Source: Cryptosporangium aurantiacum
GTDB lineage: Bacteria > Actinomycetota > Actinomycetes > Mycobacteriales > Cryptosporangiaceae
DNA length: 64,000 bases
NCBI RefSeq assembly: GCF_900143005.1
Contig: NZ_FRCS01000002.1
Location: forward strand, 434,001-498,000
Direction of reading: 5' to 3'
The position numbers and the translations under genes were made by a program. The notes under the pieces are model-generated. The model saw nothing but the letters and a program-made list of their open reading frames with translations, was not told the DNA's origin and ran no database searches. Below are positions 1 to 64,000 of the stretch, one piece after another. The first letter of the stretch is position 1; each line of letters begins with the position of its first letter.

Positions 1-1
1 C

Positions 2-1468
2 GGCCAGGGTGCGCTGTACGTCCTGGCCGGCTGCGCGGTGTTGCTGTACCCGAGCGGGCGTCCGACCGGGCGTCCCGAACGAGCCTGGGTGCTGTACGCG
101 ATCGTGGTGCTGATCGTCGGGCAGCTCATGGTGCAACTGGTCTCGCGTCCGGAGTGGAACGGCCTCGATCCGGACGTGTTCTGGCCGAACCTCGCGTCCG
201 AGCGGTGGATCTTCGACCGAACGATCGGGGTGGTGATCGCCGCGCAGTTGGTGCTCGTGGTCTGGTACCTCGTGCTGCTGGTGCGCGGCGCCCGTCGCCT
301 GTCCGAACTGGAACGCCCGGGCACGCTGCCCGTGCTGCTGGCCACCGGCGTCACCGGCGGCGCCGCCGCGGTCCTCACCGTGCAGACCGATGCCTGGACG
401 GACCTGGACGCGCTGCTGGCGTTCTACGTCAGCTTCAACGCGATCGCGATCGCGATACCGCTGGCCGTGCTCTCCGGGGTACTCCGGGAGCGCTGGCGTG
501 AGGTCGAGGCGCCCAACCGGGTGGTCCGGATGACGTCGGCGACCACGTCGGTGGCGACGGTGCGGGACGCGCTGGCCTCGGCGCTGCGCGACCCGGCGCT
601 GGAGCTGCTGTTCTGGGCGCCGGCCGAGCAGAGTTACGTGGACCGGGCCGGGCGGCTGGTGAGGCGCCCGGTCGACCGGACCGCGACCACCGGCCGGTGG
701 TGGGTCGAGGCTCGGACCGACGAGCGTCTGCCGCTGGCCCTGGTCGCGCTCGACGAGCGGCTGCGGCTCCGTCCGGCCATGGTGGACGCCGTCCTCCGCG
801 CCGGGAGCCAGGCGCTGCTCACCGCCCAGTTGCAGGCGGTGGCGACCGCGCACCTCAAGCAGGTGCTCGCCGCACAGGCCCGGGTCGAGGAGCGGGAGAC
901 CGCCGAGCGACAGCGGCTCCAGAACGACCTGCGCGACGGAGCGCAGCGGCAACTCGTCGCGCTCTCGGCGCAGCTCACCCGACTAGCGGACAACGGTCTG
1001 CCGGAGCCGGTGCGGTTGGTGGCCGTGTCCTGCCGCGACGAGGTACGCGCGACGATCGACGACCTGCAGGCGCTGGCACGCGGGTTACATCCGCCGGTGC
1101 TGCGGACCCACGGGCTGCGCGCGGCGCTGCTCGGCGTCGCCGATCGGCTCGGGCTCGCGGTGGACCTCGCGGTGGACACCGGACGGCAGCCACCCGCCGT
1201 GGAGGCGACCGCGTACTTCGCGCTCTGCGAAGGACTGACCAACGTGGCCAAGTACGCACCCGACGCGCGGGTGCGGATCGAGGTCGCCGAGGTGGGCGGG
1301 TGGCTGCACGGCACGGTCACCGACGACGGACCCGGTGGTGCGCGCGTGATGCCCGGCGGGGGCTTGGCCGGCATCACCGAGCGCATCCGTGCGCTGCACG
1401 GATGGGCCACCGTCGAGAGTGCCGTCGGTGCCGGTACCCGCCTGCGGGTCAGCCTGCCTTGCGACTGA
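2..1468 (+). CDS. Sensor histidine kinase-like protein, 5'-truncated by window, DHp histidine replaced
   Basis: The frame is open from base 2, so the true start lies left of the window; 488 residues are visible. It begins with membrane segments and a PSGRP motif typical of actinobacterial sensor kinases, then a coiled region, a HisKA_3-type dimerisation helix and an HATPase_c domain with an N box (EGLTNVAKYA) and glycine boxes (DDGPGG, GGGLAGI). In this family the DHp box normally reads DLHDGAQ. Here it is DLRDGAQ, with a CGC codon at 932-934, so the phospho-accepting His is missing. ATP-binding motifs look intact. No response regulator follows; a partner could lie to the left. It may be a degenerate kinase, a phosphatase or a heterodimer partner. 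Fold assignment is confident; activity is doubtful. Confidence 0.85.
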   Translation, partial: GQGALYVLAGCAVLLYPSGRPTGRPERAWVLYAIVVLIVGQLMVQLVSRPEWNGLDPDVFWPNLASERWIFDRTIGVVIAAQLVLVVWYLVLLVRGARRLSELERPGTLPVLLATGVTGGAAAVLTVQTDAWTDLDALLAFYVSFNAIAIAIPLAVLSGVLRERWREVEAPNRVVRMTSATTSVATVRDALASALRDPALELLFWAPAEQSYVDRAGRLVRRPVDRTATTGRWWVEARTDERLPLALVALDERLRLRPAMVDAVLRAGSQALLTAQLQAVATAHLKQVLAAQARVEERETAERQRLQNDLRDGAQRQLVALSAQLTRLADNGLPEPVRLVAVSCRDEVRATIDDLQALARGLHPPVLRTHGLRAALLGVADRLGLAVDLAVDTGRQPPAVEATAYFALCEGLTNVAKYAPDARVRIEVAEVGGWLHGTVTDDGPGGARVMPGGGLAGITERIRALHGWATVESAVGAGTRLRVSLPCD

Positions 1469-1480
1469 CCCGCTGCAGTC

Positions 1481-1855
1481 TTACAGGCGGACGCCGAGGC
1501 GGCGCGCCGAGCGTTGGCGCTGGCGTGCCGCCCGCACTCGACGGAGCCGCTTGACCAGCATCGGATCGTGGACCAGCGCCTCGTGCCGGTCGATCAGCGC
1601 GTTCAACAGCTGGTAGTACCGGGTGGCCGACATCGAGAACTGCTCGCGGATCGCCTGTTCCTTCGCGCCTGCGTACTGCCACCACTGGCGCTCGAACTCC
1701 AGGATCGCACGTTCGCGATCGGTCAATCCTGACTCGTCCTGCTCGGGCGCGACGGCCAGGTCGGCGTCTGGCGCCCCCTCCCGATCGTCACCATGCTCCG
1801 GCCCGGCGTACTCGACGATGTCGTCGAGGGGCGCCGGGACGTGGCTGTGGTCCAT
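1481..1855 (-). CDS. DUF3263 family protein
   Basis: This 124-residue cytosolic protein has an acidic N-terminal third and a C-terminal block (LTDRERAILEFERQWW, then SMSATRYYQLLNAL) that is the hallmark of DUF3263, a small helix-turn-helix-like actinobacterial family of unknown function. The C-terminus is Arg-rich, consistent with nucleic-acid binding, but that is inference. The ATG at 1855 was chosen over the upstream start at 1915 because a GAGGAG lies a few bases before it and the extra 20 residues are low-complexity. It converges on the sensor kinase with a 12-base gap and diverges from nagA. Confidence 0.8.
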   Translation of the reverse strand: MDHSHVPAPLDDIVEYAGPEHGDDREGAPDADLAVAPEQDESGLTDRERAILEFERQWWQYAGAKEQAIREQFSMSATRYYQLLNALIDRHEALVHDPMLVKRLRRVRAARQRQRSARRLGVRL

Positions 1856-2083
1856 TGACTCCTCGTCCCTCCTCCGGCGCGTCGCCTCGCGAACAGCGTG
1901 GGGACCCGGCACCATGACTCGGCGCCGAACGTCCCGAAGCGGTTGCGGTGGCGATGACCCGGATGACCCTTGTGGCGCGGCAGCGACCCCACTCTAGCCA
2001 TCCGAACGGCTCCGGACGGGGTGGTGTGAACAGTCTGGCGCGAGCTGGGATCAGGCGGCCGGACACAATTGGCCGAAGGTACG

Positions 2084-2127
2084 ATGACCAACGGTCATGA
2101 TCTGCGTCATCCGAGGGTCATGATCTG
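2084..2127. promoter_or_regulatory. Candidate operator upstream of nagA
   Basis: An inverted repeat ATGACC-N3-GGTCAT lies at 2084-2098. Its right half continues into GGTCATGATCTG (2093-2104), which is repeated exactly at 2116-2127, 23 bases on. The cluster sits 20 bases before the ribosome-binding site of the leader ORF. It differs from the DasR/NagR-type site known for aminosugar genes. Binding of a regulator is inferred from symmetry and position only. Confidence 0.45.
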
Positions 2128-2146
2128 ATCCCGGCGGAGGAGCGGC

Positions 2147-2188
2147 ATGACCGTGCACCCCGGCCTCACTCCGGAGTCGGCCTCATGA
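2147..2188 (+). CDS. Short leader ORF (13 aa) coupled to nagA
   Basis: GGAGGAG at 2136-2142 precedes an ATG at 2147 by four bases. The frame runs 13 codons (MTVHPGLTPESAS) and its TGA overlaps the nagA ATG as ATGA at 2185-2188. This is the strongest ribosome-binding site in the region, whereas nagA itself has no obvious one, so nagA translation probably depends on this small ORF. The peptide resembles nothing I recognise; it could simply be a translational entry module. Confidence 0.45.
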   Translation: MTVHPGLTPESAS

Positions 2189-3330
2189 CGCTGCTATCCG
2201 ACGCCACACTCGTGCTCCCGGTCGGCGTCGTCCAGGGCGGCTGGGTGGCGATCGCCGCCGGGCGGATCACCGCGGTCGGCGGGCCGGAGCGGTCGCGGCC
2301 ACGCGACCCCGACGTGCTCGACCTGGGTGGCTGCTGGGTGGTTCCCGGATTTGTCGACCTGCACGTCCACGGCGGGGGCGGCCAGAGCTACGGCAGCGGC
2401 GAACCAGCGGCGATCGGCGCGATCAGCTCCCTGCACCGCGCGCACGGCACCACGTCCGCGCTGGCCAGCCTCGCCACCGCCCCGCTCGATGAGATGCTGC
2501 GCGCCGCCGCCGCGCTGGCCGACGTGGTCGAGGCGGGCACGCTGACCGGCATCCACGCCGAGGGCCCGTTCCTCTCCCCGGCGCACGCGGGTGAGCAGGA
2601 CCCGGCCGCGATGCTCGTGCCGGACGCGGACGTGCTGACCCAGCTCATCAACGCCTGCCGCGGCCACCTGCGGGTGCTGACGCTGGCCCCGGAGCTGCCC
2701 GGCGCGCTGGAACTGGTGCGGCGCGCGGTCGACCGGGGCGTCGCGGTCGCGGTCGGGCATACCGGCGCCGGGTACGAGCGGACGCTGTCCGCGATCGACG
2801 CCGGCGCCACGCTGGCCACCCACCTGTTCCACGCCCAGCCGGGGCCGACCCAGCGAGAGCCCGGGGCGGTCGGCGCGCTGCTGGAGCACCCGGACGTCGT
2901 CGTGCAGCTGATCGCCGACGGAATCCACCTCCACGACGCGCTGCTGGCGATGGTCTTCCGGCTCTGCGGTGCGGAGCGGGTCGCGCTGGTCACCGACGCG
3001 ATGGCCGCGGCGGGCGTCGGCGACGGACGGTACGAGGTGGGCTCCCGCCAGGTCGAGGTGCGCGGTGGGGTGGCGCTGGTCGAGGGCACCGGCGCGGTCG
3101 CGGGCAGCACGCTGACCCAGGACGCCGCGCTGCGCCGGGCGGTGGACGCCGGGGTGCCGCTGCTGGACGTCGTCACCGCGCTGAGCGCCACGCCCGCCCG
3201 CGCGATCGGGATCGGCGACCGGGTGGGTGCGCTGGTGCCGGGGCTCGCCGCCGACCTGCTCGTCCTCGGCCCGGGACTGGAGATCGACGGTGTGATGGTC
3301 GGCGGTAGCTGGCTGCGCGCGCCGCACTAG
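2185..3330 (+). CDS. nagA: N-acetylglucosamine-6-phosphate deacetylase
   Basis: This 381-residue cytosolic amidohydrolase removes acetate from GlcNAc-6-phosphate to give glucosamine-6-phosphate in amino-sugar recycling. The metal-binding HVH lies at residues 60-62, the family motif GIHAEGPF with its Glu near 126, and THLF and LVTDAM (catalytic Asp) motifs follow in the usual order. The usual HLFNAM is HLFHAQ here, a mild divergence. The length is normal. The ATG at 2185 overlaps the stop of a short leader ORF that carries the ribosome-binding site. A Gfo/Idh/MocA oxidoreductase follows 10 bases later and is probably co-transcribed. Confidence 0.9.
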   Translation: MTLLSDATLVLPVGVVQGGWVAIAAGRITAVGGPERSRPRDPDVLDLGGCWVVPGFVDLHVHGGGGQSYGSGEPAAIGAISSLHRAHGTTSALASLATAPLDEMLRAAAALADVVEAGTLTGIHAEGPFLSPAHAGEQDPAAMLVPDADVLTQLINACRGHLRVLTLAPELPGALELVRRAVDRGVAVAVGHTGAGYERTLSAIDAGATLATHLFHAQPGPTQREPGAVGALLEHPDVVVQLIADGIHLHDALLAMVFRLCGAERVALVTDAMAAAGVGDGRYEVGSRQVEVRGGVALVEGTGAVAGSTLTQDAALRRAVDAGVPLLDVVTALSATPARAIGIGDRVGALVPGLAADLLVLGPGLEIDGVMVGGSWLRAPH

Positions 3331-3340
3331 TCTCGGCGGC

Positions 3341-4312
3341 GTGACTACGCCGCCGTTGCGCTGGGGAATTCTCGGGACCGGAGCGATCGCCCGGTCGTTC
3401 ACCGCCGACCTGTTGACGCTCGACGACCACCGGGTCGTCGCGGTGGGGTCGCGCGCCGCCGACACCGCGCAGGCGTTCGCCGACGCGCACGGCATCCCGC
3501 GGGCGCACGGGAGTTACCAGGCCTTGGCCGAGGACGCCGAGGTGGACGTCGTCTACGTCGCAACACCGCACTCCGGCCACGCGGCGGCGGCGCTCACCTG
3601 CATCGCCGCCGGGCGCGGCGTCCTGGTCGAGAAGCCGCTGACGATCGACGCCGCGAGCGCGACCGAGGTGGTCGACGCCGCCCGCTCCGCCGGTGTGTTC
3701 TGCATGGAAGCGATGTGGACCCGGTTCAACCCGGCGATCGTCCGGCTGCGCGAGCTGCTCGCCGACGGTGCGATCGGCGACGTCGTGTCGATCCAGGCCG
3801 ACTTCGGGTTCGCGGCCCCGTACGACCCCGCGAGCCGGCTGTACGCGCCGGAGCTCGGTGGCGGCGCGCTGCTCGACCTGGGCGTCTACCCGATCTCGCT
3901 GGCCTCGATGATCCTGGGCGAGCCGTCGACCGTGCTCGCCGCGGGCGGCCTGGCCCCGACCGGCGTCGACGCGAACACCGGGATCCTGCTGGGCTACGAG
4001 TCCGGAGCGGTCGCGGTGCTGCACTGCTCGCTGCGCGGTGAGACGCCGATGCGCGCGACGATCGCCGGCACGACCGGGCGCATCGAGCTGCCCGCACCGT
4101 TCTTCCGGGCGGACGCGCTCACGCTCCACCGGTCCGGCGCCGAGCCGGTGACCGAGGTGTTCACGCTGCCGGGTCTGGGCTACACGTTCCAGGCCGAAGA
4201 GGTGGCTCGCTGCGTGCGTGCTGGCCTCACCGAGTCCCCGCTGATGACGCTGGACGAGACGCTGTCGATCATGCGGACGCTCGACCAGGCCCGCGCTGCG
4301 GTGGCGCGATAA
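3341..4312 (+). CDS. Gfo/Idh/MocA family NAD(P)-dependent oxidoreductase
   Basis: This 323-residue protein has an N-terminal Rossmann fold (GILGTGAIARSF, residues 6-17) and the family EKPL motif that contributes the catalytic Lys, then a C-terminal alpha/beta domain with a GGGALLDLGVYPI stretch. Family members oxidise or reduce sugars, inositols or cyclic diols such as trans-dihydrobenzenediol; the sequence resembles that last branch, but the substrate cannot be read from it. It starts with GTG 10 bases after nagA, so an amino-sugar-related role is possible. Confidence 0.85.
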   Translation: MTTPPLRWGILGTGAIARSFTADLLTLDDHRVVAVGSRAADTAQAFADAHGIPRAHGSYQALAEDAEVDVVYVATPHSGHAAAALTCIAAGRGVLVEKPLTIDAASATEVVDAARSAGVFCMEAMWTRFNPAIVRLRELLADGAIGDVVSIQADFGFAAPYDPASRLYAPELGGGALLDLGVYPISLASMILGEPSTVLAAGGLAPTGVDANTGILLGYESGAVAVLHCSLRGETPMRATIAGTTGRIELPAPFFRADALTLHRSGAEPVTEVFTLPGLGYTFQAEEVARCVRAGLTESPLMTLDETLSIMRTLDQARAAVAR

Positions 4313-4342
4313 CGGTCGGACGTTTGTGGTTGGGTAGAACTC

Positions 4343-4876
4343 ATGTCCGAGACGCTCGCCTGGCTGCCCGCCGCTGACCATCCCGAGCTGCTCGCACCGC
4401 TGGTGACGAGCGTCGTGGAGCAACTGACGAAGGACGGCCACCGCGTCGAGGTCGCGGCGATCGACCCGTCCGATGCGGACACCGAGGCGTTCTGCGCGCG
4501 GTACGGCGAGCCGCTGGGCGAGTCCGCGAACTGCGTCGTCGTCGCGGGCAAGCGGGGCGGCGTCCTGAAGTACGCGGCCTGCCTGGTCCTGGCCACGACG
4601 CGGGCGGACATCAACGGGCTGGTCCGCCGTCACCTCGACGTCCGCAAGGTGTCGTTCGCCCCGCTCGACGAGGTGGTCGCCGCGACCGGGATGGCCTACG
4701 GCGGGGTGACCCCGCTCGGCCTCCCGGCCGACTGGCCGGTGCTGATCGACGCCGCCGTAGCTGCTGGGGAGAGCCTGGTGATCGGCAGCGGGCTGCGGGA
4801 GTCCAAGCTCCGGCTCGGCGGTTCGACGCTGGCCGCGCTGCCCACCGCCGAAGTGCTGGAGGGACTGGGCCGGTGA
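4343..4876 (+). CDS. YbaK/EbsC-type aminoacyl-tRNA deacylase
   Basis: This 177-residue cytosolic protein has the YbaK/ProX fold. It carries CVVVAGKRGG with the conserved Lys, and the GMAYGGVTPLGL loop that shapes the deacylation pocket. The family hydrolyses mischarged aminoacyl-tRNAs in trans, for example Cys- or Ala-tRNA-Pro. Its stop overlaps the GTG of the S66 peptidase gene by four bases (4873-4876), implying translational coupling. Which mischarged tRNA it edits is unknown. Confidence 0.75.
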   Translation: MSETLAWLPAADHPELLAPLVTSVVEQLTKDGHRVEVAAIDPSDADTEAFCARYGEPLGESANCVVVAGKRGGVLKYAACLVLATTRADINGLVRRHLDVRKVSFAPLDEVVAATGMAYGGVTPLGLPADWPVLIDAAVAAGESLVIGSGLRESKLRLGGSTLAALPTAEVLEGLGR

Positions 4877-5865
4877 CGATGCTGCCCCGCCGGCTGAAGG
4901 CCGGTGACCAGATCCGGGTCGTCGCGCCGTCGATGTCGCTGAGCCTGCTGCCGGACACCATCCGGACGGCCGCGGTCGAACGGCTGAGGGCGGAATTCGG
5001 GGTCGAGGTCACGTTCGGCGCGCACGTGGAGGAGTCCGGGCCGCTGGGCACCGGTCCGATCGCCGGGCGGGTCGCCGACCTGCACGACGCGTTCACCGAC
5101 CCGGCGGTGGCCGGCATCCTCGCGGTGATCGGCGGGCACCACTCCAACCAGCTGCTGCCGCACCTCAACTTCGACCTGATCCGCGCGAACCCCAAGGTGT
5201 TCTGCGGGTTCTCCGACATCACCGCGCTGCAGGGTGCGGTGCTCGCCAAGGCTGGCCTGGTCACGTACTCCGGGCCGCACTTCTCGACGTTCGCGATGCG
5301 CGAGCACAATGAGGCGACGATCGAGGCGTTCCGCCGGTGCGTCTTCGAGGACGCCCCGGTCAGCTGGGTTCCGGCGACGACGTGGACTGACGACGAGTGG
5401 TACCGGCTGCAGGACGCCGCGGAGGGGCGACCGGCGCCGTCCCGCAACGAGGGCTGGTGGGTGCTGCAGCCGGGCACCGCCAACGGCCCGCTGGTCGGCG
5501 GCAACCTCTGCACGCTCAACCTGCTGCAGGGCACGCCGTACTGGCCGGATCTGGACGGTGCGGTCCTGGTCGTCGAGGACGACTTCGAGTCGACCGTGCA
5601 CGCCTTCGCCCGTGACCTGACCTCGCTGCTGCAGACCGGCATCGCGGTCCGCGCGCTGGTCGTCGGCCGGTTCCAGCGGCAGAGCGGCGTCACCCAGGAG
5701 TTGCTGCGGCACATCGTCACGAGCGCACCGCAGCTGGCCGGCGTGCCGGTGCTGGGCAACGTCGACGTGGGCCACACGAACCCGCTCTACACGTTCCCGG
5801 TCGGTGGTTCGTGTTACCTGGCCGCCGAGCCGGGCGCGGTGGAGATCGTGCTGACTCGTCACTGA
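4873..5865 (+). CDS. S66 family peptidase (LD-carboxypeptidase / MccF-like)
   Basis: This 330-residue cytosolic protein matches peptidase family S66. The nucleophile elbow GFSDITAL places the catalytic Ser at about residue 114, a Glu lies in VLVVEDD, and a His in the HTNP segment completes the expected Ser-Glu-His triad. The family includes LdcA, which trims recycled murein tetrapeptides, and MccF, which cleaves aminoacyl-nucleotide antibiotics. The WW-rich insertion before GGNLCTLNLLQGT resembles the MccF branch, but I cannot separate the two firmly. It is coupled by GTGA overlap to a YbaK-type deacylase. A second possible start is the ATG at 4879. Confidence 0.85.
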   Translation: MTMLPRRLKAGDQIRVVAPSMSLSLLPDTIRTAAVERLRAEFGVEVTFGAHVEESGPLGTGPIAGRVADLHDAFTDPAVAGILAVIGGHHSNQLLPHLNFDLIRANPKVFCGFSDITALQGAVLAKAGLVTYSGPHFSTFAMREHNEATIEAFRRCVFEDAPVSWVPATTWTDDEWYRLQDAAEGRPAPSRNEGWWVLQPGTANGPLVGGNLCTLNLLQGTPYWPDLDGAVLVVEDDFESTVHAFARDLTSLLQTGIAVRALVVGRFQRQSGVTQELLRHIVTSAPQLAGVPVLGNVDVGHTNPLYTFPVGGSCYLAAEPGAVEIVLTRH

Positions 5866-5909
5866 AACCCTGCCGTCAGCTGTCAGGGATTCGGCGGACA
5901 CTGACCGGC

Positions 5910-6380
5910 ATGGCTAAGTGGGAACAGTTCTCCGCGGAGGCACCGGAACTCGCGGAAGCGGTCAAGGCACGGTTCACGGCGACGAAGCACCACGTGATGG
6001 CGACCCTGCGGGCCGACGGGTCCCCGCGGGTCAGCGGCACCGAGGTCGACTTCTTCGGGCCGGACCTGATCATGGGGTCGATGTGGCAGGCCCGGAAGGC
6101 GCTCGATCTCCGGCGCGACGGCCGGGTGGCGATTCACGCGAACCCCGGCGACGGCACGATGGCCGGGGGTGACGGCAAGATCAGCGGCGTCGCCGTCGAG
6201 GTCGTCGACAAGGAGGAGCTCGCGGCGTTCGTCGACGACCGGCACCCGCCGGAGCCGTTCCACCTGTTCCGGATCGACCTCCGGGAAGCCGTGCTCACCT
6301 CGGTCGACCACGAGCGGAACCTGATGATCGTCGAGCTATGGCGGCCGGGCCGACCGGTGCAGCGCACCGAGCGGACGTGA
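5910..6380 (+). CDS. Pyridoxamine 5'-phosphate oxidase-family (split-barrel) protein
   Basis: This 156-residue protein has a flavin/F420-binding split-barrel fold. The N-terminal segment HHVMATLRADGSPRVSG and the following GSMWQARKALDLRRDGR are typical of the PNPOx-like family, whose members bind FMN, F420 or haem and act as small reductases or oxidases. The ATG at 5910 begins the conserved region; the longer upstream frame overlaps the S66 gene in another frame and is not supported. A strong terminator hairpin follows the stop. Confidence 0.8.
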   Translation: MAKWEQFSAEAPELAEAVKARFTATKHHVMATLRADGSPRVSGTEVDFFGPDLIMGSMWQARKALDLRRDGRVAIHANPGDGTMAGGDGKISGVAVEVVDKEELAAFVDDRHPPEPFHLFRIDLREAVLTSVDHERNLMIVELWRPGRPVQRTERT

Positions 6381-6384
6381 GGCC

Positions 6385-6411
6385 GGCCGTGCCCGGCGCC
6401 CGGGCACGGCC
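6385..6411. terminator. Bidirectional terminator hairpin
   Basis: A perfect 12-bp inverted repeat (GGCCGTGCCCGG at 6385-6396 and its complement at 6400-6411) has a 3-base loop. It lies between two converging genes ending at 6380 and 6421, and has no T-run. Confidence 0.6.
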
Positions 6412-6420
6412 GAACCGCGA

Positions 6421-6903
6421 TCACGGTGAGGGTGTCGCCCAGACCGTGCGCCATTCCGAGCAGGCGTCCCGCCAGGGCGCCTGCCGATCGCGGCAGATCT
6501 TCCAGAGCACCCGGTGCGGTGGTGCGGGGTCCGCCGTCGGTGCGTAGCCGGTCACCGAGATCGTGCGGCCGGCGCCCTCCCGGTGATAGATCGACCGCAC
6601 CCCACCGCTGGTCGTCCGCCACCCCACGTAGACCGAGTCACCGTCCCGGCTCAGGTCGGTGATCCCACAGACGATTCGGACGAGGTTCGCGCTGACGGCG
6701 GCGGCAAGGCAGTCCGCGGCGGCCCCGTCCGTGGCGCTGCCGGTGGCGGTGCGCGGAGCCGCCGCGGCCATCGGCAGCCCGATCGTGACCATCGTCAGCA
6801 CGACGAGTCCGGCGACAACGACCACGCGCTGCCCGGTGGATCTCCCCCACGGCGTCCCCCGACGCGGGCGGCGCCGCCCGGCGCGGTGTAACCCTTTCGG
6901 CAC
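6421..6903 (-). CDS. Hypothetical exported/anchored protein
   Basis: This 160-residue protein has an Arg-rich start, one hydrophobic segment (about residues 28-50) ending in AAAAP, and an extracytoplasmic domain with four Cys residues that could form two disulphides. I do not recognise the family. A GTG at 6903 was chosen because GGGGGAGG lies seven bases upstream; the longer frame to 6969 would put charged low-complexity residues ahead of the signal. The topology suggests secretion or membrane anchoring. Confidence 0.65.
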   Translation of the reverse strand: MPKGLHRAGRRRPRRGTPWGRSTGQRVVVVAGLVVLTMVTIGLPMAAAAPRTATGSATDGAAADCLAAAVSANLVRIVCGITDLSRDGDSVYVGWRTTSGGVRSIYHREGAGRTISVTGYAPTADPAPPHRVLWKICRDRQAPWRDACSEWRTVWATPSP

Positions 6904-7206
6904 GTTCGTTCCTCCCCCAAAGCCTTCGGGGACGCTCCCCTGCGTCCCCGCGAATCCGTTCGGATTCAACTAGTTACGCTAAGTAGTGAGCATGCGCCGC
7001 GCTGCCCCGTGGGTTCCTCCATCCGGTCAGCAGTCGCCCCGCCCGTGCGGCGGAGACGAGCCGAACGGAGGGCGCGTCGCGGAGGAACCGATCAACGCCG
7101 AGCATCCCGACCGACGTGCGGGCGCACACCGCACCGCCCCCGCGCGGGGAGGGGAGGCGCGGGGGCGGTGCGAAATACACCCCGTCACGAGACGGGAAGA
7201 CAGAGG
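6904..7206. other. 303-base gap without a gene
   Basis: No convincing coding region is visible. The gap holds the upstream region of the exported-protein gene, a small GAATCC-GTTC-GGATTC hairpin at 6951-6966, and at its right end the terminator of the metallo-hydrolase gene. Confidence 0.6.
7131..7171 (-). terminator. Terminator hairpin after the metallo-hydrolase gene
   Basis: A perfect 15-bp inverted repeat (GCACCGCCCCCGCGC at 7131-7145, complement at 7157-7171) has an 11-base loop. A smaller hairpin (CCCGTC-ACGA-GACGGG, 7181-7196) lies between it and the stop codon at 7207. There is no T-tract, as is usual in high-GC actinobacteria. Confidence 0.65.
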
Positions 7207-8412
7207 TCAGGCGACCGAACGCCACCAGCCGTCCGGTTGCCGCGGAGCGTCCACGTCGACGGCTTCACCCGGACGCGGAACCGCGACCCGGACACCGCAC
7301 TCGGCGGCTTCGTCGAGGAGCCGCTCCACCGGTTCGGCCCAGTCGTGCAGCGCGAGGTTGAACGTCCCCCAGTGCACCGGGACGAGCAGACCCCCGTTTA
7401 CCGCGACGTGCGCGGCGACACCCTCCTCGGGCGTCATGTGGATATCGGGCCAATACGGTGCGTAGGCGCCGATCTGGATCAGCGTCAGATCGAACGGCCC
7501 GTGCGCCGCGCCGATCGTGGTGTAGCCCTCGAAGTAGCCGGAGTCCCCGGTGTAGAAGACCTTGCGCTCGGCACCGGCGATGACCCAGGACGCCCAGAGC
7601 GTCGAGTTGTCGGAGCGGAGTCGCCCGGAGAAGTGGCGCGCGGCGGTCGCAGTGAAGCCCAGGCCGGCGATCGTCGCGGTCTCGTCCCAGTCCAGCTCGA
7701 CGATCCGAGCGGCCGGTACGCCCCAGCGCTCCAGGTGGGCGCCGACACCGAGCGGCACCAGGAACGAGGCCTCCTGCAGCCGGGCGAGCGTCCGGATGCT
7801 GGTCTCGTCGAGGTGGTCGTAGTGGTCGTGGGAGATGACGACCGCGTCGACCTTCGGCAGCGCCCCGAGCTCGAGCGGCACCGGGTGCAGCCGCCGCGGG
7901 CCGGCCAGCGACGACGGCGAGCAGCGCTCGCTCCACACCGGGTCGAACAGCACCCGGCGACCCTCGATCTCCAGCAAGACGGTCGCGTGACCGAGCCACG
8001 TGGTGCGCACGCCGGGCGCGGCCGGGCCCGCTAACTCGGCGAGGGTCGGGGTGACGACCGGCACCGGCTTGCTCGGCCGCCGGCGCTGACGGCCGAACAG
8101 CAGCTCGCTGAGCATGCTGCGGCCCCCGGAAGCCGACGCCGGGACGGTCACGGTCGGAGTCTCGTTGCGGAACGCGCCGTCGTGGTACCGCGGCGACTGA
8201 CGCATCCGGTCCAGCCGGGCACCGGCCGGGCGGCCGCCCAACGCGGAGGGAATGTCCCGGGCCGCCCAGGCGAGCGACGCGGCGACGCCGGTCACCGCGA
8301 GCGCGGTGAACAGCGACCGGCTGCCGACCGACCGGCGGGCCGAAGACGCCGTGACCGTGTCGATGAGCCGGGACGAGCGGAACACTTCGTCCGATAAGTA
8401 GTTCTTCGACAC
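7207..8412 (-). CDS. MBL-fold metallo-hydrolase (UlaG/NAPE-PLD-like), membrane-associated
   Basis: This 401-residue protein has an N-terminal hydrophobic stretch near residues 30-50 and then a metallo-beta-lactamase fold. The metal motif SHDHYDHLD is intact, preceded by WLGHATVLLEIEG and followed by an ARHFSGR segment, a YTGDSGYF motif with metal-bridging Asp, and a late PVHWGTF His. This arrangement is seen in the UlaG/NAPE-phospholipase D-like branch, which cleaves lactones or phosphodiesters; the substrate is unknown. GTG 8412 was chosen because AAGGGG precedes it, whereas the longer frame to 8490 adds non-conserved residues. Confidence 0.8.
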   Translation of the reverse strand: MSKNYLSDEVFRSSRLIDTVTASSARRSVGSRSLFTALAVTGVAASLAWAARDIPSALGGRPAGARLDRMRQSPRYHDGAFRNETPTVTVPASASGGRSMLSELLFGRQRRRPSKPVPVVTPTLAELAGPAAPGVRTTWLGHATVLLEIEGRRVLFDPVWSERCSPSSLAGPRRLHPVPLELGALPKVDAVVISHDHYDHLDETSIRTLARLQEASFLVPLGVGAHLERWGVPAARIVELDWDETATIAGLGFTATAARHFSGRLRSDNSTLWASWVIAGAERKVFYTGDSGYFEGYTTIGAAHGPFDLTLIQIGAYAPYWPDIHMTPEEGVAAHVAVNGGLLVPVHWGTFNLALHDWAEPVERLLDEAAECGVRVAVPRPGEAVDVDAPRQPDGWWRSVA

Positions 8413-8514
8413 GACAGATCCCCTTCCAGCTGGAGCACCCGGCTCACCTCGCACGACAACAAGAGTCGCCGCCGGGGGCTCTGATACCAATTAGCGACGC
8501 AGGTCACACGGTCG

Positions 8515-8940
8515 TCAGGACGAGGAGTCGACGCGCTTCTGGCGGCCTGGGGTCACCGTGTGCGCGCACCACACGGTGTGGCCGACGTTCTCCGCCACCA
8601 GGACGCCGTCGACCATGATGCGGCACCGCAGGTCGATCGCCTCCGCCGGCGGCGGCAGCACCGGCTCTTCCTTGACCCGGACCTCGCCGAACAAGTAGAG
8701 CTCGGTCACATCCGGGTAGTGGAACGTCAGTTCGCGGTCCCAGGACTTGCCGTAGTGAATGTTCTTCTTGTCGGCCAGCGGCTTCAGCGAGTAGCTGGCC
8801 TTCATGTCGGCGAAGGTCGAGGGGCGGACGGTCTCGAGCTCGAACGACACGATGTGCGTCTCGGTCGACGGGACCGAGCGCAGCGCCGCACAGCCTGTCA
8901 TCAGTAACAGCCCGGCGACCAGCACAACGAGCTGCCGCAT
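8515..8940 (-). CDS. Putative lipoprotein of unknown function
   Basis: This 141-residue protein begins MRQLVVLVAGLLLMTGC, a signal peptide ending in a lipobox (LMTGC), so it is expected to be lipid-anchored on the outer face of the membrane. The mature part is beta-rich with two further Cys residues and no family I recognise. The ATG at 8940 has GGAGG about eight bases upstream. The longer reading to 9504 is excluded because it covers an opposite-strand gene. Confidence 0.75.
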   Translation of the reverse strand: MRQLVVLVAGLLLMTGCAALRSVPSTETHIVSFELETVRPSTFADMKASYSLKPLADKKNIHYGKSWDRELTFHYPDVTELYLFGEVRVKEEPVLPPPAEAIDLRCRIMVDGVLVAENVGHTVWCAHTVTPGRQKRVDSSS

Positions 8941-9030
8941 CCTTGAACCTCCGTCACCTCTCCTGCGGCAGCTTAATGAGTGATCGCCAGCGTGCCGAAT
9001 GACAGCCCGGCGAGTCGATACGGTGGGCGG

Positions 9031-9405
9031 ATGGCGCGCGGAACACTGATCGCGGAGAGCCTTGAGGTCGGCACCGTCATCAACGACCTCCCGCTCCGGG
9101 TGCACCGTCTGGAACGGGTCCGGCCGGAGAACATCTCGCCGGAGCAGACAGCTGCCGGTACGCCCGCGGAGTGGACGCTGCTGTTCTTCGACGTCGCCGA
9201 CGAGGACGCCGAGCGGCTGGCCGACGTGCTGTCCGGCTCGTTGTACTCGTTCGGCTGGTACGTCGACTTCGCCACCGCCGACGAGACGTTCGTGGTGTTC
9301 GCCCGCCGGGTGTTCCGGTACCCGAGCGGCGACGCGGCCGGCCGATCCGAGGCGCAGGCCTACGCGCTGTCGGTGGGCGTGCCACTGAGTCAGACGGATT
9401 GGTGA
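9031..9405 (+). CDS. Hypothetical cytosolic protein
   Basis: This 124-residue acidic protein has no signal or membrane segment. Its middle (EWTLLFFDVADEDAERLAD, then SFGWYVDFATADETFVVFARRVFRY) is well ordered and occurs in actinobacterial hypothetical proteins, but I cannot assign a function. The ATG at 9031 starts the well-ordered region. Its last 16 bases overlap the 3' end of the converging alpha/beta hydrolase gene. Confidence 0.65.
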   Translation: MARGTLIAESLEVGTVINDLPLRVHRLERVRPENISPEQTAAGTPAEWTLLFFDVADEDAERLADVLSGSLYSFGWYVDFATADETFVVFARRVFRYPSGDAAGRSEAQAYALSVGVPLSQTDW

Positions 9406-10232
9406 GCCGCTCGCCGGGCCACGAACGACATGATCTCGGCGGCGACGGTCGCCGCGCCGTTGAGGTCGGGTGCGTTGTGGTCGAGCTCCGGGCGGATCCT
9501 GCACTCGGCGTCGGGCATCAGCTCGTGGAGCCTTCGGAGTGCGGTGGTGAGGTAATCCGCCGTACGCCCACCGCCCAACAGCAGCGTGGGTGAGCGGATG
9601 CCCGCGTATCGGCGTCCGTCGGAGTCCAGCCGGGCGATCTCCGCGACCTCCGCCGGTGTCGCCGACATCATCGCCCTGGTCTCGGCGGCATCGGCGCCGT
9701 GCAGCAGCAGGTACGCCAACCCGCGGTAGACGAACATCGGCGCGTCGCCGAGCGGCACCATCCGGGTTCCCTTGAGGAACGTCGCCATCGCCGCGGCGTG
9801 CCGCCCGGTCGCGAGCTGCCGCCGGAACTCCGGCAGCCAGCTCGCGTCGAACGACCCGCCGATGCTCACCACCGGCTCGTAGACGACCAGCGCGTCCACC
9901 GGACGCCAGAGCGCCAGGTGCAGCGCGACCAACCCACCGTGGCTGTGACCGAACAGCAGGTTCGAGCCGGTCTCCCGGAGCACCGCGAACACGTCGGCCG
10001 CCTCGGCCTCGATGCTGTAGTGCGGTCCCTGCGGACCGCTGCGCCCGTGTCCGCGCCGATCGACGACGTGGACCGTGAACTCCTGCGCGAGCTCACGGGC
10101 CAACGCGTCGTAGTGGTGGGTTCTGCGGTTGTTGCCGGGAACGACGACCAGGCCGGGGCCGCACCCGGTACTTTGCACGTCGATCGGGGTGCCGTCCGCT
10201 GACCGCACGGTGGTCATCGTTGCAGTGCTCAT
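9390..10232 (-). CDS. Alpha/beta hydrolase
   Basis: This 280-residue protein has the alpha/beta-hydrolase fold: an oxyanion region near VVVPGNNRRTHHY, a VVDRRGHGRSG loop, and the nucleophile elbow FGHSHGG with catalytic Ser. A C-terminal LDHNAP His and an intervening Asp can complete the triad. Substrate is unknown. ATG 10232 has GGGGAG upstream. A direct repeat lies about 65 bases further upstream and could be a regulator site. Confidence 0.85.
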   Translation of the reverse strand: MSTATMTTVRSADGTPIDVQSTGCGPGLVVVPGNNRRTHHYDALARELAQEFTVHVVDRRGHGRSGPQGPHYSIEAEAADVFAVLRETGSNLLFGHSHGGLVALHLALWRPVDALVVYEPVVSIGGSFDASWLPEFRRQLATGRHAAAMATFLKGTRMVPLGDAPMFVYRGLAYLLLHGADAAETRAMMSATPAEVAEIARLDSDGRRYAGIRSPTLLLGGGRTADYLTTALRRLHELMPDAECRIRPELDHNAPDLNGAATVAAEIMSFVARRAAHQSV

Positions 10233-10297
10233 CGCTGGCGCTCCCCTTCGCCCGGCCGACCGCTTGATGATCAGTGTGCGGATGCGACCTGTTAGGA

Positions 10298-10317
10298 CGC
10301 TGATAGAGCGCTGACAG
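10298..10317. promoter_or_regulatory. Direct repeat upstream of the hydrolase gene
   Basis: CGCTGATAG at 10298-10306 and CGCTGACAG at 10309-10317 repeat with an 11-base period, i.e. on one face of the helix, between the hydrolase start and the preceding gene's stop. A tandem binding regulator is possible; nothing here identifies it. Confidence 0.3.
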
Positions 10318-10347
10318 CGAAAATCAGCGGCGATCGCCGCCCCTGGA

Positions 10348-10965
10348 TCAGTGGGCGATCGCCAACCCGAACGGCACCGGGCCGAGCGCCCGTACGGTCG
10401 GACCGATCGCAGGCGCGAACCCCTCGACCCAGCGGGCCGTGACCAGTCCGCCCAGGTCAAGGACCCGATCGGACGCCCAACCGAGGTCGGTGAGCAGCGT
10501 CCGCACCACCGCCTTGGCGTCCGCGTCGTCGCCGGAGAGAAAGGCGGTCACCGGCGCGGCCGGTCGCACCATCAGCGAGACGTGCATCGTGTTGAGCGTC
10601 TTCACCACACGGGCTGCCGGCAGCGCCCGCTGCAACTCCTCGGCCAGGCTGCCGCCCGGGTACCGCAAGCCGGTGGCGAGCCCGTCCGGCCCGGTGTGCA
10701 CCGCGTTGGCGACGTCGACGAGCACCGCGCCGCCCGGCACCGGCAACCCCGAGAGCACCGCGACCGCGGCGTCCCCGGGAAGGGCGTTCACCACGACGGC
10801 GGCCTGCTGGACGGCGTCCGCAAACGGTTGAACGGTCGTGCCCGCGACCGGCACCGTACCGCCGGGCAGGCGGGAGCCGAGAACAACCGAGTGGCCGGAG
10901 GCCACGAGCGGCCCGGCGAGCGTCGTGGCGACGCTTCCGGTCCCGAGGATGGCGATTCGTGTCAT
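10348..10965 (-). CDS. NAD(P)-binding oxidoreductase, F420-dependent NADP reductase-like
   Basis: This 205-residue protein has an N-terminal Rossmann motif (IAILGTGSVATTLAGPLVASGHSVVLGSR) followed by an LVDVANA strand and the VKTLNTMH motif of the NADPH:F420 reductase-like/KARI N-terminal family. Family members transfer hydride between NADPH and F420 or other acceptors; the exact acceptor is unknown. It diverges from an HxlR-type regulator across a 69-base gap with a perfect palindrome, so that regulator probably controls it. Confidence 0.8.
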   Translation of the reverse strand: MTRIAILGTGSVATTLAGPLVASGHSVVLGSRLPGGTVPVAGTTVQPFADAVQQAAVVVNALPGDAAVAVLSGLPVPGGAVLVDVANAVHTGPDGLATGLRYPGGSLAEELQRALPAARVVKTLNTMHVSLMVRPAAPVTAFLSGDDADAKAVVRTLLTDLGWASDRVLDLGGLVTARWVEGFAPAIGPTVRALGPVPFGLAIAH

Positions 10966-11004
10966 GGGCCGACGCTATTTTCGAATCGACCGCTCGTGGG
11001 AGTA

Positions 11005-11020
11005 GGCACTTCGAAGTGCC
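11005..11020. promoter_or_regulatory. Palindromic operator between HxlR regulator and reductase
   Basis: GGCACTTCGAAGTGCC is a perfect 16-bp palindrome in the 69-base divergent gap, six bases before the regulator's GGGAGG ribosome-binding site. Position and symmetry fit an HxlR autoregulatory operator. Confidence 0.6.
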
Positions 11021-11034
11021 CACTGGGAGGACGC

Positions 11035-11400
11035 ATGACGCGCGAGGCGTATCTGAACGCGGTGGCTGCCTGCCCTGGTCACCAGATCCTCGATCGGCTC
11101 GGCGACAAGTGGGTCAGCCTGGTGCTGAAGGAGCTGGGCGGCGGGCCGCGGCGCTCGGGTGAGTTGAACCGGGCGCTTCCGGGCGCGAGTCGGAAGATGC
11201 TCACCCAGACCCTGCGGGGCCTCGAACGGGACGGGCTCGTGGTCCGGACGACGACCGGCGGGGCGCCGTCCAAGGTCGAGTACCGCCTCACGCCGCTCGG
11301 CGCGAGCCTCCACGGCGTGATGCTCGAGGTCGTCGGCTGGGCGGAGAACCACATCGCGGAGGTGGATGCGGCCCGGTCGGCCTACGACGGGAATTGCTAA
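11035..11400 (+). CDS. HxlR family transcriptional regulator
   Basis: This 121-residue winged-helix protein carries the HxlR signature: a near-N-terminal Cys (AACPGHQILDRLGDKWV), a recognition segment SGELNRALPGASRKMLTQTLRGLERDGLV and the beta wing PSKVEYRLTPLG. The N-terminal Cys is used for thiol or aldehyde sensing in some family members. ATG 11035 follows GGGAGG by four bases. It probably controls itself and the divergent NAD(P)-binding reductase through the palindrome between them. Confidence 0.88.
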   Translation: MTREAYLNAVAACPGHQILDRLGDKWVSLVLKELGGGPRRSGELNRALPGASRKMLTQTLRGLERDGLVVRTTTGGAPSKVEYRLTPLGASLHGVMLEVVGWAENHIAEVDAARSAYDGNC

Positions 11401-11497
11401 AAGTTGTCCTCCCATCTGTGTGTGGATGCGACCACGCCGGGTAGTGGGCTGCGGAATCGTCCTGTCCGGGCAGGGCCCGATCCCAGGGAGGGGACTC

Positions 11498-11728
11498 GTG
11501 GGTCTCGTGTGGCATCGACCGTTGACGCCCGAAGACGTCGCTACCGCCTATCGGTTGCTCGAGTTGCACCAGCCGATCCAGCCGTACGGTGGCGATGCGG
11601 TCTGCGGAAGCGCGGGTCACCCGAATAGAGCACCGGCCTGGCCGTGCAGTCGCGCCCGGTGGGCCGGGGAGGTTCTTGCCGCCGCCGAGCGCGGCGAGAT
11701 CCCGGACGACCTGCGGGCTCCGGCATGA
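11498..11728 (+). CDS. Small hypothetical protein
   Basis: This 76-residue protein starts at GTG 11498, with GGGAGGGGA just upstream. It has two Cys residues and a PCSRARWAGEVL segment seen in small actinobacterial proteins of unknown function. Its stop overlaps the ATG of the next small gene as ATGA (11725-11728), and that coupling is the main support for both genes. No function can be given. Confidence 0.5.
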   Translation: MGLVWHRPLTPEDVATAYRLLELHQPIQPYGGDAVCGSAGHPNRAPAWPCSRARWAGEVLAAAERGEIPDDLRAPA

Positions 11729-11973
11729 ACGGGTCGCCGGACGCTCCCGAGCAGGACTCCCCCGTCCTCGGCCTGACTGCGGGCGACGTCGTGGCGATCG
11801 TCGCGCAGCAGATCGAGGTCAGCGGCGTGCGGCCGCTTTTGACCACCGAGTCGAAGCAAGCCGCCGAGCGCGCCGCCGAGCAATTGCTCGACTCGCTCGG
11901 CGGTGAGGTGCCCGTCGGCTCCGTCCGGCGGGCCAACGGTGCCGAGCACCTTCCGCCGCCTCCTCCGCGCTAA
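11725..11973 (+). CDS. Small hypothetical protein, coupled to the preceding gene
   Basis: This 82-residue acidic protein is predicted mostly helical in its middle (SKQAAERAAEQLLDSLGG) with a proline-rich tail ending in five prolines. Its start overlaps the preceding stop by four bases. No membrane segment or known motif is visible. Confidence 0.5.
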   Translation: MNGSPDAPEQDSPVLGLTAGDVVAIVAQQIEVSGVRPLLTTESKQAAERAAEQLLDSLGGEVPVGSVRRANGAEHLPPPPPR

Positions 11974-11990
11974 GGCCACTACCAGCTTAT

Positions 11991-12052
11991 TCAACCCATG
12001 GGTTGACAAGTCCCTGGGCGCCGTTTAACTTCTTATTCAACCTACTGGTTGA
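11991..12052. promoter_or_regulatory. Two ArsR-type operators
   Basis: TCAACCCATGGGTTGA (11991-12006) is a perfect 16-bp palindrome, and TCAACCTACTGGTTGA (12037-12052) shares both TCAACC/GGTTGA half-sites. Both are preceded by TTAT, and their starts are 46 bases apart. The second abuts the ArsR gene's AAGGAGG. This layout fits autoregulation by the ArsR protein just downstream. Confidence 0.7.
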
Positions 12053-12067
12053 GCAAGGAGGAACGCC

Positions 12068-12415
12068 GTGGCGGCGGATCCGCTCTCCCGCGTCTTCGCA
12101 GCGCTCGCCGACCCGACCAGGCGGGACATCGTGGCGCGGCTGGCCGTCGGCGACGCGACCGTCAACGAGCTCGCGGCGCCGTACGAGGTGAGCGTCCAGG
12201 CCGTCTCCAAGCACCTGAAGGTGCTGGAGGACGCCGGGCTCGTGAGCCGGAGCCGGGAGGCGCAACGCCGGCCGGTGCACCTCGAAGCGGAGGTGTTCGA
12301 CCTGATGACCAAGTGGATCGAGCGCTACCGGCGTCGAGCGGAAGAACGGTACCGGCGCCTGGACGACGTCCTGCGGGACCTGCCCGACGAACCACCCCGA
12401 CCCGAACAGCCCTAG
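12068..12415 (+). CDS. ArsR family transcriptional regulator
   Basis: This 115-residue winged-helix repressor starts ALADPTRRDIVARLAVGD and has the recognition helix SVQAVSKHLKVLEDAGLV typical of ArsR proteins paired with SRPBCC domain genes. It lacks the CxC metal site of ArsR/SmtB metal sensors, so a metal signal is unlikely. The GTG at 12068 follows AAGGAGG. It is nine bases upstream of the SRPBCC gene and flanked by two matching operators. Confidence 0.9.
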   Translation: MAADPLSRVFAALADPTRRDIVARLAVGDATVNELAAPYEVSVQAVSKHLKVLEDAGLVSRSREAQRRPVHLEAEVFDLMTKWIERYRRRAEERYRRLDDVLRDLPDEPPRPEQP

Positions 12416-12424
12416 GAGGCAGCC

Positions 12425-12904
12425 ATGCCCACGTACACCCGCGAGACCGAGATCGTTGCCGACCCCGCCGTTCCGCTGATCCGGATCATCCGGGAGTTCG
12501 ACGCTCCGCCGGAGAAGGTCTACCGGGCCCACGTCGACCCCGACCTGGTCGTGCAGTGGCTCGGCCCGGGCCGGAACGAGATGATCGTCGACCACTTCGA
12601 CAGCCGGACCGGTGGCTCCTACCGCTACCGCCACGTGCACGAGGGCAACGAGTACAAGTTCTACGGCTCGTTCCACGAGCTGCGCCCCGGCGAGCTCATC
12701 GTCCAGACGTTCACGTACGAGGGTGAGCCGGACGGCGTCGCGCTGGAGAAGCTGGTTTTCGAGGACCTCGGGAACGGGCGGACCAGGCTGGTGGCGACGT
12801 CGCTGGTCGACAGCTTCGAGGGGCGCGACGCCTGGATGATCAACGGCATGCAGGACGGCGTCCGCGAAGGCTACGACCGGCTGGACGCGCTGCTGGCCGG
12901 GTGA
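12425..12904 (+). CDS. SRPBCC (AHSA1-like) domain protein
   Basis: This 159-residue protein is one START/Bet v1-like helix-grip domain: the LIRIIREFDAPPEKVYRAHVDP start, the QWLGPG loop and the C-terminal helix (MINGMQDGVREGYDRLDALL) are typical of the Aha1/YndB branch. Members bind small hydrophobic ligands. It is co-transcribed with the upstream ArsR gene, a common pairing in which the regulator limits its expression. The ligand is unknown. Confidence 0.88.
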   Translation: MPTYTRETEIVADPAVPLIRIIREFDAPPEKVYRAHVDPDLVVQWLGPGRNEMIVDHFDSRTGGSYRYRHVHEGNEYKFYGSFHELRPGELIVQTFTYEGEPDGVALEKLVFEDLGNGRTRLVATSLVDSFEGRDAWMINGMQDGVREGYDRLDALLAG

Positions 12905-12986
12905 GCCGGGACCCGATGCCGCGGCCGTCGAGCCGGTCGCGGCATCGCCGCGTATAAAAACGCCCGTTCCGGGCAGTCACGCCGAC

Positions 12987-13946
12987 ATGACTCTCACTGC
13001 TCCCGCCAAGACCGGCCGCGACCAGGCCCTGGTACAGCTCGGGCAGGCGCTCGAAGCGCTGGACTACACGTTCACGACCGTCACCCCGGCCACCCACGAG
13101 CGGGTCAACCGGCGTCCGGCCAACGCCTGGGCCCACGACCTGCGCGGCGCGTTGGGCTGGAGCCGCCCGTTCCGGCCGGACACGCTGCCGCCGTCGATCG
13201 TCGAGCTGATGGACGCCGCCGGCGTGCTGTGCCGCGACGGCGACACGTGGCGGAGCCGGGTCCGGTTCTCGAGCTACGACAACGAGCTGTTCGTGCACTC
13301 GGCGTTCCCCACCGCTGCGGCCGACGCGGTGTTCTTCGGCCCGGACACCTACCGGATGGCGGACGCCGCGGCGGCGCACGTCGAGTCGTGGCGCGGGCGA
13401 CCGATCCGCCGCGCCGTGGACATCGGCTGCGGCACCGGCGCCGGAGCGATCACGGTCGCGAAGCGGGCACCGAACGCGGAGGTCCTCGCCGTCGACATCA
13501 ACGACACCGCGCTGCGGTACGCCGGGGTCAACGCCGCGCTGGCCGGCACTGACGGCGTCCGCCCGTGCCGCAGCAACCTGCTGCACGACGTCAGCGGCGA
13601 CTTCGACCTGATCGTCTCCAACCCGCCGTTCATGGTCGACCCGGCCGGGCGCGCCTACCGCGACGGCGGCGGAGCCGACGGCCACGCACTGTCGCTGGAC
13701 ATCATCGACCTGGCCGCCGAGCGGCTGAACCCCGGCGGCTCGCTGGTGCTGTTCAGCGGCGTCGGCATCGTCGACGGGCACGATTCGCTGCGGGCCGCCG
13801 CCGCGGCGAGGCTGGCCGACACTGACCTCGCGTGGACGTACCGCGAGGTCGATCCGGACGTCTACGACGAAGAACTCGATGGGGACGCGTACGCGAACGC
13901 GGAGCGGATCGCGGTAGTGCTACTCACCGCAGTGCGCGCCGAGTGA
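12987..13946 (+). CDS. Class I SAM-dependent methyltransferase (NPPF type)
   Basis: This 319-residue protein has an alpha-helical N-terminal domain and a Rossmann methyltransferase domain: SAM motif I DIGCGTG at residues 145-151, an acidic VDIND end of strand 2, and NPPF at 212-215. NPPF/NPPY marks amino-methyltransferases of glutamine, adenine or guanine. It resembles PrmC/RlmG-like proteins of actinobacteria, but the target is undetermined. Its stop overlaps the next gene's GTG by four bases. Confidence 0.8.
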   Translation: MTLTAPAKTGRDQALVQLGQALEALDYTFTTVTPATHERVNRRPANAWAHDLRGALGWSRPFRPDTLPPSIVELMDAAGVLCRDGDTWRSRVRFSSYDNELFVHSAFPTAAADAVFFGPDTYRMADAAAAHVESWRGRPIRRAVDIGCGTGAGAITVAKRAPNAEVLAVDINDTALRYAGVNAALAGTDGVRPCRSNLLHDVSGDFDLIVSNPPFMVDPAGRAYRDGGGADGHALSLDIIDLAAERLNPGGSLVLFSGVGIVDGHDSLRAAAAARLADTDLAWTYREVDPDVYDEELDGDAYANAERIAVVLLTAVRAE

Positions 13947-15022
13947 ACACCGCACCGACCCTCGGCGTCGAAGAGGAATTCCTCCTCCTCGACCCGGCCA
14001 CCGGCGAGAACGTGCCGCTGGTCGAACCGCTCCTGGCCACGCTGCCGGACGATTTACGAGACCGGACGCGGCTCGAGTTCCGCCGCTGCATGCTCGAGCT
14101 GGTGACCGCTCCGGCAGTCGACCTGACCGATGTGGCCGAACAGCTGCACCGGTTGCGCTCGGCTGCCGCGTCCGCCGCGACGGGCGTGGGGGCTCGCGTC
14201 GTGCCCGTCGGTGCCACACCGGTTTCCGACACCGACCGGCGAACCACCACAAACCCGCGCTTCGCCGCGATCGCCGGCCACTACGGCCCGATCGCACGTG
14301 ACCCCGCGGTCTGCGGCTGCCACGTGCACGTCGGAGTGCCGTCCCGGGCCGCGGCGATCGACGTCTGCCGCCGGATCCGGCCGTGGCTACCGGTCGTCCA
14401 GGCGCTGGCCGTGAACTCGCCGCTGCACGCCGGGGCCGACACCGGCTACGCGAGCTGGCGATCGGTGCAGCTCGACCGCTGGCCGAGCCTCGGCCCGATC
14501 CCCCACTTCGAATCCGCGGACGAGTACGACCGGACCGTCGGGGCACTGGTCGCCTCCGGAGTGATGCTCGACGCGACGATGGTGCTCTGGCACTGCCGCC
14601 CGTCGACGACCTACCCGACCGTCGAGGTGCGGGTAGCCGACGTCTGCCCCACGGTCGGGGACACCGTGCTGGTCGCCGGCCTGGTCCGCGGGCTGGTGGC
14701 GACCGCGCTCGCCGGTTCGCTGGACTCCGGACGGGTGCCGGACCACCTGCTGCGGGCCGCCCACTGGAACGCCGCGCACACCGGGCTCGCCGGGACGCTG
14801 CTCGACCCCCGGGTGGGACGGGCGCGCCCGGCTTGGACGCTCGTCGACGAGCTGCTGGAGACACTCGGGCCGGCGCTGCGCCGAAATGGTGACGCGGACG
14901 TCGTCACCCTTGAGTTGGAGCGGTTGCAGCACGTCGGGACCGGCGCGGAGCGGCAGCGCCGCACGTTCGCGCGGACCGGAAGCATCTCGGCCGTTCTGGC
15001 CGAGCTTTCACTCGAAGAATGA
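13943..15022 (+). CDS. Carboxylate-amine ligase, YbdK-type glutamate-cysteine ligase 2
   Basis: This 359-residue protein opens with TLGVEEEFLLLDPATGENVP, the signature of the GCS2 family, and contains the CGCHVHVGVPSR and VEVRVADVCPTV metal/ATP segments. The family joins glutamate to an amine such as cysteine. Actinobacteria make mycothiol rather than glutathione, so the true product may be a gamma-glutamyl compound, for example toward ergothioneine or repair chemistry. The start is the GTG at 13943 inside a GTGA overlap with the methyltransferase. The 3' end overlaps the converging DUF6343-like gene by 15 bases. Confidence 0.85.
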   Translation: MNTAPTLGVEEEFLLLDPATGENVPLVEPLLATLPDDLRDRTRLEFRRCMLELVTAPAVDLTDVAEQLHRLRSAAASAATGVGARVVPVGATPVSDTDRRTTTNPRFAAIAGHYGPIARDPAVCGCHVHVGVPSRAAAIDVCRRIRPWLPVVQALAVNSPLHAGADTGYASWRSVQLDRWPSLGPIPHFESADEYDRTVGALVASGVMLDATMVLWHCRPSTTYPTVEVRVADVCPTVGDTVLVAGLVRGLVATALAGSLDSGRVPDHLLRAAHWNAAHTGLAGTLLDPRVGRARPAWTLVDELLETLGPALRRNGDADVVTLELERLQHVGTGAERQRRTFARTGSISAVLAELSLEE

Positions 15023-15271
15023 GTGGTGGCTCGGGTCGGTGCGGTGGCGCGCCCGACGCCGGAGCTGGACGACGACCGCGTCGACCAGTGCCACGGCCGC
15101 CAGCGCAACCGCGACCCAGCCGGGCACCGGTTGACCAGCGGCAAACAACAGGGCAGCCAGCACCGCCGACGCCACGAAGCCGAACACGGCCAGGGCCAGC
15201 CGCAGGTTGAGCGGGCTGTACGGGTGGCCGACAGTGCCCCGTCGGCCCGGGGGCTGAGCGCTGAGAGGCAT
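15008..15271 (-). CDS. Small membrane protein, DUF6343-like
   Basis: This 87-residue protein has two hydrophobic segments (LALAVFGFVASAVLAALLF and a following VAVALAAVALVDAVVV) after a short polar head with SPLNLRLALAVFG, as in actinobacterial DUF6343. The function is unknown. ATG 15271 was preferred to the longer frame to 15427, which overlaps the next gene's 3' end and is Arg/Pro-rich. Confidence 0.65.
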   Translation of the reverse strand: MPLSAQPPGRRGTVGHPYSPLNLRLALAVFGFVASAVLAALLFAAGQPVPGWVAVALAAVALVDAVVVQLRRRARHRTDPSHHSFFE

Positions 15272-15290
15272 GCTCCAGGGGTACCCCCGT

Positions 15291-16595
15291 TCAGCCGAGA
15301 AACGCTCGCGTGAACGCGTATTCGGTCGGGGCGTTGCCCGCGCATGTGTCGGAGTCCGCGTCGGCGGTGACACCCTCGGGGCACGGCCGGTCGCGGGTGA
15401 TCGACCACATCGAGACGTAGGCGGCACGCTTCTCCCTGGCGAACGCGGTCACCTTCACCGCGTCCTCGATCGAGAACACCTCGGTCGCCGGTACGTTGAC
15501 GCCGATCAGCGGGGTGACCGCGATCCGCCGCCACGCCTCTTCAGGGGAGAGCCCAAAGATCTTCCGCACGGTGGCGTGCGCGTTCGTCATCGCCTGGATC
15601 GCGTAGGTCCCCATCATCCCTTCGGGGTCCGGCGCGGCCCAGCGCCCGTAGTCCATCGCCATCACGTTGACGACGTCGACCGCCGCGCCGTTGGCGGCTG
15701 CCGCGTTCAGTACCCGGATCGGGGTAGCGGTGAAGCCACTAGGGTTCACCGGAAGCGTGAACGCGACGTTGAGCGTCTTGCCCGCGGCCCTGGCATGCTT
15801 CTGCAGCGCGGCGATAGCTTGTGCGCGGCGGGTGTGGGCGGCTGTGTTGCTCAGCTCGTTGCCCTCGACATCGAAATCCAGCGCGGTGGCCGAAAATGTG
15901 TCGATGACGCGCTGGTAGGCGTCGGTCAACGCGCTGACCGAGTCACACACCGACGCCAACTCGGCCCCGGCCGCGCCACCGAACGAGATCCGGACCATGC
16001 CGCCCTCGGCGCGGAATTGCGTGATCCTCTCGGCGATCTCCTCGTCGTCGAGCGGGACCTCGCCGTCCCAGGTGGGCGTGCATCCGTCCCCGGCGACGAT
16101 GAAGCCGAGGACGTACTGTTTCACTCCGGCGGTGTGCAGCGAGCCTGCGAGGTCGAACGGCGGGTAGTACCCCATGTCGACGTAGGGTTCGAAGCCGGTT
16201 TGCGGCGGTTTTGGGCTCGGCGCGGCTGCGCGCTGTTCCTGCTGTTGCTTCTCCGGTTGTTCCTGGCCCCAGGCGCTGAACGCAGCGACCGAGCCGGTCG
16301 CGAGCACCACCATGGCGGCTAGTGATGCCACGATGCGGAAGGCTGCGGAGCGGGTGCGCTTGTGCCGTCCGCCCTTGCTCGGCGGCTGCCGACCCGGGGG
16401 GCATGCGTCGTGCTGATTCGCCGACCATGCAAGCTGTTGCGGCGGCCCACCGACCGACGCCCGCCCGGCAGCAGCACCCCCAACCGATGCCCGTCCCACC
16501 CGGCCACCCCTGACCGGCGCGCGCCCGGTCGCCGGGCCTCTGCCTCGGCCCCGCTCCTCGGGCCCTGGCGACCAACCAGGCGTCGAAGGATCCAC
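15291..16595 (-). CDS. GH18-like (chitinase-type) exported protein
   Basis: This 434-residue protein has a repetitive cytosolic head (RASVGG occurs twice), a membrane or signal segment near residues 85-110, a Gln/Ala/Pro linker, and a GH18-like barrel. The catalytic motif appears as ALDFDVEG, matching the DxxDxDxE pattern with its terminal acid Glu; the VNVMAMDYG strand is also typical. It could hydrolyse chitin or another beta-GlcNAc polymer outside the cell, or be a chitinase-like binder. The start is a GTG at 16595; the unusual 80-residue head makes a later start possible. Confidence 0.75.
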   Translation of the reverse strand: MDPSTPGWSPGPEERGRGRGPATGRAPVRGGRVGRASVGGAAAGRASVGGPPQQLAWSANQHDACPPGRQPPSKGGRHKRTRSAAFRIVASLAAMVVLATGSVAAFSAWGQEQPEKQQQEQRAAAPSPKPPQTGFEPYVDMGYYPPFDLAGSLHTAGVKQYVLGFIVAGDGCTPTWDGEVPLDDEEIAERITQFRAEGGMVRISFGGAAGAELASVCDSVSALTDAYQRVIDTFSATALDFDVEGNELSNTAAHTRRAQAIAALQKHARAAGKTLNVAFTLPVNPSGFTATPIRVLNAAAANGAAVDVVNVMAMDYGRWAAPDPEGMMGTYAIQAMTNAHATVRKIFGLSPEEAWRRIAVTPLIGVNVPATEVFSIEDAVKVTAFAREKRAAYVSMWSITRDRPCPEGVTADADSDTCAGNAPTEYAFTRAFLG

Positions 16596-16727
16596 TGGGC
16601 CTGAGTCTCCGAAAATTCACCCGGACGCCTCGCCCGGTTCCACTACGGTCGTCCGCAATTCTAGGCCACTCGTTGCAACCTGCAACCGAAACCTCGCAGC
16701 TCAGAGCACGTTTGTACCCTTGGACAC

Positions 16728-17297
16728 GTGAGCTACCAGGTGCGACGGATCCGTCCTTCCGAGTGGCCGGAGCTGCGCCGCCTGCGGCTGGAAGCCTTGA
16801 AAGACTCACCGCTGGCGTTCGTCGAGCAGTACGACGACGCGCTAGCGCTCCCGGACGACGCGTGGCAGGAACGAGCGCAATCCACCGCCGCCGGCACCAG
16901 CGGCGCCCGCTTCGTGGCCACCGACCCCTCCGGGCGGTTCGTCGGCATGGCAGGCATATTCCGCGAGACGGACATCCTCGACCACGTCTCAGCCATGCTC
17001 GTCGGCGTGTACGTCACCCCCACCTACCGAGGCCGCTCCCTCGGCACGGCCGCCGCCGTCACCCGCGCCGCCGTCAACTGGGCCCTCGCCGAGGTGGCAC
17101 CGGACCGGATCCGGTTGTTCGTGCTCGACGTCAACGACCGGGCAAAAGCGTTCTACCGACGCGTCGGTTTCATCCAGACGGGCAACACGATGCGCTACCC
17201 ACCGGACCCGAGCTACTTAGAACTCGAAATGGCCTACGCCCGGGGTGGCATCCACGGTTCGAGCAGCGTGGGGTCGGAAACTGCCGACTCCACCTGA
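16728..17297 (+). CDS. GNAT family N-acetyltransferase
   Basis: This 189-residue protein has the GNAT fold: an N-terminal RRIRPSEWPELRRLRLEAL helix, a VGVYVTPTYRGRSLGTA stretch containing the acetyl-CoA pyrophosphate loop, and the terminal FYRRVGFIQTG strand. Substrate is unknown. Its last 64 bases overlap the 3' end of the converging VOC gene; both C-termini lie beyond the conserved domains. Confidence 0.85.
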   Translation: MSYQVRRIRPSEWPELRRLRLEALKDSPLAFVEQYDDALALPDDAWQERAQSTAAGTSGARFVATDPSGRFVGMAGIFRETDILDHVSAMLVGVYVTPTYRGRSLGTAAAVTRAAVNWALAEVAPDRIRLFVLDVNDRAKAFYRRVGFIQTGNTMRYPPDPSYLELEMAYARGGIHGSSSVGSETADST

Positions 17298-17977
17298 CGG
17301 CGCTCCTCCTCGGTCAGGTCGAATCGCTGAAGCTCGGTTCCCCATCCCGGCACCCGTTCCGGTTCCGCCAGTGCTGTAGACACCTCGATGAGCGCCGCCA
17401 GCGCCATAGCCCGCTCCACGGCCGAGGCGCTGTCGCCGTGACGGCGCAGACCTGAGTTCAGCGCTCGGAAGGCGGCCCGGTCGTCGTTCTTGAACTCACG
17501 CAGGATCCGCGCGTTATCCAAGACCCGGGTAAGTCCTTGCAGTTGCTTGGAGCCCCCGTATTCGAGCTCCATCGGCTCATCCCGTTGGATGAAGACGATC
17601 GAGTTCCCGGACGGGTCCATGATGGTGAACCGCGAAGCGCCCGGCCGGTACCGAGTGATCCGGGGAAGTCCTTTCGCGAGCACCTTCCCGTACTCACGCC
17701 GCATCGCCTCGGTGAACACCGCGTGGTAGGACGCGACCGCATCGACCATCACCAGGCAGCCACCGGTCGTCTCCTCGGACGGGTCGATGCCGCTGAACGC
17801 GCGTCCGTAGTGCAAGTCGAACCCGCTCCACTGAAACGCGAGGTAGAGGTAAGGCTTCGTCTGTTCGTACGTCACCGCGAATCCGAGAGCCCGCCAGAAG
17901 GCCAGGGTCTCCTTCGGCGCCACGCAGGGCAGCAACGGCACGATGGTCTCGTTGGGTTGGACGTGTTCGTCGAGCAT
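17234..17977 (-). CDS. VOC (glyoxalase/bleomycin-resistance) family protein
   Basis: This 247-residue protein has an N-terminal VOC domain (LLPCVAPKETLAFWRALGF, then FTIMDPSGNSIVFIQ) and a C-terminal helical region of about 100 residues that is not part of the usual domain. VOC proteins include dioxygenases, lyases and antibiotic-binding proteins. ATG 17977 opens the conserved region; the longer frame to 18238 runs through a degraded gene and is rejected. Confidence 0.75.
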   Translation of the reverse strand: MLDEHVQPNETIVPLLPCVAPKETLAFWRALGFAVTYEQTKPYLYLAFQWSGFDLHYGRAFSGIDPSEETTGGCLVMVDAVASYHAVFTEAMRREYGKVLAKGLPRITRYRPGASRFTIMDPSGNSIVFIQRDEPMELEYGGSKQLQGLTRVLDNARILREFKNDDRAAFRALNSGLRRHGDSASAVERAMALAALIEVSTALAEPERVPGWGTELQRFDLTEEERRQVESAVSDPTLLEPWMPPRA

Positions 17978-18052
17978 CGTCAGCGCCCTCACTGGTCGAC
18001 GGCAGCAGGCAGCCGCCGCAGTCTGCCAAACTCGCGTCTTAGGCGCACATGA

Positions 18053-18211
18053 CAGTCCGTCGCGATCGCCGTCGACACCGGCTCGGCCCGCGCCCGTCGA
18101 GAGCTGACCGCACTGAACGCCGCCATGGCCCACTGGGGCCGAGTCGCTGAGCACGACATCGAATTGGCTCGTCGGATCAAAGCTGCTGCACCCGCCCACG
18201 GCGCGGTGTGA
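18053..18211 (+). pseudogene. C-terminal remnant of an XRE/TPR-type regulator
   Basis: Codons from 18053 to the TGA at 18209-18211 read QSVAIAVDTGSARARRELTA and continue to RIKAAAPAHGAV. This looks like the C-terminal end of actinobacterial helix-turn-helix/TPR regulators, which typically finish with a S-V-x-V-A-x-x-T-G-S-x-R-A-R-R-E-L-type helix. There is an in-frame stop just before it and no upstream HTH, so it is a decayed fragment. It lies 80 bases from a tRNA-Thr gene. Confidence 0.4.
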
Positions 18212-18292
18212 CTCGTCAGGAGTCCTCTGGTCAGCCACTGCAGGGCGCTAGCGGGCCGCGCTGCCGCGCCGGGATTAACCACCTGGTCAGAG

Positions 18293-18365
18293 AGCTGGTG
18301 AGGGGACTTGAACCCCTAACCGCCCGATTACAAGTCGGGTGCGCTGCCAATTGCGCCACACCAGC
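18293..18365 (-). tRNA. tRNA-Thr(TGT)
   Basis: The minus strand folds into a canonical cloverleaf: acceptor GCTGGTG/CACCAGC, D arm GCGC/GCGC, anticodon stem CCCGA/TCGGG with loop CTTGTAA (anticodon TGT), T arm AGGGG/CCCCT with loop TTCAAGT, U73, no encoded CCA. It stands alone, apart from the array near 60 kb, which holds a second Thr(TGT). Confidence 0.93.
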
Positions 18366-18436
18366 AGGTACGCCTGATCGTAGCCGCTCTCCCCGCACCC
18401 CCGCGCCGCCCCGGGCGCGGGTGTGGCCGACGCCGC

Positions 18437-19018
18437 TCACTGGTGCGTCTGCGCACCCATCACGAACCTCGTCAGGTCGCTCCAGTCAAACGCGCCGATC
18501 ACCAGCGGCTCCGGAGGCGCCTGGTCGACCACGGCGTCCTCGAACTCCGGACGCCACCCGCCGACCGTCGCGATCACGCCCGATTCCAGGTAGCTGGCCA
18601 CATCGAGGTTGAACCAGCGGCGTGTCGTCGGCCTGCGTCCGGTGCCGGCCGGCCGGGGGGCGTCCAGGCCCAGGTAGCTGGCCTGAGTACGTAAGACGCC
18701 GGACGACGCCATCTCCTGAAGATCGCAGACCTGCGCGCGGATCACCCGGGACCAGGACGAGAATCCGTCCAGGTCCTCCAGCCCTAGATCTTCCCGGGCC
18801 CAGTATCGCTCGTACGGCGGAGCGGGCGACTCCAGCGCGTCTCGCACCCAGGTCACCAGCTCGTCGGGTTCTAGTGCCTTGTCGTCGCTGTGGTCGTACC
18901 CGGTGGACCACCAGGCGCGCAGGAACTCCTCCAGTGGTCTACGGGTGGAGGACCCGAGTCGGGACATCGCGAGGTACAGGTCAGAGTTGGTCCGCACCGA
19001 GGGCACCCGCCCATCCAA
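18437..19018 (-). CDS. Hypothetical protein
   Basis: This 193-residue acidic protein has no signal or membrane segment. Its interior (LGLEDLDGFSSWSRVIRAQV) and Trp-rich segments look like a folded domain, but I do not recognise the family. An internal ATG at 18967 is an alternative start. It lies between the tRNA-Thr and a LacI-type regulator, both transcribed in the same direction. Confidence 0.6.
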   Translation of the reverse strand: MDGRVPSVRTNSDLYLAMSRLGSSTRRPLEEFLRAWWSTGYDHSDDKALEPDELVTWVRDALESPAPPYERYWAREDLGLEDLDGFSSWSRVIRAQVCDLQEMASSGVLRTQASYLGLDAPRPAGTGRRPTTRRWFNLDVASYLESGVIATVGGWRPEFEDAVVDQAPPEPLVIGAFDWSDLTRFVMGAQTHQ

Positions 19019-19064
19019 CTAGACCCAGGGCACGTATCAAAGGCCAGCAGCTGGCTGGACAGCT

Positions 19065-19112
19065 AAGTGGACCCACATGGGGGAGCCAGAGCTGCCCTAG
19101 ATGGGTCCACTT
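19065..19112. repeat. Inverted repeat between hypothetical gene and LacI gene
   Basis: AAGTGGACCCA (19065-19075) is exactly complementary to TGGGTCCACTT (19102-19112), with 26 bases between. It follows the LacI gene's stop (19127, minus strand) and could be its terminator or an operator for the gene beyond. Confidence 0.4.
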
Positions 19113-19126
19113 CCCGGGAGCGGGGC

Positions 19127-20200
19127 TCAGCGCGGCGCGGCCGTCGTCTGTCGGATGCGCAGTTCGGTCGGAATCGTGGCCCGCATGGTCGGCGTCTCGT
19201 CGCGGTCGTCGCGGCTGAGCAGACGCCAGGCGGCCCGGCCCTTCTCCGCGTGCGACTGGTGGATCGTCGTCAACCCGCTGACCGTGGCCTCGGGGATGTC
19301 GTCGAAGCCGGTCACCGACAGATCCGACGGCACCTGCCGCCCCATGGCGCGAGCGGCCTGGATCGTGCCGAGCGCCAGCACGTCGGTGGTGCACGCCACG
19401 GCGGTCAGCTCGGGGTACTGGTCGAGCATCTCCTTGGCCGCTCCGGCGGCCGAGTCGATCGTGTTCTCCCAGCATTCCCAGACCGGGACTTCCTCGCGGT
19501 CCAGCTTCAGCCCGTCGAACAGCCCGTCGAGCCGCAGCCGGACGACGTCGTAGGGCGAGAGCCGCTGACGCTCGGGGCTGGCCTGACCGCCGGGGCCGCG
19601 CTGCGAGCTGATCCGGCTACAGATTATGCCGATCTTGCGGTGCCCGAGTTCGGCCAAGTGTGCGCCGGCCTTGGCTGCGGCCGCGCGGTCGTCGATACCG
19701 ACGAAGTCGGCTCCGGACGCGTCCAACGGCTCGTCGACGATGACGGTCGGCAGCGGACGCGCGAGCGCCGCTTCCAGGTGCGGGTCGTCGTTCGGCAGCG
19801 AGTAGACGATGAAGCCGTCGACGGCGGCTGCCGCGGCGAGCGCCGGGTCGGTGCCGGCGCCCGGGACGGCGGGTACCAGGAGCAGACCGGTCTTGGCGTC
19901 CTCGCACTCGCGTGCCAGGCCGGCCAGGAACTCGACCGCGGCCGGGTCGCGGAACGCGTAGGACAGCGCCTCGGTGAGGAGCAGACCGATCGCGCCCGCC
20001 CGCCGGGTACGCAGCGAGCGCGCAAGGGGGTCGGGACCGGGGTACCCGAGCCGCTTGGCGGCCTCGAGAACGCGTTGACGCAGCTGAGGGGAGAGCTGGT
20101 CCGGTCGGTTGTAAGCGTTGGAGACGGTGGTGCGGGACACGCCGAGTTCCGCCGCCAGCGACGCGAGCGTGGCGGTCCGACGGGGCTGCCGCTGGGCCAT
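19127..20200 (-). CDS. LacI family transcriptional regulator
   Basis: This 357-residue repressor has an N-terminal HTH (ATLASLAAELGVSRTTVSNA) with the hinge helix PDPLARSLRTRRA, followed by a periplasmic-binding-protein-like effector domain (VTGFDDIPEATV, LTTIHQ). Such proteins usually sense a sugar. It is divergent from the msiK-type ATPase gene, and a consensus LacI operator lies in the gap, so it may control both genes. Confidence 0.9.
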   Translation of the reverse strand: MAQRQPRRTATLASLAAELGVSRTTVSNAYNRPDQLSPQLRQRVLEAAKRLGYPGPDPLARSLRTRRAGAIGLLLTEALSYAFRDPAAVEFLAGLARECEDAKTGLLLVPAVPGAGTDPALAAAAAVDGFIVYSLPNDDPHLEAALARPLPTVIVDEPLDASGADFVGIDDRAAAAKAGAHLAELGHRKIGIICSRISSQRGPGGQASPERQRLSPYDVVRLRLDGLFDGLKLDREEVPVWECWENTIDSAAGAAKEMLDQYPELTAVACTTDVLALGTIQAARAMGRQVPSDLSVTGFDDIPEATVSGLTTIHQSHAEKGRAAWRLLSRDDRDETPTMRATIPTELRIRQTTAAPR

Positions 20201-20542
20201 GGGCGGACCCTAACCGATCAAGCGCCGTCCGTATACCCGCCGGTAACCGAGCGACTTTGTGATGTACGTCATCGACACACCCCTCGTGCGGGTTTGAAAC
20301 GATTCATGGGCATAAAGATTACCCACCGATAGCACTCAATTACTTATTGCCACGAATAGTAAATCCGACCAATAGCGAACGCCGTCGACTGTCTTTCCCT
20401 GAACAGCAACGTCACCGACATGTGCGAGTTATCTTTGCTCCACGATCGGACCTGATGTCCGTTCGCGGGAGGCGGAGCTGTCCGCACCGTCCTCACCACT
20501 CGGATCGTCCGGCACGTTCCTGCCGGTGGAAAGGACTGCACC
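20201..20542. other. 342-base divergent regulatory region
   Basis: The gap between the LacI gene and the ABC ATPase gene is AT-richer than its surroundings, particularly 20300-20380. It contains the LacI-type operator, a near-palindrome TGATGTACGTCA (20260-20271), and no supported coding region. Confidence 0.6.
20295..20306. promoter_or_regulatory. LacI-type operator
   Basis: TGAAACGATTCA fits the LacI-family pattern TGNAAnCGnTTNCA-like with a central CG, inside the divergent gap 95 bases from the LacI start. Recognition is by pattern only. Confidence 0.55.
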
Positions 20543-21631
<1,089 letters not shown>

Positions 21632-21645
21632 CCTTCGTAGAGTAG

Positions 21646-21682
21646 GAAAGACCTGCGCCGACGGGTTCGGCGCAGGTCTTTC
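21646..21682 (+). terminator. Intrinsic-type terminator after msiK
   Basis: A 15-bp perfect stem (AAAGACCTGCGCCGA at 21647-21661, complement at 21667-21681) with a 5-base loop ends in GTCTTTC, giving a short T-rich 3' side. It lies 15 bases after the stop. Confidence 0.8.
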
Positions 21683-21712
21683 TACGTTCTGGGGGTCGGC
21701 ATCGCCAGCGAG

Positions 21713-22240
21713 TTGTTACCGATCGCGCTCGTCGCGGCGGCCGTCCTGGCGTTGGCGGCGATCACGTGGCGCCCGCTGGCACGACACGCGGGAACCCATC
21801 CGCTGGTCGCGATCGGGCTGGTGTTGAGCGTGGCCGCGATCGCGATCGTGACGCTCACTCCGGCGCCCGCAGGCTTCGCGAATTACTGGCAGGGATGGGG
21901 ATGCGTCCAGGCCGGTTGGCGACCCGACTGGCTTCCGTGGCCGTTCGAGGGGCGGATCAACGGGCGCAGCCTCAACGTCTGGATGTTCGTGCCGCTCGGC
22001 GCGTTCGTCGCGCTGACCGGGACGCGCAAGCCCGCGACGCTCTGGACGCCGTTCACGCTGAGCGCGTTCGCGCTCCTGCTGCCGCTCGCGGTCGAATCGG
22101 CCCAGCGGGTACTGCCGCTGGACCGGTTCTGCGATACCCGGGACGTTGCGGACAACACCTACGGGCTGGTGTTGGGGATCGCGCTCGGGCTGGCGCTCCG
22201 CCCGGCCCGCCACCGCCTCCGCCGCCTGCTGCCGTTGTGA
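21713..22240 (+). CDS. VanZ family membrane protein
   Basis: This 175-residue protein has four hydrophobic segments and the VanZ pattern: a TLTPAP turn after helix 2, N-x-W-M-F-V-P-L-G, and the VESAQRVLPLDRFCDTRDVADN motif before the last helix. VanZ proteins raise teicoplanin tolerance in some bacteria by an unknown mechanism; in actinobacteria their role is unclear. The start is a TTG at 21713; no better start is in frame. Confidence 0.85.
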   Translation: MLPIALVAAAVLALAAITWRPLARHAGTHPLVAIGLVLSVAAIAIVTLTPAPAGFANYWQGWGCVQAGWRPDWLPWPFEGRINGRSLNVWMFVPLGAFVALTGTRKPATLWTPFTLSAFALLLPLAVESAQRVLPLDRFCDTRDVADNTYGLVLGIALGLALRPARHRLRRLLPL

Positions 22241-22265
22241 GGTCCGGCCGCTAGGCGGCCGGACC
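22241..22265. terminator. Hairpin between converging vanZ and rlmB genes
   Basis: GGTCCGGCCGC (22241-22251) and its complement (22255-22265) form an 11-bp stem with loop TAG directly after the vanZ stop. Confidence 0.6.
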
Positions 22266-22302
22266 GGACGGCGTCGCCCCCGGGGCGGAGTGCGGTGTCA
22301 GC

Positions 22303-23277
22303 TCAGGACTGGCGGCGCTGCCGAGCCACTTCGGCCAGCAGCACAGCCGCCGCCACCGACGCGTTCAACGACTCGGTGTCGCTCGTCATCGGGATCGAAA
22401 CCCGCTGGTCACAGGCCTCGCCGACCAGCCGGGACAACCCGCGGCCCTCCGAGCCCACGACGATCACGACCGGATCGGTGCCGACCTCCAACGAGTCGGA
22501 ACTCACCTCGCCGTCGGCGTCCAGACCGAGAACGGTGAACCCCTGCTCCTGCAGCGACCGTAGCGTCCGGGTGAGGTTCGTGACGCGAGCCACCGGCAGA
22601 CGAGCCGCCGCACCGGCCGACGTCCGCCAGGCAGTGGCGGTCATGCCCGCCGCACGCCGTTCCGGAAGAATCACCCCGGAAGCACCGAACGCCGCAGCCG
22701 ATCGCACCACCGCACCAAGGTTGCGCGGATCCGTCACCCCATCCAGCGCCACCAGCAGCGGCGGCCCCGACACCTCCGCCAGCACGTCCGGCAGATCCGC
22801 GTACGCGTACGGCGGCACCTTCAGCCCGATGCCCTGGTGCAGCACTCCCCCGGTCATCCGGTCGAGCTCGGTGCGGCTGACCTCGATGATCGACAGGCCG
22901 CGGTCACCCGCGGTCTGCACCGCCTCGTTGATCCGCTCGTCGATGTCGACGCCGAGAGCCAGGAACAACGCGCTGGCCGGGATCTCGGCCCGCAACGCCT
23001 CCACCACCGGGTTGCGCCCGACGAGCAGCTCGGCACCCTCCCGCGAGCCCTGGGCACGGCGCCCGGGGCTCGTGCGGGCCCGGTCGGCCGACGGCGACGC
23101 GGTACGCCGCGCCGCCGAGGCCGCCCGCTTCGACGCGGGGTGCTTGAACCGGTCAACGGCCTTCGGCGTCGGGCCCTTGCCTTCCAGCCCTTTGCGGCGC
23201 TGGCCACCCGAACCGACGACCGGCCCCTTCTTGGTGCCCGCCTTGCGGCGGTTGGGGCGCTGGCTGTTGCCGGGCAT
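22303..23277 (-). CDS. rlmB: 23S rRNA (guanosine-2'-O-)-methyltransferase RlmB/TrmH type
   Basis: This 324-residue SPOUT methyltransferase has a basic N-terminal extension of about 85 residues, an L30e-like substrate-binding domain ([21 protein letters not shown]), then SPOUT motifs [22 protein letters not shown] and [14 protein letters not shown], which form the trefoil knot and SAM site. It 2'-O-methylates a 23S rRNA guanosine. It is 27 bases downstream of cysS; this cysS-rlmB order is conserved in actinobacteria. Confidence 0.92.
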
Positions 23278-23304
23278 GTGGTGGCTCTTTCGCTAAGGAG
23301 GGGG

Positions 23305-24681
<1,377 letters not shown>

Positions 24682-24757
24682 GCCGCGCAATTCTACGCAG
24701 ACACGTAGCCGCAGCGCCCCGGGCGACCGGTACCCGACATCGAATTCGCACACTGCC

Positions 24758-24784
24758 GCAACCTGCACGGCACGCAGCCCGCTC
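24758..24784 (+). promoter_or_regulatory. Candidate ECF-type promoter for the SigE-family gene
   Basis: GCAACC at 24758-24763, the AAC-type -35 element used by many ECF sigma factors, stands 16 bases before CGCTC (24780-24784) and ahead of the sigma gene start at 24817. Autoregulation is typical, but the -10 element is weak. Confidence 0.3.
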
Positions 24785-24816
24785 TTAGGAGCAGAGCCGC
24801 GGCGAAAGGAACATCT

Positions 24817-25320
24817 GTGGACGACGAGTACCACGAGTACGTCCGGTCCGCGCTACCGGCGTTACGTCGGCTGGCGTACGTCCTCTGCCAGGACGGTCAC
24901 CGGGCCGACGACCTCGTGCAAGGCGCGCTCGTGAAGCTGTACCTGCACTGGGGCAAGGCGCGGGCCGCGACCAACCGGGACGCGTACGCCCGCACGGTGC
25001 TGGTCCGGGTATTTCTCGGCGAGAAGCGCGCGGGCTGGGCGCGCCGCGTGGTCCTGGTCGACCGGCTGCCGGACGTCGCGTCCACCGGCCCGGATCCGGC
25101 CGCCACGCTGGCCCTGCGGGCCGCGTTGGCGACCCTGCCTGCCAAGCAGCGTGCCGCGTTGGTCCTCCGTTACTACGCAGACCTTTCGGTGGACGAGACG
25201 GCTGAGGCGCTCGGCTGCCCGGCGAACACGGTGAAGAGCCACACCGCACGGGGCATCGCGGCGCTGCGCCGCGTACTCCCCGACGAAACCCACCCCGCCG
25301 ACACGAGGAGTGGACGATGA
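24817..25320 (+). CDS. SigE-family ECF RNA polymerase sigma factor
   Basis: This 167-residue protein has region 2 ([28 protein letters not shown]) and region 4 ([40 protein letters not shown]) of the short SigE-like actinobacterial sigma factors. Start GTG 24817 follows AAGGAAC. Its TGA overlaps the ATG of a membrane protein gene (25317-25320), the usual position of a cognate regulator. Confidence 0.9.
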
Positions 25321-26354
25321 ACGAAACGGCACTCCGCACCCTGCTGAACGACGTCGCGGCAGAGACGCCGCAGCGCACCGCGGTGGACTCGTACCTGGCG
25401 GTCGAGACCGCCCGGCGGCAGCGGCGCCTGCGGCAGCGCCTAGTGGCCATCGGGGCGGCGGCGCTGGTCCTGCTGGTGACGGTGGCGACGGCCGTGGTGG
25501 CGGTCGCGGTGCGCGACCGCCCGGCGCCCCCGGTGACCCCGAGGCAAGCACCGACCAGCTTCGATCCGCTGAAGCTCCGGGTCACTCCGGGGTGGCTGCC
25601 GGGCGGCTACATCCCGACGCAAACGCGGATCACGGCCAGCGACATCCGCATCACCTACTCCTCGGCCGATCACCAGGGTGTGATCACGGTCTACCTGGCG
25701 CCCCGCAAGCGCATCGTCGTCGAGCCGGTGCTCGCGCCGGCGTCCGTGCCGGGCGCGGCGATCCCGAGGACCGTGCCGCCGGGCGCCCCCGGGCCGGACG
25801 TGAACGGCGAGCCCTCCAGCTGGTACCCGGAGGGTTCCCGGATGAACGGGGGCGGTCCGGCCGGCCGGGTCGGCCAGCTGAGGTTCCAGTGGGCTCCGGA
25901 CGCGATCGGTTTGGTCGACATCGGCGGCCTCACCGATCCGCAAGACGTCGCCGTGCGGGTCGCGAAGGCGCTGAAAGTGCAGCCCGGCACCCCCACCCCG
26001 CTTCCGTACTCGCTGGCCGAGCCACTACCGCACCCGGTGTTCGAGCTGATCACCGGCGAGATCGGGAGCCCGCTGGCCTGGGTTCACGTGCAGTACGGCA
26101 CCAGCTATCAGGACGTGAAGGCACAGGTCGACTACGCCACCTCCAAGACCGATAACACCACCGTGAATCGGCCGCGACCCGTCGGCACCTGGCGAGCGGA
26201 GGTCACGAGGGTCGACAAGACCACCACCGAGGTCCGCTTCGCCCCCAGCATCGACACGCGGGCGAGTATCCAGGCGGCTCACGCCGACGCGCTGCGCATC
26301 GCCGCAGGGTTCCGGGTGACCGGGAAGCTTCAGGACCAGACGACCTGGAAGTGA
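25317..26354 (+). CDS. Membrane-anchored partner of the SigE-family sigma factor
   Basis: This 345-residue protein has a 40-residue cytosolic head ([20 protein letters not shown]), one membrane helix (about residues 43-65) and a large extracytoplasmic domain. The head resembles short sigma-binding tails of proteins encoded next to SigE-like factors, but it lacks a zinc anti-sigma HxxxCxxC motif. A role as an anti-sigma or signal receptor is inferred from coupling and topology. Confidence 0.7.
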   Translation: MNETALRTLLNDVAAETPQRTAVDSYLAVETARRQRRLRQRLVAIGAAALVLLVTVATAVVAVAVRDRPAPPVTPRQAPTSFDPLKLRVTPGWLPGGYIPTQTRITASDIRITYSSADHQGVITVYLAPRKRIVVEPVLAPASVPGAAIPRTVPPGAPGPDVNGEPSSWYPEGSRMNGGGPAGRVGQLRFQWAPDAIGLVDIGGLTDPQDVAVRVAKALKVQPGTPTPLPYSLAEPLPHPVFELITGEIGSPLAWVHVQYGTSYQDVKAQVDYATSKTDNTTVNRPRPVGTWRAEVTRVDKTTTEVRFAPSIDTRASIQAAHADALRIAAGFRVTGKLQDQTTWK

Positions 26355-26360
26355 ACGACA

Positions 26361-26395
26361 GTCGGGCCGGTTCGAGAGATTCGAACCGGCCCGAC
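26361..26395. terminator. Strong hairpin terminator
   Basis: GTCGGGCCGGTTCGA (26361-26375) and its complement (26381-26395) form a 15-bp perfect stem with a 5-base loop, six bases after the membrane protein stop. The rest of the gap to 26618 contains nothing I can support. Confidence 0.75.
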
Positions 26396-26618
26396 CGCTT
26401 ATGACGCAGTGACTCTGTGGCGTGGTGTGGAGTTCTCGAGCGATCACCTCCTCGGGTCGGTGGACTCTTACGTCAGTGGGCGCATCGGCGGGGGCAGATG
26501 CCTGCGCTCGGGTGGTCTGGTCGAGCCGTTCGGGCTCGGTGCGGTGCGACGCGAGACCGGGCGGCGGGCCGACGGGCGTCGGTGGCCGGTGTAGGCGCGG
26601 GGTGTCCTCATGGCCGGA

Positions 26619-27578
26619 TCAGCTCCAGCTGGTCGGGTAGCCGACGGCGTTCAGCGACTTGGCGGCGGTGCCGTCGGCCTTGGCCTTCATCACCCGCGGC
26701 TCGCTCTCGGTGGCCTGCGCCCACGCGGCGTACGCGATCGAGGTGCCGGTCGGCGCCCACACCGTGTCCTGCTCGCCGACGCTCGGCGTGCGGGTGATCT
26801 GGCGGCTGCTCGTACCGTCGGCCTTCATCGTCCAGAGGTCGTAGTTGCCACCGGCGGTGGCGTGGCTGAACACGATCGTCCTGCCGTCGGGGCTCCAGGC
26901 CGGGCTGTTCTTGTCGCCACCGTTGCGGGTCAGCGCGGTCTCGCGGGTGCCGTCGGCCTTGACGGTGACGACCTCGATGTTGAACGGCTCGCCGCTGCGC
27001 TCGTCGAGCTGGCCGCGGGTCACCGCGAAGCGGGTGCTGTCGGGGGCCCAGCTGATGCCGGTGCCGTAGTAGAAGCCGTCCCGGGAGACCTTGCGGGCGC
27101 CGGTGCCGTCCGCCTTCATCACCCAGACCGCGCCCTGGCTCTGGTACGCGATCAGCGCGCCGTTCGGGGAGAGCTCGGGGCCGAACGCCTCGGTGTCGAG
27201 CTTGGTGAGCTGGCGGCGGCCGGAGCCGTCGGCGTTCATGATCCAGACCTGCGCGCCGAAGCCGGTGCGTCCCTGGTCGGAGTAGACGATCTTGCGGCCG
27301 TCCTTGGAGTACGCGCCGTACTTGCGCTGGAAGGCCTCACCGGCGAGCAGGGTCTTGGTGCTGCCCGCGGCGACCTGGTCCATGTCGCGGCCGTTGTCGA
27401 CCAGCAGGCGGCCGTCGCTGTTCGCGGTCCAGGCCGAACCGGCCGGGTGCCCCGCCTGTGCCTCAGCGGCCTGCGCGTGGGCTCCCAGGGCCGGGCTGGT
27501 GAGGGCGAGCGTCGCCCCGACGAACGCCGTGCCGACCGACGCCGCAGTCCGGAGCGTGGTGCTGATCATCCGCCGCAT
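26619..27578 (-). CDS. Secreted TolB-like beta-propeller protein
   Basis: This 319-residue protein has a signal peptide (RRMISTTLRTAASVGTAF... ALGAHAQA) and six or so repeats of a PD40/TolB blade: W-x-M-x-A-D-G-T/S-G followed by SPDGxxIxY/F, e.g. WIMNADGSGRRQLTKL and AWSPDGRTIVFSH. It should fold as an extracytoplasmic beta-propeller that binds peptides or glycans. ATG 27578 has GGGAG upstream and starts the signal peptide. Confidence 0.85.
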   Translation of the reverse strand: MRRMISTTLRTAASVGTAFVGATLALTSPALGAHAQAAEAQAGHPAGSAWTANSDGRLLVDNGRDMDQVAAGSTKTLLAGEAFQRKYGAYSKDGRKIVYSDQGRTGFGAQVWIMNADGSGRRQLTKLDTEAFGPELSPNGALIAYQSQGAVWVMKADGTGARKVSRDGFYYGTGISWAPDSTRFAVTRGQLDERSGEPFNIEVVTVKADGTRETALTRNGGDKNSPAWSPDGRTIVFSHATAGGNYDLWTMKADGTSSRQITRTPSVGEQDTVWAPTGTSIAYAAWAQATESEPRVMKAKADGTAAKSLNAVGYPTSWS

Positions 27579-27709
27579 TGAATTGCTCCCCCGTGATGAG
27601 CCCCTGTGGTGAGGGCTCGCGTGCACCCTTCGCGCTACCTGTCGGCTCCGAACACGCACCTGTGAAGGTTTTCGTCCGGTTATCTTGTGGTATAGCGCGG
27701 ATCACACCA

Positions 27710-28258
27710 CTAACGGAGGGCGTCCGGGGTGTCGACGTCGTCGGGGCGGCCGGTGTCGTCGCAGGCAACCGGCGTGATCAGGGCGGGGTTGGCGGCGAGG
27801 AACGCGCGAGCGCCGACGTCGCCCCGGGCCCCGGCCCGCACGGCGTCCCAGTGTTGCGCCGCGATCAGCACCGGATGGCCACGCGTGCCGCGGTAGGTCG
27901 CCGCCACCACCGATGCGCCGTCGCGGTACGCCGAGATCAGCCGCTGTACGGCGTCCGGACCGAGAAAGGGTGTGTCGACCGGGACCAGCACCACCGCATC
28001 GGCCGCGGAAGCGGCCGTCAGGCCTACCCGGACCGACGAGCCCATGCCCTCGTCCCACCCGGGGTTGTCGACGACGGTCGCGCCGTCGACGGTCAGCGGG
28101 GCCGCGCCGGCCACCACGAGCACGGAATCGCAGCCACCGTCGCGCAGCAGGCGCACGGCCCGGTCGACGAAACGTTCACCCTGGTACTCGACCAGGGCCT
28201 TGGGGCGGCCGAAGCGGCGCCCCGCGCCGGCCGCGAGCACGATCCCGACGATGCTCAC
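27710..28258 (-). CDS. NTP transferase, MocA/MobA-like
   Basis: This 182-residue nucleotidyltransferase begins IVGIVLAAGAGRRFGRPKALV, the nucleotide-binding loop with Gly-rich turn and Lys, and has VLVPVDTPFLG and RGHPVLI motifs. The MocA branch adds CMP to molybdopterin to make the dinucleotide cofactor of xanthine-dehydrogenase-type enzymes; MobA would add GMP. It is last in an operon with carbamate kinase and a ring-opening amidohydrolase, 20 bases after the latter. That association suggests service of a molybdenum hydroxylase in the same nitrogen-heterocycle pathway. Confidence 0.8.
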   Translation of the reverse strand: MSIVGIVLAAGAGRRFGRPKALVEYQGERFVDRAVRLLRDGGCDSVLVVAGAAPLTVDGATVVDNPGWDEGMGSSVRVGLTAASAADAVVLVPVDTPFLGPDAVQRLISAYRDGASVVAATYRGTRGHPVLIAAQHWDAVRAGARGDVGARAFLAANPALITPVACDDTGRPDDVDTPDALR

Positions 28259-28278
28259 GGCCGGCCACGTTACTCAGC

Positions 28279-29385
28279 TCAGCCGAGGTCCACGATCGCG
28301 GCGACCGGGCCGCCGCCGTCCGGGCCCTGGTGGGCGGCGGACACCGACACGAACACGGCCGGGTCGCCGGTCACCGCCGCGGTGACACCGCCGACCGTGG
28401 CCTTGATCTGGCGGTGCCAGTGCACGTCGGAGTCGTCGAGCATCGCGTTGCGGCGCCCGCGGACCACACCGTCCTGCGACACCTCGCACTTGAGGAACAC
28501 GTTGACGAGCTTCCCGTCGAGGTCGCTCGGGTGCGGACGCTCGGGCAGCTCCAGGCCCGCGGACCGGATCGCGTCCCAGATGCCGTCGGAGTCCAGCGCG
28601 TCCTTCATGACGCCGTGCCCGATCCGGTAGCGCCCACCGACGCCCCGGGCGTTGCCGACGACGACGACCTGGGCCTGGTCGAGCTCGACGCCGGAGGAGC
28701 AGGACGCCACCGACGAGTAGAGCTCGCGGTTGTGCATGACGTCCGCGTCGGTCGGCATGTCGATTTCGCCGAGCGCGACCGCGATACCCAGTGCGGTGGT
28801 GCCGTTGGAGAGGTCCATCGACTCGTGGGTGTGCTCGGTCCAGACGGTCTTGCCGCGGCTCTTGGCGTCCCGGATCGTGTGGATCGTCAGCAGCGGCGTC
28901 TTCGTCTGGACGTAGTGCACGTCGGCGGGGTCGGTGATGCCCGCCCGCTCCATCGCGACCTTCACCGCGGCGGCGACCTTCTCGACCATCGCGACACGGC
29001 CGATGTCCTCGGGCTGCAGCACCTCGCTCATCGCGAAGCCGACGGTCAGCCGCGGCTCGTCGGTCTTCTCCTCCTCGCCGCGAGGGATCGTCGCGAACAC
29101 GGTCGCGTGCGGCGAGAGCACACCGTCGGTGCCGCCGGACCACACGATCGGGATCTGCTTGACCTCGTCGGCGCTGCGGGTGCCCTTCTCGACCAGCACC
29201 TCGCGGAACGCCCGGTCGGCGATGATCCGGGTGTAGTCGTTGACGCCGCCGTTGCCCTCGGTCTTGCCGATCACGGCGATCACCCGGTCGGCGTCGATGA
29301 TCTTGTCGTCGATGAGCTGGGCGAGGCCCGACGCGTCGCTGACGTTCAGAATCGGGACCTTGCGTACTTCAATGGCGTCAGGCAA
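28279..29385 (-). CDS. Ring-opening amidohydrolase (cyanuric acid hydrolase/barbiturase family)
   Basis: This 368-residue protein belongs to the AtzD/barbiturase family, which is made of three structural repeats each donating a Lys and a Ser around the substrate ring. The Ser motifs [23 protein letters not shown] and [17 protein letters not shown] and the Lys motifs [18 protein letters not shown] and [10 protein letters not shown] are all present. It opens the ring of cyanuric acid or barbituric acid; the two cannot be separated by eye. The start is a TTG at 29385 directly after the carbamate kinase TAG, with GGAG six bases upstream. Confidence 0.88.
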
Positions 29386-30309
29386 CTAGATCTCCTTAGT
29401 TACTACGGTTCCCACGGTCTTCTGGACGGCGTCCGCGATGAAGTCGAGTGACGTGATCACCGAGCGGCCACCATTTTCGGCGAATCGGCACGCGGCCTCG
29501 ACCTTCGGGCCCATCGAACCGGACGCGAAGTGGCCCTCGGTGGCCAACCGGCGCAGCTCGGCGACGCCGACCTCGCCGAGCGCGCGGGCTTGCGGGGTGC
29601 CCCAGCCGACCACCGCGGCCTCCACGTCGGTCGCGATCACCAGCACGTCGGCGTCGAGCGCGTGCGCCAGCAGCGCGGCGCCGAGATCTTTGTCGATCAC
29701 GGCCTCCACCCCGCGCAGCCGGCCGTCCGGCTCCCGGACGACCGGGACGCCGCCGCCGCCGTTGCAGACGACGACGTAACCGGCGTCGAGCAGGGTCCTG
29801 ACGGCGGGGGCGTCGAGGACGGCTCGCGGCTCCGGGGAGGCCACGATGCGGCGCCAGCCCCGCTCGCCGCGGTCCTCCCAGAGCTGGCCGTGCTGGATCA
29901 TCACCGCGGCCTCGGCGCCGCTCAGGTAGCGGCCGATCGGCTTGGACGGGTTCACGAACCCGGGGTCGTGGGCGTCGACGAGCGCGCGCGTCACCAGGGC
30001 CGCGACCGGCTGATCCGGCAGCCTGGCCTGCAGCTCGTTGAGCAGCACGAAGCCGACCGTGCCCTGGGTCTGAGCGCCGCACCAGTCCAGCGTCACCGGC
30101 GGCACCACGTGGGCGGCCATCTCGTTCTTCACCAGCAGGTTGCCGACCTGGGGCCCGTTGCCGTGGGTGAGCACGACTTCGGCCCCCGCGGCGACGACCG
30201 CCGCGATCGAAGCGCCCGCGCGACGAATTGCCGCGATCTGGTCCTCGGGACGGGCGCTGCCGTCCGCCGAGGTCATCGCGTTCCCACCGAGAGCGATCAC
30301 GACCCGCAT
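29386..30309 (-). CDS. arcC: Carbamate kinase
   Basis: This 307-residue amino-acid-kinase-fold enzyme interconverts carbamoyl phosphate + ADP with carbamate + ATP. Motifs are VVIALGGNAM (N-terminal), LTHGNGPQVGNL, NPSKPIGRY, CNGGGGVPV, VIDKDLGAALLA and GSMGPKVEAACRF, as in ArcC. It is first in an operon with a ring-opening amidohydrolase and a MocA-like protein, with zero spacing to the next gene. No arginine deiminase is nearby, so its carbamate probably comes from ureide or allantoin-like breakdown rather than arginine. Confidence 0.92.
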   Translation of the reverse strand: MRVVIALGGNAMTSADGSARPEDQIAAIRRAGASIAAVVAAGAEVVLTHGNGPQVGNLLVKNEMAAHVVPPVTLDWCGAQTQGTVGFVLLNELQARLPDQPVAALVTRALVDAHDPGFVNPSKPIGRYLSGAEAAVMIQHGQLWEDRGERGWRRIVASPEPRAVLDAPAVRTLLDAGYVVVCNGGGGVPVVREPDGRLRGVEAVIDKDLGAALLAHALDADVLVIATDVEAAVVGWGTPQARALGEVGVAELRRLATEGHFASGSMGPKVEAACRFAENGGRSVITSLDFIADAVQKTVGTVVTKEI

Positions 30310-30387
30310 CAGGCGAGCGTAGAAACGATCCTCGGTCCGGACATGGTCAACACTCGCCCAAAGCGGCGGGGGTTTTCGGCAGAGCGC

Positions 30388-31884
30388 TCAGCCGCCGATG
30401 CGGCGGTAACGATCGGTGCGGTTGGTGATGCGCTTTTCCGGCTCCTGATCGAGCAGTCCGACCAACTCGTGCTCGATCACCCGTCCGAGCCGAGCCAGGA
30501 ACGCCTCTGGCTCGTCCGCCGCGTCCGGACGTTCGGCGACGATCCGATCGACGATGCCGTTCGCCAGCAGGTCACGGGCCCGGACGCCCTGCGCGGCGGC
30601 CATCTCCGGTGCCCGCTCGGTGGTCCGGTGGACGATCGCCGACGCGCCCTCCGGCGGCAGCGGCGACAACCACGCGTGCTCGGCCGCGATCACCCGGTCG
30701 GCGGGCAACAGCGCCAGCGCCCCACCGCCGGTGCCCTCCCCGAGCAGGACGCAGAGCGTCGGCGTCGGCAGCTCGATCAGGTCGGCGAGGCACCGCGCGA
30801 TCTCGCCGGCCAGCCCGCCCTCCTCGGCCTGCTGGGACAGCGCCGCACCGGGTGTGTCGATGATCGTCACCAGCGGCAGGCGCAGTTCCTGCGCCAGCCG
30901 CATGCCGCGGCGTGCGGTCCGGAGTGCCGCCGGGTCCAGTGGGCTCTCCGCGGTCTGCCCACGCCGGTCCTGCCCCAGGACGACGGCCGGTGCCGCGCCG
31001 AAGCGGGCCAGCGCCAGCCGCATGCCCGAGCCGGTCTCACCCTGCTGGGTTCCGTGCAGCGGGATCACCGGCTGCGCCGCGTGCTTCAACAACCTGCGGA
31101 CGCCCGGCCGGTCGGCGCGGCGGGAGCGGGTCACCGACTCCCAGGCCGGTATGTCGGCGAGCTCCTCGCGCGGCACGTCGGACGGCCGAGGCAACCCGCT
31201 CCGGGGCGAACAGAGGATGTCCAGCGTCCGCGCGGCCAGGTCGGTGACCTGCTCGGGCGGGAGGACCGCGTCGACCAGGCCGTGTGCGAACAGGTTCTCG
31301 CCGGTCTGGACGCCGGACGGGAACTCCCGCCCGTTGAGCAGCTCGTACACACGCGGACCGAGGAAGCCGATCAGAGCCTCCGGCTCGGCGACCGTCACGT
31401 GGCCGAGCGAACCCCAGGACGCGAACACACCGCCGGTAGTGGGGTGCCGCAGGTACACCAGGTAGGGCAGGCCCGCCGCCTTGTGCGCGGTCACCGCCCT
31501 GGTCATGTTCGCCATCTGCAGGAACGCGACCGTGCCCTCCTGCATCCGGGTGCCGCCGGACGTCGGTGCGGCGATCAGCGGCAGGCCCTCGCGGGTGGCA
31601 CGCTCCACGGCGGCGGCGACGCGGCGGGCGGTGGCGACGCCGATCGAGCCGGCCAGGAACCGGAACTCCCCGACCACAACGGCGACCCGGCGGCCGCGCA
31701 TCCGGCCGGCGCCGGTGAGCACTGCCTCGTCCACACCGGTCTTCTCCCGGGCGGCCGCCAGCAACGCGCGGTAGTCCTCATCGGCGTCGGCCGGATCGGT
31801 GACCGGTTCGTCCCACGACTCCCAGCTGTCCTGATCGAGCGCACTCTCGATGAGTTCGCGGGCGGAAAGCCGGCGTCGGGTCAC
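30388..31884 (-). CDS. Acetyl-CoA carboxylase carboxyltransferase, beta-alpha fusion
   Basis: This 498-residue protein carries an AccD-like half (FLAGSIGVATARRVAAAVERA, PTSGGTRMQEGTVAFLQM) followed by an AccA-like half (GQDRRGQTAESPLDPAALRTARRGMRLA, IDTPGAALSQQAEEGGLA, EGTGGGALALLPADR). It would transfer carboxyl from carboxybiotin to an acyl-CoA. The N-terminal zinc ribbon of bacterial AccD is missing. No biotin carboxylase is in the window. GTG 31884 was chosen for its GAGGAGG, instead of the frame start at 31947. Confidence 0.88.
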   Translation of the reverse strand: MTRRRLSARELIESALDQDSWESWDEPVTDPADADEDYRALLAAAREKTGVDEAVLTGAGRMRGRRVAVVVGEFRFLAGSIGVATARRVAAAVERATREGLPLIAAPTSGGTRMQEGTVAFLQMANMTRAVTAHKAAGLPYLVYLRHPTTGGVFASWGSLGHVTVAEPEALIGFLGPRVYELLNGREFPSGVQTGENLFAHGLVDAVLPPEQVTDLAARTLDILCSPRSGLPRPSDVPREELADIPAWESVTRSRRADRPGVRRLLKHAAQPVIPLHGTQQGETGSGMRLALARFGAAPAVVLGQDRRGQTAESPLDPAALRTARRGMRLAQELRLPLVTIIDTPGAALSQQAEEGGLAGEIARCLADLIELPTPTLCVLLGEGTGGGALALLPADRVIAAEHAWLSPLPPEGASAIVHRTTERAPEMAAAQGVRARDLLANGIVDRIVAERPDAADEPEAFLARLGRVIEHELVGLLDQEPEKRITNRTDRYRRIGG

Positions 31885-31959
31885 GGGTCCTCCTCGGCGT
31901 CGTGGAGGAGTCCATCCTGCCGGGTGAAGCGGTGCAGGATCGTTCAAGAAGGGCCGATC

Positions 31960-32673
31960 TCACACCCCCTGGGCCGGGTCGTCCCCTTCGAGGCGGCGGC
32001 TGGCCTCTTCGGCCTCTTCTCGGGTCGCGTACCGGGGCTCGGCGAGGTCGTAGAGGAGCTCGTCCTCGTCCTCGCTGATCAACAGCTCCTCCAGATCGAC
32101 GCCGGGGCCGACGATGTCGTCGGGCTCCAGCGGTGCCGCGGTCTGGTGCACGGTCATGAAGCCGCTGCCCGGCGCCAGCTCGGGGACGTCCAGCGCGGGG
32201 AACGTGGACCCGGAGAGGTGGAACAGCTCGTAGATCGCCTCGCCGACCCCGGTGACCGGCTCGGCCCCGTGCGGGTCGCCGTCCCAGGAGCGGATCCGGG
32301 CTAGTTGCCCGGCCCGGATCACCGCGTCCGGGTCCGGGATCTGGTAGTCGTACCGGGCCCGGACCGTGATGGTCATCGGAGGTGTCGTACCGGGGCCGAC
32401 GCCGTTGTGCGCGTGGTCGTGGTCATGGTCGTGCTCGTCGTCGTCCTCGTCGAAGTCGTCCTCGTCCAGATCGGCGAAGACGGGACCCCAGCCCGACGTT
32501 CCGAAGATGACCTCTTCGTAGCGGCGTGCCGAGGTGCGGAGCGCCTCGATCGCCGCCAACGCGCCCCGGACCGGCGCGTCCGGGTCGACCATGACCGCGG
32601 CGTGTCGCCGAATCGATTCGGCCAGCACCTCGGCGGCCGCGGCGACATCCTCGTTGGAGAAGGCGTTCGACAT
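31960..32673 (-). CDS. Conserved acidic hypothetical protein with His/Asp tract
   Basis: This 237-residue protein is very acidic, with a DEHDHDHDHAH tract near residues 78-90 that could bind divalent metal. Flanking segments (SNAFSNEDVAAAAEVLAESIRRHAAVMVD; ARYDYQIPDPDAVIRAGQLAR) are ordered, and similar proteins occur in actinobacteria without known function. It is 75 bases upstream of the carboxyltransferase gene on the same strand. Confidence 0.7.
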   Translation of the reverse strand: MSNAFSNEDVAAAAEVLAESIRRHAAVMVDPDAPVRGALAAIEALRTSARRYEEVIFGTSGWGPVFADLDEDDFDEDDDEHDHDHDHAHNGVGPGTTPPMTITVRARYDYQIPDPDAVIRAGQLARIRSWDGDPHGAEPVTGVGEAIYELFHLSGSTFPALDVPELAPGSGFMTVHQTAAPLEPDDIVGPGVDLEELLISEDEDELLYDLAEPRYATREEAEEASRRLEGDDPAQGV

Positions 32674-32920
32674 GGCGCAGACCCTACGATGGCGCGCGCC
32701 TAGCGACTAACGGCGCGCCCAGCACCGGGCTCATCCGAGCCTACGACGGCGCGCCGCACCAAGCGTCAGTCGCCAAGAGAATTTGGTGCCGTACCGGTCT
32801 CCACGGCCGCTGCGCACCCCGATTAGCCACCAACTTTCCGCGCTCACCGTGGGAGTGTCCGCCCCGGCCGCACGCACTGGATTGGATGTGGCGTTCTCCG
32901 CGTGCCCCACCTCGTCGCCG

Positions 32921-32954
32921 TGGCGGCTTCCGTGTCCAGACACGGAAACCGCCA
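32921..32954. repeat. 34-base near-perfect palindrome
   Basis: Bases 32921-32936 pair with 32939-32954 with one C/A mismatch and a 2-base loop (core TTCCGTGTC-CA-GACACGGAA). The loop is too tight for an ordinary terminator, so an operator or cruciform site is as likely. No gene starts close to it. Confidence 0.55.
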
Positions 32955-33045
32955 ACCACCTTCCGCGCAACACGGAGACGGCCGCATCCATCATGTGGGA
33001 CATGCACTTGGTGATGCTGACTGCCTCATGCGGCAGGAGGCCCCG

Positions 33046-33182
33046 TCACGCCCTCCGGACGGTCACGGTTCCTACGCCGCCCTGCACGACGACGTCGTAG
33101 CGGTCGGGCTCAGTCCCGCCAACTCTTCCGCCCGAAGCCCGACCGACCGCACGACGTCTTCGGTGCCCTGATTTTCGGTCAT
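33046..33182 (-). pseudogene. Possible frameshifted gene start after the CoA-transferase
   Basis: From ATG 33182 the minus strand reads MTENQGTEDVVRSV... LAGLSP, then hits a stop. In the next frame it continues DRYDVVVQGGVGTVTVRRA before another stop at 33046. YDVVVQGGVGTVTVRRA resembles the first strand of an enoyl-CoA hydratase, which would suit the neighbouring CoA-transferase. The match is short and could be chance. Confidence 0.25.
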
Positions 33183-33211
33183 CAGGCACCAGCCGAGCGA
33201 ATGCCCGGAAA

Positions 33212-34381
33212 TCAGGGCGTCTCGTCGAGCCAGGCCAGGACGGACTCCGTGTGCTGACCGAGCGTCGGCGGGGAGACGTGCTCCTGCCGACCACCCGCGT
33301 ACGCGTTGGAGTCGAACCGCAACGGCGGCCCGGGCAGCGTGATCGGCCCGAGCACCGGGTGGTCGACATCGACGAGCAGCCCCTGCGACCGGGTCTGCTC
33401 CCAGTCGTACACCCGGTCCAGCGACCGCACCTCCCCGGCCGGTACGCCGATTTCGGCGAGCTTCGGCAGCAGGTCGGCGAGCGCCCACTCCGCGAAGACC
33501 GAATCGACGGCCTTGATCACCTCGTCCCGGCGACGGACCCGATCGGGATTCGTTCCGAACTCCGGCCGGTCCAGCGAGGGGAACGCCGCGATGAACCGAC
33601 GCCACAGCGCCTCGGACCCCACCGAGATCTGCAGCGTCCCGTCGGCGCAGTGGAACAGCCCGTACGGCGCGATCGACGGGTGGTGGTTACCGGACGCGGT
33701 CGGCACCTCCCCGGCGACCGTGTACCGGGTGCCCTGGAACGCGTGCACGCCGACGATGGCCGCGAGCAAGCTGGTGCGCACCACCCGTCCACGCCCGGTC
33801 TCGTTGCGCTCGTGCAGCGCCGCCACGACGCCGTACGCGCCGTACATGCCGGCCAGCAGGTCACCGATCGGCACGCCGACCCGGGTGGGCTCGTCGGCGG
33901 ACGGCCCGGTCAGCGACATCAGGCCCGCCTCGCCCTGCGCGATCTGGTCGTACCCGGCGCGGCCGCCCTCCGGTCCGTCGTGCCCGAACCCGGTGATGCT
34001 GAGCACGACCAGCCGGGGGTTCAACTCGTGAAGCCGAGCAACGTCAAAACCGAGCCGGTCGAGGACACCCGGCCGGAAGTTCTCCACCAGCACGTCCGCC
34101 CGCTCGACCAGCCGACGCAGCACGTCCTTGCCGTCGTCGGACTTGAGGTCGAGCGTCACCGACTCCTTGTTCCGGTTGCACGAGAGGAAGTACGTCGACA
34201 CCGAGTCGTCCGGGCCGACGAACGGCGGGCCCCAGGAGCGGGTGTCGTCACCGCCGGTCGGGTTCTCGATCTTGATCACCCGCGCACCCAGGTCACCGAG
34301 CATCATCGCGGCATGCGGCCCGGCGAGCGCCCGGGACAGGTCCACCACCAGAACGCCGTCCAACGGTCCGTTCGACCCCAC
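33212..34381 (-). CDS. CaiB/BaiF family (class III) CoA-transferase
   Basis: This 389-residue protein has the class III CoA-transferase signature: LDGVLVVDLSRALAGPHAAMMLGDLGARVIKIENP, NRNKESVTLDLKS, ADVLVENFRPGVLDRLG and the catalytic Asp in AGYDQIAQGEAGLMS. Family members move CoA between carboxylic acids such as oxalate, formate or carnitine; the acid used here is unknown. The start is a GTG at 34381. No acyl-CoA enzymes remain intact nearby. Confidence 0.9.
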   Translation of the reverse strand: MGSNGPLDGVLVVDLSRALAGPHAAMMLGDLGARVIKIENPTGGDDTRSWGPPFVGPDDSVSTYFLSCNRNKESVTLDLKSDDGKDVLRRLVERADVLVENFRPGVLDRLGFDVARLHELNPRLVVLSITGFGHDGPEGGRAGYDQIAQGEAGLMSLTGPSADEPTRVGVPIGDLLAGMYGAYGVVAALHERNETGRGRVVRTSLLAAIVGVHAFQGTRYTVAGEVPTASGNHHPSIAPYGLFHCADGTLQISVGSEALWRRFIAAFPSLDRPEFGTNPDRVRRRDEVIKAVDSVFAEWALADLLPKLAEIGVPAGEVRSLDRVYDWEQTRSQGLLVDVDHPVLGPITLPGPPLRFDSNAYAGGRQEHVSPPTLGQHTESVLAWLDETP

Positions 34382-34553
34382 CAGCGCCTCCTCGAGTCAG
34401 CAGTTGCCCCAGGTTAAGAACCCGGTACCCACTCCGACGACGGCGATCCCGGCCAATGGCAGGTGTCCGTCTCGGTCACATCTGACCAGGAGCGGCGTCG
34501 TCTATGCGACGTAGACGAGCGTGGCCACCGGCGCTCCTCCTACCTTCGCCGAC

Positions 34554-34964
34554 ATGGCAGGCGTCATCACCGGAAGCATCCTTCTGCTGTTCGGTCTCAC
34601 GATGTGGTTCCTCGGCTGGCGACGCGGGCTGGCCCGCAACACCGCGAAGGTTCGGTGCCTTCCGGCCGTCGCCGAGATCCTGGAGCGGGAGAACCTCACC
34701 GGCGTTTCGGGCTACCTCTACCACGTCGAATTCACGACCGCAGACGGGCAGCAGATCCGCACGAAGACCTGGCCCCGCCAAGCCGGCGTGCGGGACGCCG
34801 GCGACCAGATGCCGATCCGCTACGAGCCCGACAAGCCGACCGAGGCCTACTTCGATCACCCCGACGACATCGGCGGCCCACCCGGGAGGAACGTCATCCT
34901 TCCCGCGGCCGTGTTCGTCTTCGGAGGCCTGTTCCTGGCGCTCGGCAGCATCCCGGACCTCTGA
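34554..34964 (+). CDS. DUF3592 membrane protein
   Basis: This 136-residue protein has an N-terminal membrane helix (TGSILLLFGLTMWFLGW), a central soluble beta domain with GYLYHVEFTTADGQQIR and IRYEPDKPTEAYF (the DUF3592 pattern, R-Y-x-P-x-x-P), and a C-terminal helix (AVFVFGGLFLALGSI). The function is unknown. The start is uncertain between ATG 34554 and GTG 34521. It converges on the siderophore operon with no gap. Confidence 0.75.
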   Translation: MAGVITGSILLLFGLTMWFLGWRRGLARNTAKVRCLPAVAEILERENLTGVSGYLYHVEFTTADGQQIRTKTWPRQAGVRDAGDQMPIRYEPDKPTEAYFDHPDDIGGPPGRNVILPAAVFVFGGLFLALGSIPDL

Positions 34965-36257
34965 TCAAACCCCGAACGTGGTGAACGCGGTCTGCGACGG
35001 CAACCGGTAGGCCTCCCGCCCGGTCAGCGCGTTCAGGATCGTGGCGGCTCGGTAGGCGCCCAGGCCGAGGTCCGGGGTTCCGACGCCGTGCGTGTGCAGC
35101 TCCGCGTTCTGCACGTAAAGGCCACCGGTGACGCCGGGATCCAGCAAAACCCGGTAGTCGGCGTCGATCCGGAACCGGCCACGGTCGTCCCTCCGGATCA
35201 CGTCCTCCATCGGCGCCAGGCACAGCGGCTGCCGGGTGGCGTACCCGGTGGCCGCGACCACCCGGTCCGTCCGCAGCGTGACCTCCCGGCCCTGTAGCAG
35301 CTCGCGGCACTCCAGCGTGATGCCGTCCGGCCCACGAGTGGCGCCCACCACCTCGACGTTCGGCGACATCGTCAGCTGCACGGTCCCGCCGGCGACTGTC
35401 CGGTCGTACAGCTCGGTGTGGATCGCGTCGATCGTGTCCGCGTCGATGGCCTTGTAGAGCTGCCACTGGGCAGGCAGCAGCGCGTCCCTGACCTCCTCGG
35501 GCAGCTCACGGAAGTACCGGGTGTAGTCCGGTGTGAAGTGCTCCAGCCCGAGCTTGGAGTACTCCATCGGCGCGAACGCGGGCGCCTTGGTGAGCCATCG
35601 CAACCGGTACCCGCCGTCGGGCTGTCCACGGAGCAGGTCGAGCAGCACCTCCGCACCCGACTGTCCGGACCCGAGGACCGTGATGTCCTGCGCTCCACGC
35701 AGCGACTCCTGCCGGTCGAGGAACTCCGCCGAGTGGAACACCTCCTTACCGAGCAGCGGACGCAGCGGGCCGGGCACCGCAGGTTCGGTTCCGACCCCCA
35801 GCACCGCGTTGCGCGCCCGCACCACCGTGGTCTGCGCGGTGTGCAGGTCGTACACCTCGGCGACGATCAGACGCTCGGCGGCGTCCCAGGACACCGACTC
35901 GACCTGCTGACCGAACCGGCAGGACGGCAGCGACTCGGCGACCCACCGGCAGTAGTCGTCGTACTCGGTGCGCGGCACGTGGAACCGCTCGGCGAAGTAG
36001 AACGGGAACAGCCGGTCGCGCTCGCGGAGGTACGACAGGAACGACCACCGGCTCGTCGGGTCGGCGAGCGTCACCAGGTCGGCCAGGAACGGCACCTGGA
36101 GCGTCGCACCGGGAATCAGCATCCCGGGATGCCACGAGAACCCCGGCCGGCCGTCGAAGAACACGGCGGAGACGCCCGGCAGCGGTTCGGCGAGCGCGGC
36201 GAGCGCCAGGTTGAACGGCCCGATCCCGATGCCGAGGACGTCATACGGCTCGCTCAA
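34965..36257 (-). CDS. L-lysine/diamine N-monooxygenase (IucD/RhbE/SidA family)
   Basis: This 430-residue flavoprotein hydroxylates a primary amine in hydroxamate siderophore synthesis using FAD, NADPH and O2. The FAD motif GIGIGPFNLALAAL is at the N-terminus; the substrate region is PGMLIPGATLQVPFLADLVTLADPTS; the NADPH motif VLGSGQSGAEVLLDLL and the terminal ATGY signature (VAATGYATRQPL) are present. The TTG at 36257 overlaps the upstream IucC-like gene's TGA by four bases and has GGGAGG seven bases before it. The substrate here is probably 1,3-diaminopropane or lysine/ornithine-derived; the cluster suggests the former. Confidence 0.9.
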   Translation of the reverse strand: MSEPYDVLGIGIGPFNLALAALAEPLPGVSAVFFDGRPGFSWHPGMLIPGATLQVPFLADLVTLADPTSRWSFLSYLRERDRLFPFYFAERFHVPRTEYDDYCRWVAESLPSCRFGQQVESVSWDAAERLIVAEVYDLHTAQTTVVRARNAVLGVGTEPAVPGPLRPLLGKEVFHSAEFLDRQESLRGAQDITVLGSGQSGAEVLLDLLRGQPDGGYRLRWLTKAPAFAPMEYSKLGLEHFTPDYTRYFRELPEEVRDALLPAQWQLYKAIDADTIDAIHTELYDRTVAGGTVQLTMSPNVEVVGATRGPDGITLECRELLQGREVTLRTDRVVAATGYATRQPLCLAPMEDVIRRDDRGRFRIDADYRVLLDPGVTGGLYVQNAELHTHGVGTPDLGLGAYRAATILNALTGREAYRLPSQTAFTTFGV

Positions 36258-38017
36258 CTTCGTACCTCCCAGAGGGGGTTGGGGATCCGGACGTAGACCG
36301 ACTGGGTCTCCACCGGCCCGACCAGCTCGTCCAGCCCGGCGACCCGGGTCAGCAGGTTGGCCTTGCACGGGAGCTCCGGAGCGTCCAGCAGGGCACCGAC
36401 AAAGCCGTGACGGTGGGACTCCAGCGCGGCCACCGCGGCGCGCAGCACGACGACCTCGTCGGCGAGCCCGGACGAGCCGATCGCACCGATCAGTCCCAGC
36501 AGGTTGTTCACCCCGACGTAGTAGGCGACCCGCTCGTCGATGACGTCGTCGGGGTTGGTCGCGTCGCTCTCCGCGCCGAGGCCGTGCACCAGCGTGTGTA
36601 GGGTCCCGGCGCGCGTCGGCGAGAGGTAATAACCCTGGTTGTCGCGGTACCAGCCGCCGACGGGCCATCCGGCCGGGTCGAGCGTCACCAGCGTGTTCTG
36701 CTGGTGGGCCTCCAACCCGAGCCCGTGGACGCCGTGCAGCCAGGCCACCGGCGCGATCACCTCGTCGACGTACCGCCGTAGCCACTCCACGGCCACGGCC
36801 GCAACCGGGCGCCCCCCGGACAGCGCGAGCTGCTCGATCAGCACGGCCAGCCCCGACCGGGAGTCGGCCAGGTCCGGACGCTCGGCGACCAGCCCGGCCA
36901 CGCACACCGCCCTGGTGTCCGGGCCGAACGGGTTGTCACGCAGGCTGACCGCCAGCGCCACCTGCCCGGTCGGGTCCTCGGTCGGCAGCGGAACCGCGGC
37001 CCAGGCCGGGTCGCCGAGGATCCGGAATCGCGGATGCGCGGCGGCCAGCATCTCGCCGAGGCCGGCTTCGACCAGCCGGTACATCTCCGCTCCGCGGATC
37101 AGTTCCGGCACGAGGTGTTCCCGCCGTGAATTCGTGATCCGGACGCCGAGCGAGAGCTTCAGCATCCGCGGGGCGTCCGCCCGGTACAGCGTCCGCACCG
37201 ACGACGTGGCCGACCAGGCCGGACCGCAGGGGCCCAGGTCGCACAGCCGCCCGTCGCCGATCAGGTCCTGGACGTCGGCGCGACCCAGCAGCGATCGGGC
37301 CTGCCGGAAGTGCGCGGGGATCAGCGCCATGCCGTCCGGCGCGCGCAGGCCCCGCGGAGCCAGCGCGGCCAGTTGCTCCAACGCGCCGACGCCGGTGGCG
37401 GAGCCGTGCCGCACGAGTTGCCGCTCCACCGCGAACCAGTGCAGCGGCGCCGCGCCGCGAAGTTCCGGCGCCGCGCCGAGCTCGTCCAGGTCGGACAGTC
37501 CTGGGCGGCTCTTCGGCGTGGGGTGCAGCGGGTGCCCGGCGACCAGGGCCTGCTCGGCGACCAGGAACGGGGCGACCGGGTCACCGTTCGGGGTGGCGGC
37601 GCGGGACCGGAGGTACCGGTCGAGCCGCCGAGTCGAGTCGATGACCTGTTCGACCAGGTCGGCCGGTGAGCCGTGGGCATTCGCCTCGGTGGCCAGCAGC
37701 GTGGCGAGCACGGTGGCGTCCAGCGTCGTCCCGGACGGGAATCGCGCCGGGCCGAAGCGGTGCCAGCCGGTCGCCGACCAGTACCGCACCTCGGCTTCGA
37801 CCCGGGTGCCGGTGACGTGCAGCGGGATCTCCAGCGTGGCGCCGCGAGCGGGCACCGGGACGCGCGCCTCGCGTACCCAGCACCGCAGCAGCGCCTGCAC
37901 CGCGAGCCCGTTGGCGGCACCGTCCAGGGCGGTCGCGCCGGTTCGCGGCGTACCGGTGGTGCGGCTCCGGTCGGACGTGTCGCCGAGGAGCCGGTTCAGG
38001 ATGTCGGGTTCCGTCAC
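36254..38017 (-). CDS. NIS siderophore synthetase, IucC/RhbF-like
   Basis: This 587-residue IucA/IucC enzyme joins a carboxylate (citrate or a citryl intermediate) to an amine via an adenylate. ATP-site motifs LKLSLGVRITNSRREH and EAHQQNTLV and the YRDNQGYYLS segment are present, followed by the typical PNPL C-terminus. GTG 38017 lies in a GTGA overlap with the upstream decarboxylase. It is the fifth gene of the iron-box operon and probably makes the second amide bond. Confidence 0.9.
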   Translation of the reverse strand: MTEPDILNRLLGDTSDRSRTTGTPRTGATALDGAANGLAVQALLRCWVREARVPVPARGATLEIPLHVTGTRVEAEVRYWSATGWHRFGPARFPSGTTLDATVLATLLATEANAHGSPADLVEQVIDSTRRLDRYLRSRAATPNGDPVAPFLVAEQALVAGHPLHPTPKSRPGLSDLDELGAAPELRGAAPLHWFAVERQLVRHGSATGVGALEQLAALAPRGLRAPDGMALIPAHFRQARSLLGRADVQDLIGDGRLCDLGPCGPAWSATSSVRTLYRADAPRMLKLSLGVRITNSRREHLVPELIRGAEMYRLVEAGLGEMLAAAHPRFRILGDPAWAAVPLPTEDPTGQVALAVSLRDNPFGPDTRAVCVAGLVAERPDLADSRSGLAVLIEQLALSGGRPVAAVAVEWLRRYVDEVIAPVAWLHGVHGLGLEAHQQNTLVTLDPAGWPVGGWYRDNQGYYLSPTRAGTLHTLVHGLGAESDATNPDDVIDERVAYYVGVNNLLGLIGAIGSSGLADEVVVLRAAVAALESHRHGFVGALLDAPELPCKANLLTRVAGLDELVGPVETQSVYVRIPNPLWEVRS

Positions 38018-39621
38018 CGCGCGGCCTCCAATTCTCCGGTACCCGCTACGACGACGGCGCGCAGCAGACCGTCCACGTCGGCCGGTGTGGCGTCCGGATT
38101 GAGGAGCGTGAGTTTCAGCCAGACGCGGCCGTCGATCTGGGTGCGGCCGACCACCGCACGACCCGCGGACAGCAACGCGCGGCGCAGCCGGGCGTTGAGC
38201 TCGTCGGGGCCCCGGAACCGGAACACGACCGTGGTGAGCACCGGCGGTTGGTACAGCTCCAGCTCCGGTCGGGCGGTGATCGACGCCGCCGCATGGACGG
38301 CCAGGGCCGCGCACCGGTCGACCAGCGCGCCGAGCCCGGCTCGTCCCAGGGCGCGCAGCGTGACCGCGATCTTCAGCGCGTCGGGGCGGCGGGTGGTGCG
38401 CAGTGACCGGCCCAGCAGGCTGGTGTAACCCGCGTCCTCGTCGTCGGCCGGGTTGAGGTACTCCGCACGGCGGGCCAGCGCGGCGAGGTTCGTCGCCGCG
38501 CGGGTCAGGAAGATCCCGGCGGCGACCGGTTGCCAGCCGAGCTTGTGCAGGTCGAGACCGATCGAGTCGGCGCGGTGGAGGCCGTCGAGCAGCGGTGCGA
38601 GGGTCTCGGAGAACAGCGCGCCGCCGCCGTAGGCCGCGTCGACGTGGAGCCACGTGCGGTGGTTCGCCGCTACTTCGGCGATTCTTGGCAGGGGGTCGAT
38701 CGCACCGAGGTCGGTGGTGCCTGCGGTGGCCACGATCGCGACGGGTATCTCGCCGTCGCGGGTGGACGCGCTCAGGGCCGCATCGAGGGCCTCGGGGTCG
38801 AGGCGGTGGTCACGGCCGGTGCGGACCGGGACGAACGCGTCCTCGCCGAAGCCGAGCAGCCCGGCGGCGCGGTGGACGGAGAAGTGCGTGACGGCCGAGC
38901 CGAAGATTCGGTAGCGGCCGGGTGGAACGCCGTCGCGCACGGCGCTGGTGCCGGTGGCTGCTCTGACCGCGTGTTCGCGGGCCAGGAGCAGCCCGAGGAG
39001 GTTCGACTCGGAGCCGCCGGTGGTGACGACGCCGTCGGCGGTGTCCGGGTAACCCACCAGGCCGGCCAGCTCGGTGATGACGGCGGGCTCCAGCGTGGTG
39101 CTGATCGGGGCTTGGTCCCAGGAGTCCAGCGACGGGTTGAGCGCCGAGGCGGCGAGGTCGGCGGCGACCGCGATCGCGAGCGGCGGACAGTGCAGGTGCG
39201 CGACGCAGCGCGGATCCGCGGGATCGACCGAGCCCGCAGTGAACAACCGCACGAGTTCGGAGAGCGCCGCCACGCCGTCCGTCGTCGCACCACCGCCCGG
39301 GGCTCCGGGCCACGCACCACCGCCCGTCGTCGCACCACCGCCCGGGGTGAGCGTGTCGCGCCAGGCCTCGTCGAGTGCCGCGGGGAGACCCACGGGCGCG
39401 GGCCCTCCGCGGTCGCGAGCCCCGGCCGCGAGCGCGTCCAGCACAGGGCCCAGCAACCGCGTCAGCGCCTCCGCACCCGCTGCCCCGCCCGCCAACGCAG
39501 CGGCACCATGATCTGACGCGTTATCGGGCTCTACCGGCGTCTTAGACCCCGGTATCGCGGCAATCCGTGCGGCGGGAACCCCGGGCGCGCCCGGCCGCGG
39601 GTCAGAGGCGTTCGAAACCAC
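38014..39621 (-). CDS. Group II PLP-dependent decarboxylase (diaminobutyrate/lysine decarboxylase-like)
   Basis: This 535-residue enzyme of the glutamate/DABA/aromatic amino-acid decarboxylase family has VVTTGGSESNLLGLLLAREHA, the cofactor Asp in WLHVDAAYGG, and the PLP Lys in LDLHKLGWQP near residue 360. By position it would convert L-2,4-diaminobutyrate to 1,3-diaminopropane, like RhbB, or lysine to cadaverine, like DesA. A Gly/Thr-rich repeat of GGGATT units lies near the N-terminus. GTG 39621 overlaps the upstream gene by 20 bases; the exact start is uncertain because the first 40 residues are not conserved. Confidence 0.85.
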   Translation of the reverse strand: MVSNASDPRPGAPGVPAARIAAIPGSKTPVEPDNASDHGAAALAGGAAGAEALTRLLGPVLDALAAGARDRGGPAPVGLPAALDEAWRDTLTPGGGATTGGGAWPGAPGGGATTDGVAALSELVRLFTAGSVDPADPRCVAHLHCPPLAIAVAADLAASALNPSLDSWDQAPISTTLEPAVITELAGLVGYPDTADGVVTTGGSESNLLGLLLAREHAVRAATGTSAVRDGVPPGRYRIFGSAVTHFSVHRAAGLLGFGEDAFVPVRTGRDHRLDPEALDAALSASTRDGEIPVAIVATAGTTDLGAIDPLPRIAEVAANHRTWLHVDAAYGGGALFSETLAPLLDGLHRADSIGLDLHKLGWQPVAAGIFLTRAATNLAALARRAEYLNPADDEDAGYTSLLGRSLRTTRRPDALKIAVTLRALGRAGLGALVDRCAALAVHAAASITARPELELYQPPVLTTVVFRFRGPDELNARLRRALLSAGRAVVGRTQIDGRVWLKLTLLNPDATPADVDGLLRAVVVAGTGELEAAR

Positions 39622-40963
39622 GGTGGCGCTCCCAATCGGTCGTCGTGGCGGCGAACGCGGCGAGTTCGGCGTCGGCAGCGGCCGCGAGGTGCTCGACGAC
39701 CGTGTCACCGAAGGCCTCCCGCGCCACCGCACTCCCACGCCAGCACCGGGCAGCGGACTCCAGCGTCCGCGGCAGCGGTTCGCCGTCCCCACCCGGCGGC
39801 GGCAACGGCAGCTCCCGCTCGATGCCGTACAGCCCCGACGCGACTATCCCGGCCACCACCAGGTACGGGTTCGCGTCGCCGCCGGCGATCCGATGCTCGA
39901 ACCGCAGCGACGGCCCGGCACCGACGACCCGCACCGCCCGGGTGCGATCATCGGTGCCCCACGCTGCGGCGGTCGGCGCGAAAGCGTCCGGAGAAAGCCG
40001 TTTGTAGGCGTTGAGGGAGGGGGCGCAGAGCAGCGTGAACGCGGGCGCGCACGCCAGCACCCCGGCCAGGAAGTGCTCGGCGAGAGCCGACAAGCCGCCG
40101 TCCCGGTCGAAGACCGGGCGGTCGGACGCGTCCCGCAGGGACAGGTGCACGTGGCAGGAGTTGCCCTCGCCCTGGTCGAACTTGGGCATGAACGTGATCG
40201 CCCGCCCCGCCGCCTCGGCGATCTGCTTCGCACCGGTCTTGTAGAAGACGTGGCCGTCGCAGGCGTCCATCGCCTCGGCGTAGCGGAACACGATCTCGTA
40301 CTGGCCGGGGTGCACTTCGCCGCGCGCGGACTCGATCCGCAGCCCGGCCCCCGCCATGCCGCGCAGCAGCCTGCCGACGAGGTCGTCGAGCTCACCGAGG
40401 CCGGTGAGCGCGTAGTCGGAGTTGTACCGGGACGCTGTCCGCAGCCCGCGGTAGTCGCCGGCGAACGCCTCGCGGTAGGACTCGGTGAAGACCAGGAACT
40501 CCAGCTCGGTGCCGACCAGCGCGGTCAGTCCGCGGGCGGTCAGGCGGTCGAGCTGCGTGCGGAGGATTTGACGGGGCGCGACCGGGACCGGGGTGCCGTC
40601 GCGGTCGACGGCGTCGGCCAGCACGAGGGCCGTGCCGTTGCGCCACGGCAGCGGACGCGCGGTTCGCAGGTCGGGGCGCAGCACGAAGTCGCCGTAGTTG
40701 CCGGTGTAGCGGGCGGAGGCCTGCATCTCGACGTCCGCGGAGAGCAGGTAGTCGCACGCGCCGTACCCGTCCGACACGACCTGTTCGCGAAAGAAGTCGC
40801 CGGCCAGCCGCGTGCCCTGGAGCCGTCCGTACAGGTCGGGCAACGCCAGCACCACCTCCGCCGCCTCGGCGACCGGACTAGCGACGGCGGCCCGCGGGGC
40901 CGCCGCAACGCCCGGCCCGCTCGGAGCCGGGGCAGCGGCCGACCCGTTCGCGGTGGCGGTCAC
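39602..40963 (-). CDS. Glutamine-synthetase-like gamma-glutamyl ligase
   Basis: This 453-residue protein belongs to the GlnA/PuuA family. Its N-terminal beta-grasp part includes GYGACDYLLSADVEM and its catalytic part has VGTELEFLVF, GEVHPGQYEIVF, FMPKFDQGEGNSCHVHLSL and RIAGGDANPYLVVAG. Metal and ATP ligands look conserved, so it should form a gamma-glutamyl amide from glutamate and an amine. That is closer to PuuA, the glutamyl-polyamine ligase, than to housekeeping GlnA. It sits inside the siderophore operon with a GTGA overlap (40960-40963), where an N-acyltransferase would be expected. Confidence 0.85.
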   Translation of the reverse strand: MTATANGSAAAPAPSGPGVAAAPRAAVASPVAEAAEVVLALPDLYGRLQGTRLAGDFFREQVVSDGYGACDYLLSADVEMQASARYTGNYGDFVLRPDLRTARPLPWRNGTALVLADAVDRDGTPVPVAPRQILRTQLDRLTARGLTALVGTELEFLVFTESYREAFAGDYRGLRTASRYNSDYALTGLGELDDLVGRLLRGMAGAGLRIESARGEVHPGQYEIVFRYAEAMDACDGHVFYKTGAKQIAEAAGRAITFMPKFDQGEGNSCHVHLSLRDASDRPVFDRDGGLSALAEHFLAGVLACAPAFTLLCAPSLNAYKRLSPDAFAPTAAAWGTDDRTRAVRVVGAGPSLRFEHRIAGGDANPYLVVAGIVASGLYGIERELPLPPPGGDGEPLPRTLESAARCWRGSAVAREAFGDTVVEHLAAAADAELAAFAATTTDWERHRGFERL

Positions 40964-42726
40964 CGGGCCGGCCCCTCGGCCACCGCCAGGTCCTCGCACG
41001 CGCCGTCGGCCGGCGCGCCGGCCTCGCGGACAAGGGGGTTCGGCACCGTGCCGTGCACGATCTCGAACTCCTCCTTCTCGGCCCGGTCGTGGAATCCGCC
41101 GCCGGTGAGCTGCTCCCGGTTGAGGCAGATCCGCTCCACCTCCGCCGCGGTCAGGCCGTACGCCGTGTGCCGCTCGGCCAGCTCAGGGAAACGGGCCCGG
41201 TAACCGTCCACCTCGGCCCGCACCAGCGCCCAGAACTCCGGCTCCGGCATCCCGAGCTGCTCCGCAGCGAGCACCGCCAGCGGCCGGAACACCCCGGCGA
41301 ACACCGCGGTGATGATCGAGTGCGCCAGTTCCCCCTCCGACCAGCGCGGCAGCAGCCGATCGGCCTCCGCGGGCAACCCCGGATACGACCGTCCCGGCAG
41401 CAGGTTCACGTCCTCGGCGAAGTCCTTGAGCATCGTCCGCACCGGGACGTCGTCCGGGCCGAACACCACGACCGTGTTCTCACCGTGCGGGCAGAACGCC
41501 AGGTCGTGCGCGTGCAGCGCGTGCAGCGGCGCAGCCAGCACCACCTCCACCAGCGTCCGTAGCCACTCGCGCGCGGACAACCTTGACCGGGACACCAACT
41601 CGGCGATGAGCGCGACCCCGTCCGACCCCGTCACCAGGAGGGACGCCAGCGACCGGGCTCTCTCCCCGGCGCGGAGGTACGTCTGCACCGGCTCGCGCCA
41701 GACCGCGGCGAGCAGTTCGTGGTACCGGTAGGGCGCGTCCGGGACCCGGTCGAACAGCGGATGCCGCACGGCCACCGACGCGACCTCCCCCAGCAGGTCC
41801 ACGTGCGACACCAGGAACGGGTCGCGGGCCTGCATCGAGTGCAGCCACGCGGACACCGCAGGCGCGCCCGCGGTCGGCTCGGCGGGCAGCCCGCGCCAGA
41901 CCAGCGTGTTCCGGATCAGCAGCGGCACCTTGACGTTGCGCTTCTCCGGATGGTCGACGTTGACCAGCGTGCGGACCGAGGCCAGCGCCCGGTACCGATC
42001 CGGTGCCTCGCCGAGCACGACGATCCGCCCATCGGCGAGGTAGGGCGCGAACAACGTGCGGACGCAGGCGTCCAAATGGAAAGGGTGCACCGGCAGCCAG
42101 ACGTAACCGTCGGGGGCCTTCGCGGCGAACGCCTCGGTGGTCCCGGGGTCGAGCTCGTCGTCGATCGACACCCCGTGTGCGCTGGCCAGCGACGGGTGCA
42201 CCGCGATCCAGGTCAGCCGGAGCGTCCGGCCGGCCTCGGGCGCGTACGCCTCGGCGTCGGACGCGGTGAACCCGAGCCGGCCCTTGTTGAGCACCATCGC
42301 CGGGTGGCCGCCCTGCGCGGACTCCAACTCGACGTAGTCCGCGTCGGCCAGCGCCTTTGCCGACGGGAGGTTCCGGCGGAGCAGCGCGTCCGCCGACCAC
42401 GTGGCGACGAGTTCGCGGAGCGCCTCGGCGGTCGTCGGGCCGTCCAGCCCCAGCACGGACCGCGCATCAACGAGGAACTCCATCGGATCGGCCGCGGGCC
42501 GCCCGTTGCGGAGCACCGACGCCGGGTCGATGCGCCAGCTCTCGAACCCGCCGCGGGTGGCCGTGAACGTGTATTCGACGTCGTCCGCGAGCGCCACCCG
42601 ATACCGCTGTTCACCGAGCGCTTCCGGACGCAGCAGATCCTCGTAGGACAGTTCGGCGAGCGCTCGGACCAGCAGCGCGTGCCCGGCGTCGCGCCAGGCG
42701 ATGTCGACGGGGGGTGGGGACGTCAT
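40960..42726 (-). CDS. NIS siderophore synthetase, IucA/RhbC-like
   Basis: This 588-residue IucA/IucC enzyme shows NVKVPLLIRNTLVWRGLPAE, HDLAFCPHGENTVVVFG and MLKDFAEDVNLLPGR, the ATP- and carboxylate-binding motifs of the family, plus LNREQLTGGGFHDRAE and a PNPL tail. It is the second NIS synthetase of the operon and probably starts citrate condensation. ATG 42726 has GGAGAAGG upstream. Its stop overlaps the glutamyl ligase start. Confidence 0.9.
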   Translation of the reverse strand: MTSPPPVDIAWRDAGHALLVRALAELSYEDLLRPEALGEQRYRVALADDVEYTFTATRGGFESWRIDPASVLRNGRPAADPMEFLVDARSVLGLDGPTTAEALRELVATWSADALLRRNLPSAKALADADYVELESAQGGHPAMVLNKGRLGFTASDAEAYAPEAGRTLRLTWIAVHPSLASAHGVSIDDELDPGTTEAFAAKAPDGYVWLPVHPFHLDACVRTLFAPYLADGRIVVLGEAPDRYRALASVRTLVNVDHPEKRNVKVPLLIRNTLVWRGLPAEPTAGAPAVSAWLHSMQARDPFLVSHVDLLGEVASVAVRHPLFDRVPDAPYRYHELLAAVWREPVQTYLRAGERARSLASLLVTGSDGVALIAELVSRSRLSAREWLRTLVEVVLAAPLHALHAHDLAFCPHGENTVVVFGPDDVPVRTMLKDFAEDVNLLPGRSYPGLPAEADRLLPRWSEGELAHSIITAVFAGVFRPLAVLAAEQLGMPEPEFWALVRAEVDGYRARFPELAERHTAYGLTAAEVERICLNREQLTGGGFHDRAEKEEFEIVHGTVPNPLVREAGAPADGACEDLAVAEGPAR

Positions 42727-42853
42727 CGGCGACCTTCTCCAGTCACGCGGTAGTGGTCTTCGGTGTCCGGGGAGCCTGCAGCGTCGCAGGTCAACGGATG
42801 TGGTGGGCAGCGCAAGCGCCACCCCCTACCCTCTCTCGGACGGGCCCGAACGG

Positions 42854-44191
42854 TCAGGCTGCCGCGCGAAGAGCGTCGGCGAGCCGGTCGAGCACCGCGT
42901 CCGCCTGCTCCTCGGTGATGATCAGCGGCGGCAGGAGGCGCAGTACCGCGTCGTGCCGTCCGCCCAGCTCCACCAGCAACCCGCGCCGCAGACACTCGTC
43001 GCGGACACGTCTGGCCAGGGTGGACGCCGCCGGCCGGGCGCCGAGATGGTCGGGGTCGGCGTCCGCGTCGACCAGTTCCACACCCAGCATCAGCCCTCGG
43101 CCGCGCACGTCGCCGATCGCCGGGTTGCCGATCGCCCGCAGCCCGGCGAGCAGCCGCGACCCGATCTTCCGTGCGTGCGCGGGCAGGTCGTTCTCACGCA
43201 CGAATCGGAGCGTCGCCGCACCCGTCGCCATCGCGAGCGTCGTGCCGCGGAACGTCCCGGCGTGCGCTCCCGGTGCCCACACGTCGAGGTCGTCGCGGTA
43301 GACGACGACGGCGAGCGGCAGGCCGCCGCCGATCGCCTTGGAGGCGATCAGGACGTCGGGAACGACGCCCGCGTGCTCGTGTGCCCACATGCTGCCGGTC
43401 CGGCCGACGCCTGCCTGCACCTCATCCACAACCAGGGGGACGCCATGCCTGCGGGTGATCGTCCGCATGCGCCGCAGCCAGTGGTCGGGGGCGGGGATCA
43501 CGCCGCCCTCGCCCTGCACCGGCTCCAGCAGCAGGGCCGCAGGCGGCAGCACGCCGCTGTTCGGGTCGTCCAGCAGCCGCTCCACGTAGGACGCCGCCGC
43601 GTTCGCGCCGACGTCGCCTCCCAGGCCGAGCGGGCACCGGTACGGATACGGGTACGGCAGCCGGGTGACGTCGAGGCTCGGTCCGGCGAGCGGCGTCCGG
43701 GCCGCGACCCCACCGGACGCGGTGAGCGCGGCGAGCGTCATGCCGTGGTAGGCGCCGGTGAACGCGGCGACTCCGCCGCGGCCGGTCGCGGTCTGGGTGA
43801 GCTTGATCGCCGCCTCGACCGCGTCGGTGCCTGCCGGGCCGCAGAACTGGATCTTGGCGCGGTCGGCGAACGGCGTCGGCAGCGTGGCGAACAGCGCGTC
43901 GACGAACTCGTCCTTCTCCGGCGTCGCCAGGTCGAGCGTGTGCAGCGGACGCCCGGCGTCGACGGTGCGCCGGATCGCGTCGACGACCACCGGGTGGTTG
44001 TGCCCCAGCGCCAGCGTCCCGGCCCCGGACAGGCAGTCCAGGTAGGTTCTCCCGTCGGCCCCGTGGATCGTCATTCCCTCGGCCCTAACCGGGACGATCG
44101 GGAAGTGTCTCGCGTAGGTGCGGGCGGCCGACTCGCGAGCGGCCTGCCGAGCGAGAATCGTGGAGGTGTCGACCCTGCTGAGCACGGTCAT
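42854..44191 (-). CDS. Diaminobutyrate--2-oxoglutarate aminotransferase-like
   Basis: This 445-residue class III aminotransferase has YLDCLSGAGTLALGHNHP, FCGPAGTDAVEAAIKLTQ, VVDEVQAGVGRTG and the PLP Lys in IASKAIGGGLPLAV. The GAGTLALGHNHP stretch is characteristic of 2,4-diaminobutyrate transaminases (Dat, RhbA, PvdH), which make L-2,4-diaminobutyrate from aspartate semialdehyde and glutamate. It is the first gene of the iron-box operon. A 127-base gap without strong signals separates it from the IucA-like gene. Confidence 0.88.
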   Translation of the reverse strand: MTVLSRVDTSTILARQAARESAARTYARHFPIVPVRAEGMTIHGADGRTYLDCLSGAGTLALGHNHPVVVDAIRRTVDAGRPLHTLDLATPEKDEFVDALFATLPTPFADRAKIQFCGPAGTDAVEAAIKLTQTATGRGGVAAFTGAYHGMTLAALTASGGVAARTPLAGPSLDVTRLPYPYPYRCPLGLGGDVGANAAASYVERLLDDPNSGVLPPAALLLEPVQGEGGVIPAPDHWLRRMRTITRRHGVPLVVDEVQAGVGRTGSMWAHEHAGVVPDVLIASKAIGGGLPLAVVVYRDDLDVWAPGAHAGTFRGTTLAMATGAATLRFVRENDLPAHARKIGSRLLAGLRAIGNPAIGDVRGRGLMLGVELVDADADPDHLGARPAASTLARRVRDECLRRGLLVELGGRHDAVLRLLPPLIITEEQADAVLDRLADALRAAA

Positions 44192-44328
44192 GAGGCCGTC
44201 TCCGGAGTGAGCATCGTAGGGAGCCCTAGCGACCGAGGAGCGGAGCGGAGGAGGCGGCCGGGGTACACGGTCATGTCAGGGCATCCCCGGGATCGGATCG
44301 TGGCCGTAGGCCACGATGGACAGTGCGG

Positions 44329-44347
44329 TTAGGCGAGCCTTACCTCA
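44329..44347 (-). promoter_or_regulatory. IdeR/DmdR-type iron box
   Basis: On the minus strand the 19 bases read TGAGGTAAGGCTCGCCTAA, matching the actinobacterial iron box TTAGGTTAGSCTAACCTAA at 14 or more of 19 positions. It lies 138 bases upstream of the diaminobutyrate aminotransferase and overlaps the 3' end of the type III decarboxylase gene. Iron-dependent repression of the six-gene operon is inferred. Confidence 0.75.
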
Positions 44348-45688
44348 CCGGAAGTCGGCGAGGTCGTCAACTCGGCTCGCCGGGCGCGGCCGAGGTGCGT
44401 GCCCGTCCGGACGAGTGAGCGCCGTTCGCCACGCCGGCGGCTGCCCGAGGAACGCCGGCATCGCGAACTCGAAGCCGTAGGCTCCGGCGTTCGGAAAGAT
44501 CAGCAGGTCACCAGCGCGGACCGAGTCGACCGTGACGCCACGAGCCAACACGTCCTCCGGAGTACACAGTTCACCGGAGACCGTCACCGCCGCCCGCTCG
44601 ACGCCGGGCCGCGGCAACCCGACCGGCCAGTCGTCCACTGGCAGCACGGCGAAATTGTGACGGATCTCCCACGATATCGGAAGTTGAAAGTGGTTGATAC
44701 CGCCCCGGACGACGACGAACACCTCGCCATAGGAACGTTTGACGTCGACGACCTCGGTTGCGTACCAGCCCACCGGCCCGGCCATCCAGCGGCCGGGCTC
44801 GAGGATCAGCTCGACGTCCTCCGGCAGCGGCAGCGCGGCGAGCGCCGCCCCGAACGTCTCGACGTCGAACTCCGGCCCCGGCTCGAACGGGATGCCCAGG
44901 CCGCCACCGACGTCGACCGCCCGCAGCCGGAGGCCGTGTTCGTCGGCGGTGCGGACCGCCCACTCCACGGCTCCGCGCACGTAGTCCGCGTGCAGGTCCG
45001 CGTCCATGTTCCCGCTCACCGCATGCAGGTGAAATCCAATGAAGCGGACGCCAGGGAGCGAGCCGAGCGCCCGGAGGGCGTCCGGGATCTCGGCTTCAGG
45101 GATCCCGAACGGGCTGGGCACGCCGCCCATCGTCAGGCCGGTGGCGCGGGCGACCTCGACGGGCGACCTCTGCGGGTTGACGCGCAGCGCGACCGGCACC
45201 TCCCGGCCGGGCGCGTGCCGACCGGCGGCGACCGCTGCCCGCGATAGTCGGTGCAGCTCGAGCACGCTCTCAACGTTCACCACGACCGCACCGTCGGGGG
45301 CGTCGGGGCCGACCAGGCCGGCGAGCATCGTCGAATTCTTGGCCGGTCCGCTGACGACGAGCCGCGGTCTCACCTCAGCTTTCGCCGCGGCAGCGAGCGC
45401 GAGCCGGGCCTCGGCGACCGAGGCCACCTCGAAGCCGTGCACGACCTCGGCGAGCGCTCCGAGTAGCGGCGAGAACGAGTTCGCCTTGACCGCGTAGCAG
45501 ACCTTGGCCGCGGCCGGCAGTGCCGTGACCAGGCGGGTGGCTCGCTCCTGGGCTGCCGAGAGGTCGTACAGATAACCGCCGACGGGTTCGCCGGAACCAC
45601 GCGAGGCGAGCGCTGCGGCTCGCACGGCGGTCGGAACCGCGTCGGCCGGTAGTGCGCTGGCGCCCTCGAACGACCGGGGCAGTTCCAC
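44345..45688 (-). CDS. Type III PLP-dependent decarboxylase (SbnH/PvsE/diaminopimelate-type)
   Basis: This 447-residue alanine-racemase-fold decarboxylase carries the PLP Lys in CYAVKANSFSP (near residue 66), HLHAVSGNMD, VDVGGGLGIPFE, ILEPGRWMAG and the partner-subunit Cys in SGELCTPEDVLA. In siderophore pathways this family (SbnH of staphyloferrin B, PvsE of vibrioferrin) decarboxylates amino-acid adducts of citrate. Its own promoter region contains no iron box that I can see, and the iron box at 44329 is at its 3' end, so it may be expressed separately from the operon beyond. Confidence 0.85.
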   Translation of the reverse strand: MELPRSFEGASALPADAVPTAVRAAALASRGSGEPVGGYLYDLSAAQERATRLVTALPAAAKVCYAVKANSFSPLLGALAEVVHGFEVASVAEARLALAAAAKAEVRPRLVVSGPAKNSTMLAGLVGPDAPDGAVVVNVESVLELHRLSRAAVAAGRHAPGREVPVALRVNPQRSPVEVARATGLTMGGVPSPFGIPEAEIPDALRALGSLPGVRFIGFHLHAVSGNMDADLHADYVRGAVEWAVRTADEHGLRLRAVDVGGGLGIPFEPGPEFDVETFGAALAALPLPEDVELILEPGRWMAGPVGWYATEVVDVKRSYGEVFVVVRGGINHFQLPISWEIRHNFAVLPVDDWPVGLPRPGVERAAVTVSGELCTPEDVLARGVTVDSVRAGDLLIFPNAGAYGFEFAMPAFLGQPPAWRTALTRPDGHAPRPRPASRVDDLADFR

Positions 45689-45823
45689 CGTGTTCCTCTC
45701 GTCTGCCGTGTGGGCTCAGGGCCCCGACGGCAGGCTACGCGAATAACGACAGTTCGGACGTCCCGCGTCCGATGAGGCAGCTCGGGGCCCGCAGAGCGAG
45801 CGTCGGTGAGTCAGGATGGTGGT

Positions 45824-47056
45824 GTGAGCACGAGTAACGCCGCCGTGCCACGGTGCGGCGCGGCGACCCGGTCCGGGCGGCCCTGCCAAAATCGTGTGGC
45901 GCTGCCGGGTGAACGCTGCCGTGTCCACCAGGGGCAGCCGGCGCTGGAACCCGCCCCCGACCCGTCCGAATCGTCCGCCGAGAGCACACCGCACTCCGAA
46001 AAGCCGGTTCCGCGAAAGGCCGGAGCCGGCACTCGCAGGCGGAAGTCGCCGGTGCACGGCCGCGCCCGGAACAGCGCACCAAAGACGCTGCGCCCCCCGC
46101 GCGGCGCCCGGCCGCGCAAGGCACCCCCACCGCCCGGCCCAGCCCTGCCCCCCGACGCACCACCGCCCGACGCACCACCGCCCGAGGCGCCCTCGTCCGA
46201 GGCACCGTCCGCAGAGGCACCACCGTCCGGGGCGCCGTCCGGCGAGGCGCCGTCCGCAGAGGCACTGCGGGCGGAGACTCCGACGGCCCACGCTCCGTCG
46301 CCTGACGCGCCTGCGTCCGTCCTCGACGCTGACCCCGGCCACGCAGCCACCACCACGCCGCCGGAAGCACCGCCCGGCACCCAAGCACCACCGGCCGCGC
46401 AAGCACCGCCCGGGCCCGGAGCACCATCAGGCGCGCAAGCACCATCAGGCGCGCAAGCACCATCAGGCGCGCAAGCACCACCCGAGGCGGGAGTGCCGCC
46501 GGGGGCGGAAGTGCCGCCGGGGGCGGGGGCGCCGTCGGGGCCGGAGGCTGAGCGCGAGCCGCGGGATCCGCGGCTGGATCGGGCCGCGGAGCGCTGCGCC
46601 TCCGCTATCCGGAACGGCGCGATGGACGCGGTGGACGCGCTCGCGGTGCCCTACCTCGGGGAATCCGGATGGCGCCAACTCCGGGACGCCTGGCGCCGCG
46701 AGAACTGCACGCTCGTGGCGACGGTCGCCCGGCAGGCGCTCGAGTCCCCCGCGAAGCTCCACGACGCCGCAGGCAAGCTCGCCGCCCAGGTGTGGATCTG
46801 GCTCGGCAGGCCGTGGCTCGAGCAGATGATGGTGCGCGAGGTCGTGAAGCGGCTGCCGATCCTGGGAGAGTCACAGGTTCGGCCGGTTGCGCGCGCGGTC
46901 CAGCTCGCCGGGATCCGACTCTGCCACGCCCACGACAACGACCTCACACGCTGCCCGTGCTTCGTCGACCTGGTCGAGCACGAAGGCGAACGCCGCCCCC
47001 GCCAGCTCCTCGACGCCGCCCCCAAGGGCTGGGACGGTCTCCGCCGGCTCCGCTGA
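45824..47056 (+). CDS. Cys/His-motif protein with long Pro/Ala repeat linker
   Basis: This 410-residue protein has three parts. The N-terminus (CGAATRSGRPCQNRVALPGERCRVHQG, shown here only as C-x8-C-x10-C-x2-H) resembles small zinc-binding modules found in phage and plasmid proteins. Residues about 90-255 are a Pro/Ala/Gly-rich linker with PPDAPPP, SAEAPPSG and APSGAQ repeats. The C-terminal 150 residues form a helical domain ending in LCHAHDNDLTRCPCFVDLVEHEG, a second Cys/His cluster. The function is unknown. GTG 45824 is preferred over GTG 45806 because the conserved part begins there. Confidence 0.65.
   Translation: MSTSNAAVPRCGAATRSGRPCQNRVALPGERCRVHQGQPALEPAPDPSESSAESTPHSEKPVPRKAGAGTRRRKSPVHGRARNSAPKTLRPPRGARPRKAPPPPGPALPPDAPPPDAPPPEAPSSEAPSAEAPPSGAPSGEAPSAEALRAETPTAHAPSPDAPASVLDADPGHAATTTPPEAPPGTQAPPAAQAPPGPGAPSGAQAPSGAQAPSGAQAPPEAGVPPGAEVPPGAGAPSGPEAEREPRDPRLDRAAERCASAIRNGAMDAVDALAVPYLGESGWRQLRDAWRRENCTLVATVARQALESPAKLHDAAGKLAAQVWIWLGRPWLEQMMVREVVKRLPILGESQVRPVARAVQLAGIRLCHAHDNDLTRCPCFVDLVEHEGERRPRQLLDAAPKGWDGLRRLR
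46421..46474. repeat. Three identical 18-bp tandem repeats
   Basis: GCACCATCAGGCGCGCAA occurs three times without spacer, encoding APSGAQ three times in the Pro/Ala linker. Perfect identity suggests recent slippage and copy-number variation among strains. Confidence 0.85.
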
Positions 47057-47065
47057 GATTCCTGT

Positions 47066-47109
47066 CCATTTTTCGACGTATCACCGCCGGGTGACACGTC
47101 GAAAAATGG
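47066..47109. terminator. Bidirectional intrinsic terminator
   Basis: Bases 47066-47085 pair with 47090-47109 with one mismatch in 20 and a 4-base loop. The stem base contains TTTTT on one side and AAAAA on the other, so it can release transcripts from both converging genes. It abuts the stop codon at 47110. Confidence 0.85.
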
Positions 47110-47889
47110 TCAACTTTCTCGGGCGAAGACGTCGGCGACGGTGGCAGGTGGGCGGCCGAGCAGGGAGGCGAGCACTCGCGGGTTCCCGGGCAGGCCGTGC
47201 TCGTCGTAGTACGTGAACATCGCACCGAGGGCGTCCCGGGCATAGCCGCGCAACGGCGTGTCCAGGTACCACTCGTTGAGGTCCTCACGCTCGGCCCGTA
47301 CACCCCACAGGGCCGCCACGTCCGCCACCGACAGCAGTTCCGGCCCCGCGAGCTCGTACGTGGCGTACGAGTGCCCGTCCTCGGTCAGCACGCGCGCCGC
47401 GACGAACGCCACGTCCAGCAGGTCGACGAACGCGAACCGTGTATCGACGGAGTACGGCACGCGCAGCACGTCAGCGGGCCGGAAGTTCTGGGCGTAGGCG
47501 CACGGCTGGAGCACGGTCCAGTCCACGTCGGACGCGACCAGCAGTTCCTCGGCGCGTGCCTTGGCCCAGTGGTGCGGCATGGCCTCGACGGCCGGATGCA
47601 GCACCGAGTGGTACACGACCCGCGGTACGCCGGCCGCGAGCACGTTCTCCACGATCGACGCCTCGGACGGGTGCACGTTCGGCGCGACCACGTACACCGC
47701 CGAGACGCCGTCGAGTGCGGTGGCCACTTGCCCCGCGTCCCGCAGATCGGCATGAACGGTTTCGGTCGCACCCAGGCCGGCCGCTGACCGACCCGGGCGC
47801 ACCAGCGCCCGGGTCGGTACGCCCCGAGCGGCCAACGCGGCGAGCACCGCCCGCCCGGTCTTCCCCGCTGCCCCGGTGACCCCAATCAT
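47110..47889 (-). CDS. NmrA-like NAD(P)-binding protein
   Basis: This 259-residue protein has the atypical short-chain dehydrogenase fold of NmrA/TMR proteins: GVTGAAGKTGRAVLAALAARG at the N-terminus, ADLRDAGQVATALDGVSAVYVVAP, and WTVLQPCAYAQNF. Members act as redox sensors or isoflavone-reductase-like enzymes. ATG 47889 starts the dinucleotide motif; the longer frame to 48246 overlaps the next gene in a GC-rich repeat and is rejected. Confidence 0.82.
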   Translation of the reverse strand: MIGVTGAAGKTGRAVLAALAARGVPTRALVRPGRSAAGLGATETVHADLRDAGQVATALDGVSAVYVVAPNVHPSEASIVENVLAAGVPRVVYHSVLHPAVEAMPHHWAKARAEELLVASDVDWTVLQPCAYAQNFRPADVLRVPYSVDTRFAFVDLLDVAFVAARVLTEDGHSYATYELAGPELLSVADVAALWGVRAEREDLNEWYLDTPLRGYARDALGAMFTYYDEHGLPGNPRVLASLLGRPPATVADVFARES

Positions 47890-48040
47890 CGCGACCCGCC
47901 CCGCCGCAGCCCCGACCGGCGCGGCCCCTCCCAAGGCGGCCCGGACGGGCGGCGCGGGCTGGTCCGCTGCGACCCGGACGACCCGGGCGGCCCGGACGAC
48001 CCGGGCGACCCGGGCGGGCTGGGCGGCCTGACCGGGCGGA

Positions 48041-49891
48041 TCACAGCACGTCCACGTCCGCGTGGGTGCGGCCACCCGCGAGCGCCGGGAAGCCCGGTCC
48101 GCGGTCGAAGAACGCTTCGGACGAAGAGGCCCGCGACGCCCGCAGCGCGTCCGAGGCTTCGACGTCGATCGACCCGTCGGCGGCCACGACGACCCCGTAG
48201 TCGGACCGAGCGCCCGCCACCGAGACCTTGCCCCAGGCCAGGTCACGCGCGACCTCGTCGTACGGCCGCTCCAGGGGGTCGCCCCAGCCGCCGCCGCCGG
48301 TGGTCCGGATCCGGATGATCTCGCCCGCGCGCACCGGCTCGGCGTCGGCCAACGCGTCGACTACCCGTTCGCGAGGCCCACCCGGGTCGATCACGACCTC
48401 GAACGGACGGCCCGCGCGCCCGCCACGGACCCCCCAGCAGGCGAGCAGCGACCGGTCGGCGATCGACATGAACGACGCGTCGCGCAGCATCCGGATGTGC
48501 TTCTCGTACCCAAGGCCACCGCGGTAACGACCCGCGCCACCGCTGTCCACCGCGAGGCCGAGCGACTCGACCACGAACGGCCACCGCGCCTCGGCGAACT
48601 CGACCGGGATGTTCCGCGAGTCCGGGACGACGTGGATCGTGTCCTCGCCGTCGGCGTAGTACCGGCCGCCTGACCCGCCGCCGAGCACCTCCCGCATCAG
48701 ATACGGCTGGCCCTCCAGATCGGTCCCGTAGACCCCGGTGTACCGGATCGTCTCCTGGTCGGCGGGCATGCGCCCGTCCACTGCCTTCGCGACGACGCCC
48801 GCGAGCACGCCCAGGAGCCGCAGGATCACGAACGTCCGGGCGTTCGTCGGCGCCGGGAAGATCGGCGTGAGCAGCGTCCCCGGCGGCGGGAACTTCATCT
48901 CGATCAACGGGACAACACCCTCGTTGACGTCGAGCTCGGCCATCCGCTCCGGCGAGTCGGCGAGATTGCGCAGGATCGGCGCGAGCCACTTCGCCAGGAA
49001 GTTGCCGTCCGAATAGTTCGCACAGTGGTTGATCGGGCCCTTGGCCTGCGGCGAAGTCCCGGTGAAGTCGAGAATCAGCCGCCCGTCGGTGACGCCGTCC
49101 CCGGCCGAGAGCTTGGTCAGCGTGATCCGCTGGGCGTGCAGCTTTGGCTCGTCGACGCCGTCGTGCTCGGCGTAGTCCTCCCAGACGTACTCACCGTCCG
49201 GGATCTTGGAGAGCAGCTCCTGCTGGAACACCCGGGTGGTGTTGGCCAGGATCGCGTCGAAGCAGGCCTCGACGGTCTCGCGTCCGTAGCGGGTGAACAG
49301 CTCACCGAGACGGCGGGCGCCCATCAGGCAGGCCGAGCACTCGGCGTCGAGGTCGGCGGCGAGCGAGTCGGGCATCCGCGAGTTGCGGGTCATGATCTTC
49401 AGCGCCGCCTCGTTCGGCACGCCCGCGTCCCAGAGCCGGATCGGCGGGACCATCAGGCCCTCTTCGAACACGCTGGTGGCCGCCGACGGCATCGAGCCGG
49501 GCACTGCGCCGCCGATGTCGTCGTGGTGCCCGAAGGCTTGGACGAAGGCCACCACGGAACCGTCGTGGAAGACCGGCACCGTGACGCAGAGGTCCGGCAG
49601 GTGCCCGATCCCGCCCTCGGACAGGTAGACGTCGTTGTGGAAGAAGACGTCGCCCGGCCGCATCGTGTCGAGCGGGTAGTCGCGGGCGACCGGCTGCACC
49701 AGCGCCGAGTACGAGCGGCCGGTGAGCTTACGCAGCTTGCGGTCGTGGATGCCGGCGCGGAAGTCGTGCGCGTCGCGGATCATCGGCGAGCGGGCGGTGC
49801 GGCCGATCGCCGTCTCCACCTCCAGCTCGATCGCGGCGAGCGTGCCTTCCACAATTTCGAGGACGATCGGGTCGACAGCCGGGCCGGTCAC
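48041..49891 (-). CDS. hyuB: Hydantoinase B / 5-oxoprolinase beta-type subunit
   Basis: This 616-residue protein matches the HyuB family: DPIVLEIVEGTLAAIELEVETAIGRTARSPMIRDAHDFRAGI, HNDVYLSEGGIGHLPDL, FGHHDDIGGAVPGSMP, GTSPQAKGPINH and the C-terminal TTGGGGWGDPLERP. With HyuA it hydrolyses a cyclic amide (N-methylhydantoin, 5-oxoproline) or carboxylates a ketone, using ATP. Its GTG at 49891 overlaps the hyuA TGA as GTGA. The short segment 47890-48040 after it is a GC-rich repeat of GACCCGGGCG-like units with no gene. Confidence 0.9.
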   Translation of the reverse strand: MTGPAVDPIVLEIVEGTLAAIELEVETAIGRTARSPMIRDAHDFRAGIHDRKLRKLTGRSYSALVQPVARDYPLDTMRPGDVFFHNDVYLSEGGIGHLPDLCVTVPVFHDGSVVAFVQAFGHHDDIGGAVPGSMPSAATSVFEEGLMVPPIRLWDAGVPNEAALKIMTRNSRMPDSLAADLDAECSACLMGARRLGELFTRYGRETVEACFDAILANTTRVFQQELLSKIPDGEYVWEDYAEHDGVDEPKLHAQRITLTKLSAGDGVTDGRLILDFTGTSPQAKGPINHCANYSDGNFLAKWLAPILRNLADSPERMAELDVNEGVVPLIEMKFPPPGTLLTPIFPAPTNARTFVILRLLGVLAGVVAKAVDGRMPADQETIRYTGVYGTDLEGQPYLMREVLGGGSGGRYYADGEDTIHVVPDSRNIPVEFAEARWPFVVESLGLAVDSGGAGRYRGGLGYEKHIRMLRDASFMSIADRSLLACWGVRGGRAGRPFEVVIDPGGPRERVVDALADAEPVRAGEIIRIRTTGGGGWGDPLERPYDEVARDLAWGKVSVAGARSDYGVVVAADGSIDVEASDALRASRASSSEAFFDRGPGFPALAGGRTHADVDVL

Positions 49892-51930
49892 GCGGCGGCC
49901 TCCTTCGTGATGATCAGGTTGCCGAAGCGGTCGATTTCCGCGCGGAAGCCCGGGTGCAGGGGCACGGTCGAGCCGTACTCCTCGATGATCGCCGGACCTT
50001 CGATCCGGTTCCCCGGCGACAGATCAGGGCGCCAGTAGATCGGCGTCTCCTGGTAACCGAGACCGGCGTCGAAGCACACTTCCCGGGTCCCGGTCGGGGA
50101 CGGCGCGGGTCCGGGCTCCAACGACACGAGCTCCGGACGCCGAATCGGACCGACGCCGGTGACCCGCAGGTTCACCCACTCGACCTGCTGCTCGGGCTTG
50201 TCCCGGAAGCTGTAGCCGTAGGTCTGCTCGTGCGCGTCGTGGAACGCTTCCCGGGCGGCGTCCAGATCCAGCCCGGAAACCGGCACCCGCACCTCGAACG
50301 CCTGCCCGTAGTACCGCAGGTCGGCGGTGCGCACGTACTGCTGCTCGGAACGCGAGAAGCCCTCACCGTCCAGTGCGGCCGCGGCCTGCTTCTCCAGCGC
50401 CGTGAACGCCGCATCCACCCGCGCCACGTCCAGCAACGAGTGCCGGGAGACCAGCGTCTGCACGTAGTCGTTCTTCACGTCGACGGTGAGCAGGCCGAAC
50501 GCCGACAGGTTGCCCGGGTCCCGCGGCACCAACACCGACGCGCAGCCGAGGATGTCGACCAGACGGCAGAGCAGCAGCGAACCAGAGCCGCCGAACGTCA
50601 CCAGCGTGAAGTCCCGGACGTCCAGACCGCGCTTCACCGTGACCTGGCGCAGCGCGTTGGCCTGGTTCCAGGCCGAGATCTCCAGCACGCCGGCCGCCAC
50701 CGACGGCAGGTCGAGTCCGAGCGAGTCGCCGAGCTTCTCGAGGCCCGCCTGGGCCGCGGAAACGTCCAGCGGGACCTCGCCACCGAGCAGGTGCGGAGGG
50801 ATCCGGCCGAGGACGACGTGCGCGTCGGTCACGGTCGGCTCGGTGCCGCCGCGTCCGTAACAGAGCGGACCGGGGTCGGCGCCTGCCGAGCGCGGCCCCA
50901 CCTTGAGCGTGCCCTCGCGCGACAGCCACGCCACCGAGCCGCCACCCGCGCCGACGGTCACGACGTCGATCATCGGGATCTTCGACGGGTAGGCGCCGAC
51001 GGTGCCCTCGGTGGTCAGCGTCGGCTCGCCGTTGAGGACGACGCTGACGTCGGTGGACGTGCCGCCGCCGTCGCAGGTCAGCACCTTGTCGAACCCGGCG
51101 GCACCGGCCACCAGCGCGGCGCCGAGGGCCCCAGCCGCCGGGCCGGACAGCACGGTGGTGATCGGCTGGTGCACGACCTCCTCGGCCGACAGCACCCCGC
51201 CGTTGGACTTCATGACGTAGAACGGGACGCCGTCCGGCAGCTTCGACGCGATGCCGCGGACGTACGCGCCGACCCGGGGCTTCACCGCGGCGTCGACCAG
51301 CGTCGTCATCGCGCGCTCGTACTCGCGGTACTCCCGGAGCACGTCGCTGGAGAGTGAGACGACTGCGGACGGGTGTTCCTCGGCCAGGATCTCGCGCATC
51401 TTCAGCTCGTGCCGGGCGTCCGCATAGGCATGAAGGAAGCAGACGCCGAGCGTGTCGACGCCCTCGTCGCGGAACCACCGCGCGACCTGACGCGCCTCGG
51501 CCTCGTCGAACGGGCGGATCTCCGCACCGGTGTGGTCGAGGCGGCCACCGACGGTCTTCACCAGGTCGGCGGGGACGATCCGCGGCGGCTTGACCCAGAA
51601 GTACGAGTTGCCGTAGCCGTCCGGGACGCTCTGGCGAGCGATCTCCAGCAGGAAGCCGAAGCCCTCGGTCGTGATGAAGCCGAGGCGGCCGACCTTGCCT
51701 TCGAGCAGCTGATTCGTGGCGACGGTGGTGCCGTGGACGAACGCTGTCACCTCGGACTCGCCCTCGATCAGCGAGAGCACCTTCCGGACGCCGTCCAGGA
51801 ACCCCTCGGCGGGGTCGGAGGGGGTCGACGGGGTCTTCGTAGTGACCAGGCGCCCGGTCTCCTCGTCGATCGCGACCACATCGGTGAACGTGCCACCGGT
51901 ATCGATCCCGATGCGCAGACGTCGTGGCAT
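49888..51930 (-). CDS. hyuA: Hydantoinase A / 5-oxoprolinase alpha-type subunit
   Basis: This 680-residue ATP-binding subunit has the signature RIGIDTGGTFTDVVAID at its N-terminus, HGTTVATNQLLEGKVGRLGFITT, SGPAAGALGA and CDGGGTSTDVSVV, all part of the actin-like ATPase fold of HyuA/OplA. It activates the cyclic substrate by phosphorylation for the HyuB partner encoded just downstream. ATG 51930 follows GGGAGG by four bases. The substrate could be a hydantoin, 5-oxoproline or acetophenone-like compound. Confidence 0.9.
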   Translation of the reverse strand: MPRRLRIGIDTGGTFTDVVAIDEETGRLVTTKTPSTPSDPAEGFLDGVRKVLSLIEGESEVTAFVHGTTVATNQLLEGKVGRLGFITTEGFGFLLEIARQSVPDGYGNSYFWVKPPRIVPADLVKTVGGRLDHTGAEIRPFDEAEARQVARWFRDEGVDTLGVCFLHAYADARHELKMREILAEEHPSAVVSLSSDVLREYREYERAMTTLVDAAVKPRVGAYVRGIASKLPDGVPFYVMKSNGGVLSAEEVVHQPITTVLSGPAAGALGAALVAGAAGFDKVLTCDGGGTSTDVSVVLNGEPTLTTEGTVGAYPSKIPMIDVVTVGAGGGSVAWLSREGTLKVGPRSAGADPGPLCYGRGGTEPTVTDAHVVLGRIPPHLLGGEVPLDVSAAQAGLEKLGDSLGLDLPSVAAGVLEISAWNQANALRQVTVKRGLDVRDFTLVTFGGSGSLLLCRLVDILGCASVLVPRDPGNLSAFGLLTVDVKNDYVQTLVSRHSLLDVARVDAAFTALEKQAAAALDGEGFSRSEQQYVRTADLRYYGQAFEVRVPVSGLDLDAAREAFHDAHEQTYGYSFRDKPEQQVEWVNLRVTGVGPIRRPELVSLEPGPAPSPTGTREVCFDAGLGYQETPIYWRPDLSPGNRIEGPAIIEEYGSTVPLHPGFRAEIDRFGNLIITKEAAA

Positions 51931-52128
51931 CCGACCTCCCTGAACTCTGATTACCCAAAATTCAACGGGCAAGATCCGCCAGGTTCGTCGTCAAGTCTTG
52001 CCGAGAACGGGAGGGCCACCGTCGTCAACGCGCGGGCTCGAAAAAATTCTTCGAAGGCGATGTCCGAACCGGCGCTCGCCGCACGACGCCATAGTGACGA
52101 CACGCTTTCGAGCCGAGGAGAGACGACC

Positions 52129-52482
52129 ATGAAGTTCCTGCAGATGGTGAAGTCGCGCGAGAACCAGGGCAACCCGCCGCAGGCGCTGTACGACGCGATG
52201 GGCAAGTACATCGAGGAGTTCGCCACCACCGGCCGGCTCGTGACGACCGGCGGGCTGCTGCCGACGTCGTCCGGAGCCACCGTCCGGGCCTCCGGCGGAC
52301 AGGTCATCGTGTCCGACGGGCCGTTCGCGGAGGCCACCGAGGTCGTCGGCGGGTACGCGATCGTCGAGTACGACACGCTCGAGGAGGCCGTCGCCGGCGC
52401 GAAGGACTTCATCCAGCTTCACGTCGACAACTGGCCGGGCTGGGAGGGCGAATCCGAGGTCCGCCAGATCGCGGAGTTCTAA
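52129..52482 (+). CDS. YCII/DGPF domain protein
   Basis: This 117-residue ferredoxin-like-fold protein has the DGPF motif (VSDGPFAEATEVVGGYAIVE) that names the family, and MKFLQMVKSRENQG at its start. Its function is unknown. The ATG at 52129 follows GAGGAG. It is directly upstream of an ECF42-type sigma factor gene, the hallmark context of ECF42. A TGTCCGAA at 52061-52068, 16 bases before CGACGCC, is a weak candidate for the sigma factor's own promoter. Confidence 0.88.
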   Translation: MKFLQMVKSRENQGNPPQALYDAMGKYIEEFATTGRLVTTGGLLPTSSGATVRASGGQVIVSDGPFAEATEVVGGYAIVEYDTLEEAVAGAKDFIQLHVDNWPGWEGESEVRQIAEF

Positions 52483-52496
52483 GCGGGTTCGCGCCG

Positions 52497-52525
52497 ACGC
52501 TCCGGGCAGTTGCCGCCCGGGGCGT
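52497..52525. terminator. Hairpin between DGPF and sigma gene
   Basis: ACGCTCCGGGC (52497-52507) pairs with GCCCGGGGCGT (52515-52525), one G-T pair, 7-base loop. It may attenuate read-through into the sigma gene. Confidence 0.45.
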
Positions 52526-52546
52526 TGGCTGCTGGGATCGGGAGCC

Positions 52547-53782
52547 GTGACGAGCGGCTCCAACGACGTGGTGACGAAGGTTTGGCGGGACCAGTCCTCC
52601 CGGGTGGTGGGCGGGCTACTGCGCATGACGCACGACCTCGACCTGGCTGAGGACCTCGCGTCCGACGCGCTGGTGGCCGCGCTCGAGCAGTGGCCGGCCA
52701 CGGGCGTCCCTGACAACCCGGGTGCCTGGTTGATGTCCGTCGCCAAGCGCCGGGCCATCGATCATTTCCGTCGGGCGGAGAGGTACGACCGGCTGGCGGT
52801 GCAACTCGCCCCGGAGGCCTTTGTGCCCGATTTCGACGCTGCGGTCGACCACATTGAGGACGACGTCCTACGGCTGATGTTGGTCACGTGCCACCCGGCG
52901 CTCACCACCGAGTCCCAGATCGCGTTGACGCTCCGGCTGCTCGGCGGACTCACGACGAAGGAGATCGGCCGCGCGTTCCTGGTCCCGGAGCAGACCGTGG
53001 TCCGGCGGATCACCCGGGCCAAGCGGACGCTGGCCGAGGCCGGCACCGGGCTCGACGACCTCGACCGCACCGAGCAGGTCCGCCGGCTGCCGTCGGTCTT
53101 GCAGGTCATCTACCTGATCTTCACCGAGGGCTACTCCGCGACTGCGGGCGACGACTGGATGCGTCCCGCGCTCTGCGACGAAGCGATCCGGCTGGCACGC
53201 CTGGTCGCCGACATCGTGCCGCGGGAGCCGGAGCCGCAGGGGCTGCTCGCGCTGATGTACTTCCAGGCGTCCCGGCTGCCTGCCCGCACGGACGACGCCG
53301 GGAACCCGGTGCTCCTAGCTGACCAGGACCGGGACCGATGGGACCAGTTGGCGATCCGCCGTGGGATCGAAGCGCTGGGCGCTTGCCTGCGTGCCGGGGG
53401 CACCGGTGGTGTCTACGGCCTGCAGGCGGCGATCGCCGCCGAACACGCGATCGCGCCGAACGCCGAGGCGACGAACTGGACGCGGATCGCTCGCCTGTAC
53501 GACGAACTGGCCGTCGCGACGCCGTCGCCGGTCGTCCGGCTGAACCGGGCGGTGGCGCGGGGCATGGCCGACGGTCCGGCCGTCGGGTTGCGGCTGGTTG
53601 ACGAGTTGACGGACGAGCCGGCGCTGCGGGAGTACCACCTGTTGCCGAGCATCCGGGGCGATCTGCTGGCGAAGCTCGGGCGCCGCGAGGAGGCGCGCGC
53701 GGAGTTCGAGCGTGCGGCGGGCCTGGCGCGCAACACGCGCGAACGTGCGTTCTTGACCGAGCGAGCGGCAAGCCTCAGGTAG
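52547..53782 (+). CDS. ECF42-type RNA polymerase sigma factor with TPR-like C-terminus
   Basis: This 411-residue protein has sigma region 2 (RVVGGLLRMTHDLDLAEDLASDALVAALEQWP), region 4 (ALTLRLLGGLTTKEIGRAFLVPEQTVVRRITRAKRTL) and a 200-residue C-terminal helical extension (DUF6596/TPR-like; QAAIAAEHA, LYDELA, LNRAVA, FERAAGLARNTRERAFL). ECF42 factors carry this extension and have no anti-sigma factor; activity is thought to be set by the C-terminal domain. The upstream DGPF gene is its usual target. GTG 52547 starts region 2. The following 95 bases (53783-53877) are GC low-complexity. Confidence 0.9.
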   Translation: MTSGSNDVVTKVWRDQSSRVVGGLLRMTHDLDLAEDLASDALVAALEQWPATGVPDNPGAWLMSVAKRRAIDHFRRAERYDRLAVQLAPEAFVPDFDAAVDHIEDDVLRLMLVTCHPALTTESQIALTLRLLGGLTTKEIGRAFLVPEQTVVRRITRAKRTLAEAGTGLDDLDRTEQVRRLPSVLQVIYLIFTEGYSATAGDDWMRPALCDEAIRLARLVADIVPREPEPQGLLALMYFQASRLPARTDDAGNPVLLADQDRDRWDQLAIRRGIEALGACLRAGGTGGVYGLQAAIAAEHAIAPNAEATNWTRIARLYDELAVATPSPVVRLNRAVARGMADGPAVGLRLVDELTDEPALREYHLLPSIRGDLLAKLGRREEARAEFERAAGLARNTRERAFLTERAASLR

Positions 53783-53877
53783 CCGCGAGGCGGCGCCGCC
53801 GGGCGCGGGCGCAGGGCCGCGCGGGCGGGGCGCCGCGGGGCGCCTCCGGGCGCGGGCGGCGCCGGGCGCGGCGCGCG

Positions 53878-54726
53878 TTACGGCGCCGCGGCGGCGGCGA
53901 GGGCGGTGAGGGTCGGGCCGAGTGGCGCGTCGACGCGGACGCTCGCGTGGTCGTCGCCGCGGGTCGGACCCTGGTTGACGATCCCCACCGGGATCCCGGC
54001 CTTGGCCGCCTGCACCACGAACCGCCGCCCGGAGTACACGGTCAACGACGACCCGAGCACGAGCAGGCCGCCCGCACGCTCGATCGTCGCCGTACAGTCG
54101 GCGACCCGCTCCTTCGGCACGTTCTCGCCGAAGAACACGACGTCCGGCTTGAGGACACCGCCGCACCCGATGCAGTCGACGACCGCGAACCCGTCCAGCT
54201 GCTCCTCGGGTAGGTCGACGTCACCATCGGGGTTCACCGTGGCCTCGTCGACCGGGCCCCCGAACCCGGGATTGGCCGCCCGGAGCCGATCGTCCAACTC
54301 GATGCGGTCGCTGAGCTCACCGCAGTCGAGGCAGATCACCCGGTCGAGCGAACCGTGCAGCTCGACCACGTCCTGGGCACCACCGGCCTGGTGCAGCCCG
54401 TCGACGTTCTGCGTGATCACCCGCCGGACCAGGCCGCACGACTCCAGCCGGGCGACCGCGCGGTGCCCGTCGTTCGGCGCGGCGGCCGAGATCATCCGCC
54501 AGCCGAGGAAGCTGCGTGCCCAGTACCGGCGGCGGGCGGCCGGGTCGCGGGTGAATGCCTGGTAGGTCATCGGCGTGTGGTTGCGCTGGAACGCGCCGGA
54601 CGGACCGCGGTAGTCGGGGATGCCGGACTCGGTGGAAATGCCGGCACCGCTGAGCACGATCAGATCGCCGGATCGCACCAGCGCCGTCAGCTCGGCGAGA
54701 GCCGCGTCCGGGAGCGTGAGCGTCAC
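53878..54726 (-). CDS. Sir2 family NAD-dependent protein deacetylase
   Basis: This 282-residue sirtuin has the NAD motifs LSGAGISTESGIPDYRG (residues 25-41) and TQNVDGLHQ, the catalytic His in VELHGSL, and a zinc site from CLDCGE and CIGCGG. It removes acetyl or acyl groups from lysines in the cytosol. An insertion between the Cys pairs (GDVDLPEEQLDGFAVVD) is typical of the actinobacterial branch. The GTG at 54726 was chosen because the longer frame to 54768 covers the start of the neighbouring gene's terminal region. Confidence 0.9.
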   Translation of the reverse strand: MTLTLPDAALAELTALVRSGDLIVLSGAGISTESGIPDYRGPSGAFQRNHTPMTYQAFTRDPAARRRYWARSFLGWRMISAAAPNDGHRAVARLESCGLVRRVITQNVDGLHQAGGAQDVVELHGSLDRVICLDCGELSDRIELDDRLRAANPGFGGPVDEATVNPDGDVDLPEEQLDGFAVVDCIGCGGVLKPDVVFFGENVPKERVADCTATIERAGGLLVLGSSLTVYSGRRFVVQAAKAGIPVGIVNQGPTRGDDHASVRVDAPLGPTLTALAAAAAP

Positions 54727-54740
54727 GCACCCATCGTGCC

Positions 54741-55316
54741 TCAGTTCGGCTCGTGCAGCAGGAACCACCGGTGTCCGGACGGATCGACGACGACGCCTCC
54801 GCGGCCGTACGGCCCGTCGGCGACCGGCCGCTCCAGCGTCGCGCCCGCTGCGACGGCGCGCTCGGCTACGACGTCCACCTCGGGGCCCGTGGCGAACGAC
54901 ACGTGCAGCGTCACGCTGACACCGCCCAGGTTCGGCGGCGCGACCAGGCCCATCTCCGGGAACTCCTCGGCCAGGAACAGCCGGGTGGAGCCGATCTGCA
55001 GCGTCACGTGACCGATCTTGCCGTCCGGCATGATCGTCGGCTCGTCGATCACCTCGGCACCGAACGCCTCGGTGTAGAACGCGATCGCCCGCCGCCCGTC
55101 GGGCACCGAGAGGTACGGCGTGAACTGCTGGATCGTGATCGGTGGGGTCATCAGGGTCTCCTCGGCCTCTTCGAAGGCGTGATTCAGGATGTCGTCGACC
55201 GCGTCCGACGGCCGGCCCAGCGCCTCCTCCAAGCGGGCACGCAGCGCCGCGGCGAACTCCGGGCTCGGCGCCTCGCGCGGGCTCGCGTCGCGGAGGGCAT
55301 CCAGCGGATCAGTCAT
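54741..55316 (-). CDS. VOC-domain protein with a sigma-linked N-terminal segment
   Basis: This 191-residue protein has a charged helical head of about 55 residues (DPLDALRDASPREAPSPEFAAALRARLEEAL) and then a VOC domain (QFTPYLSVPDGRRAIAFYTEAFGAEVI, RGGVVVDPSGHRWFLLHEP). Such heads are seen on proteins encoded just after sigma factors and may dock them. Its ATG overlaps the sigma gene stop by eight bases (55309-55316). A regulatory or ligand-sensing role is inferred. Confidence 0.8.
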   Translation of the reverse strand: MTDPLDALRDASPREAPSPEFAAALRARLEEALGRPSDAVDDILNHAFEEAEETLMTPPITIQQFTPYLSVPDGRRAIAFYTEAFGAEVIDEPTIMPDGKIGHVTLQIGSTRLFLAEEFPEMGLVAPPNLGGVSVTLHVSFATGPEVDVVAERAVAAGATLERPVADGPYGRGGVVVDPSGHRWFLLHEPN

Positions 55317-55821
55317 CGCCGCTCCCCTCCTCGTACGCCGCCCGGAAAGCGGCTCTCGCCCGGACGATCAATGCCTCGGTCGCATGCCTGGTCCGGCCGA
55401 GTAGCCGGGCCACCTCCGGCACTGGGAGGTCGTCGACGTACCGAAGGGTGAGCGCAGTCCGGTGGTGCGGGCCGAGCCGCTGTAGGACGTCCCGCGCCCG
55501 CAGCACGTCCAGCCGGGCGTCCCACGGATCGTCCGGTCCGGGCAGCGGCTCGACCAGCTGCAGAGAGCGTCGTTCGCGTGCCTCGCGTCGCCAGTGGTCG
55601 ACCAGTTTGTTGCGGGCGACGGTCACCAGCCAAGCCGGCGTCGGGCTGGCGCCGCTCCGCACCGCGACGACCGCGGCGAGGAACGTCTCAGCGGTGAGGT
55701 CCTCGGCCAACGCCGTGCTCCCGCACCGCGTCCGCAGGTAACCGTAGACGTCGGGCAGCACGCGGTCGTACAGCGCGAGCAGCGCGTTGCTGCGGTCGGC
55801 GTACTCCGGTTCGCTGCTCAC
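55309..55821 (-). CDS. ECF-type RNA polymerase sigma factor
   Basis: This 170-residue protein has region 2 (NALLALYDRVLPDVYGYLRTRCGSTALAEDLTAETF) and region 4 (LGPHHRTALTLRYVDDLPVPEVARLLGRTRHATEALIVRARAAF). No anti-sigma gene with a zinc motif follows; instead the overlapping downstream gene encodes a VOC protein with an extra N-terminal helix segment. GTG 55821 overlaps the upstream DUF962-like gene by four bases. Confidence 0.85.
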   Translation of the reverse strand: MSSEPEYADRSNALLALYDRVLPDVYGYLRTRCGSTALAEDLTAETFLAAVVAVRSGASPTPAWLVTVARNKLVDHWRREARERRSLQLVEPLPGPDDPWDARLDVLRARDVLQRLGPHHRTALTLRYVDDLPVPEVARLLGRTRHATEALIVRARAAFRAAYEEGSGDD

Positions 55822-56219
55822 ACCCTTACATCGACCGGGGACCCGGAACTCCGACGGGCGTGTTCGGCATTCCAGCGATCGGCCAGCAGTTGAAGCTCGG
55901 CATCCCGGCCGGAGAGCATCATCGTCCACATCCGCGCATCAGCCCGGACGAACCAGAGCTGCTGGTCGAGGCTGAGCTCGCGCGGCGGCGTGAACACCGT
56001 GTTGTGCTCGACCAGCCGGTGGGTGGCGGCCGCCGCCGCGTACCGAATAGCCGGTAGCAGCGCGATCGAGACGAGCGATCGGCGCCTCCGCAGGGCGATC
56101 CCGGCGGCCAGCAGACCGGCGCCGAACCCGCCGAGGTGCCCCCAGCGGGTGATGGCGTCGGCGTGCCGCGCCACGTAGTACGGCCAGAACTGTTCGAAGG
56201 TGTCGAAACGGGGGGCCAT
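55818..56219 (-). CDS. DUF962/Mpo1-like membrane protein
   Basis: This 133-residue protein starts FDTFEQFWPYYVARHADAITRWGHLGG, the pattern of DUF962/Mpo1 proteins (F-x-x-F-W-P-x-Y-x-x-x-H), followed by a membrane segment and RLVEHN. Yeast Mpo1 is an Fe(II)-dependent dioxygenase of 2-hydroxy fatty acids; the His residues needed (H19, H28, H67-like) seem partly kept. It is the first gene of a coupled three-gene operon with a sigma factor and a VOC protein. Confidence 0.7.
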   Translation of the reverse strand: MAPRFDTFEQFWPYYVARHADAITRWGHLGGFGAGLLAAGIALRRRRSLVSIALLPAIRYAAAAATHRLVEHNTVFTPPRELSLDQQLWFVRADARMWTMMLSGRDAELQLLADRWNAEHARRSSGSPVDVRV

Positions 56220-56305
56220 GGCGGCCGAGCGTAATCCTCGCGGCGGGATGAGTCCGGCCGGTTGCGGCGTTTCACGTGCATCGTGAGTGGGCCCACGGAA
56301 GGGTT

Positions 56306-56779
56306 ATGGGCGACCGTTATGGATCGTTTGGGGATTTCATGCCGCTGACTGGTGAGTACGAGCCGAGCACGTCCGACTGGGCTCGCAAGCAGGCCGAGAC
56401 GTTCGAGGCCTCCAACGGAGCTGAAGCGAACGAGCTTCGCGGGGTGCCGATCATCCTGGTCACCTCGGTCGGGGCCAAGTCCGGGAAACTCCGGAAGACG
56501 CCGCTGATGCGGGTGGAGCACGAGGGTCAGTACGCCGTCGTCGCCTCGAAGGGCGGCGCGCCGGAACACCCGGTCTGGTACTACAACCTGGTCAAGAACC
56601 CGCACGTCGAGCTGCAGGACGGCGCCGTGCGGAAGGACTACGAGGCGCGCGAGGCCACCGGCGAGGAGCGGGCGGTCTGGTGGGAGCGGTCGGTCGCGGT
56701 CTGGCCCGACTACGCCGAGTACCAGAAGAAGACCGACCGGCAGATCCCGGTCTTCGTCCTCACCCCGATCGACGCGTAG
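56306..56779 (+). CDS. Deazaflavin (F420)-dependent nitroreductase family protein
   Basis: This 157-residue split-barrel protein matches the Ddn family: [25 protein letters not shown] (F420 phosphate loop), [24 protein letters not shown] and [20 protein letters not shown]. It should use reduced F420 to reduce quinones or nitro compounds at the membrane. ATG 56306 follows GGAAGGGTT; an internal ATG at 56339 is possible. Confidence 0.9.
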
Positions 56780-56819
56780 TTTCCTCCGGGCGCGGGCCTC
56801 TCGTCCGCGCCCGGAGCGG

Positions 56820-57428
56820 TCAACGCAGGAACCCGAAGGCCTGGTCAGCGGCGGCCACCGCGTCCGGGTAGAGCTCGTCGGCCGACCTGCCCGCCATGAG
56901 CTGCCGCCAGTTCTCCCGCGCGAGCACCCGCCGGACGGCGAGGATCTGCGCCGCACGCACCGCGGCGACGAGAGGGCTTTCCGTATCCTCCAAGGCGGTC
57001 GCCAGCGCGGCCTCGTCCGCCTCGGCGAACGCCGCCACGCGCGCCACCAGCGCCGGCGTCTCGAACACCAGCCGGTGGTAAGCCAGCACCTCGGGAACGT
57101 CGTTCAGCCCGGTCACCGGGTCGCGCCGCGCCAGCCCGTCGAGAAAATGCCGGTGCAGCGCCTCGACCGGCCCGACGCCCTCCGCCCGCTCCCGGACCAC
57201 CCGCGCGGACTCGCCCTGGTGGTCGCCGATCCGGTGCAGCACCAGATCTTCCTTGGACGGGAAGTACCGGAACAGCGTCGGCTTCGACACTTCGGCGGCC
57301 TCGGCGACGTCAGCCACCGACACCGCGTCGAACCCCCGCGCCAGGAACAGCCGGATCGCCGTCGCGGAGATCGTGTCGTGCGTGCGCTGCCGCTTGCGCT
57401 CCCGGAGCCCGCCCATGACGTAAAACAT
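56820..57428 (-). CDS. TetR family transcriptional regulator
   Basis: This 202-residue regulator has an N-terminal HTH (HDTISATAIRLFLARGFDAVSVADVAEAAEVSKPTLFRYFPSKEDL) and a helical ligand domain. It diverges from the HelD gene, with only 37 bases between their starts, so it probably represses both. Two starts are possible (57428 or 57416). The inter-start DNA contains repeated GTTAC units that may be its operator. The ligand is unknown. Confidence 0.88.
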   Translation of the reverse strand: MFYVMGGLRERKRQRTHDTISATAIRLFLARGFDAVSVADVAEAAEVSKPTLFRYFPSKEDLVLHRIGDHQGESARVVRERAEGVGPVEALHRHFLDGLARRDPVTGLNDVPEVLAYHRLVFETPALVARVAAFAEADEAALATALEDTESPLVAAVRAAQILAVRRVLARENWRQLMAGRSADELYPDAVAAADQAFGFLR

Positions 57429-57453
57429 ATCAGGGTTAAATTCGTTACTCGGT

Positions 57454-57459
57454 TACAGT
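57454..57459 (+). promoter_or_regulatory. Possible -10 element of a leaderless helD promoter
   Basis: TACAGT ends six bases before the GTG at 57466. That is the distance expected for a leaderless transcript, and no Shine-Dalgarno sequence is present. The -35 element is not clear. Confidence 0.35.
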
Positions 57460-57465
57460 ATCGGG

Positions 57466-59406
57466 GTGGATACCGAACTGGCCGAGGAACAGGAGTACCT
57501 CCGCGCGGCCCGCAAGACCCTGACCCAGATGCTCGACCACGCCCGGCACCGCGTAGCTACCGGCGAAACCATCGCCGGGGACGGCTACACCGCCGAAGTA
57601 CTCGGCCGCCTGCTGCGCAGCCGCGCCAAAGAACTAGCCGAAGAACCCGACGGGCCACTGTTCTTCGGACGCCTACGCTTCGGCCCCGACGCCGGCGACC
57701 ACGCCGACCAGCAGTACTACCTCGGACGCCGCCGCATCGGCCTCGGCGCCGAGATGCCACTGGTCATCGACTGGCGAGCCCCGGTATCCAGCCGCTTCTA
57801 CCGCGCCACCGCAACCGACCCCATGGGCGTCCAGGTACGCCGCCGCTACGGCTGGAGCACCAGCCCAGCCGAACTGACCGGCTACGAAGACGAACACATC
57901 ACCAGCGGACTCCCCAGCCGATACCTCACCGAAGAAATCGAACGACCCCGCGTCGGACCCATGCGCGACATCGTCGCCACGATCCAAGCCGACCAAGACC
58001 AACTGGTCCGCGCCGACCTCACCACCTCGACCTGCGTCCAAGGCGGCCCCGGCACCGGCAAGACCGCGGTCGGACTGCACCGCGTGGCCTACCTGCTCTA
58101 CGCGTACCGCGAGCGGCTGCGCCGCGACAGCGTGCTGGTCCTCGGCCCCAACCCCGCGTTCCTCCGGTACATCTCGGCAGTGCTTCCGACACTCGGCGAG
58201 GTCGAGGTGGAGCAGGGCACGCTCGACGACCTGCTCGACTCGGTGCCGGTGCGAGCGACCGATGCCGCTGCCGCAGCCGCCGTGAAGCACGACGTGCGTA
58301 TGGCCAAGGTGCTGCGGCGGGCGCTCTACGGCCGCATTCGCCCGCCCGCCGAGCCGATCACGATCGCGGACGGCTCGTACCGCTGGCGAGTACCGGAGGA
58401 GTACCTGGCCCGGCTGGTGGTCAGCGTCCGCCGCGAGGCCCCGACCTACGGCCTGGGCCGGGAACGGCTGCGGGCCCGCGTCGTCGGGCTGGTGCAGCGG
58501 CAGGCTGAACGGCGGGTCGGTGCGCTCAGCGCTGCGTGGACGCAGCGGATCGGCCGCAGCAAACCGGTGAAAGACCTGCTAGAGCATTGCTGGCCGCGGG
58601 TGCGGCCGGTCGACCTGGTGGCCGAACTACTCACTGATTCGGACGCCATGAGCGCGGCCGCCGACGGGATCCTGACCCCGGCGGAACAGAACGCGATCGG
58701 GCGCCGGGTCAAGAACCGGTGGACCCTCGCCGATGCGCTGCTCGTCGACGAGGTGGCCGGGCTGATCGACCACCCACCGGGTTACACCCACATCGTCGTG
58801 GACGAGGCGCAGGACCTCTCCCCGATGCAGTGCCGCGCGATAGCCCGCCGCTGCCGGTACGGGTCGCTGACTGTGCTCGGCGACGTCGCTCAGGGCACCA
58901 CTCCCTGGGCCGCCGGCTCGTGGCCGGAGCAGCTCGGCCACCTGGGTCAGCCGGATGCGTCGGTCACGCCGCTGACGACCGGCTTCCGCGTCCCCGCGGC
59001 CGTCCTCGAACTGGCCGACCGGCTCCTCGACGTGGACGTACCCCGAACCCGGTCGTACCGGACCGACGGCTGGGTGAATTGTCGCCACACCGACGACTTG
59101 ATCGCCGGTGTCGTCTCGGCCGTGCGGGACGCGCTGCGCTACGAAGGTTCGATCGGCGTGATCACGGCCGACGCGGCGGCCGAGCGCGTGTCCGCAGCGC
59201 TGACGTCCGTCGGGGATCCCCGGGTCAACACCATCCCGGCGAGCCTGGCGAAGGGGCTGGAGTACGACCACGTCGTCGCGGTCGAGCCCGCGGACATCGT
59301 CGACGCCGAACCGCGCGGGACGAACCGGCTCTACGTCGTGCTCACCCGCGCGGTGTCCCGGCTGGACGTGGTGCACTCTCGGCCGCTGCCCGCAGCGCTG
59401 GGCTGA
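57466..59406 (+). CDS. helD: HelD-type RNA polymerase-recycling ATPase
   Basis: This 646-residue superfamily 1 helicase-like protein has an N-terminal coiled arm (DTELAEEQEYLRAARKTLTQMLDHARHR), RFGPDAGDHADQQYYLGRRRIGLGAEMPLVIDWRAP (HelD hallmark), Walker A VQGGPGTGKTAVGLHR near 191-206, DEAQDLSPMQCRAIARR, and VLTRAVSRLDVVHS. HelD releases stalled RNA polymerase from DNA; some actinobacterial versions (HelR) also eject rifamycin. It is shorter than many homologues. A TetR repressor diverges from it. Gene ends 44 bases before the tRNA array. Confidence 0.88.
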   Translation: MDTELAEEQEYLRAARKTLTQMLDHARHRVATGETIAGDGYTAEVLGRLLRSRAKELAEEPDGPLFFGRLRFGPDAGDHADQQYYLGRRRIGLGAEMPLVIDWRAPVSSRFYRATATDPMGVQVRRRYGWSTSPAELTGYEDEHITSGLPSRYLTEEIERPRVGPMRDIVATIQADQDQLVRADLTTSTCVQGGPGTGKTAVGLHRVAYLLYAYRERLRRDSVLVLGPNPAFLRYISAVLPTLGEVEVEQGTLDDLLDSVPVRATDAAAAAAVKHDVRMAKVLRRALYGRIRPPAEPITIADGSYRWRVPEEYLARLVVSVRREAPTYGLGRERLRARVVGLVQRQAERRVGALSAAWTQRIGRSKPVKDLLEHCWPRVRPVDLVAELLTDSDAMSAAADGILTPAEQNAIGRRVKNRWTLADALLVDEVAGLIDHPPGYTHIVVDEAQDLSPMQCRAIARRCRYGSLTVLGDVAQGTTPWAAGSWPEQLGHLGQPDASVTPLTTGFRVPAAVLELADRLLDVDVPRTRSYRTDGWVNCRHTDDLIAGVVSAVRDALRYEGSIGVITADAAAERVSAALTSVGDPRVNTIPASLAKGLEYDHVVAVEPADIVDAEPRGTNRLYVVLTRAVSRLDVVHSRPLPAALG

Positions 59407-59426
59407 CCCACGGCCGGTGAGTTGAT

Positions 59427-59443
59427 ACTGCACAGTGGATGGC
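59427..59443. repeat. Left arm of the inverted repeat around the tRNA array
   Basis: ACTGCACAGTGGATGGC here is exactly complementary to the 17 bases at 60975-60991. In a minus-strand transcript the arms would pair and enclose sixteen tRNAs. Confidence 0.75.
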
Positions 59444-59449
59444 GAACGG

Positions 59450-59534
59450 AGCCCGAAGTCGGATTCGAACCGACGGCGTCGACGAGCGACGGCTGCTTTG
59501 CAGGCAGCTCCCTTGACCACTCGGGCATTCGGGC
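59450..59534 (-). tRNA. tRNA with Cys anticodon (GCA) and long variable arm
   Basis: Acceptor GCCCGAA/TTCGGGC, Ser/Leu-like D arm CCC-GGG, anticodon stem GCTGC/GCAGC with loop CTGCAAA (GCA), T stem GTCGG/CCGAC. The variable region is 17 bases and folds as CGTCG-CTCGT-CGACG, a class II arm that bacterial tRNA-Cys normally lacks. U73 is the CysRS identity base. CCG, not CCA, follows. Last gene of the array. Confidence 0.8.
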
Positions 59535-59539
59535 TGGCG

Positions 59540-59613
59540 CACCCCCGGGCGGAATCGAACCGCCGACCCCCAGCTTCGGAAGCTGGTGCTCTTGTCCGCT
59601 GAGCTACGAGGGC
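59540..59613 (-). tRNA. tRNA-Arg(CCG)
   Basis: Acceptor GCCCTCG/CGGGGGT (one G-T pair), D arm GCTC/GAGC, anticodon stem CCAGC/GCTGG with loop TTCCGAA, T stem GGCGG/CCGCC, G73, no CCA. Confidence 0.9.
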
Positions 59614-59649
59614 GATGGCACGGGCGATCTCCATCTACCTGCACCCGCT

Positions 59650-59724
59650 TGGGGTGACCGGCCGGGATCGAACCGGCATCTCCAGGGTCACGACCTGGCG
59701 CTCTCCCATTGAGCTACGGCCAAC
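59650..59724 (-). tRNA. tRNA-His(GTG), aberrant
   Basis: G-1 opposite C73 and encoded CCA mark a tRNA-His; anticodon stem CCAGG/CCTGG. Two oddities: base pair 1-72 is T/C (mismatch) and the loop is TCGTGAC, with C at position 33 instead of the near-universal U. Confidence 0.8.
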
Positions 59725-59725
59725 G

Positions 59726-59799
59726 TGCCCGCGGACGGTCTCGAACCGCCGAACCTCCGCCGTGTGAAGGCGGCGCTCTCCCAGCTGAGCTACACGGGC
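59726..59799 (-). tRNA. tRNA-Val(CAC)
   Basis: Acceptor GCCCGTG/CGCGGGC, anticodon stem CCGCC/GGCGG with loop TTCACAC, T stem GGCGG/CCGTC, A73, no CCA. Confidence 0.9.
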
Positions 59800-59826
59800 A
59801 GCACGGACGCCGTCGTCCGCGTCACG

Positions 59827-59899
59827 CTCTCCCGCCTGGACTCGAACCAGGTGCCTTGCGGTTAACAGTCGCCTGCTCAGCCTGTTGAGCTTCGGGAGA
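59827..59899 (-). tRNA. tRNA-Asn(GTT), weakened anticodon stem
   Basis: Acceptor TCTCCCG/CGGGAGA is perfect; loop CTGTTAA gives GTT; G73. Only three of five anticodon-stem pairs form (GGCGA against CCGCA), so function may be reduced. Confidence 0.8.
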
Positions 59900-59900
59900 A

Positions 59901-59975
59901 TGGCAGCGCGTGCGGGACTCGAACCCGCTTCGTCCGGGTGAAAACCGGACAGCCTAACCCATAGCCGAACGCGCC
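59901..59975 (-). tRNA. tRNA-Glu(TTC)
   Basis: Acceptor GGCGCGT/ACGCGCT, anticodon stem TCCGG/CCGGA with loop TTTTCAC, T stem GCGGG/CCCGC, G73, and an encoded CCA (59901-59903). Confidence 0.88.
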
Positions 59976-59989
59976 ATTGTGGTGTTGCG

Positions 59990-60062
59990 TGCCCCGACCA
60001 GGCCTTGAACCTGGGACCCCCACCGTGTCGAGGTGGTGCTCTACCGACTGAGCTACCGGGAC
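59990..60062 (-). tRNA. tRNA-Val(GAC) with C33
   Basis: Acceptor GTCCCGG/TCGGGGC, D arm GCTC/GAGC, anticodon stem CCACC/GGTGG with loop TCGACAC, T stem CCAGG/CCTGG, A73. Position 33 is C instead of U, as in the array's tRNA-His. Confidence 0.83.
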
Positions 60063-60063
60063 G

Positions 60064-60140
60064 TGGACGCGGAGACCGGACTCGAACCGGCGATCTGCGA
60101 GCTTATGAGGCTGCCGGGGACGCCGCTCCCCTACTCCGCG
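60064..60140 (-). tRNA. tRNA-Met-like (CAT), atypical
   Basis: Acceptor CGCGGAG/CTCCGCG, D stem GGGG/CCCC, loop CTCATAA. The initiator's three G-C pairs are absent, two outer anticodon-stem pairs mismatch, and the discriminator is U73 with encoded CCA. It may be an elongator Met or Ile2-type tRNA. Confidence 0.75.
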
Positions 60141-60151
60141 ACGGTGCTACG

Positions 60152-60224
60152 TACGCCGCCCGGGAGTCGAACCCGGGACCCACTGATTAAGAGTCAGCTG
60201 CTCTGGCCTCTGAGCTAGCGGCGC
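60152..60224 (-). tRNA. tRNA-Lys(CTT)
   Basis: Acceptor GCGCCGC/GCGGCGT, anticodon stem GCTGA/TCAGT with loop CTCTTAA, T stem CCGGG/CCCGG, A73, no CCA. It shares acceptor stem and flank with the following Lys gene, so the two arose by duplication. Confidence 0.92.
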
Positions 60225-60244
60225 TTCAAGGTGGCGATGCTGCG

Positions 60245-60317
60245 TACGCCGCCGGGGGCTCGAACCCCGGACATACCGATTAAAAGTCGGCAGCTCTACC
60301 AACTGAGCTAGCGGCGC
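60245..60317 (-). tRNA. tRNA-Lys(TTT)
   Basis: Acceptor GCGCCGC/GCGGCGT, anticodon stem GCCGA/TCGGT with loop CTTTTAA, T stem CGGGG/CCCCG, A73, no CCA. Confidence 0.93.
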
Positions 60318-60318
60318 A

Positions 60319-60405
60319 TGGAGGAAGGCAGAGGAGTCGAACCCCCGGGGTTGCCCCCGCCTCCGGCTTTCGAGGCCGGCTGCCCACCGCTGGACGGTGC
60401 CTTCC
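60319..60405 (-). tRNA. tRNA-Ser(CGA) with U73
   Basis: Class II: acceptor GGAAGGC/GCCTTCC, anticodon stem CCGGC/GCCGG with loop CTCGAAA, long variable arm with GGGG/CCCC. Discriminator is U73 with encoded CCA; bacterial tRNA-Ser normally has G73. Confidence 0.85.
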
Positions 60406-60435
60406 ATGGTCGGGGTTGGAGCTATGGCGACGTCG

Positions 60436-60509
60436 AGCCGGTGACAGGAATCGAACCCGCGTCCGGCGCCTTACAAGGGCGCTGCTCGGCCAACGTGAGC
60501 TACACCGGC
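60436..60509 (-). tRNA. tRNA-Thr(TGT), second copy
   Basis: Acceptor GCCGGTG/CACCGGC, D arm GCTC/GAGC, anticodon stem GCGCC/GGCGC with loop CTTGTAA, U73. It has the same anticodon as the lone tRNA-Thr at 18293 but a different body. Confidence 0.9.
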
Positions 60510-60541
60510 ACGGTGGTGGTGCGTGCCCCGGCGGGGCGACG

Positions 60542-60615
60542 AGCGGCTGGCCGGCTTCGAACCGGCGACCTTCTCCTTGGCAAGGAGACGCTCTGACCTA
60601 CTGAGCTACAACCGC
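60542..60615 (-). tRNA. tRNA-Gly(GCC)
   Basis: Acceptor GCGGTTG/CAGCCGC, anticodon stem TCTCC/GGAGA with loop TTGCCAA, T stem GCCGG/CCGGC, U73. Confidence 0.92.
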
Positions 60616-60637
60616 GATGGGTACTGCTGCGACGGCG

Positions 60638-60711
60638 TGCCCTGGGCGGGAGTCGAACCCGCACTGGACCCGGTTTGAGCGGGCTGCCTCTGCCGGTTGG
60701 GCCACCAGGGC
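60638..60711 (-). tRNA. tRNA with Leu anticodon (CAA) but short variable loop
   Basis: Acceptor GCCCTGG/CCAGGGC, anticodon stem GCCCG/CGGGT with loop CTCAAAC, T stem GCGGG/CCCGC, A73. Only five bases (CCAGT) separate anticodon and T stems, a class I variable loop, whereas bacterial tRNA-Leu is class II. Confidence 0.8.
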
Positions 60712-60720
60712 GCGAAGGTG

Positions 60721-60793
60721 CTCCGGGGGTAGGACTCGAACCCACGTAGACCGCGTCCAAAGCGCGGCTGCCCAGCCGTCAGAGCACCCCGGA
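60721..60793 (-). tRNA. tRNA-Gln(TTG)
   Basis: Acceptor TCCGGGG/CCCCGGA, anticodon stem CCGCG/CGCGG with loop CTTTGGA, T stem GTGGG/CCTAC, G73. The D stem (GCTC/GGGC) is offset by one base relative to normal. Confidence 0.85.
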
Positions 60794-60828
60794 TCGGCTC
60801 CGCTGAGCTGCGGAGACCACTTGCCACG

Positions 60829-60900
60829 TCTGGAGCCCCGGAGTTGAACCGGGTTTCTCGCACTTCCAAGGTGCGCGGGTTTCCGTCTCCCTCGCTCCAG
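60829..60900 (-). tRNA. tRNA-Pro(TGG)
   Basis: Acceptor CTGGAGC/GCTCCAG, D stem GGG/CCC, anticodon stem CGCAC/GTGCG with loop CTTGGAA, T stem CCCGG/CCGGG, A73. Position 8 is G rather than U. Confidence 0.87.
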
Positions 60901-60974
60901 ATTCGCCGGGCGCCCTCCCCCGCGGGGACGGGGACGCCCGGCACCGCGCCGACACGGGTCGGCGCCGTGTACGT

Positions 60975-61000
60975 GCCATCCACTGTGCAGTTCTCAAGGA
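60975..61000 (-). promoter_or_regulatory. rRNA-leader-like boxA and right arm of the array inverted repeat
   Basis: On the minus strand TCCTTGAGAACT (60989-61000) resembles the boxA antitermination element of actinobacterial rRNA leaders and spacers. It runs into ACTGCACAGTGGATGGC (60975-60991), the exact complement of 59427-59443. This element lies between tRNA-Trp and tRNA-Pro. Confidence 0.6.
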
Positions 61001-61030
61001 TCAGGTCCGCCGGTAAGCCGGGGTGGTGCG

Positions 61031-61104
61031 CATGGGCGGCAGGAATCGAACCCGCAACATCCGGCTTTGGAGGCCGGCGCTCTACCAATTTGAGCTACAC
61101 CCAT
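61031..61104 (-). tRNA. tRNA-Trp(CCA)
   Basis: Acceptor ATGGGTG/CGCCCAT, D arm GCTC/GAGC, anticodon stem CCGGC/GCCGG with loop CTCCAAA, T stem GCGGG/CCTGC, G73. First tRNA of the array; it lies outside the inverted repeat. Confidence 0.92.
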
Positions 61105-61111
61105 AGATGGG

Positions 61112-61143
61112 AAACAATTTCCGGGCAGCACGAATAAACAATT
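61112..61143. repeat. Direct repeat upstream of tRNA-Trp
   Basis: AAACAATT occurs at 61112-61119 and 61136-61143, 24 bases apart, in the AT-rich strip between the terminator and tRNA-Trp. This strip could hold a promoter for the array. Confidence 0.4.
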
Positions 61144-61148
61144 GGCGA

Positions 61149-61186
61149 TAAAAGAAAACCGCCCCGATCCCGACTGGGAGGGGCGG
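61149..61186 (-). terminator. Intrinsic terminator between the small ORF and the tRNA array
   Basis: On the minus strand a CCGCCCC/GGGGCGG stem (61180-61186 with 61159-61165) is followed by TTTTCTTTT (61149-61158), a textbook intrinsic terminator, unusual at this GC content. It lies 45 bases before tRNA-Trp. Confidence 0.85.
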
Positions 61187-61207
61187 CGTCAGCAGGCGCT
61201 GAGTGCG

Positions 61208-61336
61208 CTAGCTTCGCCACCGTTCCCGGTGCGGTTCTTGCAGGCCATTGGTCGAGCAGGAGGGGTACCGGACGCACGGGACACCCTCGCTGAGCAGCCA
61301 CATTTGCTGCTCGGCGTTCATGCGGGTCCCCGACAT
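61208..61336 (-). CDS. Small ORF (42 aa) upstream of the tRNA array
   Basis: From ATG 61336, with AGGAG eight bases upstream, 42 codons run to a TAG at 61208. The peptide (MSGTRMNAEQQMWLLSEGVP, then a CVRYPSC motif and a tail with a second Trp) has two Cys and two Trp residues. It has its own promoter-like sequence and is followed by the intrinsic terminator. It may be a small protein, or a leader peptide for attenuation of the tRNA array. I know no homologue. Confidence 0.5.
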   Translation of the reverse strand: MSGTRMNAEQQMWLLSEGVPCVRYPSCSTNGLQEPHRERWRS

Positions 61337-61414
61337 CGCGGTCTCCTGATCCTCTGTCGATGGTGCTCGGTGCTGACGTAGACGTTAGTGGCCGGCCGTC
61401 CGACCGCCAAGCCA

Positions 61415-61444
61415 ATTATGCGTAGCCGCCCCGCCGGGAATCAA
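61415..61444 (-). promoter_or_regulatory. Promoter for the small ORF
   Basis: On the minus strand TTGATT (61439-61444) and CATAAT (61415-61420) are separated by 18 bases, a good vegetative-type promoter. It would give a leader of about 70 bases before the ATG at 61336. Confidence 0.5.
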
Positions 61445-61482
61445 TAGCAGCGCAGGAATTCGCCGCGCTATTTCAAAACGCA

Positions 61483-61519
61483 GGACGCGTCTCCCCGGCG
61501 GAACCGGGGAAACGCGTCC
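61483..61519 (-). terminator. Hairpin terminator after the nitrilase gene
   Basis: GGACGCGT and CCCCGG (61483-61498) pair with CCGGGG and ACGCGTCC (61504-61519) with one mismatch and a 5-base loop. On the minus strand TTTTG follows shortly. Confidence 0.7.
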
Positions 61520-61534
61520 GTTGAGATTGGTGAC

Positions 61535-62434
61535 TCAGCCGTGCGGGAACGGGGTCTTGGCCGGGGCCCGAAGCTCGTCCATGTGCCGCTCGATCACGGT
61601 CAACGACCGGTCGGCCAGGTGGTCGAACCGCTGCTTGACGCTCGAGCCCGGGGTCAGCGAGCTCATCGCGGTCTCCGGGTCGAGCCGGGCGGTGACCCAG
61701 CCCTGGTGCGAGGCGCCCCGCGCCAGCACCTCGGCGATCGGCGTCACGATCAGCGAGTTGCCGAAGTAGATCGTTCCGCCGGGGTCGACGCCGGTCGCGT
61801 TCGCCCCGACCAGGAACACGTGGTTGTCGTAGGCGCGCGCCCGGCTGGTCAGCTCCCAGAGGTCGGCCGAGCGGAGCAGCGCCGAGGGGCGGCAGATCAC
61901 CTCGGCGCCGAGCACCGCCTCGATCCGGGACAGCTCCGGGTAGTCGCCGTCGAAGCAGATGATCAGCCCGATCTTGCCGAGTTCGGTGTCGACGACGATC
62001 GCCCGGTCGCCGGGCGTCACCCAGCCGCCGTCGCCCCGGCCCTCACCGCAGAACAGGTGCGTCTTGCGGTAGGTGCCCAGTACGTCGCCGGTCGGCCCGA
62101 TCAGCGCCGCGGTGTTGTAGACCGTGCCCCGGTCGTAACCCCGCTCGTACGTGCCCAGCACGACGTGGACGCCGAGTTCCCGGGCGACCTCCTGGACCGG
62201 CGCGGTCACCGGCCCCGGGATCTCGCTGACGACGTCCCACAGCTCGTCCGGCGAGACACCGGTGGTGAAGCCCGTGGTCGCGGTCTCCGGCAGCACGAGC
62301 AGCTCCGCGCCGGTCTCCTCGACGCAACGCCGCACGTAGTCGGCACACCGCTCCAGGTTGGCCGCCACCGTCGCCGGGGTCAGCGGCCCCGGCTCTGGTG
62401 CGACCTGAATCGCCGCAGCCGTGAACGCCTTCAC
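61535..62434 (-). CDS. Carbon-nitrogen hydrolase (nitrilase superfamily amidase)
   Basis: This 299-residue enzyme has the Glu-Lys-Cys triad of the superfamily: ELLVLPETATTGF, GTYRKTHLF and GLIICFDGDYPE. It acts on a C-N bond, probably an amide or N-carbamoyl group; the branch resembles N-carbamoyl-amine/amino-acid amidohydrolases. It follows the CoxG-like gene on the same strand after 79 bases and may belong to that operon. Confidence 0.88.
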   Translation of the reverse strand: MKAFTAAAIQVAPEPGPLTPATVAANLERCADYVRRCVEETGAELLVLPETATTGFTTGVSPDELWDVVSEIPGPVTAPVQEVARELGVHVVLGTYERGYDRGTVYNTAALIGPTGDVLGTYRKTHLFCGEGRGDGGWVTPGDRAIVVDTELGKIGLIICFDGDYPELSRIEAVLGAEVICRPSALLRSADLWELTSRARAYDNHVFLVGANATGVDPGGTIYFGNSLIVTPIAEVLARGASHQGWVTARLDPETAMSSLTPGSSVKQRFDHLADRSLTVIERHMDELRAPAKTPFPHG

Positions 62435-62513
62435 CAGCGCCGCGCCTTCGGCGCTGCGTCCCGACCGCCGCGCGAAAGGCGCGCCGGTCCGGCTGCCTGC
62501 GCGAGCCCGCCGC

Positions 62514-63269
62514 TCATGAGCGGCGTCGTCCGATCAGGCCGCCGACCAGGACGCCCAGCAGCGCGATGCCCGCACCGAACGCGGCGCCCTGGACGAAGCC
62601 CAGCGGCACGCCGCCGTCGGCCGCAGCAGCCTTCGCCGGGGCCGTGAACACCCGCGGCCCCGGCGCGGCAGCCGCCCCGGCGCCCGACGGGAGGACGGCC
62701 GACGCGCCGTCGGCCACTGCGCCCGCTGCCGAACCTCCGGCCGCCGGGCTTCCCGCCGCCGCGCCCGCGGGCTGCGCCTCGGCGCCCGGGACCGTGCCGC
62801 CCTCCGCGGAGACGACCGCCGCCTCGGCCGGGGCGTTCAGCAGCGAATCGACCGCTGCGAAAAACTCGCCCGCGGTCTTCTTCGCGACCCCCGACAGCAC
62901 GCGCTGCCCGACCCCACCGACCGCGCCGCCCACCACCGCGTCCGCGGCGTACGAGAGCAGCGTCGTGCCGTTCGCACCGTCCTCCAGCGTCACCAGCACG
63001 TCGGCGGAGACCGTGCCGGGCGCACCGGCGCCCTTCGCCCGCAGGACGAACGAGGTCGGCGCCTGCTGGTCGGTCAGCCGCACGTCACCGACGTACGAGC
63101 CCTTGATCGACGCCACCCCCGCCGTCACCGTCATCCGGTACGCGTCGTCGCCGACCTGCTCCAACTGCTGGCAGCCCGGGATCGTGCGGACCAGCACGGC
63201 CGGGTCGTTCAGCGCGTCGTACACCCGCTGCACCGGGGCGTTGAGCGTGGCCTTGCCGTTGACCTTCAT
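62514..63269 (-). CDS. CoxG-like SRPBCC protein with C-terminal membrane tail
   Basis: This 251-residue protein has an N-terminal SRPBCC domain (MKVNGKATLNAPVQRVYDALNDPAVLVRTIPGCQQLEQVG) as in CoxG, which anchors and assembles molybdenum hydroxylases at the membrane. An Ala/Gly-rich linker follows, then a C-terminal hydrophobic segment (FGAGIALLGVLVGGLIGRRRS). Its ATG directly follows the TAG of the molybdenum hydroxylase gene. Confidence 0.88.
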   Translation of the reverse strand: MKVNGKATLNAPVQRVYDALNDPAVLVRTIPGCQQLEQVGDDAYRMTVTAGVASIKGSYVGDVRLTDQQAPTSFVLRAKGAGAPGTVSADVLVTLEDGANGTTLLSYAADAVVGGAVGGVGQRVLSGVAKKTAGEFFAAVDSLLNAPAEAAVVSAEGGTVPGAEAQPAGAAAGSPAAGGSAAGAVADGASAVLPSGAGAAAAPGPRVFTAPAKAAAADGGVPLGFVQGAAFGAGIALLGVLVGGLIGRRRS

Positions 63270-64000
63270 CTATTTGGTTCCTTCCAGCAGAGCGTTCTGC
63301 TCGCGCAGGGCCCACAGTTCGGACGGCGAGATCGGCATCCGTGTCACGAAGAAGCCCTCCGCGTCCGAGATGGCCGAGGCGAACAGTGCCGCGGAGGGGA
63401 TGACGCCGGCCTCGCCGGCGCCCTTCACCCCGAGCGGGTTGAGCGGTGAGGGCGTCTCCAGGTGGTCGGTCTCCACCTTCGGTACTTCGGACGCATACGG
63501 AATCAGAAAGTCCATGTAGGACGCGTTGAGCGGCTGGCCGTTCTCGTCGTAGACGATGCGCTCGTACAGTGCGCCGCCGACCCCCTGAGCGACGCCGCCG
63601 TGGATCTGGCCCTCGACGATCCGGGGGTTGATCAGCGTCCCGCAGTCGTGCACGACGCAGTAGCGCAGGATCTTGATCTCGGCGGTCTCCGGGTCGGTCT
63701 CGACCACGGCGGCGTGCATACCGCTGGCGAACGTCGAACGGATCGGCGAGTAGTAGTCGGTGGCCTCCAGCCCCGGCTCGTCGTCCTCGTCGATCGGCGG
63801 CTTGCTCAGATCGGCGGTGCCCGCGAACTGGGTGGCCCGCTTCGCCTCCTCGTCGAACGCGTACCGCAGCGGGTTCGAGAGGACCGCGACCGTGCGGAGC
63901 GGGATGCCCTCGTGTGCCTCCGGCGGGACGCCCTTCACCCGCACGACGCCGTCGACGATCTCCAGGTCCTTCGGGTCGGCCTCCAGTGCCTCACCGGCGA
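63270..64000 (-). CDS. Xanthine dehydrogenase-family molybdopterin subunit, C-terminal part (continues beyond window)
   Basis: The frame is open to the right edge; about 242 C-terminal residues are visible. Motifs HAAVVETDPETAEIKILRYCVVHDCGTLINPRIVEGQIHGGVAQGVGGAL and the active-site segment LGVKGAGEAGVIPSAA with its Glu are diagnostic for the large subunit of XdhA/CoxL-type molybdenum hydroxylases. The substrate cannot be told from the C-terminus. The operon continues with coxG and probably the nitrilase-type gene. Confidence 0.9.
   Translation of the reverse strand, partial: AGEALEADPKDLEIVDGVVRVKGVPPEAHEGIPLRTVAVLSNPLRYAFDEEAKRATQFAGTADLSKPPIDEDDEPGLEATDYYSPIRSTFASGMHAAVVETDPETAEIKILRYCVVHDCGTLINPRIVEGQIHGGVAQGVGGALYERIVYDENGQPLNASYMDFLIPYASEVPKVETDHLETPSPLNPLGVKGAGEAGVIPSAALFASAISDAEGFFVTRMPISPSELWALREQNALLEGTK

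Follow-up and report, generated by a model that had tools for sequence, protein, structure and literature searches.

Gene content of the array

The window analysed here, a 64,000-nucleotide stretch of the Cryptosporangium aurantiacum genome (G000), contains a dense run of tRNA genes on its reverse strand. ARAGORN called 16 tRNAs across 59448-61104 (-) and Rfam added a tRNA-Asn at 59827-59899 (47.7 bits), giving the 17 genes, in the transcription order, of the original prediction. On whole-genome scale Rfam backed 15 of these 17 by hand tally, leaving Ser and Pro unsupported. As anticipated, no protein gene lies inside the array, the two ORFs proposed there by a simple gene caller having flat third-position GC, and a second copy of tRNA-Thr(TGT) was indeed called elsewhere in the window (18292-18365, ARAGORN). 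Non-canonical features, attributed beforehand to many members, are borne by some: the 75-nt tRNA-Leu, the 87-nt tRNA-Cys and the tRNA-His with T for G at -1. Searched with Rfam at gathering score, the window yielded no rRNA. The control unit has a conserved order, in which promoter, 42-codon uORF and intrinsic terminator are followed by tRNA-Trp and one half of an inverted repeat, the other half standing after the last tRNA:

61415-61444 (-): candidate promoter, reading 2; TTGATT, 18 nt, CATAAT, with the A/T box as -10
61382-61419 (-): candidate promoter, reading 1; ATAATT, 3 nt, TTGGCG (61405-61410), 17 nt, TAACGT (61382-61387)
61208-61336 (-): uORF of 42 codons; CAGGAG at 61343-61348
61212-61227 (-): predicted antiterminator strand in the final uORF codons, top partner of the terminator 5' arm
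61150-61187 (-): intrinsic terminator; 5' arm (61176-61187), 3' arm and T-run
61030-61104 (-): tRNA-Trp(CCA), upstream of the stem; ARAGORN, Rfam
60974-60998 (-): stem 5' half with CTTGAGAACT leader; 17-bp core at 60975-60991
60828-60900 (-): tRNA-Pro(TGG); ARAGORN
60720-60793 (-): tRNA-Gln(TTG); ARAGORN, whole-genome Rfam
60637-60711 (-): tRNA-Leu(CAA), 75 nt, short variable loop; ARAGORN, Rfam
60541-60615 (-): tRNA-Gly(GCC); ARAGORN, Rfam
60435-60509 (-): tRNA-Thr(TGT); ARAGORN, Rfam
60319-60405 (-): tRNA-Ser(CGA); ARAGORN
60244-60317 (-): tRNA-Lys(TTT); ARAGORN, Rfam
60151-60224 (-): tRNA-Lys(CTT); ARAGORN, Rfam
60064-60140 (-): tRNA-Met(CAT); ARAGORN, whole-genome Rfam
59989-60062 (-): tRNA-Val(GAC); ARAGORN, whole-genome Rfam
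59901-59975 (-): tRNA-Glu(TTC); ARAGORN, Rfam
59827-59899 (-): tRNA-Asn(GTT), not called by ARAGORN; Rfam
59725-59799 (-): tRNA-Val(CAC); ARAGORN, Rfam
59650-59723 (-): tRNA-His(GTG), T at -1; ARAGORN, Rfam
59539-59613 (-): tRNA-Arg(CCG); ARAGORN, Rfam
59448-59534 (-): tRNA-Cys(GCA), 87 nt, additional variable arm; ARAGORN, Rfam
59427-59443 (-): stem 3' half, a perfect 17-bp inverted repeat of 60975-60991

A stem shared with pre-23S rRNA

The inverted repeat around the array recurs in the processing stem of G000's pre-23S rRNA, the array stem having 21 bases identical to G000's own pre-23S rRNA leader. Leader and processing-stem sequence are the same as in the pre-23S segment of the rrn operon, but tRNA genes take the position of the 23S rRNA, and rRNA is absent. 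The comparison set comprised 46 arrays, drawn from the Micromonosporaceae and from the family of the window's genome. Of these, 31 had a stem 3' half when searched with a pattern that preset some of the paired bases, and a reversed-read control matched in 0 of 41 segments; nine arrays had space for a 3' half in which none was found, and in a further six the sequence ended. The stem bases covary, pairing being restored by compensatory changes at three positions. The arrays with such compensation, L194, L195 and L197, may go back to one event, and the 3' half of L192 is doubtful. We rejected the TTGAGAACT box as a general antitermination element, as arrays of the window's genus and of some others keep it and most Micromonospora arrays do not. 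The stem motif in its mycobacterial form is not widespread: three of 301 genomes had it, with one mismatch each and one match in the reversed control, and no tRNAs lay at the three sites.

Leader and predicted attenuator

The window's terminator consists of a hairpin of -22.6 kcal/mol with a bulged stem, followed by TTTTCTTTT, and is missing from the list of a generic terminator scan. Both a uORF and a terminator were found in 41 of the 45 arrays examined, and in every one of these 41 leaders the uORF (36-53 codons) ends 14-22 nt ahead of the terminator, with its final codons forming the best complement of the terminator 5' arm in 38. When the transcript ends at the 5' arm, the final uORF codons are predicted to form an antiterminator in 40/41 leaders; when a ribosome occupies the stop codon, the terminator is predicted to fold in 41/41. 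The window's leader behaves likewise, in that its predicted folds are mutually exclusive and set by ribosome position. Base-shuffled leaders yielded an antiterminator in 16.5% of cases. Full-length naked leaders favoured the terminator in 28/41, and antitermination would therefore have to be kinetic. Because dN of the uORF (0.10) is close to dS (0.12), and synonymously permuted uORFs still gave the antiterminator in 66.5%, the peptide itself is hardly constrained; a conserved leader peptide acting as sensor was rejected on the same closeness of dN to dS.

Multi-tRNA operons are common, and the set in the array repeats standard anticodons, as would be expected of an ordinary, constitutively expressed cluster serving dosage or codon supply, in which uORF and terminator would close an unrelated upstream transcript. 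However, the complementarity of uORF end and terminator arm, their regular spacing, and the generic scan, in whose list the stretch from the terminator to tRNA-Trp has no promoter, argue against such a cluster, and we consider it highly improbable.

Promoter and WhiB7

Array promoters were scored against the published WblC/WhiB7 layout, GAAAWY-3-TKGMNN-16..19-TANNNT (13 positions; consensus from PMC7157823). At a shuffle p <= 0.05, 34 of 45 matched and 11 missed the threshold, compared with 2 of 26 housekeeping tRNA loci, these two being a divergent pair. In the window, reading 1 agrees with the consensus at 10/13 positions, which is not significant (shuffle p 0.2), and is absent from the generic scan's list; the same elements and spacing are found in four of the five arrays of the genus. 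Reading 2 scores 9/12 in the generic scan (shuffles mean 0.2), and TTG-like hexamers were seen by eye 17-18 nt upstream of the A/T box in the other arrays of the genus as well; in this genus a different promoter could use the box as its -10 just as well. Among the genes of G000 is one for WhiB7 that carries EPW and RGRP motifs, and a site in its upstream region scores 11/13. For this whiB7 promoter, the register read by eye is one base off the best-scoring one.

Redundancy and divergence

The original prediction regarded the array as a specialised second set and proposed a search for other copies of each anticodon; this search bore the claim out, since each of the 17 anticodons is represented by a further gene of the genome. 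G000 carries a second array, on another contig, and the two together cover 20/20 amino acids with little overlap, as do the two arrays of G003 (hypergeometric 0.0007 for G000 and 0.0004 for G003, assuming independent losses). Compared with the gene order of M. humi, the G000 array genes show two local departures, and two of them are missing from M. humi. As the genes of the two arrays interleave along this order, and each array has a separate leader and a separate 3' stem half, fission of a single array is an unlikely source of the pair.

Mean identity between the 30 tRNAs of the two G000 arrays and housekeeping genes of matching anticodon is 68%, and the anticodon stem is identical in 4.4% of 633 comparisons of array members with same-anticodon G000 housekeeping genes. 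Array Leu tRNAs measure 69-79 nt in 64 of 72 cases, versus 84-86 nt for five housekeeping Leu tRNAs. Identity marks and stems are retained in most array members: across the array family, G3:U70 is present in 44 of 45 Ala genes and in 4 of 650 other tRNAs. This retention across the wider family indicates that the array tRNAs are not chance folds. The distance from the housekeeping genes, including the short Leu tRNAs, would suit a backup against tRNA-cutting nucleases, whereby diverged tRNAs escape toxins or phage-triggered nucleases, and stalling caused by cut tRNAs would be sensed by the same attenuator. Anticodon-loop bases, however, are mostly unchanged in the arrays (position 33 in 100%, 37 in 83%, and 32 and 38 in ~70%), and a role as nuclease backup seems to us unlikely.

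Distribution and mobility

Dense arrays of this kind had been thought rare in actinobacterial chromosomes, which fails for Micromonosporaceae, where the stem motif adjoins tRNAs in 18 of 53 sampled genomes; the motif was not found in the congener G001. Arrays among relatives reach 37 tRNAs, that of Micromonospora lupini Lupac 08 having 29. Since 19 of the 46 arrays have <= 9 tRNAs, some of them truncated by the end of the sequence, the complete set is not retained everywhere. Contrary to the suggested association with a mobile element, none was found at the locus: the array is situated inside an 874-kb contig, and the four window neighbours searched against Pfam are non-mobility genes. Both flanks are syntenic with a congener whose corresponding site holds other genes and no array, which indicates that the array unit does change place, and flanking genes differ among the seven array loci compared. 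Among the best-ranked blastn matches to a related array, a plasmid covers 11% and a phage 6%, with no record reaching 80%. On these coverages, and because none of the seven motif-bearing stretches on viral contigs has a tRNA, a phage or plasmid origin of the window's copy was rejected.

Many small arrays, differing sites and fast evolution could also be the marks of a mobile or phage tRNA array in decay, its leader surviving as a relic, and two mycobacterial plasmid arrays, with HNH genes within, have a related leader (TTGAGAACTNCACAGTGG, shared with window-type arrays), although no uORF-terminator was seen by eye in either. Yet identity marks and stems persist in most members, stem and attenuator are conserved across two families, and the viral contigs with the motif lack tRNAs; decay from such an element is accordingly rather improbable.

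Discussion

We consider it somewhat more probable than its opposite that the array serves as a reserve tRNA operon of the chromosome and that impaired translation switches it on. A promoter, of WhiB7/WblC type in most relatives, would start a transcript opening with the short uORF. Ribosomes finishing the uORF would cover its final codons, allowing the terminator to fold and stop transcription ahead of the first tRNA; with ribosomes blocked or scarce, these codons would instead pair with the terminator 5' arm, permitting read-through into tRNA-Trp and the array. The pre-23S-like stem would then enclose the array transcript for initial trimming by RNase III and the rRNA maturation route, after which tRNA-processing enzymes would separate the tRNAs. 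The products would be chargeable tRNAs that supplement or replace the housekeeping set. WhiB7 control, induction by translation stress, cleavage by RNase III and a benefit to the cell are what we infer beyond the gene set, the conserved layout, the stem covariation, the predicted exclusive folds and the identity marks, which the analysis shows.

Parts of this scheme have precedents. The trn operon of Anabaena sp. PCC 7120, with 26 tRNAs, is normally silent, repressed by TrcR and induced by translation-targeting antibiotics (PMC10272220). The window's array resembles it as a large redundant tRNA operon, a second set beside scattered housekeeping genes; as far as the trn operon is described there, the window's array differs in lying on a large contig rather than on a megaplasmid under TrcR repression, and window-type arrays differ in having a uORF attenuator, a 23S-type stem and, in most relatives, a WblC-type promoter. 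Mycobacterium tRNA array units are likewise redundant and dense, many with all 20 isotypes, and occur on plasmids and phages besides chromosomes (PMC5966550, PMC6515697; HNH endonuclease is among the keywords). Against the reported tRNA array unit (Tran/Morgado) of 19 to 39 tRNAs (PMC6515697), the window's 17 fall below the range but share the redundancy with scattered tRNAs; carriage on plasmids, phages or prophages, reported though not strictly defining, contrasts with the large contig and syntenic flanks here. Gene order differs between Mycobacterium and window-type arrays, and the words promoter, terminator and inverted repeat are absent from the available text of PMC5966550. A regulatory parallel is the WblC/WhiB7 regulon, whose promoter layout is matched by most of the arrays, with the window's own site short of significance. 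It includes six tRNA genes that WblC controls directly (PMC7157823), and has uORF leaders with terminator and antiterminator that respond to ribosome-targeting drugs; the uORF examples described there act on protein genes, whereas the target here is a tRNA array (PMC7157823, PMC10727445, PMC12421871). All elements of a ribosome-mediated attenuator (uORF, terminator and exclusive antiterminator) are present by prediction.

More tentatively, and at less than even confidence, the arrays of Micromonosporaceae and the window's family might be rRNA-type units in which a second tRNA set, almost complete and fast-evolving, took the place of the 23S gene and came under the control of a ribosome-sensing attenuator together with a WhiB7 promoter. 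They would form an alternative, antibiotic-inducible tRNA complement for use when translation is attacked; where arrays are duplicated, complementary loss of genes would preserve it as a functional whole.

In published work the function of such large, redundant arrays is called unclear or debated, and the control region leads to a concrete prediction, that they are an emergency tRNA supply opened by ribosome trouble. Published tRNA counts in Micromonospora range from 48 to 87 (PMC6026663), with 77 in M. lupini versus 51-53 in three others (PMC4182475); arrays such as the one in M. lupini may explain part of this spread. The array offers a tRNA operon that would be under the control of translation itself.

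Two tRNA arrays in one genome

ARAGORN called 16 minus-strand tRNAs at 59448-61104 of the window and Rfam added tRNA-Asn as the 17th array member, together bearing out the gene order of the original prediction. The prediction had named duplication of every anticodon by a canonical gene elsewhere as a mark of a specialized or mobile-element set, and all 17 anticodons do recur among the 49 distinct tRNAs that ARAGORN called outside arrays in the fetched stretches of the genome, for which Rfam gave 76 tRNA matches overall (9.58 Mb, 44 contigs). A further ARAGORN call, tRNA-Arg(GCG) at 40858-40940, lies within a long ORF, is absent from the Rfam matches and is probably false; an msiK regulatory RNA occupies 20484-20541.

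A second array stands near the start of contig C3:

L031 1616-2821: second array, 13 tRNAs
L031 1501-3252: its whole unit, with its own promoter, upstream ORF (uORF), terminator and stem

All 13 tRNAs have another gene elsewhere in the genome, and they include Ala, Asp, Ile, Phe and Tyr, the five amino acids absent from the window array; a tRNA-Trp remnant stands where the intact gene would be. Together, the two arrays amount to 30 genes for 20 amino acids, and the two arrays of G003, a genome of the same genus, to 28 genes for 20. Genes present in both arrays number three in the window's genome (Asn, and by ARAGORN His and Val(CAC)) and one in G003; the hypergeometric probability of so small an overlap in these two genomes tested is 0.0007 and 0.0004, respectively, if losses were independent and the union comprises 29 anticodons, a list drawn up by hand. 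Asanoa iriomotensis, Rugosimonospora africana and genome G239 also have two arrays each.

Distribution and sequence of the array tRNAs

Exact ACTNCACAGTGGATGGCA occurs in 64 stretches of genome contigs, of which 27 bear a tRNA run and come from nine genera placed in Micromonosporaceae by NCBI taxonomy and two MAGs so titled; the other 37, our chance control, come from a wide range of phyla, two of them (L146 and L148) being actinobacterial. At one mismatch the motif is present in 25 of the 298 genomes of the order and adjoins tRNAs in 22 of them: 18/53 Micromonosporaceae and 4/5 of the window's family (one of these, G004, shows just one tRNA, at the end of a contig). After removal of four identical duplicates from the 50 taken, 46 arrays of 3 to 36 tRNAs were analyzed; 19 have at most nine, some of these being cut by the sequence end.

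Isotype identity marks kept among 719 ARAGORN-called array tRNAs
Ala G3:U70: 44/45 genes
Gly U73: 42/42 genes
Trp G73: 37/37 genes
Cys U73: 21/21 genes
Ser G73 (weaker): 36/43 genes
Met A73 (weaker): 18/32 genes

Between the window's genome and G003, mean identity is 83.6% for array tRNAs (n=28) and 96.3% for housekeeping tRNAs (n=31), the latter taken solely from the loci of the 30 top-scoring matches, a choice that may favor conserved genes. Array Leu genes measure 69-79 nt in 64 of 72 cases; most (60637-60711 and relatives) lack the long variable arm that housekeeping Leu has and that array Ser and Tyr tRNAs retain.

A bracket of the pre-23S type

A 17-bp perfect inverted repeat brackets 16 of the 17 window tRNAs, leaving Trp outside; it has no further match in the window at ≤3 mismatches, and two matches arose in 0/100 shuffles. 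The sequence TTGAGAACTNNACAGTG has six copies in the genome: one in each array, one directly before the 23S rRNA on contig C40, and three at contig ends in sequence resembling a 16S leader, no 16S itself being seen there. Because the array leader has 21 identical bases in common with the genome's own pre-23S leader, and a matching 3' strand follows the 23S, the bracket is, judged by sequence, a pre-23S-type processing stem.

The 3' half was found in 31 of the 46 arrays, with none despite room in nine and the sequence ending too early in six; its pattern matches 31/41 sufficiently long segments, and 0/41 read backwards. Core cells, part of them fixed by the search pattern, pair at 95.6%, versus 25-60% after sliding, and free positions carry compensatory pairs.

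Compensatory pairs at free stem positions (28 distinct stems)
Position 4: C-G 24, G-C 2
Position 10: T-A 20, C-G 4
Position 14: T-A 21, C-G 3

A tRNA-Met lies just beyond the 3' half at three loci (L116, L162, L147). Two mycobacterial plasmid arrays, L219 (near 4002) and L222 (near 4777), have a TTGAGAACTNCACAGTGG leader in common; in L219 there is an 11-bp 3' half as well.

A predicted uORF-terminator switch

Promoter, ribosome-binding site, short ORF and terminator stand 5' of the arrays. Among 45 leaders (one of the 46 being too short), uORF and terminator were both called in 41, with no uORF in three and no terminator in one; the generic terminator scan omitted the window terminator, whose stem has a bulge. 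The terminator 5' arm starts 14-22 nt past the uORF stop in 41/41, and in 38/41 its best partner, sought over every 16-nt window of each leader, ends 1-7 nt short of the stop codon's end. Transcripts ending at the 5' arm are predicted to form the antiterminator in 40/41 leaders, versus 16.5% of base-shuffled leaders and 66.5% of synonymously permuted uORFs. Full-length naked leaders are predicted to fold into the terminator in 28 cases and the antiterminator in the other 13; when bases -16 to +12 relative to the stop are made unavailable, as they would be under a terminating ribosome, the terminator is predicted in 41/41. Ribosome passage, rather than the uORF peptide, is likely the signal, since dN (0.10) lies near dS (0.12) across ten Micromonospora uORFs (45 pairs). 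Direct repeats resembling AATTGTTT lie between terminator and tRNA-Trp (61110-61150), with similar ones in genus arrays (by eye).

WblC-activated promoters, as an excerpt of PMC7157823 gives them, read GAAAWY, 3 nt, TKGMNN, 16-19 nt, TANNNT. This layout was found at shuffle p ≤ 0.05 in 34/45 arrays (GAATAT in 15 of these) and, by the same test, at 2 of the 26 tRNA loci that lie outside arrays in the window's genome (30 tRNA loci minus the four array ones), the two forming one divergent pair. The genome's own whiB7 gene (L231) encodes EPW and RGRP motifs and has a 5' site scoring 11 of 13 against the consensus. The window candidate, ATAATT-GGC-TTGGCG-N17-TAACGT, scores 10 of 13 (shuffle p 0.2) and competes with TTGATT-N18-CATAAT at 61444-61415, from a generic promoter scan, under which the A/T box would be the -10; that reading also fits other genus arrays by eye. 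On these grounds, WhiB7 (WblC) control of the array family is likely, and for the window array it is no more than plausible.

Genomic context and genes inside arrays

Both flanks of the window array are syntenic in G003, and the G003 counterpart of 57410-61534 holds NmrA-like and amidohydrolase-like genes (named by eye) and no tRNA. Near the window array lie genes for a UvrD-like helicase, a nitrilase-family enzyme, a TetR regulator and a CoxG-like protein. The ORFs that seven array loci have in common all lie within arrays, bar a weak match, at 30%, linking two non-adjacent genes. Two arrays carry a protein gene between tRNA-Gly and tRNA-Gln:

L092 9100-9471: HNH endonuclease gene
L089 8435-9394: HNH endonuclease gene, within a called ORF

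These two are 67% identical across two families; the array HNH gene matches, as DNA, an HNH gene of two Arthrobacter-type plasmids, and two mycobacterial plasmid arrays contain HNH genes as well. At L091 8300-12440, the array is broken by genes whose products carry domains of the ClpX-type zinc finger, nickel superoxide dismutase and flavin reductase kinds.

A predicted emergency operon

No paper joining "tRNA array" with "WhiB7" was found in the open-licence literature, and no title or abstract start among the open-licence matches listed when tRNA arrays were paired with attenuation, RNase III, stress or Micromonospora describes this layout. For the Anabaena trn operon, PMC10272220 describes an emergency tRNA operon that works by a different route. 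In the simplest account, the array would be an emergency tRNA operon, transcribed when translation of the uORF fails; its expression, the binding of WhiB7, cleavage by RNase III and a benefit to the cell are all predictions.
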